Positions 1 through 36,463 of a stretch of DNA of 36,463 nt are shown here, piece by piece. Source of the DNA: Bacteroidota bacterium (lineage in GTDB: Bacteria; Bacteroidota; Bacteroidia; SXHM01). The DNA lies in contig CANKAM010000009.1 of assembly GCA_947479755.1 (NCBI GenBank), forward strand, positions 1-36,463. The letters run 5' to 3'. The number at the start of each line of letters is the position of its first letter. The first letter of the stretch is position 1. Position numbers and translations under genes: made by a program. A model generated the notes under the pieces. The model was not told the origin of the DNA and searched no databases. It saw only the letters and a program-made list of their open reading frames with translations.

Positions 1-1
1 A

Positions 2-133
2 TCGCTCTACGAAATTCTACAGATTTTGAGCATCTCAATTTTTGAGAAAACGCCCATAAACCAACTGTTTCAAGAAACTCAATTACAATATTTCAAAGAA
101 CAAAATCCTAATCAATTGAAAATGTGGGACTAA
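2..133 (+). CDS. IS4-family transposase, C-terminal end (partial at window edge)
   Basis: An open frame enters from the left edge and stops with TAA at 131-133, giving 43 residues. It includes the strings YEILQILSIS and FEKTPINQLF. This resembles the C-terminal tail of Bacteroidota IS4-type DDE transposases, which characteristically end with a YEILQILSIS-like stretch and a short variable tail. The catalytic DDE residues lie outside the window, so it cannot be told whether the element is intact. The outer end of the IS should lie shortly after the stop, in or near 134-168, but no terminal repeat could be identified because the other end is not visible. The family assignment rests on this short motif alone. 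Confidence 0.6.
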   Translation, partial: SLYEILQILSISIFEKTPINQLFQETQLQYFKEQNPNQLKMWD

Positions 134-168
134 TATCAAAACGCTAATGACCTAAATTAAGGAATAAA

Positions 169-777
169 TTGAGAGCATACAAGAGAGAAGATATACCTCA
201 GATACTTTTTAAGAATTCATTTCTAGAATTATTTTCAAATCCTACAGAAAAAAGAGCAGCCTTTTGGAATGTATCTCGCAATAAAAAAGAAAAATCTGAT
301 AAAAAAGAAAAAAACACACTATACAGCAGTGACTTTAGAGAAGTTAGCACAACAACGATGGAAGGTCATAAATTTGAAATTTTTGAATTGGTGTTACCAC
401 AAAAAAGTGAAATATCAAGACCTAGAACTGGTCATATAAAAGTGAAATCAAGATATATTGAGATAGATATTAGAATTGAATTTAACGGATATTCATCAAC
501 AACACTAGAAAACTTCACTCGTTTTTATTTAGGAGAAGATAATTATACTAATATAGAACAGCACGATTTATCTATCAAACTAAGTTTTCAATTAAATAAA
601 ATAGCAATGTTATTTAATAATAGTTTAGAGTTTGAGAAATGGATCGATAGCTTCATTCACAAAATAGACACTAACTACTCCATTGATTCCTATCTAGAAA
701 GAATAAACTGGGAAAACATTAACGCAATAATGATATCTACAATTAATTTCAATAAATCAAATACCCCGGTCAGCTGA
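169..777 (+). CDS. AT-rich orphan protein of unknown function
   Basis: This is a 202-residue open frame whose first possible start is TTG at 169. The frame is open back to a TGA at 148-150, and there is no ATG before residue 64. The product is rich in Lys, Ile, Asn and Ser, has no signal peptide or membrane segment, and matches no family I recognise. Near residues 42-55 it has a Lys/Glu-rich charged stretch. By eye the DNA is much more AT-rich than the genes to the right. It lies directly after the transposase end, so its N-terminus may have been cut by the insertion. Its last residues (TPVS) lie at the edge of the repeat element that follows. It is probably an acquired or remnant accessory gene. 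Reality of the reading frame is likely; the start is uncertain. Confidence 0.5.
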   Translation: MRAYKREDIPQILFKNSFLELFSNPTEKRAAFWNVSRNKKEKSDKKEKNTLYSSDFREVSTTTMEGHKFEIFELVLPQKSEISRPRTGHIKVKSRYIEIDIRIEFNGYSSTTLENFTRFYLGEDNYTNIEQHDLSIKLSFQLNKIAMLFNNSLEFEKWIDSFIHKIDTNYSIDSYLERINWENINAIMISTINFNKSNTPVS

Positions 778-1010
778 ATGTTCAACGCGTTTGCGCTAAG
801 CGGCATTTTTGGATTAAATAATTTGTTTTTTAAAGGTATCCAAGAGGGCTTTGCCGTTGTAATGCCGCTTAGAACATAGCCGAATTTGTAATTCGGCAAG
901 AAGAAGAGCTGAATGGCAAATTCCGCTCAGCAGAGTACTGCGTGTACTATATAAACCCCCGCTGTGCCCGTTGTGTGTGCTTTGTGGTAAAAAATCATTG
1001 CGTGTACTAC
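778..1010. repeat. Intergenic repeat element with nested inverted repeats
   Basis: No credible gene is seen here. CTAAGCGGCAT at 796-806 is matched by its reverse complement ATGCCGCTTAG at 862-872. This is followed at once by AACATA and a perfect 8-bp hairpin at 879-897 (GCCGAATT, loop TGT), then AAGAAGAAGAG. The AACATA-hairpin-AAGAAGAG layout recurs at 2879-2916 with a different stem. An 18-bp direct repeat beginning TGCGTGTACTA occurs at 939-956 and again at 999-1016. The minus-strand reading frame over this stretch has no supporting features. I do not know the element family. Confidence 0.55.
879..897. repeat. Hairpin copy 1 of the AACATA-stem-AAGAAGAG element
   Basis: GCCGAATT and AATTCGGC form a perfect 8-bp stem with a 3-nt loop. 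It is preceded by AACATA and followed by AAGAAGAAGAG. The same flanks bracket a different stem at 2884-2903. Confidence 0.7.
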
Positions 1011-1016
1011 CTAAAC
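939..1016. repeat. Direct repeat pair, TGCGTGTACTA type
   Basis: TGCGTGTACTATATAAAC at 939-956 and TGCGTGTACTACCTAAAC at 999-1016 agree at 16 of 18 positions and start exactly 60 bp apart. The second copy runs into the last codons of the minus-strand regulator gene (stop at 1011-1013). There are only two copies, so this is not an array. Confidence 0.6.
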
Positions 1017-1919
1017 ATCCAACACCAGTTTATACCCTATACCACGAATGTTTACAATCTTTATACTGGCATCGGCTTCCAGTTTCTTCCGCAGTTTTGA
1101 AATAAAAACATCCAGGGTGCGGCCCACATAATCACCATCGTCACCCCATACCTTATTCAGAATAACCTCGCGCTCAATGGTTGTGTTTGCAGCATTATAT
1201 AGCAACAGCAGCAAATCTGCTTCTTTGCTGCTCAGTTCAGTTTTCTGTTGCCCAAACAGAAGTTCTGTGGTCCGTTTATCAAAATAGTATTCGCCTATCG
1301 GTATCAAATTAGGATTGACTTCTGTTTCGGGTTTAGGCGCTCTCTTTCTTCTTAAAAATAACACAGCTGCCAGCAGTGCAATTAGCAACGTGATAAGTAT
1401 ATATTTTGCCTGAGCTGCCACAGCAAATAAGCCGGATGCAGTGGTTGAATTAGTGGGTTGCACTGTTGCATCATTTTCCTTTTTATCCATCAGGGTAAAT
1501 AAAAGGTTGTAACAAGATTTGGGTTGCGCTCTTGTTTGGCAAGGAACAATGCTCTCTTTCTCTAAATCGTTTATTTCATAGCTATACACTATCTCACCGC
1601 TGCCGCATTGCTCCACTTCCACGATATAGGCATTTGCCAGTTTGGTTTCCTTCATAACCCGCTCTACGGTGGCCACCAGTTCTTCGGGGTTAAATTCAAA
1701 TTCAGATTCCAATTGAATGCGGTACCGGTCCTTTTCCTTTACAATAGGTAATACCCGTGAGCTGCTGTCGTTAAAATTAAGCAATACCTGATGCCCTATC
1801 ATGCGCAACGCCACTTCTATATGTTGTTCGTTTTGTGTTTCCTGAGCTAAACTTGCCCAAGCAAACACTACTACCCCTGCAAAACTTAGCGCTGCAATTT
1901 TAAATTGACGTGAACCCAT
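1011..1919 (-). CDS. Membrane-tethered one-component regulator with C-terminal winged-helix DNA-binding domain
   Basis: This 302-residue protein starts with a hydrophobic signal or anchor segment (about residues 8-25). An extracytoplasmic region of about 145 residues with three Cys (105, 127, 136) follows, then a second membrane helix (about 173-189, followed by LRRKR) and a cytoplasmic OmpR/PhoB-type winged helix (about 206-300, ending in RGIGYKLVL). It has no receiver or kinase domain. The topology predicts that a signal outside the inner membrane directly controls a DNA-binding domain, as in ToxR/CadC but with the DNA-binding domain at the C-terminus. It is transcribed away from the TonB-C protein gene at 2055. 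The shared gap contains phased TTTACAT repeats, a plausible operator. A TAATTTTG box ends 4 nt before its ATG. The domain assignment is firm; the target and signal are inferred or unknown. Confidence 0.85.
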   Translation of the reverse strand: MGSRQFKIAALSFAGVVVFAWASLAQETQNEQHIEVALRMIGHQVLLNFNDSSSRVLPIVKEKDRYRIQLESEFEFNPEELVATVERVMKETKLANAYIVEVEQCGSGEIVYSYEINDLEKESIVPCQTRAQPKSCYNLLFTLMDKKENDATVQPTNSTTASGLFAVAAQAKYILITLLIALLAAVLFLRRKRAPKPETEVNPNLIPIGEYYFDKRTTELLFGQQKTELSSKEADLLLLLYNAANTTIEREVILNKVWGDDGDYVGRTLDVFISKLRKKLEADASIKIVNIRGIGYKLVLDV

Positions 1920-1923
1920 GCAG

Positions 1924-1931
1924 CAAAATTA
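1924..1931 (-). promoter_or_regulatory. Predicted -7 box (TAATTTTG) of the regulator gene
   Basis: On the minus strand TAATTTTG matches the Bacteroidota consensus TAnnTTTG. Only CTGC separates it from the ATG at 1919, so the mRNA should have almost no leader. Confidence 0.55.
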
Positions 1932-1957
1932 TTCGATTCTAATACCCGTTATACTAT

Positions 1958-1996
1958 TTTACATTTAATTTACATCAATTTACATTCGTTTTACCT
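1958..1996 (+). promoter_or_regulatory. Phased direct-repeat operator, four TTTACAT-like units
   Basis: TTTACAT occurs at 1958-1964, 1969-1975 and 1979-1985, and TTTACCT at 1990-1996. The starts are spaced 11, 10 and 11 bp, about one helical turn. OmpR/PhoB-family winged helices typically bind 7-bp direct repeats with 4-bp AT-rich spacers on one face of DNA. The array lies between a gene for just such a regulator and its divergent neighbour. It ends 19 bp before that neighbour's -7 box, where an activator could replace a weak -33 element. Binding is inferred from pattern and position. Confidence 0.6.
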
Positions 1997-2015
1997 TAAA
2001 AGCTCTTCGATGCTA

Positions 2016-2023
2016 TAGTTTTG
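2016..2023 (+). promoter_or_regulatory. Predicted -7 box (TAGTTTTG) of the TonB-C protein gene
   Basis: TAGTTTTG matches TAnnTTTG and leaves a leader of about 25-30 nt before the ATG at 2055. No clear TTTG -33 element is visible at the expected distance. Instead the last TTTACCT repeat of the operator sits there, which fits activator-dependent transcription. Confidence 0.55.
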
Positions 2024-2054
2024 TTGGAAATTAAATAATCAAAAATAAAAAACT

Positions 2055-2852
2055 ATGAAAAAGAGCACTTTATTCCTATTCAGCCTGATCACCACCACTG
2101 CATTTGCTTATTTGAATTGGGGCAATTCAGCACCTGTTAAACAAGAGAAATCAAGCTGCGCACCTGTTTGTTTCGATACGCATTATTTCAAAAAATTGAT
2201 TCCGAAGCCGAAAAAGGAACTGTTTTACGATTTCGGTCCTCGCTTTATTATGACTATTACCAAGGATGAGCTTAATAAGGTTTTATCATTTCATGATATT
2301 ATTTCGGAAAAAGAGATGGGGTCAGTGTCTTATTCTTCGGTTAGCATCACTCTGCTTGACGACCACTACAATACCATAATCAAAGAAACCGGAAGAGGTG
2401 CGGTGTTTACTCCGGCACAACTTGCGCTACTCCAATCACTCGACTACTCTTCTGATTTGGTAATAAGAGCCGACTACCAAATAAAGAGCTGGGTAACCAA
2501 TGAATTTCAATCCGATTATACCACTCCTCATTTTACCGTTGTGCCTGAAAAGGAAGCGGTTTACATCGATGGGAAAGAGAGACTACTTTCTTATGTAACC
2601 AACAACACTAAAGAATTTCTGTCCATTGTTGATCAGGATAAAGTGCAGTCGGGCAAAGTACGGTTTACCATTACCCAAGACGGAAAAATCTCAGGCGTTT
2701 CCCTCGAATCATCATCGGGGTATCCAACCTACGATTTAAAAATAATTGAACTGGTTACCAATATGCCGGGCATTTGGGTGCCCGCAACAAATTCAAAAGG
2801 TGAGAAAGTGGAGCAACGGTTTGTATTATCATTTGGCAATATGGGTTGTTAA
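2055..2852 (+). CDS. Secreted protein with C-terminal TonB-like domain
   Basis: This 265-residue protein begins MKKSTLFLFSLITTTAFAY, a signal peptide. The middle region (about 40-190) is unrecognised. The last 65 or so residues (KVRFTITQDGKISGV, SSSGYPTYD, then MPGIWVPATNSKGEKVEQRF) follow the pattern of the TonB C-terminal domain. Unlike true TonB it has no N-terminal cytoplasmic or transmembrane anchor and no long Pro-rich linker, so energy transduction is unlikely. Such stand-alone domains in Bacteroidota are usually annotated as energy transducer TonB but their function is generally unproven. It is divergent from the membrane regulator at 1011-1919 and is its most likely target. Cys residues at 35, 39 and 265 could form disulfides. 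A copy of the hairpin element follows its stop. Confidence 0.75.
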   Translation: MKKSTLFLFSLITTTAFAYLNWGNSAPVKQEKSSCAPVCFDTHYFKKLIPKPKKELFYDFGPRFIMTITKDELNKVLSFHDIISEKEMGSVSYSSVSITLLDDHYNTIIKETGRGAVFTPAQLALLQSLDYSSDLVIRADYQIKSWVTNEFQSDYTTPHFTVVPEKEAVYIDGKERLLSYVTNNTKEFLSIVDQDKVQSGKVRFTITQDGKISGVSLESSSGYPTYDLKIIELVTNMPGIWVPATNSKGEKVEQRFVLSFGNMGC

Positions 2853-2883
2853 GCATATCGCTTAGAATTGCGCTTGCAACATA

Positions 2884-2903
2884 GCCCCGCCAAAGAGCGG
2901 GGC
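2884..2903. repeat. Hairpin copy 2 of the AACATA-stem-AAGAAGAG element
   Basis: GCCCCGC and GCGGGGC pair over a 6-nt loop (CAAAGA). AACATA precedes it and AAAGAAGAAGAG follows, as in the copy at 879-897, while the inner stem bases differ but remain fully paired. It lies 31 bp after the TonB-C protein stop and may also act as a terminator there, although there is no clean T-run after it. Confidence 0.65.
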
Positions 2904-2939
2904 AAAGAAGAAGAGTAGAATTGCAACGCCAAAGTACAG

Positions 2940-2967
2940 TTTGAAATAAAAGAATTGTATAATTTTG
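2940..2967 (+). promoter_or_regulatory. Predicted promoter of the small lipoprotein gene
   Basis: TAATTTTG at 2960-2967 matches the TAnnTTTG box. TTTG at 2940-2943 is a possible -33 element, at a slightly short 16-nt spacing. Four bases separate the box from the ATG at 2972. Confidence 0.5.
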
Positions 2968-2971
2968 GGCT

Positions 2972-3241
2972 ATGGCCAACCAATATCGAAACTACCTTAT
3001 TGCTGCATCCGCAACTGCTCTGTTCCTGTTTGCTGCCTGCGAGGGAAATCTTAATCAGCGAATTGGTAACGTTTCAGAAACAATTAAAAAAGTAGATTCT
3101 GCAGAGGAGAATGTATCAAAAGGCGTTACAGAATTCTCAGAAGGAGTGGAAGGTTATGTGGACACAACTGTCTATAGAAAAGACAGCAATAGTATTTGGC
3201 AAAAGAAAGAAGACAGGCAGGAAACGAAGGAAATAAAATAG
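2972..3241 (+). CDS. Small predicted lipoprotein
   Basis: This 89-residue protein has a lipoprotein signal: a short polar N-terminus, a hydrophobic core and the lipobox LFAAC, with Cys at residue 23 as the expected lipidated residue. The mature part is hydrophilic, rich in Glu, Lys, Ser and Val, with no recognised domain. It includes a coiled-coil-like stretch (about 29-60) spaced like the small helical repeats of Lpp-type or apolipoprotein-like proteins. It sits 119 bp after the TonB-C protein but has its own TAATTTTG box. It is convergent with the YjjG-type gene, with one base between the two stops. Lipidation is a good prediction; function is unknown. Confidence 0.7.
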   Translation: MANQYRNYLIAASATALFLFAACEGNLNQRIGNVSETIKKVDSAEENVSKGVTEFSEGVEGYVDTTVYRKDSNSIWQKKEDRQETKEIK

Positions 3242-3242
3242 C

Positions 3243-3938
3243 TCAAAGAAATCCCTTCAACTCCTCCAGTGAGGCAATCTCATAAGTTATCTTTTCACCG
3301 TGCGCAACATTGCCGGGGTTAAAGTAAACTGAGTCAATACCGGTTTGCCTTGCTCCTACACAATCAATCTCCAGATGGTCGCCTATCATAATACTTTCTT
3401 TGCGTTTGGCGCCTGCAAGCTTTAGTGAGTAGCGGAAAATTTCGGGTGTTGGTTTTTTATGTCCTGCCCTTTCTGATGTAATAATGTGTTCAAAAAAATG
3501 CGCAATGCCTGAGCTGTGCATTTTTATATGCTGCACTTCTTCAAAACCATTGGTAATAATGTGCAGCGTGTATTTTTCGTTCAGGTATTCAAGCGTTTCA
3601 ATAGCGTTGGGCAGCAAACCTATTTTGCGCGGACTGTGGTCAACATAGTCATTGCCTATGCTGATGGCCAGTTGCTTATTATCAATACCAAAACGGGTAA
3701 GCGTATCGTAAAAACGAATGTAGCGCAGCGTTTCTTTATCCAGATTACCGAGGCGGTAGTTTTCCCAGTAATGGGCATTTATCTCGTGATAGATTTTGTA
3801 AAAACTTTCAAAAGAAGGAATACCCGCTTCTGTCAGTTTCTGATGCGCAAAAATCTCCTGAAGCGTTTCGTGCGAGTTTTTGTCAAAATCCCAAAGGGTT
3901 CTGTCAAGGTCAAAGAAAATATGGCGGTAGGTTTTCAA
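3243..3938 (-). CDS. yjjG: HAD-superfamily pyrimidine 5'-nucleotidase, YjjG type
   Basis: This 231-residue cytoplasmic phosphatase carries all the HAD motifs. DLDRT starts at Asp10, giving the nucleophile and general acid Asp10 and Asp12. Further along come ITNGF (motif II), the Lys in KKPTPEIF (motif III) and MIGDHLEIDCVGA (motif IV). The opening HIFFDLDRTLWDF is typical of the YjjG family, which dephosphorylates non-canonical and ordinary pyrimidine nucleoside monophosphates and is thought to clean the nucleotide pool. The apparent start is TTG at 3938, since no ATG is in reach before the conserved HIFFDLD block. Its upstream flank carries the double-hairpin repeat at 3964-4030. Substrate preference is inferred from the family. 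Confidence 0.85.
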   Translation of the reverse strand: MKTYRHIFFDLDRTLWDFDKNSHETLQEIFAHQKLTEAGIPSFESFYKIYHEINAHYWENYRLGNLDKETLRYIRFYDTLTRFGIDNKQLAISIGNDYVDHSPRKIGLLPNAIETLEYLNEKYTLHIITNGFEEVQHIKMHSSGIAHFFEHIITSERAGHKKPTPEIFRYSLKLAGAKRKESIMIGDHLEIDCVGARQTGIDSVYFNPGNVAHGEKITYEIASLEELKGFL

Positions 3939-3963
3939 TGCGGGAGTAAAAATAGAGATTGAA

Positions 3964-4030
3964 ACGTCACCCTGAATTTATTTCAGGGTCTTAATTAAGA
4001 AGAGATGCTGAAACAAGTTCAGCATGACGT
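3964..4030. repeat. Double-hairpin repeat with ACGTCA inverted ends
   Basis: The element is bounded by ACGTCA (3964-3969) and TGACGT (4025-4030). Inside are two 8-bp stem-loops, each with a 5-nt loop: ACCCTGAA/TTCAGGGT (3969-3989) and ATGCTGAA/TTCAGCAT (4005-4025). The two stems share the TGAA/TTCA inner half. It fills the gap between two minus-strand genes. The layout resembles small palindromic dispersed repeats (REP or MITE-like) common in Bacteroidota. It may also terminate transcripts of the gene to its right. Confidence 0.65.
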
Positions 4031-4036
4031 AAGAAA

Positions 4037-4516
4037 TCAGAAAATAACTACTGCCGAAGAAAGTATCAGCGACCACAGCACTACAGAAGCACAAAGGTAA
4101 CCCACCACTCTGCGCGGGCTGCGGAAATAACGGGCAGCTATTAATGTGCCTACCGGAATTGATAAAAGAGTTGGAGTAAGCAATGCAATACCTACCAAAC
4201 CAAAACGTCTAACCGTAATAACAATCAATTTATTCTGCCAGGTGAAAACTTTTTTACGCTCGGGCAGCAATTCATCTTCCTCGCTTCTGCGGTTTATCCC
4301 AAACAAAAAGAACATCTGATTTTTATAAGTAGTAATCCACTGTGCAATGTATTTGCTGCCGTAAAAGAAAAACAACACGCCTAAAATTCCGCCTGTTGTT
4401 GTGGTAAGAACTGTTTGAAGGTAGTTGAGGTCGTAACCCAATGCTGCAAAAGGCGAAGCTGCGAACTTAAGCGAGCTTACAAATGCGAGCGATAATAACT
4501 TGAGTAACTGTTCCAA
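4037..4516 (-). CDS. Small integral membrane protein, function unknown
   Basis: This 159-residue protein has about three to four membrane segments. One is around residues 33-52 (TTGGILGVLFFFYGS) and another around 106-127 (GLVGIALLTPTLLSIPVGTLIA), with a C-terminal one (about 137-158). A charged cytoplasmic-looking loop with RRSEEDELLPERKK lies between them. The GIALLTP...IPVGTLIA stretch, with helix-breaking prolines, is reminiscent of the small multidrug-export/DedA-like membrane families, but the match is too loose to assign. The start is TTG at 4516, with no nearby ATG in frame. It is separated from upp upstream by about 108 bp in which nothing clear is seen. No function is proposed. Confidence 0.6.
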   Translation of the reverse strand: MEQLLKLLSLAFVSSLKFAASPFAALGYDLNYLQTVLTTTTGGILGVLFFFYGSKYIAQWITTYKNQMFFLFGINRRSEEDELLPERKKVFTWQNKLIVITVRRFGLVGIALLTPTLLSIPVGTLIAARYFRSPRRVVGYLCASVVLWSLILSSAVVIF

Positions 4517-4624
4517 CTGGTTGCTGTTTTTTTGAAAAGGATGCCAATTTTAACGCACAATTACCCCATTCGTTCTGATTTTCGATGAACGGCTGAAATC
4601 TTAGTGCAGGATGTGGATTATGGC

Positions 4625-5272
4625 TTAAATCTTATCTCCGAAGGCAAGATCTCCAGCATCGCCCAGACCCGGAACAATGTAGGACTGTGCGGTGAGTTCC
4701 TCATCTACTGCGCCAATCCATATTGTTATATTGGAGGGCATGTGCATCTTCACGTAATTCACGGCTTCGGCACTGGCAATAAGCGCCACAATGTGTGTGT
4801 GCCTTGGAATTCCGCGGTGTATCATGGCTTTGTATGAAAGAACTAACGAAGTTCCGGTTGCCAGCATGGGGTCACAGAGAATAAGCGTTTTATCCTGCAA
4901 CGAAGGACAGGCAAGATATTCCACATGCACATCAAAGGTTCCGTCTTTATGGTGTCTGCGGTAGGCAGAAATAAAACTGTTCTCGGCACCGTCAAAGTAG
5001 TTGAGCATGCCGTTGTGCATTGGCAAACCTGCACGAAGTATGGTTCCCAAAACAGGTTGTTCAACCAGATTAGGAACAGATGCCACGCCCAAAGGTGTGG
5101 TTATGTCTTTGTTTTTCCACTCCAAGGTCTTGCTTATTTCGTAAGCGAAAATTTCACCTAAGCGTTCTAAGTTTCTGCGAAAGCGCAGACGGTCGGTATG
5201 AATTTCAACATTGCGTAATTCGCCAATGAACTGGTCAACTAATGAGTTGCGGTTGCCTAATATATTTATCAT
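4625..5272 (-). CDS. upp: Uracil phosphoribosyltransferase
   Basis: This 215-residue protein converts uracil and PRPP to UMP (pyrimidine salvage, cytoplasm). The PRPP-binding loop LILCDPMLATGTS is at about 130-142, and the uracil-site signature GLGDAGDLAFG is at the C-terminus. TILRAGLPM is the PRPP/phosphate region. I chose ATG at 5272 (MINILGNRNS) over a longer frame beginning at 5332, because the extra 20 residues are not family-like. Length then fits the family (about 208-217 residues). It is a single gene between the FemAB-like gene (70 bp away) and the small membrane protein; no strong promoter box was found upstream. Confidence 0.93.
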   Translation of the reverse strand: MINILGNRNSLVDQFIGELRNVEIHTDRLRFRRNLERLGEIFAYEISKTLEWKNKDITTPLGVASVPNLVEQPVLGTILRAGLPMHNGMLNYFDGAENSFISAYRRHHKDGTFDVHVEYLACPSLQDKTLILCDPMLATGTSLVLSYKAMIHRGIPRHTHIVALIASAEAVNYVKMHMPSNITIWIGAVDEELTAQSYIVPGLGDAGDLAFGDKI

Positions 5273-5341
5273 AAGTTTTGTTTTTCTGAGATGGTGAAAA
5301 TAGATATTTATCGCTTTCCGCTGCAATGACAAGAATCATGT

Positions 5342-6256
5342 TTACCGTTTCAACATATTAACCGGAAAGGGCAGCCTGTTGATTTTTACCTGCGGATAAA
5401 CACATTCTTTGGAACCAAAACTTTTATAAAAACGTGCAAGATTCACATCGTTTGAACCTTCAAAATCAAGTGTAATATTCTTCCCTGAATTTTGTTTGAT
5501 AAATGAATCAATCAGAAGAGGCATAGCGTTCAGATTTTTTCCTTCCTCACTTAAACCCGAAAACAGAAAAATAACCTTGTTATTGCTCTCAATAAAAAAT
5601 GCTCCTGCACATAGTTCATTCTTTTTGTTTAGTACATGTATTATTTGTGCCTTCCCCCTGTGAATTGCCTGATGCATCAATGTTGTCAGCGTTTTGTAAT
5701 CACGCTCTTTCAGGTTTGATAGACTTGCTCCGCGGTTTTCCCTAAAGAGTTTTATAACCGATTCTGGCTGATTAACGAACACTGTTTGCAGTTTGTTACC
5801 CTGCGCTTTTTTAAGATTGCGTTTCAGGTTGTCGGAATAGTTCTTTGCAATGGTTTCATACGATTCAATTAAATCCAACTCGTGAGTAAGATTCTTTTTA
5901 ATTGAAGAACTGGAAAGATTAGAAAGATTGAACGTGTTGAGATTTATCTCAATAAACTGAAACTGCGTTGGAATAGCGTCCAAAAACTTTTGCACCAAAT
6001 CCGCATCTGATTTTTCAGCAGAAAAAACGCCTAATTGCTGCGTAAAGAAAGGCTGATACAAATACCTGACGCTATACTTCTTTCGCCATGTCAGCGGCAT
6101 CACACTTTTGTAATCATCCTTTACCAAGGCATCCCATCCGGGCGAAACAATATCCAGATACCATGAATAAGCATAGACGATTCCGTTAAAAGAACGGGCT
6201 ATGCATTCGTCCCATTTTCTGCGGTCAATATTTTGATTGGAAAGATATTGAATCAT
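5342..6256 (-). CDS. FemAB/GNAT-like acyl- or aminoacyltransferase
   Basis: This 304-residue soluble protein has the two-lobed GNAT architecture seen in FemAB and BioF2-like (Acetyltransf_6) proteins. Features include the N-terminal RKWDECIARSFNG and YAYSWYLDIV, a central basic stretch (SDNLKRNLKKAQGN), and a C-terminal GNAT core with FFIESNNKVIFLFSGLSEEGKNLNAMPLLIDSFI and LDFEGSNDVNLARFYKSFGS. The family transfers acyl or amino-acyl groups to peptidoglycan precursors or surface sugars. Its ATG overlaps the stop of the polysaccharide deacetylase-like gene by one base (TGATG), implying translational coupling, so a surface glycan or peptide substrate is the natural guess. No substrate can be named. 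Confidence 0.7.
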   Translation of the reverse strand: MIQYLSNQNIDRRKWDECIARSFNGIVYAYSWYLDIVSPGWDALVKDDYKSVMPLTWRKKYSVRYLYQPFFTQQLGVFSAEKSDADLVQKFLDAIPTQFQFIEINLNTFNLSNLSSSSIKKNLTHELDLIESYETIAKNYSDNLKRNLKKAQGNKLQTVFVNQPESVIKLFRENRGASLSNLKERDYKTLTTLMHQAIHRGKAQIIHVLNKKNELCAGAFFIESNNKVIFLFSGLSEEGKNLNAMPLLIDSFIKQNSGKNITLDFEGSNDVNLARFYKSFGSKECVYPQVKINRLPFPVNMLKR

Positions 6257-7557
6257 CAGGCAGTAGCAGCTTTGATGGTTTCTTCATACACTTTTCTCCA
6301 GCCTTGCCACTGGTCCTTTTCGCTCAGCGTTTCGTTGTGCCATAGACTGATAAAAGTTCCGTCAACGGCTTTTACTTCCTGAACCATTTGTTTTACGTGC
6401 TCAATAGCATCGTCAGGAGTAAATTTCATATAGTATTTCAGAGTTGCATCCATCACCGTGAAAGGATGAATTATCAGTTTGGTTGCAGCTTCCAGATCAA
6501 GGTCATAATAATTAAACGGTGTGCAAATACCAGCACGGAAACCTGTCTCCTGCGCATAACCCATGCTGTATTCATCGGTAATATCCAGGTCAATGAGATT
6601 GCGGTAGGTTTTAGGAAAATGTAAAATCAAAAAGTGCTGCCGGCTCTTTGTTATTTCACGGTGCACAATATCAGAAAGGCGGTCAATTTCCAACTCAATT
6701 TTATCTGCGTTTTTATTTGAATTGAAAGACGGATGAATTCCCACCTCTGCCCTATCTGCAATGGATTTTATCAGCGACTGAAACTTGCGGTTATGGTGCG
6801 GAACGTTTTTATCATTTACATCATAATCTGCAAGCAGAAAAAAATAAACCGGACGAAATTTGTATTTCTCCTGTAGCGAAAACTGGTAATCATACGTATC
6901 GTAAGGGTCTTGCAGCGAACCTGCCAGAACTTTTATCCGATCTTTCAGTTGGGGCATATTGAATGAAAGAATATCTTTTCCAAAAGCGCCAACTGTCCGC
7001 AAAAGCCCTTTGCGCTTGAAGGCATAGGCATTATCAATATCAATCGTAGAAAGATATTGGTAACTGTTTTCTTTAAATTTCAGCGAAGGGAAACGTTCTT
7101 TCAGCAGCTCCTTAATTTTTTTCACCCAGATATTTATAACAGGCTTTTTTAGAAAATCTTGCTGATAAGCAATGCTTTCTTTGGCTTCAAAACGGTCGTA
7201 GTTATCACGAATATGTGGCAAACATTCTTCATAACGACTCAGTAAAAAGAATGAAGCAGCAAAAGGATCAAAAGGCAACACTGATTTTTTACCCGTAGAG
7301 AAAAATGCTTTGGTATTTTCCCAATCAATTACGCTGATGTTCTGCTCATTGATTCCTGTTTCAAACAACAGGTTTTTAGCCTGAAAAAAAAGTTCATCAC
7401 CAACAGGGTTATAAGCGTAACTTATTTTCGGAAGCTCGCTTGCAGCAAAGGCTTCCTCATCGGTTGTAAGCGTATACGAAACACCCAGCATTTCACTAAA
7501 AACCTGCTTGAAAATATATTCAAGACGGTTGGTAATTCTATGGGTGTATATCAGCAT
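6256..7557 (-). CDS. Polysaccharide deacetylase-like family protein
   Basis: This 433-residue protein, counted from ATG at 7557, opens with MLIYTHRITNRLEYIF, a start typical of a Bacteroidota family annotated as polysaccharide deacetylase. An in-frame ATG 15 bp further upstream is less likely. The C-terminal half shows the degenerate NodB-like barrel: LSTIDIDNAY (metal-type Asp pair), VGIHPSFNSN (His of motif 2), and a final FISLWHNETLSE block with a His. It lacks a signal peptide, so it may act on cytoplasmic or nucleotide-linked sugars. It is translationally coupled to the FemAB-like gene and lies 116 bp after the UDP-GlcNAc 2-epimerase, with a low-complexity repeat in that gap. Enzyme activity is unproven. 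Confidence 0.72.
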   Translation of the reverse strand: MLIYTHRITNRLEYIFKQVFSEMLGVSYTLTTDEEAFAASELPKISYAYNPVGDELFFQAKNLLFETGINEQNISVIDWENTKAFFSTGKKSVLPFDPFAASFFLLSRYEECLPHIRDNYDRFEAKESIAYQQDFLKKPVINIWVKKIKELLKERFPSLKFKENSYQYLSTIDIDNAYAFKRKGLLRTVGAFGKDILSFNMPQLKDRIKVLAGSLQDPYDTYDYQFSLQEKYKFRPVYFFLLADYDVNDKNVPHHNRKFQSLIKSIADRAEVGIHPSFNSNKNADKIELEIDRLSDIVHREITKSRQHFLILHFPKTYRNLIDLDITDEYSMGYAQETGFRAGICTPFNYYDLDLEAATKLIIHPFTVMDATLKYYMKFTPDDAIEHVKQMVQEVKAVDGTFISLWHNETLSEKDQWQGWRKVYEETIKAATA

Positions 7558-7566
7558 TTTATTTGC

Positions 7567-7630
7567 TCGCAAAGGCGCAAAGAGCGCAAAGTTTTATCTC
7601 CATTTCCCACGAAGGCACAAAGTTCACAAA
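7567..7630. repeat. GCAAAGGCGCAAAG-type low-complexity dispersed repeat
   Basis: TCGCAAAGGCGCAAAGAGCG at 7567-7586 continues as GCAAAG. A degenerate echo, CACGAAGGCACAAAG then TTCACAAAG, follows at 7609-7630. The same core GCAAAGGCGCAAAGACGC occurs at 22963-22980. This G/C/A-rich repeat type is widespread between genes in Bacteroidota and some cyanobacteria. Confidence 0.65.
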
Positions 7631-7673
7631 GAAAAATCATAACCAATCATAAAAATCCTAATAAATCAGCGTT

Positions 7674-8816
7674 CTATAATGTTTCAAGCATTTTATTGCA
7701 GATAAATTCAGCCGCATTTCCGTCGCCAAAAACAGCAGGAAAACTCAAATCCTTTTTTGAAGAAAAATAATCGTAAGCCGATTTTATTTTCTGCTTGTCA
7801 GCATCAGCAATAATGGCGACACCATTTTCTGCAATTTCCTTCCATTCTGTTTCAGGGCGTAAAACAATAGAAGGTTTTTTAAAGAAATACGCTTCTTTCT
7901 GCACACCTCCCGAATCGGTTATAATCAACTTTGCATTTTTTTCCAGCACTATCATATCAAAAAATGATGCAGGCGGAATGAGTTTTATTTTCTGATTTTT
8001 CTGCAATGTTTCATAAGCGGCACCGCCAAGCATTTTCAATGTCCGCGGGTGAAGCGGCAAAACCATTTCTATGTTTTGCTCAACAGAAATTTCATTCAGC
8101 GCTTCAAGAATGGCATTAAGTCTTTGGGAGTTATCGGTATTGCTGTCGCGATGAATAGTTACCAGAACAAAATTGCCTGCAACAAGATTATTTTGTTCTA
8201 ATGCTTTTGACTTTTCCTCCGCCATCTCAGCGAAAAATAAGGTATTGTCATACATCACATCACCGCAATGAAAGATGCCCGGATAATCTTTGCTGAACTT
8301 TTTTCTGCCACTCTTTTCGGTGTCTTCAAAGCCTTCACGCAACAGATTTGTGTAACCCGTTTTCGTTGGTGAAAACAATAACGTAGAAACATTATCAGCC
8401 AAAATGCGATTGATTTCTTCGGGCATTGATTTATTGTAAGAACGCAGTCCTGCTTCAATATGCACAACCGGAACATGAATTTTTGAAGCTGCAATTGCTC
8501 CTGCCAAGGTAGAATTGGTGTCACCATAAATCACCAATGCATCTGGTTTATGCTCGATAAGCAGCTTTTCAATACCCTCAATCATTCGTGCAGTCTGGTT
8601 TCCGTGCGTTCCCGAACCGATATTCAGGTTAAAATCCGGCTTCGGTATTTCCATCTCATCAAAAAATACCTGCGACATATTCTCGTCATAATGTTGCCCT
8701 GTATGGACAATACTTTCGTAAATTTTGTCTTTAAAAACAGTCCTCACTGCCCTGCTGATTGAGGCAGCTTTAATAATCTGAGGGCGTGCGCCCACTATGG
8801 TGAAAATCTTTAACAT
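7674..8816 (-). CDS. wecB: UDP-N-acetylglucosamine 2-epimerase (non-hydrolysing)
   Basis: This 380-residue cytoplasmic enzyme interconverts UDP-GlcNAc and UDP-ManNAc, a precursor for surface polysaccharides. It is recognised by the family start IVGARPQIIKAA, THTGQHYD-like VHTGQHYDENMS, the GDTNSTLAGA loop, HIEAGLRS, EINR, and the C-terminal ITDSGGVQKEA and RPETEW substrate-binding motifs. The length is as expected. It starts at ATG 8816, three bases after the radC stop, and so is probably co-transcribed with radC. Downstream come the deacetylase-like and FemAB-like genes, which suggests a small surface-glycan modification group. Confidence 0.93.
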   Translation of the reverse strand: MLKIFTIVGARPQIIKAASISRAVRTVFKDKIYESIVHTGQHYDENMSQVFFDEMEIPKPDFNLNIGSGTHGNQTARMIEGIEKLLIEHKPDALVIYGDTNSTLAGAIAASKIHVPVVHIEAGLRSYNKSMPEEINRILADNVSTLLFSPTKTGYTNLLREGFEDTEKSGRKKFSKDYPGIFHCGDVMYDNTLFFAEMAEEKSKALEQNNLVAGNFVLVTIHRDSNTDNSQRLNAILEALNEISVEQNIEMVLPLHPRTLKMLGGAAYETLQKNQKIKLIPPASFFDMIVLEKNAKLIITDSGGVQKEAYFFKKPSIVLRPETEWKEIAENGVAIIADADKQKIKSAYDYFSSKKDLSFPAVFGDGNAAEFICNKMLETL

Positions 8817-8819
8817 AAA

Positions 8820-9521
8820 TTATAAAAGTCCTTCGTCAGCAAAACTGTAGTAAGTATCGTTAGCAATAATGATATGATCGTGAACACTAATGTCTAATGC
8901 TCTTCCGGCTTCTTTTATTTTCCGGGTAAGCGCAATGTCTTCCTGGCTTGGCGTTCGGTTTCCCGAAGGATGATTGTGGCATAGAATAACAGAAGAAGCA
9001 AGACATTCGACCGCAGGTTTGAAAATCATTTTTGCATCTACTACTGTTCCTGCCACTCCACCTTTACTGACTGATTGTTTCTTAATCACCTTATTTGCAC
9101 GGTTCAGAAATATCAGCCAGAATTCCTCATGAGGCAGGTCAGCAAGTATCGGGTGAAGAAGATTAAAAGCCTGTCTGCTGGTAGTTATGCTTTCGCGCTC
9201 AGGTGTTGTTTGTTCGTTGCGCCTTCTGCCGAGTTCAAGTGCTGCTATAATGCTGATGGCTTTTGCTTCACCTATTCCTTTGAAATTCTTCACCAAATCA
9301 TTTACTTCCAGTTTTCCAAGTTGAACAAGATTATTTTCCACAGAATTGAGAATTCTTTTTGAAAGCTCTACCGCACTTTCTTCCGTATTTCCCGAACCAA
9401 TCAAAATAGCAATCAATTCAGCTTCGCTCAATGCAGCTCTGCCATGAGCAAGTAATTTTTCACGCGGGCGGTCGGCCTCTGCCCACGATTTTATGCTTAG
9501 TTTGGTTTCGTATTCCTGCAT
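8820..9521 (-). CDS. radC: RadC family JAB/MPN-domain protein
   Basis: This 233-residue protein has an N-terminal helix-hairpin-helix region (IKSWAEADRPREKLLAHGRAA, and FKGIGEAKAISIIAALELG near residue 75). A C-terminal JAB metalloprotease-like domain carries the metal site HNHPSGNRTPSQED (about residues 182-195). RadC was once linked to DNA repair, but its role is unproven. Sequence and length are typical. It lies downstream of the rpsT terminator and has only a weak promoter box (TACTTTAG, 9529-9536). It leads a minus-strand run with wecB. Confidence 0.93.
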   Translation of the reverse strand: MQEYETKLSIKSWAEADRPREKLLAHGRAALSEAELIAILIGSGNTEESAVELSKRILNSVENNLVQLGKLEVNDLVKNFKGIGEAKAISIIAALELGRRRNEQTTPERESITTSRQAFNLLHPILADLPHEEFWLIFLNRANKVIKKQSVSKGGVAGTVVDAKMIFKPAVECLASSVILCHNHPSGNRTPSQEDIALTRKIKEAGRALDISVHDHIIIANDTYYSFADEGLL

Positions 9522-9528
9522 GGCGCCA

Positions 9529-9536
9529 CTAAAGTA
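9529..9536 (-). promoter_or_regulatory. Weak candidate -7 box of radC (TACTTTAG)
   Basis: One mismatch to TAnnTTTG (A for T at position 7), 7 nt before the radC ATG. It is listed because the rpsT terminator separates radC from upstream promoters. Confidence 0.3.
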
Positions 9537-9544
9537 TTAAAATT

Positions 9545-9577
9545 AAAAAGCCCCTCGCTTTTGGCAAGAGGCTTTTT
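9545..9577 (-). terminator. Rho-independent terminator after rpsT
   Basis: Read on the minus strand the sequence begins AAAAAGCCTCTTGCC, loops through AAAA and returns as GCGAGGGGCTTTTT. The stem is continuous only if two G-U pairs form, and these exist on the minus-strand RNA; the plus-strand RNA would have A-C mismatches there. It starts 22 bp after the rpsT stop and ends in a T-run. Confidence 0.8.
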
Positions 9578-9598
9578 ATGTTTAATAGCTGAAATAAC

Positions 9599-9853
9599 TT
9601 ATTTCAGAGCAGCAACCTTTTTAGTCAGTTTTGACTTAAGGTTAGATGCTTTATTTTTATGAATTACGTTCTTTTTAGCCAGTTTATCCAGCATAGATTT
9701 TACTTTAGGAAGTAAAGCAACCGCTTCTTTTTTGTCGGTTGTTGTTCTTAGTTTTTTAATCACTGTACGGGTTGATTTTTCCTGATATTTGTTGGTCAGG
9801 TGTTTCGCTTCGTTAGATCTGATACGCTTTACCGATGATTTATGATTTGCCAT
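9599..9853 (-). CDS. rpsT: 30S ribosomal protein S20
   Basis: This 84-residue, strongly basic protein begins [27 protein letters not shown], as S20 does. It ends with the Lys/Leu/Ala-rich helix [21 protein letters not shown]. It binds the 5' domain of 16S rRNA. The length is normal. It is a single-gene transcript with a strong -33/-7 promoter (9904-9933), a leader of roughly 45 nt and a strong terminator (9545-9577). Confidence 0.96.
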
Positions 9854-9903
9854 TTTCTACTATTGTTAAATTAAATTTCCCGTTCTTTTTTTGTAAGGGG
9901 CTG

Positions 9904-9933
9904 CAAATATAGAAACATTTTGAAGAAAGCAAA
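9904..9933 (-). promoter_or_regulatory. Predicted rpsT promoter (TTTG-N18-TATATTTG)
   Basis: On the minus strand TTTG (9933-9930) and TATATTTG (9911-9904) are 18 nt apart. This is the best match in the window to the two-part Bacteroidota promoter. The ATG follows 50 nt after the box. Confidence 0.7.
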
Positions 9934-9950
9934 CAGTTGAAATAATAATT

Positions 9951-9982
9951 CCCTCTCCTTCTGGAGAGGGTTAGGGTGAGGC
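9951..9982. repeat. CCCTCTCC hairpin repeat overlapping the nadD 3' end
   Basis: CCCTCTCC (9951-9958), loop TTCT, GGAGAGGG (9963-9970), then TTAGGGTGAGGC. This is a known type of dispersed intergenic hairpin in many genomes. The nadD stop codon (TTA on the plus strand, 9971-9973) and its last three sense codons (Ala-Ser-Pro) lie inside the repeat. Confidence 0.7.
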
Positions 9983-10567
9983 TTTTTCATAAAAGTGCAT
10001 TTCTTTAATATATTGCCATACAGGAGGTGCCAAAAGATAACGCACATCCTTTTTATCCTTAATCGCTTGACGGATAAAGCTGGACGAGATTTCCATTAAT
10101 GGAGCATCCGTAATTTTTACAGATGGATGATTGACAAATGTCCCGCTGTCAAACCCAGGTCTTTTATAGGCATAAATGGAGTAATTTGACAATATCTGCT
10201 CATAATTCTTCCATTTATGAAGGTTTTGAAGGTTATCCGTACCCATAATCAGTACAAATTTCTGGGCAGGGTATTTTTCACGCAAGTAAGCCAACGTATC
10301 AATGGTATAGTTCGGCTGCGGAAGCTTAAATTCAATATTGCTGGCTTTAATCCGTGTATTATCGCCAATAGCTTCACGCACGAGGCGTAGTCGATGAGTA
10401 TCACTCAACAGACTTTCTTTTTTTTTCAATGGATTGTGTGGAGAAACTACCATCCAGACCTCATTCAGATCAGTAAATTCAAGCATATGACCTGCAATAG
10501 CGGTATGCCCGATATGAACGGGGTTAAACGAACCGAAGAATAATCCGATTTTTTTCTGCTTAGTCAA
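9971..10567 (-). CDS. nadD: Nicotinate-nucleotide adenylyltransferase
   Basis: This 198-residue enzyme makes deamido-NAD from nicotinate mononucleotide and ATP. The nucleotidyltransferase motif GSFNPVHIGH is at 12-21, and the ATP-binding SSSFIRQAI (ISSSxxR) motif is near residue 169. The start is TTG at 10567, overlapping the gmk stop by 8 bp; no ATG precedes the conserved IGLFFGSFNP block. Its final residues ASP and its stop derive from a dispersed hairpin repeat (9951-9982). The family end (LLAPPVWQYIKEMHFY) comes just before them, so function should not be harmed. It is co-transcribed with gmk. Confidence 0.95.
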   Translation of the reverse strand: MTKQKKIGLFFGSFNPVHIGHTAIAGHMLEFTDLNEVWMVVSPHNPLKKKESLLSDTHRLRLVREAIGDNTRIKASNIEFKLPQPNYTIDTLAYLREKYPAQKFVLIMGTDNLQNLHKWKNYEQILSNYSIYAYKRPGFDSGTFVNHPSVKITDAPLMEISSSFIRQAIKDKKDVRYLLAPPVWQYIKEMHFYEKASP

Positions 10568-11144
10568 TGTTTATTCCAAGAAAATCTGAAACAAAAACTT
10601 CTGCGTCTTGCTTAGCCTTTTCAAGCTTATCGTTCAACAGAACTTTATCAAATTGCGGTGCATATTCCAACTCAGAAACAGCTTTTTCCAAGCGCGTTAT
10701 AAGACTTTCTTCATCTTCGCTGGAACGCGAATTCAGCCTTTCCTCAAGATGTTTTATTGACGGTGGCTTTACAAAAATGGCTAACGCCTCATTACCGTAA
10801 ATCTTTTTCAGGTTCATTCCGCCTTCCACATCAATATCAAAAATCACATTTTTCCCTGCTTTCAATAAACCATCTACTTCTGATTTCAATGTGCCGTAGT
10901 ATTGGTCATTATAAACTTCTTCCCATTCCAGAAATTCCAGTTTCTGTATCTTCTTATTAAATTCTTCTACGGTGATGAAAAAATAATCTTTGCCATCTAC
11001 TTCATAACTGCGCATTGGCCTGCTGGTAGCAGAAACTGAGAATGCAAGGTTCAGCGCAGGAATCTCAAGAAGATGACGAACCAATGTTGTTTTCCCCGCA
11101 CCTGAAGGAGCTGAAAAGATGATGAGTTTGCCGTGATTTGACAC
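10560..11144 (-). CDS. gmk: Guanylate kinase
   Basis: This 194-residue enzyme converts GMP to GDP with ATP. The P-loop SAPSGAGKTT is at 11-20, GMP-binding residues lie in SATSRPMRSYEVDGKDYFFI, and DIDVEGGMNLKK and the lid region RLNSRSSEDEESLITRL are as usual. The start is GTG at 11144. Its stop overlaps the nadD start by 8 bp. A TATCTTTG box at 11166-11173 drives it, back-to-back with the thiL box on the other strand. Confidence 0.95.
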   Translation of the reverse strand: MSNHGKLIIFSAPSGAGKTTLVRHLLEIPALNLAFSVSATSRPMRSYEVDGKDYFFITVEEFNKKIQKLEFLEWEEVYNDQYYGTLKSEVDGLLKAGKNVIFDIDVEGGMNLKKIYGNEALAIFVKPPSIKHLEERLNSRSSEDEESLITRLEKAVSELEYAPQFDKVLLNDKLEKAKQDAEVFVSDFLGINID

Positions 11145-11165
11145 TGTGTTTTATTTTTGGGTGGA

Positions 11166-11173
11166 CAAAGATA
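11166..11173 (-). promoter_or_regulatory. Predicted -7 box of gmk-nadD (TATCTTTG)
   Basis: The minus-strand TATCTTTG matches TAnnTTTG, with 21 nt before the GTG start. An identical box for thiL faces away at 11193-11200. Confidence 0.55.
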
Positions 11174-11192
11174 ATTTATATTTCACATCGGC

Positions 11193-11200
11193 TATCTTTG
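11193..11200 (+). promoter_or_regulatory. Predicted -7 box of thiL (TATCTTTG)
   Basis: TATCTTTG then CGCC then the ATG at 11205, so a near-leaderless mRNA is predicted. Confidence 0.6.
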
Positions 11201-11204
11201 CGCC

Positions 11205-12254
11205 ATGTTAGAAAACGCAAACAACCGTACCGAACTCAGCACCCTTGGCGAGTTCGGATTAATAAAACACTTGACACAAACCATTGAACTGAAAAATTCA
11301 TCCTCTGTAAAAGGTGTTGGTGATGATGCTGCTGTGCTTGATTTTAAGGACAAACAAATAGTAACCACCACCGACATGCTGGTGGAAGGGGTTCATTTTG
11401 ATTTGTCATACACTCCGCTGAAACACCTTGGCTATAAGTCAGTGGTGGTAAATGTTTCAGACATATACGCAATGAATGCTATTCCAAAACAAATTTTGAT
11501 TGCCATTGCAGTTTCAAATCGTTTTTCGCTGGAAGCACTGGAAGAGTTTTACGCAGGCGTTTACCTTGCCTGCGAGAAATACAAGGTTGATATGGTCGGT
11601 GGCGATACTACTACTTCTCCATCCGGTTTTGTGATTTCTGTTACAGCTATCGGTGAAATTGAAAAAGATAAAGCAGTCTTTCGTTCAGGTGCGAAAGTGA
11701 ATGACTTGATTTGTGTTACCGGTGATTTGGGAGCAGCTTACCTTGGATTACAGGTATTGGAGCGCGAGAAACGTATTTTCCTTGAGAACCCCAAAATACA
11801 ACCCGATATTGCAGGTCACGATTATATTCTGGAACGCCAACTGAAACCCGAAGCGCGGAAAGACATTATTGAACTGCTTAGAAAATTGAATGTCCAACCA
11901 ACTTCTATGATCGATATTTCAGACGGACTTTCGTCTGAGTTGCTGCATATCTGCAATGAATCAAAGGTTGGTTGCGCTGTTTATGAAGAAAAAATTCCGA
12001 TTGATTTATTAGTACACAATACTGCGCTTGACTTTAATCTTGATCCAACTATGTGCGCTTTAAGTGGCGGTGAGGACTATGAATTGCTTTTTACTGTTGA
12101 CCTGAAAGATCATGACAAGGTTAAAGACAACTCAGCCATTTCAATCATCGGTCACATTGCCGAAAGAGATGCAGGAAGCAATTTGGTTACTAAGGCAGAG
12201 CAGTTTATTCCTTTACAGGCTCAGGGCTGGGATGCTTTGTTAAACAGAGAATAA
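11205..12254 (+). CDS. thiL: Thiamine-monophosphate kinase
   Basis: This 349-residue enzyme phosphorylates thiamine monophosphate to thiamine diphosphate. The family start LGEFGLIKHLTQ, the metal/ATP loop GVGDDAAVLDF, TTTDMLVEGVHFDL, DMVGGDTTTSPSGFVISVTAIGE, and MIDISDGLSSELLHI, as well as ALSGGEDYELLFTV, are all present in the usual order. It stands alone, divergent from gmk and convergent with rseP. The two stop codons abut as TAATTA with no spacer. A short-leader promoter box lies at 11193-11200. Confidence 0.95.
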   Translation: MLENANNRTELSTLGEFGLIKHLTQTIELKNSSSVKGVGDDAAVLDFKDKQIVTTTDMLVEGVHFDLSYTPLKHLGYKSVVVNVSDIYAMNAIPKQILIAIAVSNRFSLEALEEFYAGVYLACEKYKVDMVGGDTTTSPSGFVISVTAIGEIEKDKAVFRSGAKVNDLICVTGDLGAAYLGLQVLEREKRIFLENPKIQPDIAGHDYILERQLKPEARKDIIELLRKLNVQPTSMIDISDGLSSELLHICNESKVGCAVYEEKIPIDLLVHNTALDFNLDPTMCALSGGEDYELLFTVDLKDHDKVKDNSAISIIGHIAERDAGSNLVTKAEQFIPLQAQGWDALLNRE

Positions 12255-13571
12255 TTACTCTGTAAACAATTTAAAGATATCGTTGCCTAATGCAAAAACC
12301 ATTAGCGACAATAACAACACCATTCCAACTATTTGCGCATATTCCATGAATTTATCACCGGGCTTTTTTCCGGTAATCATCTCATAGAGCAGGAACATCA
12401 CGTGTCCTCCATCCAATGCTGGAATTGGCAGGATATTCATAATCGCCAAAACAATAGAAAGAAAGGCTGTGATACCCCAGAAGCGTTGCCAGTCCCAGGT
12501 TTTTCCATAGGCCTTACCGATAGAAATAAAACTTCCGATTGATTCATGTGCATCTTTCACAGTAAACAGAATTTTCATCTGTTTGATATAACTCTGAAAA
12601 GTTTCGTAGCCTTTACGGATACCTGCAGGGAATGATTCAAAGAAGCTAAATTTCCGAATATTGAATTCAAATATTTTTTCATAATTATGCTGAAAGCCAA
12701 GCTTTCCACTTTCAGTAACATCTGCTGATAAGGTTTTTATCTCACCATTTCTGTTTACAACAATTTCAACTGTTTTGCCTTTATTTTTGGAAAGAATCTT
12801 TGTCAGGTCATTAAAATATATTGCATCTTGACCATTAATACTTACAAATTTATCGCCTTTAAGTAAACCTGCTTTCTGAGCAGGTTGATTGGGTAATATT
12901 GAGTCGACTTCACAAGGAAAACGTGGTGTAATAAAAGAGTCTTTGCTCTTAATCAATTTGCTTTGTATTTCTTCCGAAACAGGAACATCCATTTTTTGTC
13001 CATCTCTTTCTACCTGCACTGAAGTAGCTGAATTCAGAATAATCTCAACAGGAATTTTATTGAAATTCTCAACGTAAACATTTCCCACACTCAGGATTTT
13101 ATCTCCGTCTTTCAAACCCATTTGCAATGCAAGAGAATCGCAGGCAATTCCGTATTTCGCATTTTTTGTAGGCAGGTATTCTTCCCCCCATACAAACAAC
13201 ATTCCGGCATAAATCAGAATTCCAAGAATTACGTTTACGGTAACGCCACCTATCATAACAATCAAACGTTGCCAAGCCGGTTTAGAACGAAATTCCCAAG
13301 GCTCAGCTGGCAATTTCATTTGTTCTTTATCCATGGACTCGTCAATCATCCCTGAAATTTTCACATAGCCGCCCAGCGGAACCCAACCGATACCGTATTC
13401 AGTATCGCCTTTTTTCACTTTTAAAAGTGAGAACCAGGGATCAAAAAACAGGTAGAATTTTTCCACGCGCATTTTGAAAAGCTTGGCAGGGAGAAAGTGT
13501 CCGCCTTCGTGAAGAATTACAAGTATAGAAAGGCTGAGTATAAGCTGCGCAGCCTGTATGAGAATGTCCAT
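12255..13571 (-). CDS. rseP: RIP metalloprotease RseP
   Basis: This 438-residue site-2-type zinc protease of the inner membrane cleaves membrane-bound anti-sigma factors or signal-peptide remnants. The HEGGH zinc motif is at 21-25 and NILPIPALDGG at 379-389 supplies the second metal ligand. Two PDZ-like regions (about 130-220 and 220-290, the latter with LPNQPAQKAGLLKGDKFVSINGQ) and four membrane segments are present. It ends the minus-strand run GH3-dxr-rseP, four bases after dxr. In many bacteria dxr and rseP are adjacent. The stop abuts that of thiL. Confidence 0.95.
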   Translation of the reverse strand: MDILIQAAQLILSLSILVILHEGGHFLPAKLFKMRVEKFYLFFDPWFSLLKVKKGDTEYGIGWVPLGGYVKISGMIDESMDKEQMKLPAEPWEFRSKPAWQRLIVMIGGVTVNVILGILIYAGMLFVWGEEYLPTKNAKYGIACDSLALQMGLKDGDKILSVGNVYVENFNKIPVEIILNSATSVQVERDGQKMDVPVSEEIQSKLIKSKDSFITPRFPCEVDSILPNQPAQKAGLLKGDKFVSINGQDAIYFNDLTKILSKNKGKTVEIVVNRNGEIKTLSADVTESGKLGFQHNYEKIFEFNIRKFSFFESFPAGIRKGYETFQSYIKQMKILFTVKDAHESIGSFISIGKAYGKTWDWQRFWGITAFLSIVLAIMNILPIPALDGGHVMFLLYEMITGKKPGDKFMEYAQIVGMVLLLSLMVFALGNDIFKLFTE

Positions 13572-13575
13572 TTTT

Positions 13576-14739
13576 TCAGTTTATCAGTTCAGAGGCGTAA
13601 ATTCTTGCTTCACGATCGGTGTGGACAAAATCTTCATAGCCGGGCTTTTGTATGAATTGCAGTTTTGCAATACTTTTTTCAATGATCTCAGGCATTTGCA
13701 TAAATCCGATTTTATCTTTCAGAAACGCATCTACCACCACTTCGTTTGCTGCATTCAGCGCACAAGGAGCGTTTCCGCACTTTTCCAACGCTTCGTAAGC
13801 GAGCGCAAGATTACGAAAAGTTTTGGTATCGGCTTTTTCAAAAGTAAGTGAAGGATAATCCATAAAATTAAATCTCGGAAAATCAGATTTCAATCGTTGC
13901 GGATAACCCAATGCATACTGTATGGGAAGCTTCATATCAGGCAAGCCCATTTGTGCTTTCATACTGCCATCCTGAAACTGAACAATACTGTGAATAATGG
14001 ATTGCGGGTGCACAATCACTTCAATTTTGTCGGCTTTAACTCCAAACAACCAACGCGCTTCAATCACCTCAAGGCCTTTGTTCATCAGCGATGCTGAATC
14101 AATAGTAATTTTTGCACCCATTGTCCAGTTGGGATGTTTGAGCGCCTGTGCTCTGGTCACAGTTTGTAAACTTTCAGCACTCCAGCCTCTGAATGGACCG
14201 CCCGAAGCAGTAAGAATTATTTTTTCAATCGGGTTATGCCACTCCCCTGCAAGACATTGAAAAATTGCCGAGTGCTCAGAGTCTACAGGATAAATATTTA
14301 CTGAATTTTCTTTTGCTAATGCTGTAACTAATTCACCTGCTACTACCAATGTTTCTTTGTTAGCTAGAGCAATTTGTTTCCCTGCTTTTATGGCTGCAAG
14401 AGTTGGTTTCAAGCCCGCATAACCAACCAAAGCAGTCAGCACCATGTCAATGCTTTCCATTTCCACAACCTGCGAAAGCGAATTAACTCCCGCAAACACT
14501 TTTACATCATCTTCAAACAAAGCATCTTTTACCTGTTTGTATTTGCTTTCATCGGTTATGACAACTGCATTGGGCTTGAATTTCTTCGCCTGTTCAATAA
14601 GCAAATCTGCATTTCCGTTTGCTGTCAATACTTCCACTTCAAATTGGTCGGGATTTGCTGCTATAACCTCTAAAGCCTGAGTTCCTATTGAGCCTGTTGA
14701 ACCAAGAATGGCAATAGTTCGTTTCTTATTTTCAGTCAT
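13576..14739 (-). CDS. dxr: 1-deoxy-D-xylulose 5-phosphate reductoisomerase
   Basis: This 387-residue NADPH enzyme makes 2-C-methyl-D-erythritol 4-phosphate in the MEP isoprenoid pathway. The Rossmann start ILGSTGSIGTQALEVI, the ALANKETLVVAGELV loop, PVDSEHSAIFQCL (metal and substrate residues), ASGGPFRGW, and KITIDSASLMNKGLEVIEARWLF and VHPQSIIHS are all conserved. It lies between GH3 (3 bp) and rseP (4 bp) and is surely co-transcribed with them. Confidence 0.96.
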   Translation of the reverse strand: MTENKKRTIAILGSTGSIGTQALEVIAANPDQFEVEVLTANGNADLLIEQAKKFKPNAVVITDESKYKQVKDALFEDDVKVFAGVNSLSQVVEMESIDMVLTALVGYAGLKPTLAAIKAGKQIALANKETLVVAGELVTALAKENSVNIYPVDSEHSAIFQCLAGEWHNPIEKIILTASGGPFRGWSAESLQTVTRAQALKHPNWTMGAKITIDSASLMNKGLEVIEARWLFGVKADKIEVIVHPQSIIHSIVQFQDGSMKAQMGLPDMKLPIQYALGYPQRLKSDFPRFNFMDYPSLTFEKADTKTFRNLALAYEALEKCGNAPCALNAANEVVVDAFLKDKIGFMQMPEIIEKSIAKLQFIQKPGYEDFVHTDREARIYASELIN

Positions 14740-14742
14740 TCT

Positions 14743-16239
14743 TTACAAAACGTATTTCTTCAACTCATCTGCAATCTTTCTGTCATTTGTCAGGCGCGGA
14801 ACTTTATTCTGTCCGCCTAATTTCCCCAGCGATTTCATGTATTGCACAAACGCATCGGGCTGCAAATATCGGATAACAAGTGGTTTCAGTATGTTTCCTT
14901 TTATTAAATCTTTATAATAAACGTTTTTCTTCTGCAAGGTTTCATCCATTAGTTGCGCGAATTGTTCTTTGTTTTCGGGCTCATTTGAGCAAGCGATAAA
15001 CCACTCGTGGTAAGGCAATCCGCCTTCCGTTGGAGTAACCTGAGGAGCAACGGTAAACTCCAAAACTTCAGCTTTATATTTCTCAGACGCGGTTTTCAAA
15101 GCTGCTTCCACTTCTTCTGCAATTACGTGCTCGCCAAAAGCGGAAGTGAAATGTTTAATACGCCCTGAAACAATAACACGGTAAGGATTTTTAGAAACAA
15201 ATTTCACCGTATCACCAATGCTGTAAGCCCACAAACCGGCATTACTGCTCACTACCAAAGCATAGTTTACGCCTAACTCAACATCAGCAATGGAAAGTCG
15301 TGTTGGGTTTTCATTAAAGTATTCTGATGCAGGAATAAATTCGTAAAAAATTCCTTGGTTTAGCAGTAATAAAAGTCCGTTCTCTTTTTGTGAATCCTGG
15401 TAAGCAAAAAAGCCTTCTGAAGCAGGGAACAATTCAATACTGTCAATCTTTCTCCCGATGCTTTGCTCCAGCTTTGCGCGATAGGGTTCAAAGTTTACTC
15501 CCCCATAAATGAATAAGGAGAAATCAGGAAAAATATCTTTGACTGGCTTTCCTGTTTTGGCAATTAACTTATCAAAATACATCTGCACCCAGGGCGGAAT
15601 TCCGCTGATGAGTGTCATGTTTTCTTTTACTGTCTCTTCCACAATTACATCTACTTTTTTCTCCCAGTCTTCAATACAATTTGTATTATAAGTTGGCATC
15701 TGATTGGTTCGCAAATAAGCGGGAACATGGTGGTTCACAATTCCCGAAAGTCTTCCGGTCGGAATTTTTTTACTCATATCCAACACAGGACTCCCCGACA
15801 GAAAAATCATTTTCCCGTCTACAAATTTGCTGTTACCTGTTTCGTGGATATAAGACAAGATCGCATTGCGCGCAGAGTTGATGTGATTTGAAATTGACTC
15901 CTTTGTAATCGGGATATATTTTGTTCCTGAAGTTGTTCCAGATGTCTTGGAAAAATAGATGGGCAAACCTTTCCAGAGAACATCCTGTTCACCAGCAATT
16001 ATACGATCAATATATTTTCTGAAATCTTCGTAATCACGAACAGGGACCTGCTTCTTGTAATCATCATATGTTTTGATTTTGGAAAAACCATGCTCTTTTC
16101 CGAAAACAGTATTCGCAGCACCTGCAATCAATTCATTAAATACTTTTTGCTGAGTTTCAGCGGGCTTTGCACTCCATTTCTTAATTCCTGAAACCACCAG
16201 ACTTGCGAAAGGCTTACTGAGTGCGGCTTTTAATCCCAT
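14743..16239 (-). CDS. GH3-family acyl-adenylate/amido-synthetase-like protein
   Basis: This 498-residue cytoplasmic protein belongs to the GH3 family, named from plant auxin-responsive genes but present in many Bacteroidota. The adenylate-forming loop is SKTSGTTSGTKYIPIT (about 109-124), followed by GIPPWVQMYFDKL, LFIYGGVNFEPYRAKLEQSIG, ELFPASEGFFAYQ, and the hinge region YSIGDTVKFVSKNPYRVIVSGRIKHFTSAFGEH. Plant members join amino acids to acyl acids; the bacterial substrate is unknown. It leads the minus-strand run with dxr and rseP (3-bp gap to dxr), so it may supply a membrane or isoprenoid-linked acyl conjugate, which is a guess. Confidence 0.88.
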   Translation of the reverse strand: MGLKAALSKPFASLVVSGIKKWSAKPAETQQKVFNELIAGAANTVFGKEHGFSKIKTYDDYKKQVPVRDYEDFRKYIDRIIAGEQDVLWKGLPIYFSKTSGTTSGTKYIPITKESISNHINSARNAILSYIHETGNSKFVDGKMIFLSGSPVLDMSKKIPTGRLSGIVNHHVPAYLRTNQMPTYNTNCIEDWEKKVDVIVEETVKENMTLISGIPPWVQMYFDKLIAKTGKPVKDIFPDFSLFIYGGVNFEPYRAKLEQSIGRKIDSIELFPASEGFFAYQDSQKENGLLLLLNQGIFYEFIPASEYFNENPTRLSIADVELGVNYALVVSSNAGLWAYSIGDTVKFVSKNPYRVIVSGRIKHFTSAFGEHVIAEEVEAALKTASEKYKAEVLEFTVAPQVTPTEGGLPYHEWFIACSNEPENKEQFAQLMDETLQKKNVYYKDLIKGNILKPLVIRYLQPDAFVQYMKSLGKLGGQNKVPRLTNDRKIADELKKYVL

Positions 16240-16273
16240 CTTAAAAAAACGATATTCACAAGAATTTTAAAAA

Positions 16274-16281
16274 TACCTTTG
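16274..16281 (+). promoter_or_regulatory. Predicted -7 box of the RsmB-like methyltransferase (TACCTTTG)
   Basis: TACCTTTG matches TAnnTTTG, with 29 nt before the ATG at 16311. Confidence 0.5.
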
Positions 16282-16310
16282 GTGGCTGAAAAACACGCGA
16301 AGTTAAAAAA

Positions 16311-17537
16311 ATGTATAGAAAGGAATTCAATATTAAAAAATACCGTCCGCTTATAGAGCAGATTTTTGATGCGCTGGAATTGGTGTTTACGCACGGAAAA
16401 ATGGCCGACCAAGCATTGGAAACTGTGATGAAGAAAAATAAAAAATGGACAGTTTACGACCGCAGTTTTGTTGCCGAAACATTTTACGAACTCATTCGCA
16501 ACTGGCGTTTTCTGTGGACAATTACAGGAAGAGAGCCTGATATAAAGCGACATTTTCTGTGGGAAATTTTGGGAACGCAATTAGTTTTAAAAGAAGAAAA
16601 ACTTCCTGGCGTTTATCTTTTCAAAAACGTTATTCCTCACAAAATTGAAGAGAAAGCGGAGAAATATAAAAAGGTGCGCGCATTACGCGAGTCTGTTCCT
16701 GACTGGTTGGATAAACTAGGCGAAAAAGAAATTGGCAAAGGCTGGACTTCAGTTATAGCAGCGCTAAACAAGCCGCCAAAATTAATTTTGCGAACTAATA
16801 CCTTGAAAACAAATAAAGAAATTCTGCAGCAAAAATTAAAAGAAGAAGGTGTAGAAACCGATGCGCTGGATTTTGTAAGCGATGCGCTGGAACTGCCTTT
16901 CAACCGTAATGTTTTTAGAACAGTTCCTTTTCATGATGGGTGGTTTGAAGTGCAGGATGCCGCTTCGCAGGTGGTAGCGCATTATATGGATGTTCAGCCC
17001 GGAATGCGTGTTGTGGATGCGTGTGCAGGTGCAGGAGGAAAATCATTACACATTGCTGCGCTGATGAAAAACAAAGGCAAGCTGCTGGCAATGGATAACA
17101 AAGAATGGAAACTGAAAGAGCTTAACAGGCGTGCTGCAAGAGCAGGAGCAGGTGTTATTGAAACACGTCTAATTGATTCTTCCAAAGTTTTCAAACGCCT
17201 GGAAGGCAGTGCCGACAGACTTTTATTAGATGTTCCATGTTCAGGAACTGGAGTACTGCGCAGAAATCCCGACATCAAATGGAAGCTGCAACAGGAAGAA
17301 TTAGACAGGCTGAAAATAATACAAGCTGAAATTATTGAAGAGTATTGCATCATGACCAAAGTGGGCGGAAAAATGATTTATGTATCGTGCAGTATTCTGC
17401 CTTCTGAAGGCGAAGAACAAGTTGCATCATTTATTAAAAAACATAGTGAATTCAAGTTGCTTGACCAACTCAGGTTAAGCCCTGATAAAGAGGGATATGA
17501 TGGGTTTTATATGGCGATGATGGAACGTATCAGTTAA
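16311..17537 (+). CDS. RsmB/NOP-family RNA (cytosine-5) methyltransferase
   Basis: This 408-residue protein has an N-terminal NusB-like helical region (about 1-130, with VYDRSFVAETFYELIRNWRF) and a class I SAM methyltransferase domain. The SAM loop is VVDACAGAGGKSLHIAAL (about 234-251). DVPCSGTG carries Cys310 (motif IV) and YVSCSILPSEGEE carries Cys360, the catalytic nucleophile of motif VI. This two-Cys chemistry is specific to RNA m5C methyltransferases acting on rRNA or tRNA. The target position is not deducible. It is followed 6 bp later by the SDR reductase gene. Confidence 0.92.
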   Translation: MYRKEFNIKKYRPLIEQIFDALELVFTHGKMADQALETVMKKNKKWTVYDRSFVAETFYELIRNWRFLWTITGREPDIKRHFLWEILGTQLVLKEEKLPGVYLFKNVIPHKIEEKAEKYKKVRALRESVPDWLDKLGEKEIGKGWTSVIAALNKPPKLILRTNTLKTNKEILQQKLKEEGVETDALDFVSDALELPFNRNVFRTVPFHDGWFEVQDAASQVVAHYMDVQPGMRVVDACAGAGGKSLHIAALMKNKGKLLAMDNKEWKLKELNRRAARAGAGVIETRLIDSSKVFKRLEGSADRLLLDVPCSGTGVLRRNPDIKWKLQQEELDRLKIIQAEIIEEYCIMTKVGGKMIYVSCSILPSEGEEQVASFIKKHSEFKLLDQLRLSPDKEGYDGFYMAMMERIS

Positions 17538-17543
17538 ACAATA

Positions 17544-18287
17544 ATGAGCAGGTTCAAAAACAAAATAGCCGTAATCACCGGTGGTGCCTCAGGAATAGGA
17601 AAAGCTGCCGCAGAATTATTTGCAGTTGAAGGTGCCTCGGTTTGCATCTGGGATGTGAATGAAGTGCAAGGAAAAGAACTGGAAATTCTGTTGAGTGAAA
17701 AAGGTTTGCGCGCAAAGTTTTACAAAGTAAATACAGCCAGTTTTCAGGAAGTTGAAAAGGCAACTGCAGAAATAATTTCTGAAACCGGCAGGATTGATAT
17801 TCTCATCAATAATGCAGGAATTACACGTGATGCTTCTTTGCAAAAAATGACTGCGGAGCAGTGGCAGCAGGTGATGGATGTAAATCTTACAGGCGTGTTT
17901 AATTGCACCAAAGCCATTTCACCTTTTATGATTCAGAATAATTACGGGCGTATTATTAATACTTCTTCGATTGTTGGTTTGTATGGCAATTACGGACAAA
18001 CAAATTATGCCGCCACCAAAGCCGGAATTATTGGTTTAACAAAAACCTGGGCGCGTGAATTGGGGAAATACAACATTACTGTAAATGCAGTTGCTCCTGG
18101 TTTTATAGCCACAGATATGATTGCAACCATTCCTGAAAAAGTGATTGCAGCAATGAAAGAAAAAGTACCGCTGAAAAAATTAGGAACTGCAGAGGATGTG
18201 GCAAATGTTTATGCTTTTCTTGCCAGCGATGAGGCACAGTTTGTTTCGGGTGCAACCATCAGTGTTGATGGAGGATTGACAATCTGA
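17544..18287 (+). CDS. fabG: FabG-like 3-oxoacyl-ACP / acetoacetyl-CoA reductase (SDR)
   Basis: This 247-residue short-chain dehydrogenase has the NAD(P) loop TGGASGIG at 12-19, NNAG at 89-92, and the catalytic Ser141/142-Tyr155-Lys159 set in NTSSIVGLYGNYGQTNYAATKAG. It ends with GATISVDGGLTI, as FabG/PhaB proteins do. It probably reduces 3-oxoacyl-ACP in fatty-acid synthesis, but Bacteroidota carry several such paralogues and acetoacetyl-CoA or another substrate cannot be excluded. It follows the methyltransferase by 6 bp. The terminator at 18294-18322 lies after its stop. Confidence 0.82.
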   Translation: MSRFKNKIAVITGGASGIGKAAAELFAVEGASVCIWDVNEVQGKELEILLSEKGLRAKFYKVNTASFQEVEKATAEIISETGRIDILINNAGITRDASLQKMTAEQWQQVMDVNLTGVFNCTKAISPFMIQNNYGRIINTSSIVGLYGNYGQTNYAATKAGIIGLTKTWARELGKYNITVNAVAPGFIATDMIATIPEKVIAAMKEKVPLKKLGTAEDVANVYAFLASDEAQFVSGATISVDGGLTI

Positions 18288-18293
18288 GAAATA

Positions 18294-18322
18294 AAAAAGT
18301 CCCACATTTCTGCGGGACTTTC
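18294..18322 (-). terminator. Terminator between fabG-like gene and the Cys-rich gene
   Basis: AAAGTCCC and GGGACTTT form an 8-bp stem that extends by two pairs only on the minus-strand RNA, where a G-U pair forms. Six U residues follow in that direction (AAAAAA on the plus strand at 18294-18299). It therefore mainly ends the minus-strand ftsH-psd operon but can also serve the convergent fabG-like gene. Confidence 0.75.
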
Positions 18323-18341
18323 TATCAATTAAAGAAATTAA

Positions 18342-18659
18342 TTACTTCGTTTCTTCTACCTTCTTATCTGTTGTAGCAGCAGTTTTGTGTGAGCAGCAGG
18401 CTTTTGGTGTTGCTCCTGTTGTTGTAGTTACTGTGTTTACTGCATTGGTATTGTTACCATTTGTAGTTGCAGCTGTTTTTGAAGCGCAGCAACCTGCTTT
18501 TTCTTTACTGCAATCATGTTTTGATTTCTTCTCTTTTTTCTTGTCGTCATCACCACCTTTGATGCAAACAACTTTGTGTGAGGTAACAGTTTGAATGGTT
18601 GAAGCCATTGCTGTTCCCATAAATGCTGCAAGTGTTACTGCTAAAAGTACTTTTTTCAT
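18342..18659 (-). CDS. Small secreted Cys-rich, Lys-rich protein, function unknown
   Basis: This 105-residue protein has a signal peptide (MKKVLLAVTLAAFMGTAMA). The mature chain carries six Cys (32, 50, 57, 58, 88, 89), an acidic/basic stretch GGDDDKKKEKKSKHDC, and two diverged repeats: KAGCCASKTAATT near 54-66 and KACCSHKTAATT near 86-97. Thr/Asn-rich linker lies between. The paired Cys and nearby His suggest metal binding or disulfide chemistry outside the inner membrane, which is inference. It lies only 20 bp after psd on the same strand and just before a strong terminator, so it is probably the last gene of the rsfS-ftsH-DUF2007-cdsA-psd operon. I recognise no family. Confidence 0.65.
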   Translation of the reverse strand: MKKVLLAVTLAAFMGTAMASTIQTVTSHKVVCIKGGDDDKKKEKKSKHDCSKEKAGCCASKTAATTNGNNTNAVNTVTTTTGATPKACCSHKTAATTDKKVEETK

Positions 18660-18679
18660 TTTTTTTGTTTTATTGATTA

Positions 18680-19339
18680 TTAATTAATAGTGGCAATTAC
18701 TGTTTCGCCCCCTATTACCGTTTGATTAAGTGCTACTTCAATTTTCGTGCCCAAAGGTAGTAATAAATCTACTCTTGAACCAAACTTGATGAAGCCCATT
18801 TCACCGCCCTGCTCTGCTTTATCTCCTTCCTTGCAATAATAAACAATCCGTCTTGCCAAAGCTCCTGCAATCTGTTTCATCATTAGAGAAAATTTTTCGT
18901 CCTTTTTAACGACAATACTTGTACGCTCATTGTCAGTAGATGATTTTGGATGCCATGCAACCAGATAAAGTCCGGGATGATATTTAACATAGGTTACTTC
19001 CCCGCCAATAGGGTAGCGGTTTACGTGCACATTTATTGGCGACATGAAAATTGATACTTGAAGTCGTTTATCTTTAAAATATTCGGTTTCTTCTACTTCC
19101 TCAATAACTACTACTTTGCCGTCAGCCGGAGCAATAATGTGATTAGGATCTTGAACAATGTTGCGTTTCGGGTGGCGGAAAAACTGCAGAATAACAATTA
19201 TAAAAAAAGCTCCCACTGCATAGGAAAACACATGTAGATAATGATTTTCGGGAAACATATACTGTATTGCACTTGCAAATACTATTGCAAATACAAGAAC
19301 TAAAGTAAGCGAAGCGTATCCTTCTTTATGGAATTTCAT
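18680..19339 (-). CDS. psd: Phosphatidylserine decarboxylase-family protein
   Basis: This 219-residue enzyme makes phosphatidylethanolamine from phosphatidylserine at the inner membrane. Two N-terminal hydrophobic segments (about 9-28 and 37-54), IIAPADGKVV (catalytic Asp), MSPINVHVNRYP with the conserved His, and FGSR at 186-189 are present. Family knowledge says the chain self-cleaves between Gly187 and Ser188 to make the pyruvoyl group. This is the short (about 220 residue) type with GS rather than LGST. Its ATG directly follows the cdsA stop (TAAATG), so the two are coupled, fitting consecutive roles in phospholipid synthesis. Confidence 0.93.
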   Translation of the reverse strand: MKFHKEGYASLTLVLVFAIVFASAIQYMFPENHYLHVFSYAVGAFFIIVILQFFRHPKRNIVQDPNHIIAPADGKVVVIEEVEETEYFKDKRLQVSIFMSPINVHVNRYPIGGEVTYVKYHPGLYLVAWHPKSSTDNERTSIVVKKDEKFSLMMKQIAGALARRIVYYCKEGDKAEQGGEMGFIKFGSRVDLLLPLGTKIEVALNQTVIGGETVIATIN

Positions 19340-20161
19340 TTATATAAAATTGAGGTAAACAAAAACGAAGGGCGAAGATATAAGAATACTATCAAAACGG
19401 TCCAAAATTCCTCCATGGCCCGGCATAATATTTCCCGAATCTTTGATACCAACGCTGCGTTTCAATAATGATTCAACCAAATCGCCAATGGTTCCTATAA
19501 CTACTACAATCAAGCCGATTACAGACCAATCGAAGAAACTCAAATCATCAACATATAAAGAAAGGATATAGGCAAACATTAGCGTAAAAACTGTTCCGCC
19601 AAGAGCGCCTTCCCAAGATTTTTTAGGTGAAATTTTAGGGAACATTTTGTGCTTACCAAAATTTGAACCCACTAAGTACGCACCTGAATCAAATACCCAA
19701 ATCAGCATAAAATAGCCAAGCAAAATGAGGGGCTTGTATTCACCTGAAAGACCTGGTTTTACTATATAAACCAGCAGAGTAAACGGAAGGGCGATGTAAA
19801 TAATACCAAGAATAGTAAACCCAATATTTGTAAACGGGTTTTCACGATTACGAAAAAGTTCGCGTATAAAAACTGCATACATCAGTGGCAACACCAACAA
19901 CTGATATTTGAAAAAAGCGTGGTCAACAGAAATCAATGCTGTAATGAAAAAAATTCCTGTGCCCACAAAAATTCCGTGCCGTTTTTGAACATATATTTTT
20001 TCATTTTCACATATGCGGTAAAACTCCCACAAGCCTATGGCTGTAGTAAGAGAAAAGAAAACTAAAAAAGGAATTACAGTCTTATTGACCAGCAGAATTG
20101 AACCGATAACTAAAGTCAAAAAAATCACACCTGTTGCCAGTCTTAGCCCTAAATCTTTCAA
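19340..20161 (-). CDS. cdsA: Phosphatidate cytidylyltransferase
   Basis: This 273-residue membrane enzyme makes CDP-diacylglycerol. Around eight membrane segments, the SPKKSWEGALGG stretch and the CdsA signature SVGIKDSGNIMPGHGGILDRFDS near residues 237-259 are clear. Metal-binding Asp residues lie in GDLVESLLKR and GGILDRFDS. The start is TTG at 20161, overlapping the DUF2007 stop by 4 bp, with GGAG just upstream as a possible weak Shine-Dalgarno. Its stop abuts the psd ATG. Confidence 0.95.
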   Translation of the reverse strand: MKDLGLRLATGVIFLTLVIGSILLVNKTVIPFLVFFSLTTAIGLWEFYRICENEKIYVQKRHGIFVGTGIFFITALISVDHAFFKYQLLVLPLMYAVFIRELFRNRENPFTNIGFTILGIIYIALPFTLLVYIVKPGLSGEYKPLILLGYFMLIWVFDSGAYLVGSNFGKHKMFPKISPKKSWEGALGGTVFTLMFAYILSLYVDDLSFFDWSVIGLIVVVIGTIGDLVESLLKRSVGIKDSGNIMPGHGGILDRFDSILISSPFVFVYLNFI

Positions 20162-20364
20162 TGCTCCTGTTGTTTTAAAATCAGTTGTTTGGCAGGACGC
20201 ACATCGGTATTTTTTACATACACCTCAACTTCACCAATAAGATGAGCAGAACTCTGTTTGTTAAGATTTACGGCAATTATACCATGTTCATCTAACAACG
20301 CCTTTATCATCTCTGCTTCGGGAAGATTGTTGGTTGTAAATACTAATATCCAGCCTTGTTCCAT
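20158..20364 (-). CDS. DUF2007-family small protein
   Basis: This 68-residue protein has the DUF2007 pattern: ILVFTTNNLPEAEMIKALLDEHGI, then VEVYVKNTDVRPAKQLI. It is a small alpha/beta fold annotated as a putative signal-transducing or PII-like protein with no proven role. It sits between ftsH (28 bp) and cdsA (4-bp overlap). This placement in the ftsH-cdsA operon is common in Bacteroidota and suggests a link to membrane protein quality control or phospholipid synthesis. Confidence 0.85.
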   Translation of the reverse strand: MEQGWILVFTTNNLPEAEMIKALLDEHGIIAVNLNKQSSAHLIGEVEVYVKNTDVRPAKQLILKQQEH

Positions 20365-20392
20365 TTATTTAAGGCAGGAAAAGTAATTAAAA

Positions 20393-22513
20393 TCAGGAAA
20401 ACAAAGTAGGTGACGGACTTTCTGTCTTATCTTCTGCTTTTGGCTGAGCATCTTCTTCTTTTTTCTCTGTTGCTTCAGGATTTACCTCTGTTTTAGCATC
20501 TTTCGGAGTTCCATTTTTTTCTTCTTTATCAAATTTGCGTTTCCCGAAAATTTTCTCCAAGTCCTCTTTAAAAATCACTTCGCGCTCCAGCAATAAATCT
20601 GCAAGCTGGCTCAGTAAATGTTTATTCTCAGAGAGTATTTTCTTGGTTCTGGCATAAGCAGCCTCAATCATTTTGCTAACCTCCTCATCAATCGTTTTTG
20701 CGGTTTCTTCGCTGTAAGGTTTGCTCAGCATATATTCGTTTTGGCCTGAGGAATCATAGAAACTCACGTTTCCAATTTTTTCATTCAACCCATACATGGT
20801 AACCATTGCATATGCTTGTTTGGTTATTTTCTCCAAATCACTTAACGCACCTGTTGAAATTTTTCCGAACATAACTTCCTCTGCAGCGCGACCACCAAGA
20901 GCGGCACACATTTCATCAAGCAATTGCTCTTTGGTAGTAATTTGTCTTTCTTCTGGCAAATACCATGCAGCACCCAATGAGCGCCCGCGCGGTACAATGG
21001 TAACTTTAATCAATGGCGATGCATGTTCTACTAACCAGCTCACCGAAGCATGACCAGCTTCGTGATAAGCAATTACTTTCTTTTCTGCAGGAGAAATTAT
21101 TTTATTTTTCTTCTCCAGACCGCCAATAATGCGGTCAACAGCATCTAAGAAATCTTGTTTTTCTACCACTTTTTTGTCCTTACGGGCAGCAATCAAAGCC
21201 GCTTCGTTACAAATATTGGCAATGTCAGCACCTGAAAAACCGGGAGTTTGACGGGCAAGAAATTCAATATCTACCGATTGATCAAGTTTTAAAGGTTTCA
21301 AATGCACTTTAAAAATTTCCTGACGCTCATTAACATCCGGCATATCCACATAAATCTGGCGGTCGAAACGTCCTGCACGCATTAGCGCACGGTCAAGAAT
21401 ATCGGCACGGTTGGTAGCTGCAAGAATAATAACGCCACTGTTGGTTCCAAAACCATCCATCTCGGTGAGCAGTTGGTTCAGTGTGTTTTCGCGCTCATCG
21501 TTTGAGCCTTGCGCAGCACTTCTTCCACGTGCACGGCCAATCGCATCAATCTCATCAATAAAAATAATTGCAGGTGCTTTTTCTTTTGCCTGACGGAATA
21601 AGTCACGTACACGTGATGCTCCAACACCAACAAACATTTCCACAAAATCAGAACCTGACAACGAGAAGAACGGAACTTTAGCTTCACCTGCAACAGCTTT
21701 TGCCAATAAGGTTTTTCCTGTTCCGGGAGGGCCTACAAGTAATGCTCCTTTTGGAATTTTAGCACCCAACTCGGTGTATTTCTTAGGTGTTTTCAGGAAG
21801 TCAACAATTTCTTTTATCTCCACTTTTGCTTCGCCCAAACCGGCAACATCTTCAAACGTGATATTTACTTGCGTATCTTTATCAAACAAAGTAGCTTTAG
21901 ATTTACCAATGTTAAAAATCTGCCCTGCTCCTCCACCTGACCCACCAGACATTCTGCGCATGATAAACATCCACAGACCAACAAAAAGAATAATTGGAAG
22001 AACCCAACTCAGCAACTCTCCTCCCCAATTGTGGCGTGTTGTTATTTCAAGCTTTACCAAGTCTTCCGGCACAAAACCTTCCTGTGCCGCTTTTAAATCA
22101 TCATCAAAAACTTTGTAGTCGGCAATTTCAAAAATGTAGTGTGGTCCCGGATTTTCGGCACCACCAAGGCGTGTAGCTACTTTTTTGTATTTGTCTAATT
22201 GCAGTTTGTCTTTTTTCAGATATACCTCAACAAACTCTTTATTAACCACAACGAGCTTTGCTACTTCATGCGTTTTAAGCATGTCGGTTTCTACAATCTG
22301 CCAATCAGTTTTTTCTGCACTTTCGGTCCATGTCATGAACTGAAGTCCAAGAAAAACCAACGCAATTACAACATAAACCCAATAAAAATTGAAATCAATT
22401 TTTGGTGTTTTCGGCATTTTTAAACCGCCTTTCTTATCCGACTTTTCAGGATTTCCACTATTCTCTTTCTTTTCCTTTGTTTCAGGATTATTTTCTTTTT
22501 TTTCGTCTGCCAT
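20393..22513 (-). CDS. ftsH: ATP-dependent zinc metalloprotease FtsH
   Basis: This 706-residue AAA+ protease degrades membrane and soluble proteins. A charged Lys/Glu N-terminal extension (1-38) precedes the first membrane helix (about 43-60). A periplasmic domain, the second helix (about 168-186) and a GGSGGG linker follow. Walker A is GPPGTGKT at 261-268, Walker B is IIFIDEIDA at about 316-324, the SRH region is [21 protein letters not shown], and the zinc motif is HEAGH at 484-488. The C-terminal tail (about 660-706) is a low-complexity Glu/Lys/Thr stretch. It is second in the operon after rsfS (18 bp) and before DUF2007. Confidence 0.97.
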
Positions 22514-22531
22514 TTTATAAGCTATTTTCTT

Positions 22532-22927
22532 TTAATCTTCTATTCGTTTTACTTCTGCATCTGCCCACAAACGTTCAATTCCGTAAAAATCACGAAACTC
22601 TTTTTGCATTACATGAACCACAATGTTTACATAATCCAGCAAAATCCATTCTGCATTTTGAAAACCTTCAGTGTGCCAGGGATCTTCGCCTAATTTTTTC
22701 TTTATCAATCCATCCACATTTTTAGCAATTGCATCAACCTGCGTATTAGAATCAGCATGACAAATCACATAATAATCACATACGGATTTTTCAATGCCTT
22801 TAAGGTTTAGCGTTACTATGTCCTTTGCTTTTTTTTCCTGCATAGCCTCAATTATAAGTTCAAGCAGTGCTTCGGCATTATCTACCTTCTTCTTTTTCCT
22901 TACGGTTTTTTTTACTGGTTTCTTCAT
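22532..22927 (-). CDS. rsfS: Ribosomal silencing factor RsfS
   Basis: This 131-residue protein binds L14 of the 50S subunit and blocks subunit joining when nutrients are scarce. A basic N-terminal tail (KKPVKKTVRKKKK) precedes the DUF143 core: DIVTLNLKGIEKSVCDYYVICHADSNTQVDAIA, then GEDPWHTEGFQNAEWILLDYVNIVVHVM. The length is slightly greater than usual because of the basic tail. First gene of the ftsH-cdsA-psd operon; a TACCTTTG box lies 7 nt before its ATG. Confidence 0.94.
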   Translation of the reverse strand: MKKPVKKTVRKKKKVDNAEALLELIIEAMQEKKAKDIVTLNLKGIEKSVCDYYVICHADSNTQVDAIAKNVDGLIKKKLGEDPWHTEGFQNAEWILLDYVNIVVHVMQKEFRDFYGIERLWADAEVKRIED

Positions 22928-22934
22928 AGATTTG

Positions 22935-22942
22935 CAAAGGTA
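22935..22942 (-). promoter_or_regulatory. Predicted -7 box of the rsfS-ftsH-cdsA-psd operon (TACCTTTG)
   Basis: The minus-strand TACCTTTG matches TAnnTTTG and lies 7 nt before the rsfS ATG at 22927, so a very short leader is predicted. Confidence 0.55.
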
Positions 22943-22960
22943 GTATTTATGTTCATTTCA

Positions 22961-22984
22961 CCGCAAAGGCGCAAAGACGCGGAG
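22961..22984. repeat. GCAAAGGCGCAAAGACGC repeat upstream of birA
   Basis: Same repeat type as at 7567-7630. It lies within the upstream in-frame extension of birA and would encode PQRRKDAEK if translated, which argues for the downstream start. Confidence 0.65.
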
Positions 22985-23008
22985 AAAATAGAATTAATCA
23001 TTAAAAGT

Positions 23009-23758
23009 ATGGCTCTTTTTACAGGAACTAATTTAGTTGAATTAGACAGCTCTGAATCAACCAACAACTATGCCCTGAATTTGTTGCGCAAAAAACAACC
23101 TTTTGAAGGAACTATTGTGCGCACATTCTGCCAGACACTTGGGCGCGGACAACGCCAAAAACAGTGGGAAAGCGAAGATTTTAGCAACCTGACTTTCAGT
23201 TTGATTTATTACCCTGTCTTTTTGTCAGTGAGCAAGCAGTTTCAGTTGAGTAAAGCCATTGCGTTGGGTGTTGCTGATTTTGTGAAAAGCACTGCAAAAA
23301 TTGAAGATGTGAAGATAAAATGGCCAAACGATATTTATGTTGGCAACAAAAAAATCGCTGGAATATTGATTGAAAATACTGTAAGCGGAAACAAGATTTC
23401 ATCTGCTGTGATTGGAATTGGATTGAATGTGAACCAGACAACTTTCAGGCAGGAAATTCCAAACCCCGTTTCACTGAAAATGATTGCCGGAAAGGAATTA
23501 GATCTGGAGAACTGTTTTCAGAAATTATGTGTTTCGCTGGAAGCTCGCTACATGCAACTGAAAGCAGGAAAAGAAAATGTGATTAATGAACACTATCACA
23601 AAGCCTTGTATGGACTTAATGAAGAACGCGAATTTATAATTGATAATAAAAATATGATTGCAGAAATAATTGGCGTTGATGATTTAGGAAGACTGAAATT
23701 AGAAGCAAACGGAATCGTTACTGCGTATGACATTCATCATGTTGTTTTCAAGATTTAG
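23009..23758 (+). CDS. birA: Biotin--[acetyl-CoA-carboxylase] ligase
   Basis: This 249-residue protein attaches biotin to carboxylase carrier domains through biotinyl-AMP. The family motifs are LDSSESTNNYA, the biotinyl-AMP loop GRGQRQKQW, then IKWPNDIYVGNKKIAGILIE and IGIGLNVNQ, with a C-terminal SH3-like region. It lacks the N-terminal DNA-binding domain, so it should not repress biotin genes. An ATG at 22949 would add 20 residues encoded by the dispersed repeat, and I prefer ATG 23009. It is divergent from rsfS and followed by the haem-binding-domain gene 28 bp later. Confidence 0.92.
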   Translation: MALFTGTNLVELDSSESTNNYALNLLRKKQPFEGTIVRTFCQTLGRGQRQKQWESEDFSNLTFSLIYYPVFLSVSKQFQLSKAIALGVADFVKSTAKIEDVKIKWPNDIYVGNKKIAGILIENTVSGNKISSAVIGIGLNVNQTTFRQEIPNPVSLKMIAGKELDLENCFQKLCVSLEARYMQLKAGKENVINEHYHKALYGLNEEREFIIDNKNMIAEIIGVDDLGRLKLEANGIVTAYDIHHVVFKI

Positions 23759-23786
23759 AAATTAGCTTCGCAAAAAATTTATTATC

Positions 23787-24290
23787 ATGAAAATTGTAAA
23801 AGTCATCTTCATAGCTTTAGCAATCGGATTAATCGTTATCCAGTTTTTGGGCATAAAGAAAAACCAAAGCACAGGAGAGCAAATCAATCATATTTCAAAG
23901 CAGTTTGCAGTTCCTGCCGATGTTGAAAATATTTTTAAAACATCGTGTTATGATTGCCACAGCAACAATACAATTTACCCATGGTATGCAGGCGTTCAGC
24001 CTATAGCTTGGTGGTTGCAGGGACATGTAAACGAAGGAAAAGAAGAGCTCAACTTTGATGAGTTTGCTCAATACAATCCTCGCAGACAATTCAAAAAAAT
24101 AGAAGAAATGGAAGAAATGATTAATGAAGGCGAAATGCCTTTATCGTCCTACACCATTATACACAGCAATGCAACTTTATCCGCCTCTCAAAAGGAAACG
24201 CTTATTAACTGGGCCAAATCACTCGGACAGGAAATAAAAGGTAAAAGTCCGGGCAGTGCTTCTTCAGAGGAAGAAGAGCACGAAGACTAA
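23787..24290 (+). CDS. Membrane-anchored haem-binding domain protein
   Basis: This 167-residue protein has an N-terminal membrane anchor or signal (about 5-22). The haem-binding motif CYDCH is at 54-58, followed by the family pattern SNNTIYPWYAGVQPIAWWLQGHVNEGKEELNFDEF, and later EEMEEMINEGEMPLSSYTIIHSNATLS, as in the Haem_bd family (PF14376). The tail is acidic and Ser-rich. It is probably a periplasmic c-type haem protein; the electron partner is not evident. Its stop abuts the pyrE stop as TAATTA. The gene follows birA but need not be functionally linked. Confidence 0.87.
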   Translation: MKIVKVIFIALAIGLIVIQFLGIKKNQSTGEQINHISKQFAVPADVENIFKTSCYDCHSNNTIYPWYAGVQPIAWWLQGHVNEGKEELNFDEFAQYNPRRQFKKIEEMEEMINEGEMPLSSYTIIHSNATLSASQKETLINWAKSLGQEIKGKSPGSASSEEEEHED

Positions 24291-24932
24291 TTACACACCC
24301 CAAACGCTTGGGTTATTTCGCCATGAAGCAAGTGATTTTATACTGCTTTCATTAATGTATTCAGAGGTTACAGCTTGTTTTATAAGACTGTCGTAATCGC
24401 TGAGCGAAACTAATTTGCACTTTTCAGTTTTGAAATTTTTGTCTGCTTCTTCAAAACCATAAGTAAAAATAGAAACCATTCCGTTTACCTTGCAATCTGC
24501 GTCACGCAAAGCATTTACCGCTTTAAGGCTACTCATTCCGGTTGAAATTAAATCTTCGACCACCACAACCGAAAGTCCGCTTTCAATATAGCCTTCAATC
24601 ATATTTGCCAATCCGTGTCCTTTTGCACTAGAACGTACATAAACAAAAGGAAGTCCTAAATCCTGAGCCACCAAAGCGCCCCAAGCAATTGCTCCTGTTG
24701 CTACTCCTGCAATTACATCGGGTTCGCCAAATTTTTCTATAACAGCTGATGCAAGTTCTCTGCGAATGTAATTTCGCACTTTTGGATAAGATAAAGAGAG
24801 ACGGTTGTCGCAGTAAATAGGCGATTTCCATCCCGAAGCCCAGGTATATGGTTTGTTGACTGAGAGTTTTATTGCTTTAATTTGCAGAAGTTGTTCTGCA
24901 ACTTTAAGAGCGGTTTCTTTATTGTATAACAT
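24291..24932 (-). CDS. pyrE: Orotate phosphoribosyltransferase
   Basis: This 213-residue enzyme makes OMP from orotate and PRPP (pyrimidine synthesis). The conserved start is KPYTWASGWKSPIYCDNRLSLSYP, with GVATGAIAWGALVA, VRSSAKGHGLAN and the PRPP loop VVVVEDLISTGMSS at 122-135. ATG 24932 (MLYNKETALK) is chosen: it matches family length and lies 6 nt after a TACTTTTG box, whereas the longer frame to 25010 would run across that box. It is divergent from the NUDIX gene. Confidence 0.95.
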   Translation of the reverse strand: MLYNKETALKVAEQLLQIKAIKLSVNKPYTWASGWKSPIYCDNRLSLSYPKVRNYIRRELASAVIEKFGEPDVIAGVATGAIAWGALVAQDLGLPFVYVRSSAKGHGLANMIEGYIESGLSVVVVEDLISTGMSSLKAVNALRDADCKVNGMVSIFTYGFEEADKNFKTEKCKLVSLSDYDSLIKQAVTSEYINESSIKSLASWRNNPSVWGV

Positions 24933-24938
24933 TTGGCG

Positions 24939-24946
24939 CAAAAGTA
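24939..24946 (-). promoter_or_regulatory. Predicted -7 box of pyrE (TACTTTTG)
   Basis: The minus-strand TACTTTTG matches TAnnTTTG, with 6 nt (CGCCAA) before the ATG. It helps decide the pyrE start. Confidence 0.6.
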
Positions 24947-24957
24947 ATTTTTTTCTG

Positions 24958-25566
24958 ATGTATAAAATCTTCATTAACGATAAGCCTTTTATTCTTGCTC
25001 CTAAAACCAATCGCTTTGAAACCGGACAAGGTTCATTGCTTATAGCCTACAGCGAGCTGCAAAACCTGAAACAGGCAATTGATCTGATGAACCTGAGTGC
25101 CGTTTCAAACCTCACCATTACAGGCGATGTGGAAGCTATGTGGAAAGAGCTTCTGCAAGAATTTAAATTAATTAATGCAGCGGGCGGTTTAGTAAAAAAT
25201 GCAGAAAATAAAGTGCTTTTTATTTTCCGCTTGGGTAAATGGGATTTACCCAAAGGCAAAGTTGATAAAGGCGAAACTCTTGAACAGGCTGCCCTGCGTG
25301 AAGTGGAAGAAGAGTGCGGAATAAGTAAGCTTATCATTACCGAAAAACTTTTAACTACATACCATACCTATACTTTGAAAGGCAAAAATGTTGTAAAAGC
25401 ATCGCACTGGTATAGCATGACTACTGCCGACAACAGACCTCTGAAACCACAAACCGAAGAAAACATTACAGATGCGCGCTGGGTTTCTGAAAAGGAAATA
25501 CTCGATCTGCTGAAAGATGCTTACCCTTCTATTGCGGAAGTAATTAACAACTACATGAATATATAA
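24958..25566 (+). CDS. NUDIX hydrolase
   Basis: This 202-residue protein, counted from ATG 24958 (MYKIFINDKP), has an exact Nudix box at residues 100-122: GKVDKGE, then the seven residues TLEQAAL, then REVEEECGI. Such enzymes cleave nucleoside diphosphate-linked compounds. The N-terminal 70 residues form an unrecognised extra domain seen in some Bacteroidota members. The frame extends upstream across the pyrE promoter, and that extension is not family-like. It is divergent from pyrE and 23 bp before the SpoIIM-like gene. The substrate is unknown. Confidence 0.87.
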   Translation: MYKIFINDKPFILAPKTNRFETGQGSLLIAYSELQNLKQAIDLMNLSAVSNLTITGDVEAMWKELLQEFKLINAAGGLVKNAENKVLFIFRLGKWDLPKGKVDKGETLEQAALREVEEECGISKLIITEKLLTTYHTYTLKGKNVVKASHWYSMTTADNRPLKPQTEENITDARWVSEKEILDLLKDAYPSIAEVINNYMNI

Positions 25567-25589
25567 TCCTTGTTACCTTCGGCACATCT

Positions 25590-27488
25590 ATGCGCGAAAC
25601 CGGTTTTATAAAACAGAACAAGGAAAAGTGGGTTGAGTTTGAGCAAACACTCAAACAAAAACAGAAAGACCCCGACAGTCTGAGCAACCTGTTTGTTCAG
25701 GTTACTGACGACCTTTCTTATTCACGCACCTTTTATCCCAACCGCTCGGTGCGTGTTTACCTTAACAATCTGGCGCAACAGATTTTTCAGAGCATCTACA
25801 AAAACAAAAAAGAAAAAGGCAACCGCTTTGCCATTTTCTGGAAAGAGGAATTGCCTTTCATCATGTATCAGACGCGTAAAGAACTAGTGGTTTCTTTTCT
25901 TGTGTTTGCGCTGGCAATGGGTGTGGGCGTTTTGTCCAGTGCTTATGATCCCGAGTTTTATCGCCTTATACTAGGCGACAGTTATGTGGAGATGACCAAG
26001 GAAAACATCCGCAGCGGTGACCCCATGGCCGTTTATAAAAAGATGAACGAGGTAGATATGTTTCTGGGTATAACAATCAACAATCTGTTTGTGGCGTTTT
26101 ACACATTTATACTGGGTGTAATTATGTCAATAGGCACGTTGTCATTTTTGCTTTACAACGGAATTATGGTGGGCTCATTCCAGTATTTTTTTGTGGAGCA
26201 GGGCTTGTTCCGCGAATCATTTCTCACCATTTGGATGCACGGAACATTGGAAATTTCGGCCATAATTATTGCAGGGGCAGCTGGTATTGTAATGGGCAAT
26301 GGGTTGGTTTTTCCCGGCACCTACTCGCGTTTGCAATCGTTTCAGGTTTCGGCTCGCAGGGCAATAAAAATAATGCTGGGCATTACTCCCATTTTTGTTT
26401 TCGCTGCTTTTATTGAAGGTTTCCTCACGCGCTACACCGATCTTCCTGATCCGGTGAGGCTAGCAGTAATTCTACTCTCGCTGTTTTTTATTCTGGGCTA
26501 CTTTGTCTGGTACCCGCGTCATAAAGCCAATGAAGGTTTTGAAAACATTGAACCCGAAACACGACTGAATGCAAATGAAACAGACAAAATTGAATTTTCC
26601 GGCATCAAATCAAACGGTGAAGTTTTTATTCAGCTGTTTATTTTTTACAGAATTTACTTAAAACAAATCATCACCGTTGCTCTTTTGTTGGCAGGCATTT
26701 TCAGCATTTCAACCTATTTTATTCTGCGCGAAAAAATACTTGAACTCTACACCTATTACGGAACCGATTCTATGAATTCGCAGAGCTATTTCAATGTTTT
26801 TGAAAACATGTATTCATACCTTAACTATTCCAAATATCCTGTGTTTTATTTATTCAACACTGTATTTTTTTCGTTGCTTGTGTTTACGGTTTACTATCTA
26901 CTCTCCTCTTCAGTACAAGGAAAAACGCAGGACGAAATACTGCCCCTAAAAAACATATGGGCTGCATTGCGCAAAAGATTTCTTACCGTTATTATTTTCA
27001 TTGCCTTGCTCAACACCATTTTCTTTATCCCTGACGGAGGTTCATTTTTTGTGTTTGCATTAGTTTCGCCAGTATTATTCCTGATTATTTATGCCTGCCT
27101 GTATGAGCAAATCTATTTTATCCCTGCCTTCAAACGCTGCTGGAAAATTCTGAAAGGAAACTGGTTTAACCTGCTTGGCCTTGCGCTGATACTTTCACTT
27201 CTTGGTTCAATTTATTTCTTTGTCTTTAATTCACCGTTTTTGTTTTTCTATTTTGAAATCATCACCTGGAACCTTAATGTTTCGCCCGAAACCCTAAGCA
27301 AAATATTTCAGATTTTTATCACCTTCCTTTCGCTCTTTGCAATGGGCATTGTAGTACCTATTGTATTAATTGGTATCGGATTAAAATTTCATTCACTGCT
27401 TGAAATAAATGAAGCCGCTGAACTGAAGCAACGCATCAGTAACATCGGAATTAAAAAACAACGCTATGGAATGGATGTGGAGAACTAG
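25590..27488 (+). CDS. SpoIIM-like membrane protein fused to a second membrane domain
   Basis: This 632-residue polytopic membrane protein opens with a soluble stretch (about 1-90) and a SpoIIM/DUF95-type membrane domain up to about 315. The pattern is MYQTRKELVVSFLVFALAMGVG, then NNLFVAFYTFILGVIMSIGT, then WMHGTLEISAIIIAGAAGIVMGNGLVFPGTYSR. A linker (about 315-345) leads to a second hydrophobic domain (about 350-610) with five or six helices, which I cannot assign. In related operons the SpoIIM-like protein is usually shorter and the second part a separate gene, so this looks like a fusion. It heads the DUF4129-DUF4350-moxR-DUF58 operon and overlaps the next gene by 23 bp. Confidence 0.82.
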   Translation: MRETGFIKQNKEKWVEFEQTLKQKQKDPDSLSNLFVQVTDDLSYSRTFYPNRSVRVYLNNLAQQIFQSIYKNKKEKGNRFAIFWKEELPFIMYQTRKELVVSFLVFALAMGVGVLSSAYDPEFYRLILGDSYVEMTKENIRSGDPMAVYKKMNEVDMFLGITINNLFVAFYTFILGVIMSIGTLSFLLYNGIMVGSFQYFFVEQGLFRESFLTIWMHGTLEISAIIIAGAAGIVMGNGLVFPGTYSRLQSFQVSARRAIKIMLGITPIFVFAAFIEGFLTRYTDLPDPVRLAVILLSLFFILGYFVWYPRHKANEGFENIEPETRLNANETDKIEFSGIKSNGEVFIQLFIFYRIYLKQIITVALLLAGIFSISTYFILREKILELYTYYGTDSMNSQSYFNVFENMYSYLNYSKYPVFYLFNTVFFSLLVFTVYYLLSSSVQGKTQDEILPLKNIWAALRKRFLTVIIFIALLNTIFFIPDGGSFFVFALVSPVLFLIIYACLYEQIYFIPAFKRCWKILKGNWFNLLGLALILSLLGSIYFFVFNSPFLFFYFEIITWNLNVSPETLSKIFQIFITFLSLFAMGIVVPIVLIGIGLKFHSLLEINEAAELKQRISNIGIKKQRYGMDVEN

Positions 27489-28194
27489 CACGTTACTTTT
27501 TATTTTGCTGACTTTCTGTTCCGTTGTATTTGGTCAGGATTCTACTGCTGTTCTTGCTGAAATCGAAACTATAACGGAAGTAAAAAAGACTGAACCCTCT
27601 GTTGAACTGAAAAAGTTTGACGAAAAACGCTGGCAAAACCTGACCAAGGATCTTAACTACAACGAAGCTGTTAAAAAAAAGGAAAAAGAAAAGGAACCGT
27701 TTTCAATGCCTAAGTTCAACTTTAATCCCATGGTAGTGAAAGTGGTAGTAGTTACATTGGTAATTATTGCGCTGGTGTTTTTGCTGTGGAAAATTTTCGG
27801 AAATGCAAAGTTTCTGAAAAATCAGAAAATAAAGGGAGGCGAATTTTCTTTCTTAGACGAAGCAGAAGAAAACCTTGAAGAATCAGATTTAGAACGATTT
27901 CTTCGGGAAGCGTTGGAGAAAAAACAATACAAAATTGCGGTGCGCATCTATTACCTGATGAGCATAAAAGAGTTGATGCAGCAAAACTTTATTGTATGGA
28001 AAAAGAACAAAACCAATTTTGAATACCTTACCGAAATGCATGAACGCAAAGAGTTTGAGCACTTCCGTTCTCTTACGCGGGCTTTTGAAATTGTGTGGTA
28101 TGGCGATGTAGAGATTGAAGAAAAAGAGTTCGTTGTATTAAGTCCTTCGTTCAGCAGTTTTATCAACTCAATCAGAAGTAATGGGCAAAAATAA
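27466..28194 (+). CDS. DUF4129-type membrane protein
   Basis: This 242-residue protein has an N-terminal signal (RTSTLLFILLTFCSVVFGQ), an extracytoplasmic stretch with FDEKRWQNLTKDLNYNEA, a membrane helix (about 91-110), and a cytoplasmic DUF4129-like C-terminal domain (ALEKKQYKIAVRIYYLMSIKELMQQNFIVWKKNKTNFEYLTEM). The family travels with MoxR and DUF58 genes and its job is unknown. The start could be ATG 27466 or 27475. It overlaps the SpoIIM-like gene by 23 bp and the next gene by 14 bp. Confidence 0.85.
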   Translation: MEWMWRTSTLLFILLTFCSVVFGQDSTAVLAEIETITEVKKTEPSVELKKFDEKRWQNLTKDLNYNEAVKKKEKEKEPFSMPKFNFNPMVVKVVVVTLVIIALVFLLWKIFGNAKFLKNQKIKGGEFSFLDEAEENLEESDLERFLREALEKKQYKIAVRIYYLMSIKELMQQNFIVWKKNKTNFEYLTEMHERKEFEHFRSLTRAFEIVWYGDVEIEEKEFVVLSPSFSSFINSIRSNGQK

Positions 28195-29449
28195 TATCCC
28201 TATAATTATTTTTCTGATTATTTTGCTGGGGCTTGGCGTGGGTATTTATTTCTGGTACAGCAATGTTGAAAAACCCAAACACAGCTGGTACGAAACGTAT
28301 AAAAATGACAAGAAAGAACCTTACGATACCTATGTGATAGCTGAGATGCTGGAAAAATATTTTCCTGCAAAAAAATTCAATGTTATCCGTAGGCCGCTGC
28401 ACGAAAGTTTGCCGCGCAACACAGGAAACAACTATATTTTTATTGGCTCGGGAATGTATCTTGATTCGCTTAGCGAGTTGAAATTGCTGGACTATGTATA
28501 TCGCGGTAATAATGCGTTTCTGTCTATTCCATCTATTCCTTATATAATTGAGGACACCCTAAATTTAAGTATTTGCGAATATTATTACCCCACTTATTCT
28601 TATCCCGATTCATTTGCGCGACTAAATTTTTATCAGGCTGATTTTAAAAGCAATCCGGCCTATGAATTTGCTTACCGAAACCTAAACGACACGCTGGAAT
28701 ATTCTTGGTCATACATTATGGATACCTGCATAAACCAGCAGGCGAAGCCTGTTTTTTATGCTAACATGAATGACACGCTGGCGAACTACATGCGCGTCTC
28801 ATTCGGAAAGGGCTATTTCTATATTCACACCACTCCGCTGGCGTTTACCAATGTTCAGTTGCTGAACAAGCGTTCGGTTGAGTATGCAGAAAAAGTGTTT
28901 TCATTTTTACCCGAAGGTGATATTTACTGGGACGAATTTTCGAAAATTCCGATTGAGTATAAAAGCGAGGAAACAAACAATGAAGGTGGTGAACTGCGTT
29001 GGGAAAAAAGTCCATTGTATTTCATTCTGTCGCAGCCGGCACTGAAAACTGCGTGGTATCTTATACTTGCATTGGCGCTGTTGTTTATTCTTTTCCGCGC
29101 CAAGCGCAGACAACGGCCTATTCCCGTGCTTATTCCCAACACCAACACTTCGCTGGAGTTTGCCGAAACAATCGGCAGAATTTATTACCTGCAAAACGAT
29201 CACAAAAAATTAGCTTCGCAAAAAATGAAACTCTTTCTGGAAGGAATACGCAACCGCTACAACATTGCTACCAACACTATTGACGATGCTTTTATTTTAA
29301 AGCTTGCGCAAAAATCACAGGTGCCGCAAAAAGAGTTAGAACGATTATTTGAGAATTATAAAGTGATAGAAAATCAAAAAAGCATTAACGAAGAAAGCCT
29401 GATTATATTTAACCAATCCATTGATAATTTTTACACAAAAGCCAAATAA
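28181..29449 (+). CDS. DUF4350-type membrane protein
   Basis: This 422-residue protein has an N-terminal membrane helix (IIIFLIILLGLGVGIYFWY), a large extracytoplasmic domain (about 30-285) with KEPYDTYVIAEMLEKYFPAKKF, a second helix (about 289-305) followed by RAKRRQRP, and a cytoplasmic tail. This is the DUF4350-like type of protein in MoxR/DUF58 operons. It overlaps the DUF4129 gene by 14 bp and ends one base before the moxR start. Function is unknown; the domain may sense or bind a ligand. Confidence 0.8.
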   Translation: MGKNNIPIIIFLIILLGLGVGIYFWYSNVEKPKHSWYETYKNDKKEPYDTYVIAEMLEKYFPAKKFNVIRRPLHESLPRNTGNNYIFIGSGMYLDSLSELKLLDYVYRGNNAFLSIPSIPYIIEDTLNLSICEYYYPTYSYPDSFARLNFYQADFKSNPAYEFAYRNLNDTLEYSWSYIMDTCINQQAKPVFYANMNDTLANYMRVSFGKGYFYIHTTPLAFTNVQLLNKRSVEYAEKVFSFLPEGDIYWDEFSKIPIEYKSEETNNEGGELRWEKSPLYFILSQPALKTAWYLILALALLFILFRAKRRQRPIPVLIPNTNTSLEFAETIGRIYYLQNDHKKLASQKMKLFLEGIRNRYNIATNTIDDAFILKLAQKSQVPQKELERLFENYKVIENQKSINEESLIIFNQSIDNFYTKAK

Positions 29450-29450
29450 C

Positions 29451-30485
29451 ATGGAAGAAAATCAAACACCAAACACAGGACAAACGCCAGGTTCAACACC
29501 AGAGTTTAACATCGGAACGCCTTCACCGCTTGCTACGGATTTGAACAAACTGAGCGAATCGGTTTACCGCGTTAAGAGCGAAATACACAAAGTGATTGTG
29601 GGACAAGACCAGATGATAGAACTGCTGCTGGCAGGGCTGTTCACGAGCGGACACATTATTCTGGAAGGTGTTCCCGGTATTGCAAAAACGCTGACCGTAA
29701 AACTGCTATCTAAAACATTGTCGGTTAATTTTTCGCGTATACAGTTTACTCCCGACCTGATGCCGACCGATGTAATAGGCACTACGGTATTCAATATGAA
29801 ATCATCGGAGTTTAATTTTAAGAAAGGGCCGGTGTTCTCCAACATTGTTCTGATTGACGAGATTAACCGCTCGCCCGCAAAAACACAGGCGGCTTTGTTC
29901 GAGGTAATGGAAGAGCGCCAGATTACAGTGGACGGTGTTACGCATTATTTAGAGTTCCCGTTTTTTGTGGTGGCCACGCAAAACCCCATTGAACAGGAAG
30001 GAACTTACAAACTACCCGAAGCACAACTTGACCGTTTTCTGTTCCGCATAAAGATGACGTACCCCACCTTGGAAAACGAAAAAGACATTCTGAGAAAATT
30101 TCGCAACGATTTCAATTTTCAACATACAGGCGATGTGAAAAGCATTTTGAATGCAATGGATTTACAAGCGGTGCGCTCGCTGATTGAAAAGATTCACATC
30201 AAAGATGAGTTGCTGGATTACATAGCAACCATTATACACAACACGCGCAACAATGGTGACCTATTCTTAGGTGCATCACCACGTGCTTCGTTGGCGATTA
30301 TGAAAACAAGTAAAGCGATTGCTGCCATGAGAGGCCGCGAGTTTGTTACGCCTGACGACATTAAGTTTGTGGCGTATCCTGTTTTAAATCACCGCATCAT
30401 TCTTTCGCCTGAACGCGAGATGGAGGGAACGGAGACAGAGCAGGTGATTAAAGAAATAATTGAAAAAGTGGAAGTGCCAAGATGA
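29451..30485 (+). CDS. MoxR-family AAA+ ATPase
   Basis: This 344-residue cytoplasmic chaperone-like ATPase counts from ATG 29451 (MEENQTPNTG). Walker A is GVPGIAKT at 73-80, Walker B is LIDEINR at 134-140, and QNPIEQEGTYKLPEAQLDRF is the sensor region. A Thr/Pro/Gly-rich tail precedes the core (1-30). The family acts on client proteins together with von Willebrand factor-like DUF58 partners, often to mature complexes or for stress resistance. It overlaps the DUF58 gene by 4 bp (ATGA), showing tight coupling. Confidence 0.93.
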   Translation: MEENQTPNTGQTPGSTPEFNIGTPSPLATDLNKLSESVYRVKSEIHKVIVGQDQMIELLLAGLFTSGHIILEGVPGIAKTLTVKLLSKTLSVNFSRIQFTPDLMPTDVIGTTVFNMKSSEFNFKKGPVFSNIVLIDEINRSPAKTQAALFEVMEERQITVDGVTHYLEFPFFVVATQNPIEQEGTYKLPEAQLDRFLFRIKMTYPTLENEKDILRKFRNDFNFQHTGDVKSILNAMDLQAVRSLIEKIHIKDELLDYIATIIHNTRNNGDLFLGASPRASLAIMKTSKAIAAMRGREFVTPDDIKFVAYPVLNHRIILSPEREMEGTETEQVIKEIIEKVEVPR

Positions 30486-31816
30486 TAAACCTGTTCCGAA
30501 ACTTATACCTCACCAATCACTTCTTCCTTGCGGGAGCAGCTACGGTTGCGTTTTTTGTATTCGGGTTTCTTTTTCCGGTGGTGTTTCCAATCGCGCAAAT
30601 TGTGTTGATTGCGCTGATTGCTTTTTTTGTGTTGGATATTATTCTGCTGTTTCGCCCGTCAGCGCAGGTACTTTGCAAACGCACGGTGGGAAAAATGTTT
30701 TCGCTGGGCAACGAAAATCCGGTGCGCTTAGACATCATCAATCACTCGGCACAGCAACTGAAGATCACCATCATTGACGAAATTCCTTTTCAGTTTCAGA
30801 AGCGCGATATGCGGATGCGCTTTGTTTTAAAGTCGGGCGAAAAGCAATCGCTGGGCTATAACCTGCGCCCGGTTATACGGGGCGAGTATGTTTTTAACAA
30901 CATAAATATTTTCGGGCAAACGCAATTTGGTTTGGTGCAGCGAAGGTTTGTGAAGGAGACAAGGGAGATGATAAAAGTGTATCCTTCGGTGATTGACATG
31001 AAGAAGTATGAGCTGCTGGCGATGGCAAAGATTTCGATTTATCAGGGTGTGAAAAAAATCCGCAGACTCGGACACAGCTACGAGTTTGAGCAAATCAAAA
31101 ATTATGTGCAGGGTGATGATTTCCGCAGCATCAACTGGAAAGCCACAGGGCGCAAAGCCGAGCTGATGGTGAATCAATATGAGGACGAGCGCTCGCAACA
31201 GGTGTATTCGCTGATTGATAAAAGCCGAACCATGCGCATGCCTTTTAACGGATTGAGTTTACTGGACTATTCCATCAACGCAAGTCTGGTGATTTCTAAC
31301 ATTGCTTTGAAGAAACACGATAAATCGGGGTTGCTTACCTTCAGTGATAAAATTGGCAGTTCTATAAAAGCCGACCGCGGACAAAAGCAATTGCGCATGA
31401 TTTTAGAAGCGCTGTACAACGAGGAAGAGCGCAAGATGGAAGCCAACTACGAACTGATGTATAACGCAGTGCGCAACCTGGTTCGCGGGCGCAGTTTGAT
31501 TTTCTTCTACACTAATTTCGAGAGCCTGTATGCGGTGGAGCGCGTGCTTCCGCTGCTACGAAGAATTAACAGCACGCACTTACTTGTTGTTATATTTTTT
31601 GAAAACACAGAGGTAAAAGATTTCTCTACCTCAGCTGCAAAAGATGTGGAAGAGATTTATCTGAAAACGATTGCTCAAAAGTTTGTATCCGAAAAAAATC
31701 AGGTTGTGCAGTTGCTGAGGCAATATGGTATTCAAAGTATTCTTACGCGGCCTGAGGATTTATCTATTAATACGGTGAATAAGTATTTGGAGCTGAAGGC
31801 GAGGGGGATGATTTAA
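30482..31816 (+). CDS. DUF58 (VWA-like) membrane protein
   Basis: This 444-residue protein has two N-terminal membrane helices (about 14-34 and 36-57), then a beta-rich domain, and the DUF58 signature RRLGHSYEFEQIKNYVQGDDFRSINWKATGRKAELMVNQYEDERSQQVYSLIDKSRTM. The last part resembles the metal-site strand of a VWA fold. Its partner is the MoxR ATPase encoded just upstream. It ends the operon; a short gap separates it from the convergent sterol desaturase-like gene. Confidence 0.92.
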   Translation: MINLFRNLYLTNHFFLAGAATVAFFVFGFLFPVVFPIAQIVLIALIAFFVLDIILLFRPSAQVLCKRTVGKMFSLGNENPVRLDIINHSAQQLKITIIDEIPFQFQKRDMRMRFVLKSGEKQSLGYNLRPVIRGEYVFNNINIFGQTQFGLVQRRFVKETREMIKVYPSVIDMKKYELLAMAKISIYQGVKKIRRLGHSYEFEQIKNYVQGDDFRSINWKATGRKAELMVNQYEDERSQQVYSLIDKSRTMRMPFNGLSLLDYSINASLVISNIALKKHDKSGLLTFSDKIGSSIKADRGQKQLRMILEALYNEEERKMEANYELMYNAVRNLVRGRSLIFFYTNFESLYAVERVLPLLRRINSTHLLVVIFFENTEVKDFSTSAAKDVEEIYLKTIAQKFVSEKNQVVQLLRQYGIQSILTRPEDLSINTVNKYLELKARGMI

Positions 31817-31845
31817 TATTACCATCTCATAAGGTAAAGAAGAAA

Positions 31846-32547
31846 TCAATCCTTCTTAAGCACCGTACCAAACACCCTGTCCCAGATAGTGAACATAGAA
31901 GCGTAATTGCCTTTTACTTTGGAGTGGTGCAAATCGTGATTCTCCGTTGGGTTCAGAAAAGGAATGTATTTGGCTATAGGCGAGCGCAAATCAGAATGTA
32001 TCTCTACCTCGTGCAGATTGCGGATAACACCATACACCAAAAAAGCATAAAAGTTAACAGGCATAATCAGCAGCAGCGCACCAATACCAAGAAATGAGCC
32101 CACGCTGCCAATCATCCACTCCAACGGATGCACATAAATATACTCCAGCGGAAACGGTGTTATAGCCTGGTGATGGATGCTGTGAATTTTGCGCAGCAAA
32201 AATTTATTCTCATGCATGAGGCGGTGAGCAAAATAAAACCACGCATCGTCAATAACGAAAATAAAAATAACCTGCACAGGAATTAACCACCACACAGGAA
32301 TAGAAGTTTCAAAAATAATATCGGCAAAGAAGTACATCGAAACCGCAGTAATAACAGCAAGAATAGCAAGGTTCAGTAAAATCAGCGGCAGACGTTGAAA
32401 GAAAATTCCTGGCTTATATGGTTTTTCCTGAAGACGATACTTTTTAAACACATCGGTATAAAGTACCAGCCACGAATATATTAATGCAATGATGTTTCCG
32501 GCAAGCAGAACACCCAAGGTGATTAGTATAATGTCGCTATTGGTCAT
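31846..32547 (-). CDS. Sterol desaturase / fatty acid hydroxylase-family membrane protein
   Basis: This 233-residue protein has four membrane segments and the di-iron His clusters of the family: HRLMHEN, HSIHHQ, and HDLHHSK near the C-terminus, with an additional HPLEW. Such enzymes hydroxylate or desaturate lipid chains or isoprenoids at the membrane. Its ATG directly follows the stop of the FkbM methyltransferase (TAAATG), so the two products may act together, for example hydroxylating and then methylating a lipid. The substrate is not evident. Confidence 0.9.
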   Translation of the reverse strand: MTNSDIILITLGVLLAGNIIALIYSWLVLYTDVFKKYRLQEKPYKPGIFFQRLPLILLNLAILAVITAVSMYFFADIIFETSIPVWWLIPVQVIFIFVIDDAWFYFAHRLMHENKFLLRKIHSIHHQAITPFPLEYIYVHPLEWMIGSVGSFLGIGALLLIMPVNFYAFLVYGVIRNLHEVEIHSDLRSPIAKYIPFLNPTENHDLHHSKVKGNYASMFTIWDRVFGTVLKKD

Positions 32548-33345
32548 TTAACGTGTAGCGTAAACATTGTAAAGCGCGGTTTCTTCCAGCGCCTTTTCTT
32601 TTTCTTTTACAATTTTAGTCAGCCCGTGTCTGCGCAGCAAATCTGAAATAAACTCAACACGGTTTTCCATGTCGTGAACCTCTACTACTACTTTGTTAAT
32701 CTTTTTCCAGTCCTCTTCTTTTATTCCTTTAATGGCAGAAAGTTCTGCACCCTCGCAATCAATTTTCAGCAAATCAATTTTCTCAATCTTGTATTCTTCT
32801 ATTACCGAAGAAATGGTGCGCAGCTCGCAGGTAATCATTTGCTTGCCGCTACGCAAAAACCGTGCTACCAATCCTGCAAGCGAAGTAGGCATCCATTTCA
32901 TCCACTGCATATCGGCAGGTGCGTTTTTCATGCTGCCTTTTACCGCGTTTTCAAATGCATCAGGATTTTCGTCCCACATTTCGGGATGCGAAGTAGAAAG
33001 CGCAGGTGTATTAGGAAAATAAGAAAACGATGTTGTTCCGTTTGCATCCGAAGCACCGTATTTCAGCGCAAAGAATCTTCCTTTGCCAAATTTTTCAGCG
33101 TTTGTTTTCAGCACCTCATAAATTTCGGGAATGGGCTCAAACGCAAACACTTTTACGTTGCTGAATTTTTGAACTGCACGCACACCAAACACACCTATGT
33201 TGGCACCCACATCAAAAACCACATCACCATCGTTAATGGAAATGCCGTGTTGCATATAGCCTTCAACGTGATGGTCAAGCATTTTGGCTTCGGGTTTGCG
33301 AAGACAGAAAATTTCGGTTCCGTCAATCAGTTTGGTCGTTATCAT
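32548..33345 (-). CDS. FkbM-family methyltransferase
   Basis: This 265-residue SAM-dependent methyltransferase has the FkbM motifs: VVFDVGANIGVFGVRAVQKF (SAM loop), VFAFEPIPEIYEVLKTNAEKFG, and DLLKIDCEGAELSAIKG. The family O-methylates sugars, lipids or polyketides. It is the upstream partner of the sterol desaturase-like gene, with zero bases between. A TATGTTTG box at 33374-33381 gives a 28-nt leader. A plus-strand frame of 248 codons over it is only its shadow. Confidence 0.9.
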   Translation of the reverse strand: MITTKLIDGTEIFCLRKPEAKMLDHHVEGYMQHGISINDGDVVFDVGANIGVFGVRAVQKFSNVKVFAFEPIPEIYEVLKTNAEKFGKGRFFALKYGASDANGTTSFSYFPNTPALSTSHPEMWDENPDAFENAVKGSMKNAPADMQWMKWMPTSLAGLVARFLRSGKQMITCELRTISSVIEEYKIEKIDLLKIDCEGAELSAIKGIKEEDWKKINKVVVEVHDMENRVEFISDLLRRHGLTKIVKEKEKALEETALYNVYATR

Positions 33346-33373
33346 TATATTCTGTCAGGTGTTTTTGCAGCGA

Positions 33374-33381
33374 CAAACATA
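33374..33381 (-). promoter_or_regulatory. Predicted -7 box of the FkbM-desaturase pair (TATGTTTG)
   Basis: The minus-strand TATGTTTG matches TAnnTTTG, 28 nt before the ATG at 33345. Confidence 0.5.
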
Positions 33382-33444
33382 GATAAATTGTTTAACAAAA
33401 AACGTGATGATAATCAGTGAAAATTACGACTTGAAATCAGCATG

Positions 33445-34266
33445 TTAATTCCACTCGAGCAGAATTTTCTCTGCGTCTTTTTTAAACTTCAGATCTTCAA
33501 GATATAATTCCGACCTGGGAGTCATGCCAATAACCTTCTTCATATATTCTTTAGCTTTTTCTACTTGTTTATTCTTATGTAAAACTTCAGCATAATAAAA
33601 AACGTTTCCAAAATCAGCAGGGTAGCACTTAACAGATTTCTCAAGATAGATAAGAGCATCTTCATTATCCGGCCAGGTAAGCACTAAAGGAATATAAGGT
33701 GCTTTCAGATAGAGCAAACCAAGTATTCGTTCGCCTGCGCAAAATGAATAAGTACGGTCAACTGCAATTAGTTTCTCTGTATTGCTTTTCATTTTTCCTA
33801 TTACCCCATCCCAACCTGCTTTTAAAGCACCAATTTCATTTGCCCATAAACCCAGTACACAAATATATTCATATAAAACAGATGCTGAATTCGGATATTT
33901 TTTCAATAATGCTTCTCCCAAAAATTTTCCTTTCTCAAACACTGCTTTTTTATCTGCGTTACTTGAACAAACGAAACGACCTTTATAATTGTAGCATTTA
34001 ATCAGATATGCTCCTGTTTCTTCAAGATTAGTTCCCAATGCATATGCCTTTTCAAGATCAGCAATAGCGGTGTTAATGTTTTCGGGTTTGGCTATTAAAC
34101 CCGTAGCGCCCTCTGCTCTTTTTTCATAATACTTTTTACCTTCCGAAAATAAATCCTGCGCAACAGCATGACCAGGAAATGCAACACAGCAAAATCCGAA
34201 ACCTTTAAATAGAACTACAAACAGCCAGGAAAAAAGAAATTTGTTTTTGGTTTGGATCAGTTTCAA
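33445..34266 (-). CDS. Secreted TPR-like repeat protein
   Basis: This 273-residue protein has a signal peptide (LFSWLFVVLFKGFGFCC...HAVAQD) and then helical repeats that look like tetratricopeptide units: ENINTAIADLEKAYALGTNLEETGAYLIKCY, DALIYLEKSVKCYPADFGNVFYYAEVL, and VEKAKEYMKKVIGMTPRS. The start is TTG at 34266, as no ATG precedes the signal peptide. TPR domains mediate protein contacts; the partner is unknown. It lies between the radical SAM gene (57 bp) and the FkbM gene (99 bp). Confidence 0.75.
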   Translation of the reverse strand: MKLIQTKNKFLFSWLFVVLFKGFGFCCVAFPGHAVAQDLFSEGKKYYEKRAEGATGLIAKPENINTAIADLEKAYALGTNLEETGAYLIKCYNYKGRFVCSSNADKKAVFEKGKFLGEALLKKYPNSASVLYEYICVLGLWANEIGALKAGWDGVIGKMKSNTEKLIAVDRTYSFCAGERILGLLYLKAPYIPLVLTWPDNEDALIYLEKSVKCYPADFGNVFYYAEVLHKNKQVEKAKEYMKKVIGMTPRSELYLEDLKFKKDAEKILLEWN

Positions 34267-34323
34267 AAAAACAGAGATTTATTTTGAATAATTAACGCAA
34301 GAATACGAAAAATATTATAAGGT

Positions 34324-35352
34324 TTATCCCCAAACTTTTGCACCTTCTGTACAGTTGGTACAAATATCAATCTCTGACCGCGACTTTAAAATTGCAGACC
34401 TGAAGTTCTGGTACTTTTCATTTTGCCAGAGTTGAGCAAACGTTGTTTCTTTCAAATCACCGAACTGGTGGGTGGCATCTTTATCAAAGCAGCAGGGAAC
34501 TACCAGTCCGTCCCAGGTAATCACACAAGAGTGCCAGAGTTTCCAGCAATGGTTCAGCAAAGGGTTTTTAATATCAAACGAGCCGCTTTTGTTTTTTTTG
34601 TAGCGCGAATATTTATCATTTTCAGGAATTAACTGATTAGGATCTTTTTCATAATCATAGACCTGAGCAGTCTTGAATTTCACTTCATCCACACCATATT
34701 CTAAAGCAAGTTTTTTCACATCATCTACCTGATGCTCATTAGGCTTCACGACCAGAAACTGAAAAATAATGTGAGGCGTTTTTGATTTCAGTTCCTTCTT
34801 CCACTTCACAATATTCTTGGTTCCTTCCAACACTTTCTCCAGCTTCCCTCCTATTCTGTATTGTTCATACACTTCCTGCGTAGTGCCGTCAATAGAAATA
34901 ATTAAACGGTCTAATCCGCTATCAATTGTTTTCTTTGAATTAGCATCATTTAAATAATGTGCATTGGTAGAAGTAGCTGTGTAAATTCTTTTCTCCGAAG
35001 CATACTTTACCATATCCAAAAAAGCAGGATTGAGATAAGGCTCACCTTGAAAATAAAATATGAGGTACAATAAATCTTTGTGGAGCTGGTCAATAGTATC
35101 TTTATAGAACTCCTGATTCAACATTCCGGTTGGGCGGGTAAAAAAACGCAATCCGCTCGGACATTCAGGGCAACGTAAATTACAAGAAGTTGTAGGCTCA
35201 ATGGAAATACTGATGGGCAAGCCTAACTGTACCGGCTTTTTGGCATACTTAGAATAGTAGTAGCTACCCAACACTTTCAGGGCATTAGCAGCTCTGCGCG
35301 GTGTGGTTTTTGATAAAAAATTTAGTCCGTCTTTGGCTCTTGAGGCAAACAT
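34324..35352 (-). CDS. Radical SAM protein with SPASM-type C-terminus
   Basis: This 342-residue protein has the [4Fe-4S]-SAM motif C57-x3-C61-x2-C64 in EPTTSCNLRCPECPSG. A C-terminal SPASM-like cluster region carries NHCWKLWHSCVITWDGLVVPCCFD and DICTNCTEGA. SPASM proteins commonly modify peptides or other macromolecules. No precursor peptide gene is seen next to it, so a non-peptide substrate, as in some sugar or lipid-modifying members, is possible. I chose ATG 35352 over TTG 35361; a TATCTTTG box lies 6 nt before it. It may start the TPR-FkbM-desaturase set. Confidence 0.88.
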   Translation of the reverse strand: MFASRAKDGLNFLSKTTPRRAANALKVLGSYYYSKYAKKPVQLGLPISISIEPTTSCNLRCPECPSGLRFFTRPTGMLNQEFYKDTIDQLHKDLLYLIFYFQGEPYLNPAFLDMVKYASEKRIYTATSTNAHYLNDANSKKTIDSGLDRLIISIDGTTQEVYEQYRIGGKLEKVLEGTKNIVKWKKELKSKTPHIIFQFLVVKPNEHQVDDVKKLALEYGVDEVKFKTAQVYDYEKDPNQLIPENDKYSRYKKNKSGSFDIKNPLLNHCWKLWHSCVITWDGLVVPCCFDKDATHQFGDLKETTFAQLWQNEKYQNFRSAILKSRSEIDICTNCTEGAKVWG

Positions 35353-35358
35353 GGTGGG

Positions 35359-35366
35359 CAAAGATA
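35359..35366 (-). promoter_or_regulatory. Predicted -7 box of the radical SAM gene (TATCTTTG)
   Basis: The minus-strand TATCTTTG lies 6 nt before the ATG at 35352, and mirrors the plus-strand box at 35377-35384. Confidence 0.6.
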
Positions 35367-35376
35367 GGAATAGTGG

Positions 35377-35384
35377 TATCTTTG
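35377..35384 (+). promoter_or_regulatory. Predicted -7 box of the HMA protein gene (TATCTTTG)
   Basis: TATCTTTG leaves 36 nt before the ATG at 35421. Together with the mirrored box it forms a perfect 8-bp inverted repeat with a 10-bp spacer. Confidence 0.55.
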
Positions 35385-35420
35385 TTGCTGTTAAAACGCA
35401 AAATCAATTTTATATCAAAG

Positions 35421-35762
35421 ATGAAAATCATTAAAAAAATCACCACTGCATTAATTCTGTTTATTTCAATTTTTTCACTCTCGGTTTCAGCACAAACTGC
35501 CGAAGTAAAAATTAAAACATCTGCTCAATGCGATGAATGTAAAGAGCGAATTGAAAAAGCACTTGCCTTTGAAAAAGGAATAAAATCGGCTACCGTTAAT
35601 ACAAATGACCAGATAGCTACAGTTATTTATTACGACAAAAGAACCAACCCTGAAAAAATACGCGAAACAATCGCTAACATTGGTTATGATGCCGATGATA
35701 TTCCTGCTAAAAAAGAATCGTACGATAAACTTCCTAAGTGCTGCAAAAAAGGCGGTCACTGA
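35421..35762 (+). CDS. Secreted HMA (heavy-metal-associated) domain protein
   Basis: This 113-residue protein has a signal peptide (KKITTALILFISIFSLSVSAQ) and an HMA ferredoxin-like fold. The metal-binding Cys pair is CDEC at 37-40, with KIKTSAQCDECKERIEKAL and later ATVIYYDKRTNPEKIRETIANIGYDADD. The tail ends CCKKGGH, two further Cys plus a His. Start ATG 35421 is chosen because the upstream extension reads through the divergent promoter. Likely a periplasmic or secreted copper or similar metal carrier; the metal is not shown. It precedes purN by 9 bp. Confidence 0.87.
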   Translation: MKIIKKITTALILFISIFSLSVSAQTAEVKIKTSAQCDECKERIEKALAFEKGIKSATVNTNDQIATVIYYDKRTNPEKIRETIANIGYDADDIPAKKESYDKLPKCCKKGGH

Positions 35763-35771
35763 TTTTTGCAG

Positions 35772-36350
35772 ATGAAACGACTGGCGATTTTTGCTTCCGG
35801 AACAGGAAGCAATGCAAAACGACTGATTGACTATTTTTCAGAAAACAAAGCTATTTCAGTTGCGCTATTGGTAAGCAACCGCAATGAAGCGGGGGCTTTG
35901 GAAATCGCCCGTAAATCTGGCATTCCGGCAATTAATTTTACTAAAGAAGAATTTTATAATTCTTCAACTGTTCTTGAAAAACTAACTTCAGAAAAGATTG
36001 ATTTTATTGTGCTTGCCGGTTTCCTCATAAAAGTACCCGACAACATTTTAAAAGCATACGAAAACAAAATCATCAACATCCACCCTGCGCTGCTGCCTGA
36101 TTTTGGCGGAAAAGGAATGTATGGCTTAAACGTTCACAAAGCCGTTATTGAAAGCGGCAAATCAGAAAGCGGAATTACCATTCATTTGGTAAATGAACAT
36201 TATGATGAAGGGCGAATTTTATTTCAGGCTAAGTGTCCGGTTTTGGAAAATGATACGGCTGAGATGCTGGCTGCAAGGGTGCAGGAACTGGAGCATAACT
36301 ATTTTCCTGAAGCAGTTGAACGATTTATTAAGGAAAAAACAGAGGGGTAA
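35772..36350 (+). CDS. purN: Phosphoribosylglycinamide formyltransferase
   Basis: This 192-residue enzyme transfers a formyl group from formyl-THF to GAR in purine synthesis. The family motifs FASGTGSNAKRLIDYF, VLAGFLIKVPDNIL, INIHPALLPDFGGKGMYGLNVHKAV (catalytic Asn/His) and SGITIHLVNEHYDEGRI (catalytic Asp) are complete. The start is ATG 35772 rather than TTG 35766. Its stop abuts the stop of the next gene as TAATTA. Confidence 0.95.
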   Translation: MKRLAIFASGTGSNAKRLIDYFSENKAISVALLVSNRNEAGALEIARKSGIPAINFTKEEFYNSSTVLEKLTSEKIDFIVLAGFLIKVPDNILKAYENKIINIHPALLPDFGGKGMYGLNVHKAVIESGKSESGITIHLVNEHYDEGRILFQAKCPVLENDTAEMLAARVQELEHNYFPEAVERFIKEKTEG

Positions 36351-36463
36351 TTATTTCACAACCACTATCTCAGGCGTTTCAATCGTGTTACTTTGATTTA
36401 AAGTACGGTCAAAAATATAGGCTTCAAATTTTATAGTATCAAAATTTGAAAGTGGGTTATTAA
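36351..36463 (-). CDS. 3' end of an unrecognised minus-strand gene (partial)
   Basis: A minus-strand frame runs in from the right edge and ends with TAA at 36351-36353. It gives 36 C-terminal residues, including FEAYIFDRTLNQSNTIETP and ending EIVVVK. This could be a beta-strand-rich extracellular or lipoprotein domain, but too little is visible to assign a family. It shares the zero-gap TAATTA junction with purN. Confidence 0.55.
   Translation of the reverse strand, partial: NNPLSNFDTIKFEAYIFDRTLNQSNTIETPEIVVVK

Follow-up and report, generated by a model that had tools for sequence, protein, structure and literature searches.

Paired hairpins in a Bacteroidota genome belong to a dispersed REP/REPIN-like family that is probably mobilised by RAYT transposases

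Results

Two related hairpin units lie next to genes in the window

The window, a 36,463-nt stretch of DNA from a Bacteroidota bacterium, carries two hairpin-bearing units, here copy 1 and copy 2. Their parts and neighbours are as follows, with matches to R1, the covariance model of the element, and to R2, a model that matches the insert in copy 1.

169..777, + strand: ORF of 202 aa without Pfam match, its 3' end lying within the left end of copy 1
764..931, + strand: copy 1, a REPIN-like unit that starts at the CCCC end and finishes with a partial, inverted hairpin 1 (R1 match 795-908, 65.9 bits)
764..777, + strand: left end CCCCGGTCAGCTGA of copy 1; relatives have the same end type, CCCCGCTGAGC
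778..783, + strand: ATGTTC, which could pair with GAACAT 872-877
796..807, + strand: left arm CTAAGCGGCATT of hairpin 1, copy 1, 12/12 complementary to 861-872
808..857, + strand: second small element ('B') within the hairpin 1 loop, with approximate edges (R2 match 806-862, this B being itself part of R2)
861..872, + strand: right arm AATGCCGCTTAG of hairpin 1, copy 1
872..878, + strand: linker GAACATA of copy 1 (family consensus GGAACAYA)
879..897, + strand: hairpin 2 of copy 1, GCCGAATT-TGT-AATTCGGC
898..905, + strand: spacer AAGAAGAA of copy 1
906..931, - strand: inverted, decayed hairpin 1 closing the copy 1 unit, GAGCTGAATGGCAAATTCCGCTCAGC
1011..1919, - strand: ORF of 302 aa, Trans_reg_C (winged helix), converging on copy 1
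2055..2852, + strand: ORF of 265 aa, TonB_2, ending just before copy 2
2853..2915, + strand: copy 2, with degenerate hairpin 1 (2853-2877), linker CAACATA (2877-2883), hairpin 2 (2884-2903) and tail (R1 40.2 bits, copy 2 being itself part of R1)
2884..2903, + strand: hairpin 2 of copy 2, GCCCCGC-CAAAGA-GCGGGGC

In copy 1, AACATA (873-878) precedes the hairpin 2 arms GCCGAATT (879-886) and AATTCGGC (890-897), which are followed by AAGAAGAAGAG (898-908); in copy 2, AACATA (2878-2883) precedes GCCCCGC (2884-2890) and GCGGGGC (2897-2903), followed by AAAGAAGAAGAG (2904-2915). The original prediction, two hairpins with shared flanks and different but perfectly paired stems, is borne out by these coordinates, by the flank pair ACATAG...AAGAAGA, which occurs twice in the window vs 0.03 expected (two were reached in 0 of 100 shuffles), and by folding energies relative to dinucleotide shuffles (copy 1 and copy 2, respectively: z -4.0 and -3.2 on the + strand, -5.6 and -3.9 on the - strand). 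Across the window's whole genome, the pattern ACATAG-N8-38-AAGAAGAG matched three times and enclosed a stem in only the two window copies. The outer inverted repeat proposed for copy 1 (796-806 with 862-872) also holds and extends to 12/12 complementary positions (796-807 with 861-872). An integron attC site was considered for this repeat and dropped: attC sites are expected to have GTTRRRY ends, which were absent by eye.

Copy 1 is interrupted, with B in its loop, and copy 2 is decayed; both are of one element family. Many uninterrupted copies carry TGT or TGC where copy 1 holds B. The left end of copy 1 contains the TGA stop (775-777) of the ORF at 169-777, and 25 of 50 copies have an arm of the ATGTTC kind no more than 40 nt upstream. 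The closing inverted hairpin 1 gave an opposite-strand R1 match (868-931, E 0.07), and better-kept versions of it are found in the copies on G003:C9. As for copy 2, G001 and G006 have it too, behind the same ORF.

The hairpins belong to a dispersed family with covarying stems

The window hairpins belong to a dispersed family of short hairpin pairs, in which a full copy consists of hairpin 1 (often GAGCGGCATTTGYAATGCCGCTC), the linker GGAACAYA and hairpin 2 (about 8 bp, of many sequences). At E<=0.01, R1 gave 59 matches, and all 7 genus genomes had at least one; the ten copies used for training are among them by construction, and certain rows are orthologs or opposite-strand matches. Short palindromic copies are thus many, as in REPs and REPINs, though only 10 lie in the window's own genome. 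No match was obtained in 33 other members of the class at this threshold. An exact scan of an 84,980-species collection led to four further Bacteroidota MAGs with 7, 130, 13 and 11 R1 matches, counted regardless of their kinship; the MAG with 130 is G101. A covariance-model search had been proposed as a check of the prediction, to be refuted by a lack of further copies in related genomes or by stems that do not pair; it returned further copies with paired stems. The exact pattern retrieved nothing from viral contigs. A search with ACATAG-N8-38-AAGAAGAG over 100 genomes was set aside, as it matched 52 of them with stems, by eye, only within the genus.

These copies also correct how the element was first drawn. 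Of its conserved flanks, the linker letters AACA are near-constant (92-94% per column in 53 aligned rows), but the 3' flank AAGAAGAAGAG is not general to the family, because a tail of that kind occurs in 8 of 50 copies (54 R1 rows minus four opposite-strand rows, the set used for all counts out of 50). The unit is also larger than first described: two hairpins around a linker, often in an inverted pair.

Selection on fold rather than on sequence, another element of the original prediction, is supported by covariation over many copies. Changes on both sides were found in 15 of 19 pairs (129 cells), and 88.6% of cells were paired vs 74.5% after shuffling, a level reached in 0 of 500 shuffles. 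With hairpin 2 kept outside the query, 12 of 14 exact matches to hairpin 1 plus linker had a perfect stem of 6 bp or more behind them (null: mean 0.29, at most 3); one MAG supplied 8 of these 14 matches. Over model-derived anchors, a stem was present at 28 of 55, against a shuffle mean of 1.6 and a maximum of 6; this count is biased because the loci were chosen by the model, a bias of which the 12/14 test is free.

Paired changes of this type are equally expected of a DNA fold, and a structured RNA or 3'-UTR element acting in transcripts (on stability, attenuation or processing) and spread by other means or by duplication is an unlikely source of the family. Such a role would suit the position of copy 2, which starts right after the TonB_2 stop and is kept there in G001 and G006 too, as well as the good folding on both strands; effects of REPs on mRNA are also reported in passages of PMC6006769 and PMC3733652. 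However, no Rfam family matched at gathering score (a single match at E<=1 lay far under its cut-off), and copies occur in inverted pairs and next to RAYT genes. That the copies are intrinsic terminators of similar sequence is extremely unlikely. Hairpin 2 of copy 1 does carry a terminator-like site on its minus strand, and many copies sit, by eye, behind a gene stop. In the region as a whole, however, such sites are no more frequent than in shuffles (2 vs a mean of 2.5), hairpin 2 precedes TTTT in 7 of 50 copies, so that the pattern of a stem plus T run does not hold, and termination would need neither a near-constant linker nor a second hairpin. By eye, the copies are mostly intergenic.

Inverted pairs with recurring ends occupy unrelated sites

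In G101, 35 of 45 close neighbours are in +- orientation (p 1.7e-13 vs a plain 1/4), and most of the 24 G101 units listed have the ends (C)C|GTTGAGC and GCTCAAC|GG. One inverted pair of 232 bp is common to G004:C47 and G001:C125, where it is 86% identical; the match stops at the ends of the pair and the flanks are unmatched, so that one unit is found at two unrelated places. Inverted doublets, typical of REPs and REPINs, are therefore seen in the pairs of G101, G004 and G001, and in copy 1 of the window only in decayed form. We found no clean empty site. When G000:C58 was used as query, its right flank was retrieved from six other genus genomes at loci without R1 match and its left flank was unmatched, which shows variable occupancy rather than a clean empty site.

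The original prediction had left a choice between a structured RNA and a small hairpin mobilised by a single-strand transposase. The mobile branch gained comparative support, from dispersal, inverted pairs, recurring ends, the unit at two places and the Y1 flanks seen in another genome (below); the RNA branch gained none.

Some copies flank RAYT genes that resemble subclass 2.6

In G102, a fen MAG, a Y1 transposase (RAYT) gene lies between inverted copies (L208/L263). At L208, the RAYT matches span 4699-5258, between a copy at about 4525-4582 and an inverted one at about 5268-5321; these matches are in two frames and the gene may be dead. The arrangement of a RAYT flanked by its own REPs is seen in part at two other loci: at L264, also in G102, the RAYT is truncated, with a copy to one side and no more than an inverted hairpin 1 against its broken end, and at L119 (G005) a copy abuts a decayed RAYT fragment.

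Among element-carrying genomes, R1 matched 5 of 9 Y1 loci resembling subclass 2.6/group 5 vs 0 of 18 other Y1 loci (p 0.0016). This link is weaker under a strict count (3/9 vs 0/18, p 0.029), because the element at L254 is a sister one whose linker differs (AGAGT) and the copy at L262 is about 1.2 kb from the RAYT; with four later loci, none of them positive, the strict count becomes 3/11 vs 0/20 (p 0.037). The same 0 of 18 speaks against ends of IS200/IS605-type insertion sequences, or MITEs, moved by a subclass 1.1/1.2 transposase instead of a RAYT, an origin that is very improbable even though such Y1 genes exist in the genus, some with small flanking palindromes of their own. A link to the Y1 genes that are more common in the genus (DH.H / YI.NQ..HH) was likewise abandoned, no R1 match being present at any locus examined.

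Motifs agree with subclass 2.6/group 5 (NH[LIV]H, YIH[QN]NP, HuH-Y about 82 aa): NHIH, YIHNNP and a HuH-Y spacing of 84 aa at L264, where the WQ motif is absent; NHLH, YIHNNP and 85 aa at L254, the locus of the sister element; NHLH, YLHNNP and 85 aa at the element-free L103/L266. At L208, NHIH and YIHENP were read by eye, the motif script having reported neither L208 nor L119.

The window's genome has one subclass-2.6-like RAYT (on C18), which is not flanked by the element, and the same holds in G001 and G003. In G002, G004 and G006 (68-91% complete) the element is present and no such RAYT was detected at E<=1e-20; G101, with its 130 matches, has one Y1 gene, of another kind and without the element beside it. 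RAYT flanks were also tested in general: of 34 loci supplied, 30 were usable, and at each of these the left flank was compared with the inverted right flank against 300 cross-locus null pairs. The left flank beat all 300 pairs at 8 of 30 loci; the other 22 fell below that level, including the C18 RAYT of the window's genome (L302, reached by 28 of 300 null pairs), L301, L303 and L313. Separately, flank repeats in direct orientation were observed at L316, L318, L321 and L322.

Discussion

We conclude that the family consists of REP/REPIN-like elements that go with the subclass 2.6/group 5 RAYTs, lack a GTAG foot and are built on a two-hairpin plan. In Bacteroidetes, passages of Quentin et al. 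(2018, PMC6006769) describe TnpA_REP subclass 2.6 (RAYT group 5) by NH[LIV]H, YIH[QN]NP and a long HuH-Y spacing, with gene flanks forming non-GT[AG]G 'atypical secondary structures' that have copies elsewhere in the genome; there, the REPs of this class figure solely as atypical structures that were recognised by hand. The family shares with them the phylum, the RAYT motifs and gene-flanking non-GT[AG]G structures with dispersed copies. Compared with those passages, which give no anatomy, it may go beyond the description in its two hairpins, near-constant linker, covarying stems and inverted-pair unit. As in the REPINs of Bertels and Rainey (2011, PMC3116915), inverted doublets appear to be the mobile unit, with recurring ends and a tie to a RAYT, but here every half consists of two hairpins with a linker between them, and the stems are variable. 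Short palindromes and dimers are also features of the GTAG- and CGTC-tagged REPs in passages of Di Nocera et al. (2013, PMC3733652), where some REPs sit inside other palindromes. Unlike those, the present family is nearly devoid of either tag: one copy of 50 has GT[AG]G or GGAG near the foot of hairpin 1, and one of 50 has CGTC inside, which sets it outside the canonical GTAG REP superfamily.

The window hairpins are thus likely to be copies of a non-autonomous, REP/REPIN-like Bacteroidota element moved by a RAYT, built as an inverted pair of two-hairpin halves; a single-strand DNA transposase probably helped it to spread through genomes. From comparative sequence we infer a route in which a REP half would be two hairpins joined by GGAACAYA and the full unit an inverted pair of halves, which may fold where DNA is single-stranded, for instance on the lagging-strand template. 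A HuH/Y1 transposase (RAYT, TnpA_REP subclass 2.6/group 5) would bind the hairpins and linker, cleave the unit and join it elsewhere between genes, and the window's own copies may have moved in this way. Shape is probably what is recognised in the stems, and sequence in the linker, so that the stems drift by paired changes whereas the linker is nearly fixed.

A broader reading is tentative and rather doubtful. This RAYT class might recognise the internal single-stranded linker between hairpins, not an outside foot, with lineages differing in linker (GGAACAY; GATTATT/GTTTATT; AGAGYA, linker types read by eye, in part from flank comparisons) and stems free to drift; a second hairpin element might insert into TTTGYAA loops, such that nested hairpins record single-strand targeting.

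The concrete consensus (hairpin, GGAACAYA, hairpin, inverted pair) provides a searchable model and a substrate for biochemical tests of this RAYT class, in which the linker is a candidate guide sequence for mutation. If the interpretation is correct, selection on a DNA fold in a mobile element yields paired stem changes, which would call for caution in taking covariation as proof of a functional RNA.

The window hairpins belong to a dispersed two-hairpin element

The original prediction described two window hairpins with kept flanks and different, perfectly paired stems. Reading of the window sequence confirmed both in place, within two copies of a larger unit:

764-931: copy 1, interrupted, with its hairpin 2 at 879-897
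2853-2915: copy 2, degenerate, with its hairpin 2 at 2884-2903

The conserved flank pair occurs twice in the window vs 0.03 times expected, far beyond chance, and both hairpin regions are more stable than shuffles. The outer inverted repeat ascribed to copy 1 is complementary at 12/12 positions.

Related loci, gathered by DNA and pattern searches of relatives, share a modular order: a CCCC end, an optional ATGTTC arm (25/50 copies), hairpin 1 (GAGCGGCATTTGYAATGCCGCTC plus variants), the linker GGAACAYA and hairpin 2, whose stems are diverse (GCCGAATT.., GGAAAT.., GACAATT.., GCCCCGC.. and others). Searching with R1, a covariance model built on ten copies, gave further copies: the seven genus genomes contain 86 matches at E<=1, of which 59 reach E<=0.01 (these include the training copies together with some orthologous ones and a few rows from the opposite strand). 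Ten matches at E<=0.01, including both window hairpins, lie in the window genome (3.9 Mb, 112 contigs, the window being the opening part of contig C9). No match at E<=0.01 was obtained in 33 other class members (best E 0.0101); four further Bacteroidota MAGs (G100, G101, G102 and G103) carry 7, 130, 13 and 11 matches.

Hairpin stems change in pairs around a conserved linker

Run on 48 chosen sources, R1 yielded 54 rows (53 distinct), and every one of the 19 pairs varies among them: 15/19 pairs show standard-pair changes on both sides, and the other four vary by non-pairing cells only. Four of five covariation measures exceeded all 500 shuffles and the pair-types measure was equalled by 5/500, in tests inflated by relatedness; when the structures were slid along the alignment, the paired share dropped to 28-43%. 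Because the alignment is also fitted to the structure, we made an alignment-independent check, an exact search with hairpin 1 and linker only across 84,980 species genomes. It returned 14 stretches, eight of them from one MAG and thus not independent, in MAGs labelled Bacteroidales, Bacteroidetes, Bacteroidia or, in one case, Chitinophaga pinensis; an exact search of a viral collection gave no match. Three of these stretches are probably those of genus genomes G002, G004 and G005, and the rest belong to G100-G103. In 12/14 stretches the next feature is a perfectly paired stem of 6 bp or more, with several different sequences among them (null mean 0.29, maximum 3); of the two exceptions, L211 has the same stem with a one-base mismatch and L207 lacks hairpin 2. 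The AACA letters of the linker are 92-94% conserved, and the basal letters of the hairpin 2 left arm 35-65%. The window hairpins are a real, selected fold within a dispersed element.

Copies form inverted pairs with common ends

Among 124 of the 130 G101 matches (those listed), 84 have another match no more than 300 bp away, and 35 of the 45 neighbour pairs stand in inverted (+-) orientation. Most of the 24 G101 units inspected share the ends (C)C|GTTGAGC and GCTCAAC|GG (L289, L290, L291, L295, L299 and L300 deviate), and the sequence outside is mostly unlike, with common flanks in L274/L294, L290/L292 and L298/L299. A complete inverted pair is also common to contigs G004:C47 and G001:C125 (query 272-503 of 801, 86%); the alignment stops near the CCCC and GGG ends and the rest of the query is unmatched. 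Copy 2 sits at the identical place in G001 and G006, both with another copy directly downstream, so some copies are old and inherited.

ORF 169-777 has its stop codon (775-777) within the left end of copy 1; insertion of the element may thus have altered how this gene ends. Adjoining copy 1, the stretch 933-1015 contains TGCGTGTACTAYMTAAAC twice, and the region around GTGTGCTTTGTGGTAAAAAATC has short matches in other class genomes. Separately, hairpin-1 variants at L160, L168, L175, L080 and L173 have a further palindrome (TCCGCCTCAGGCGGA or CTCGCCTGAGGCGAG) in the loop, which looks like the entry of a third small palindrome there.

Copy 1 holds a second small element

About 50 nt in the hairpin-1 loop of copy 1 recur elsewhere as element B:

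808-857 of the window, and loci L347-L375: element B, a ATAATTTGTTTTTTAAAGG-type core hairpin, then AAGAGNGCTTCGC..AG, with terminal TTGYAA

A model built on eight copies (R2) gave 60 matches at E<=0.01 in 12/60 genomes, all seven genus genomes among them. By eye, and with orthologues included, ~10/29 contexts place element B in the loop of a TTTGYAA-type hairpin, with TTGYAA or a close variant coming next. Element B lies within 80 nt before an opposite-strand ORF start in 12/29 contexts (other side, 4/29); it may be mobile in its own right, as a separate small element, or it may be a leader sequence. In G035, ~90-bp tandem arrays are built on the element-B core GTATATAATTTGTTTTTTAAAGG (L083, L084).

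In some genomes the element lies beside one kind of Y1 transposase gene

Y1 (PF01797) genes are present in 7/7 genus genomes, and the four further MAGs have them too. Of 47 Y1 loci scanned with R1, five were positive: L263 (inverted, on both sides), L264, L119, L254 and L262. By tblastn these five are nearer the L103/L112/L113 kind than the DH.H/YI.NQ kind. In element-carrying genomes, R1 matches 5/9 loci resembling subclass 2.6 of the REP-associated transposases (RAYTs) vs 0/18 others (p 0.0016); a strict count, with L254 and L262 set aside, gives 3/9 vs 0/18 (p 0.029), or 3/11 vs 0/20 with later-fetched loci (p 0.037). The matches at L263, L264, L119 and L262 are hairpin 1 with a GGAACA linker; the second L264 copy is hairpin 1 only, continuous with the RAYT reading frame, and the L262 copy lies ~1.2 kb from its RAYT. 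At L254 the matched element is a sister one whose linker is AGAGT, in inverted copies either side of the RAYT. The clearest case is L208, the L263 place in the fen_979 MAG, where copy, RAYT gene (matching in two overlapping frames) and inverted copy fall within 800 bp. In G005, a copy lies directly against the fragment of a decayed RAYT (L148, 368-616).

The sister element reads GGTCAGGATTTGCAATCCTGACC, linker TAAGAGCAT/AGAGT, GGGATTTATAATCCC, and is found at L068 (G000:C29), L077 (1100-1200) and L254. Other genus Y1 genes, of the YI.NQ..HH type (L087, L093, L098, L104, L109), are flanked by their own short palindromes, e.g. CCACGCCCTGAAGGGCGTGG, yet no REP is entered in the published table row taken here as subclass 1.2.

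The subclass-2.6-like RAYT of the window genome, on C18, is without the element, and G002, G004 and G006 have no such RAYT at E<=1e-20. The window copies may therefore have been moved by a RAYT that has since been lost, or in trans.

A probable two-hairpin REP of a Bacteroidota RAYT class

In Quentin et al., 2018 (PMC6006769), subclass 2.6 (group 5) RAYTs are mostly from Bacteroidetes, carry NH[LIV]H and YIH[QN]NP motifs with a long HuH-Y distance, and have on their flanks atypical structures that lack GT[AG]G and recur at other places in the genome; for the most part, the RAYTs tested here match these motifs. In other reports, inverted REP doublets (REPINs) are the proposed mobile unit (PMC3116915), E. 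coli TnpA_REP requires GTAG (PMC8266576) and REPs sometimes lie within other palindromes (PMC3733652). REP counts for three Bacteroidota species have been given in a paper in which the term RAYT is absent (PMC12306157). Among the papers listed by the literature searches, none describes two hairpins joined by this linker in its title, abstract start or inspected passages.

Relatives of the C18 RAYT occur at E<=1e-20 in 88/247 genomes (protein search). At 8/30 usable loci the RAYT flanks are inverted copies of each other beyond all 300 cross-locus pairs; at the other 22, C18 of the window genome included, they are not by this cross-locus test. Several of the eight show by eye a hairpin, a short linker and a hairpin, and one, L329 (G130:C97), has GGAACAT following very different stems. 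L103, a C18-type RAYT, is bordered by hairpin pairs of another kind, whose linker reads GTYTATT (by eye).

The element is most likely a two-hairpin form of REP/REPIN that belongs to a Bacteroidota RAYT class, and the flanks of the other RAYTs are suggestive, no more, of such a plan being general.

Follow-up and report, generated by a model that had tools for sequence, protein, structure and literature searches.

A candidate membrane-anchored one-component regulator and its predicted, helically phased operator in a Bacteroidota genome

The locus

In the 36,463 nucleotides of Bacteroidota DNA analysed here (the window), a regulator gene on the minus strand (1011-1919) and a gene for a secreted protein on the plus strand (2055-2852) are transcribed divergently, with an array of short direct repeats (1958-1996) between them. 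On the plus strand, this putative operator consists of TTTACAT at 1958-1964, 1969-1975 and 1979-1985 and of TTTACCT at 1990-1996, the latter having one mismatch to the other three units. On the minus strand, it reads as TGTAAA-N4/5-TGTAAA units. The four units and the distances of 11, 10 and 11 bp between their starts, as given in the original prediction, were confirmed by direct reading. Similar stem-loops of the form AACATAGCC-stem-GAAGAAGAG are located at 873-908 and 2878-2915, in the same orientation, and bracket the module on both sides; no further match to their pattern was found anywhere in the host genome. They are possibly paired terminators, or traces of the insertion of the module as a unit.

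The regulator protein

The gene at 1011-1919 specifies a protein of 302 aa with an N-terminal hydrophobic segment, an outer domain with three cysteines, one membrane helix and a C-terminal winged helix. The OmpR-type DNA-binding domain that had been proposed for the C-terminus was recovered in a Pfam scan of the protein, in which Trans_reg_C (PF00486) matched residues 225-298 with an E value of 1.5e-19; the winged helix is placed at residues 205-300 (1020-1307, minus strand). The structure model of the regulator (pLDDT 87) gave VicR, PhoB, SaeR and YycF as best fold matches, with CadC and ToxR lower. Among NCBIfam families, the DNA-binding domain came closest to RprY (NF051850), with 89 bits at a cutoff of 370, and a receiver domain was not matched in the Pfam and NCBIfam scans.

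The membrane helix comprises approximately residues 171-189 (1353-1409, minus strand; hydropathy 2.5; residues 168-192 in the model) and is followed by the sequence RRKR. Hydropathy at this position exceeds 1.6 in 53 of 54 regulator homologues. The protein had been taken for a two-helix membrane protein: a hydrophobic N-terminus and a helix were indeed seen, but the former is probably a cleaved signal peptide, and the regulator would therefore span the membrane only once. In many homologues the N-terminal helix is closed by A-Q, and the protein in the window reads SLA followed by QETQ, in agreement with the Bacteroidetes Q-rule (PMC5837995). Lipobox-like N-termini were observed in four homologues (L069, L076, L078 and L081), which would mean that lipid-anchored transcription factors exist in this family.

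The extracytoplasmic domain (approximately residues 26-165; 1425-1844, minus strand) has no match in Pfam. It contains the conserved residues R39, G42-H43, D51, S54, Cys105, Cys127 and Cys136, and R39, C127 and R130 are invariant in the alignment of the family. The Cys-bearing outer domain of the original prediction is present and highly conserved, C127 being found in 56/56, C136 in 52/56 and C105 in 51/56 of the aligned proteins. Cysteine lists and the alignment showed that L075, L082, L085 and L086 lack both C105 and C136, while L091 lacks C105 only. Because four homologues have lost C105 and C136 together, a disulfide between these two residues is suggested, which would leave C127 free.

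Full-length homologues of the regulator are encoded in 55 of 395 Bacteroidia genomes (E<=1e-30), to which a profile search added G202, G121 and G386.

The divergent secreted protein

The divergent gene (2055-2852, plus strand) specifies a TonB-C-like protein of 265 aa with an N-terminal hydrophobic segment and a C-terminus that reads FGNMGC, the last residue being Cys265. The proposal of a divergent secreted TonB-C protein was upheld in part. A weak match to TonB_2 (PF13103) exceeded the cutoff (25.4 versus 22 bits), while TonB_C and NCBIfam tonB_Cterm stayed below theirs, and the family of the divergent partner varies among relatives. In a fold search, the model of the protein gave weak structural matches to the C-terminal domains of TonB and PorM. 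A Pro-rich stretch is not visible in the sequence. The reading of the protein as a true TonB was set aside as improbable, given the weak match and the lack of a visible Pro-rich spacer.

Conservation of the phased array

The original prediction had hinged on the conservation of repeats phased at 10-11 bp at orthologous divergent pairs. The 120 bp upstream of 54 regulator homologues (approximately 30-61% identity) were scanned, and expected counts were obtained from dinucleotide shuffles. The prediction withstood this test: pairs of exact TTTACA units with a spacing of 10 or 11 bp were found in 35 of the 54 upstream regions versus 0.03 expected. Three-unit chains, counted with no more than one mismatch in each unit, were present in 32 versus 0.1 expected; the homologues counted are related, not independent, but the rest of the intergenic sequence has diverged. 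Chains of four units were observed in 17/54. The repeats might be chance AT-rich sequence without any function, given that TTTACA is AT-rich and that chance tandem pairs occur elsewhere in the same genomes, but the shuffles and the conservation across families contradict this, which makes it extremely improbable.

Among exact units 7-15 bp apart, a spacing of 10 bp was counted 35 times, 11 bp 13 times, 12 bp four times and 9 bp three times, so that 48 of 55 pairs are spaced by 10 or 11 bp. The array resembles in this respect the direct repeats of the OmpR/PhoB type, which are approximately one helical turn apart. A combination of 9 and 12 bp characterizes one flavobacterial-like group (L075, L077 and L079). 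In 19 of the 54 homologues no exact 10/11 pair was found near the start; L085 and L087-L089 are among those that lack a tandem array in this position.

Geometry of the two promoters

The putative -7 box of the divergent gene, TAGTTTTG (2016-2023, plus strand), begins 19 bp past the end of the fourth unit at 1996, a distance that agrees with the one first reported. That of the regulator gene, TAATTTTG (1924-1931, minus strand), is located 4 nt ahead of the ATG. In Flavobacterium psychrophilum, the -7 box spans positions -12 to -5, and leaderless mRNAs make up only 5.5% (PMC9723704). Because of this span, transcription starts were predicted at 1919 for the regulator and at approximately 2028 for the divergent gene. 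The former is the A of the ATG, and the regulator mRNA is thus probably leaderless, a property that would be conserved: in 24 of the 35 homologues with an array, the sequence TAnnTTTG lies exactly 4 nt ahead of the ATG. For the divergent gene a leader of approximately 27 nt is predicted.

Relative to these predicted starts, the array occupies approximately -39 to -77 of the regulator gene and approximately -70 to -32 of the divergent gene. In the homologues its units are at fixed distances from the regulator start, with peaks at 38, 49 and 59 bp, and in 13 of the 35 homologous arrays the first base of the last exact unit is 37-38 bp away from the TAnnTTTG of the divergent gene, which follows it. 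A recognisable -33 element is absent from the divergent promoter; the array occupies its place, with the fourth unit overlapping the -33 region.

This arrangement bears on the direction of control. A regulator that acts mainly as a repressor would silence both genes from an array overlapping or adjoining both promoters, until a signal frees them; the array is indeed within approximately 40 bp of both -7 boxes, and its last unit overlaps the -33 region on the side of the secreted protein. However, it lies upstream of the -7 box and the start, at a fixed 37-38 bp and in place of the -33 element, which is the usual position of an OmpR/PhoB-type activator, and activated genes tend to have their sites upstream of -35 (PMC4168254). 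Repression as the main mode of action is considered rather unlikely. Activation of the divergent gene is preferred because of the position of the array, although position by itself is insufficient to tell the two modes of control apart.

Distribution of arrays and targets in relatives

A genome-wide pattern search of the host genome (G000) revealed an exact three-unit array at this locus only. Six other exact pairs were present, but these are without a third unit, and no comparable layout was seen upon reading them. The possibility of a large regulon in the host was rejected, as there is no second triple array genome-wide. The idea of a one-gene module, part of the original prediction, does not always hold, as unlinked genes carry the same array in relatives. 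Such unlinked arrays precede TonB-C genes in G275, G378 and G326 (L136, L137 and L139), genes for GGWYCPDN lipoproteins in G226 and G261 (L138 and L143), a Reg_prop propeller gene in G311 (L142) and a serine hydrolase gene in G007 (L135). The GGWYCPDN lipoproteins (L185-L199), of approximately 300 aa, are a recurrent target, and the member that was scanned, L059, has no Pfam match. Together with the data that follow, this recurrence suggests that these exported genes are controlled by the regulator, which would act through the array.

Regulator and targets are inherited together. The family of the TonB-C partner (E<1e-60) is present in 21 genomes, 18 of which have the regulator (p 2e-14), and the GGWYCPDN family in 15 genomes, 13 with the regulator (p 2e-10). 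Rearranged loci act as natural tests of the link between array and partner: in G275 (L093) and G289 (L276), the partner gene lies upstream of the regulator gene and points in the same direction, and it is the partner that the array precedes. The regulator gene itself has the array before it in G121 (L284). G299 encodes a second homologue of the regulator (L273), the gene of which diverges from that of a serine hydrolase and has a triple array of its own. In a congener (G003), no full-length regulator was found, and all that is left of TonB-C is a fragment interrupted by an in-frame stop (G003:C8:3101-3403), which suggests joint loss of regulator and partner.

Exact triple arrays occur in 29 of the 395 Bacteroidia genomes. 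The first regulator set held 22 of these 29 (Fisher p 1.7e-15), a number that rose to 24 after the profile search had added G121 and G386. A reversed pattern, used as a control, matched six genomes, none with the regulator. These data also bear on whether the array serves a conventional response regulator in the cytoplasm, of the RprY/PhoB type, the membrane protein being a mere neighbour with a related domain. Such a view would fit the resemblance of the winged helix to RprY, which is far under the NF051850 cutoff, and for several response regulators direct repeats of TGTAAA are typical (PMC4168254). Moreover, partner genes or arrays exist in three genomes in which a full-length regulator was not detected: in G055 and G383 a GGWYCPDN gene is accompanied by a weak array, and G365, the assembly of which consists of 1670 contigs, carries arrays. 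G202, G121 and G386 were likewise taken for partner or array genomes without the regulator, which was rejected when the profile search found it in them. Response regulators that carry such a domain are, however, encoded in nearly all genomes searched, whereas exact triple arrays are almost restricted to genomes that encode the membrane regulator (24/29) and hold a fixed place beside its gene. A role as mere neighbour is very unlikely.

It is considered likely that a transmembrane one-component regulator binds the array and controls both the divergent gene and its own leaderless gene and that, in relatives, the same regulator-operator pair governs a small regulon of exported proteins. This reading draws on features seen at the level of sequence: the conservation of the array, its constant distances to both promoters, its co-inheritance with the regulator and its recurrence at targets that are unlinked. 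A single polypeptide would have its sensor outside the membrane and, at the C-terminus, its DNA-binding domain in the cytoplasm. Its winged helices would bind the TTTACA/TGTAAA array head to tail, one helical turn apart; from approximately -70 to -32 the regulator would probably activate the TonB-C-like gene, and from approximately -39 to -77 it would control its own gene. We infer such physical binding, activation and autoregulation, as well as signalling through the three-Cys outer domain. A proteolytically released DNA-binding domain is compatible with the data and may be an alternative to regulation from the membrane. The data agree with the original prediction of a kinase-free membrane regulator with a helically phased operator in common with a divergent secreted gene.

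Relation to known regulators

Transmembrane transcription regulators have a wide distribution, with enrichment in Bacteroidota (Demey et al. 2023, PMC10269533). Like other one-component members of this kind, the regulator described here has its DNA-binding domain and a membrane span in one polypeptide. With the ToxR/CadC/TcpP type (PMC10269533) it shares the one-component character, an OmpR-type winged helix, a single inner-membrane span and an extracytoplasmic sensor domain with conserved cysteines, without kinase or receiver. Unlike in ToxR and CadC, where the winged helix is N-terminal, the order is reversed, the sensor coming first behind the signal peptide and the DNA-binding domain being C-terminal, and full-length homologues align over this reversed order. 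A further difference is that the sensor domain is unmatched in Pfam, with homologues found in Bacteroidia.

The DNA-binding fold and the direct hexamer repeats one helical turn apart are shared with WalR/VicR (YycF) and PhoB, and the minus-strand TGTAAA units fit the WalR/VicR consensus TGTWAH-N5-TGTWAH (PMC4168254). In contrast to these proteins, the regulator is membrane-bound, has neither receiver nor kinase and is associated with three to four units instead of two. It resembles the hybrid two-component regulators of Bacteroides in that a single membrane protein joins a sensor outside the cytoplasm to a C-terminal DNA-binding domain inside it, but it lacks their kinase, receiver and AraC domain. 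It differs from RprY, the OmpR-family protein of Bacteroidota that is closest in its DNA-binding domain, in being membrane-anchored and without a receiver.

In open-access papers, searched for the regulator as well as for its kind of operator and promoter, no description of this family was found. While transmembrane one-component regulators as a general kind are already known, this family is apparently unstudied. A large family of membrane regulators in Bacteroidota gains in this way a predicted operator, a promoter geometry and a list of targets, all of which are open to direct tests. A compact natural system of this sort, with a defined and phased operator, a gene that is leaderless and autoregulated and a small number of targets, would be well suited to studying how transcription factors bound to the membrane reach and read their DNA.

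C-terminal cysteines of the partner proteins

Cys265 of the divergent protein is invariant among 11 aligned partners. A C-terminal cysteine is present in 24 of 39 divergent partners. Among background genes it was seen in 1 of 320, and among the secreted-like ones in 0 of 99; this background came from 400 kb of sampled stretches, in which genes were called, and secretion was filtered for, by crude means. The Cys-ended partners span unrelated families, namely TonB-C, CTLEEIP, Reg_prop, BNR, YceI and a GGC family, and in several of them the terminal residue is, on reading the sequence, the sole cysteine past the signal peptide. YceI proteins do not normally end in cysteine, as none of 30 sampled ones did. 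The GGWYCPDN family is without a C-terminal cysteine, and a strict tie of this residue to the regulator was rejected, since distant TonB-C relatives (L176-L183) are Cys-ended in genomes that lack the regulator.

The regulator might sense its exported partners by cysteine chemistry, the terminal cysteine of the partner pairing with the invariant and presumably unpaired Cys127 in a thiol-based feedback or redox sensor. The domain of the partner would be interchangeable and only its tail constant. We regard this as unlikely, a lead only. A C-terminal cysteine common to unrelated partners suggests a sensing principle that was not found in the open-access papers searched. In one genome, three genes of the TonB-C partner family are arranged in tandem (G156:C256:20614-22997).
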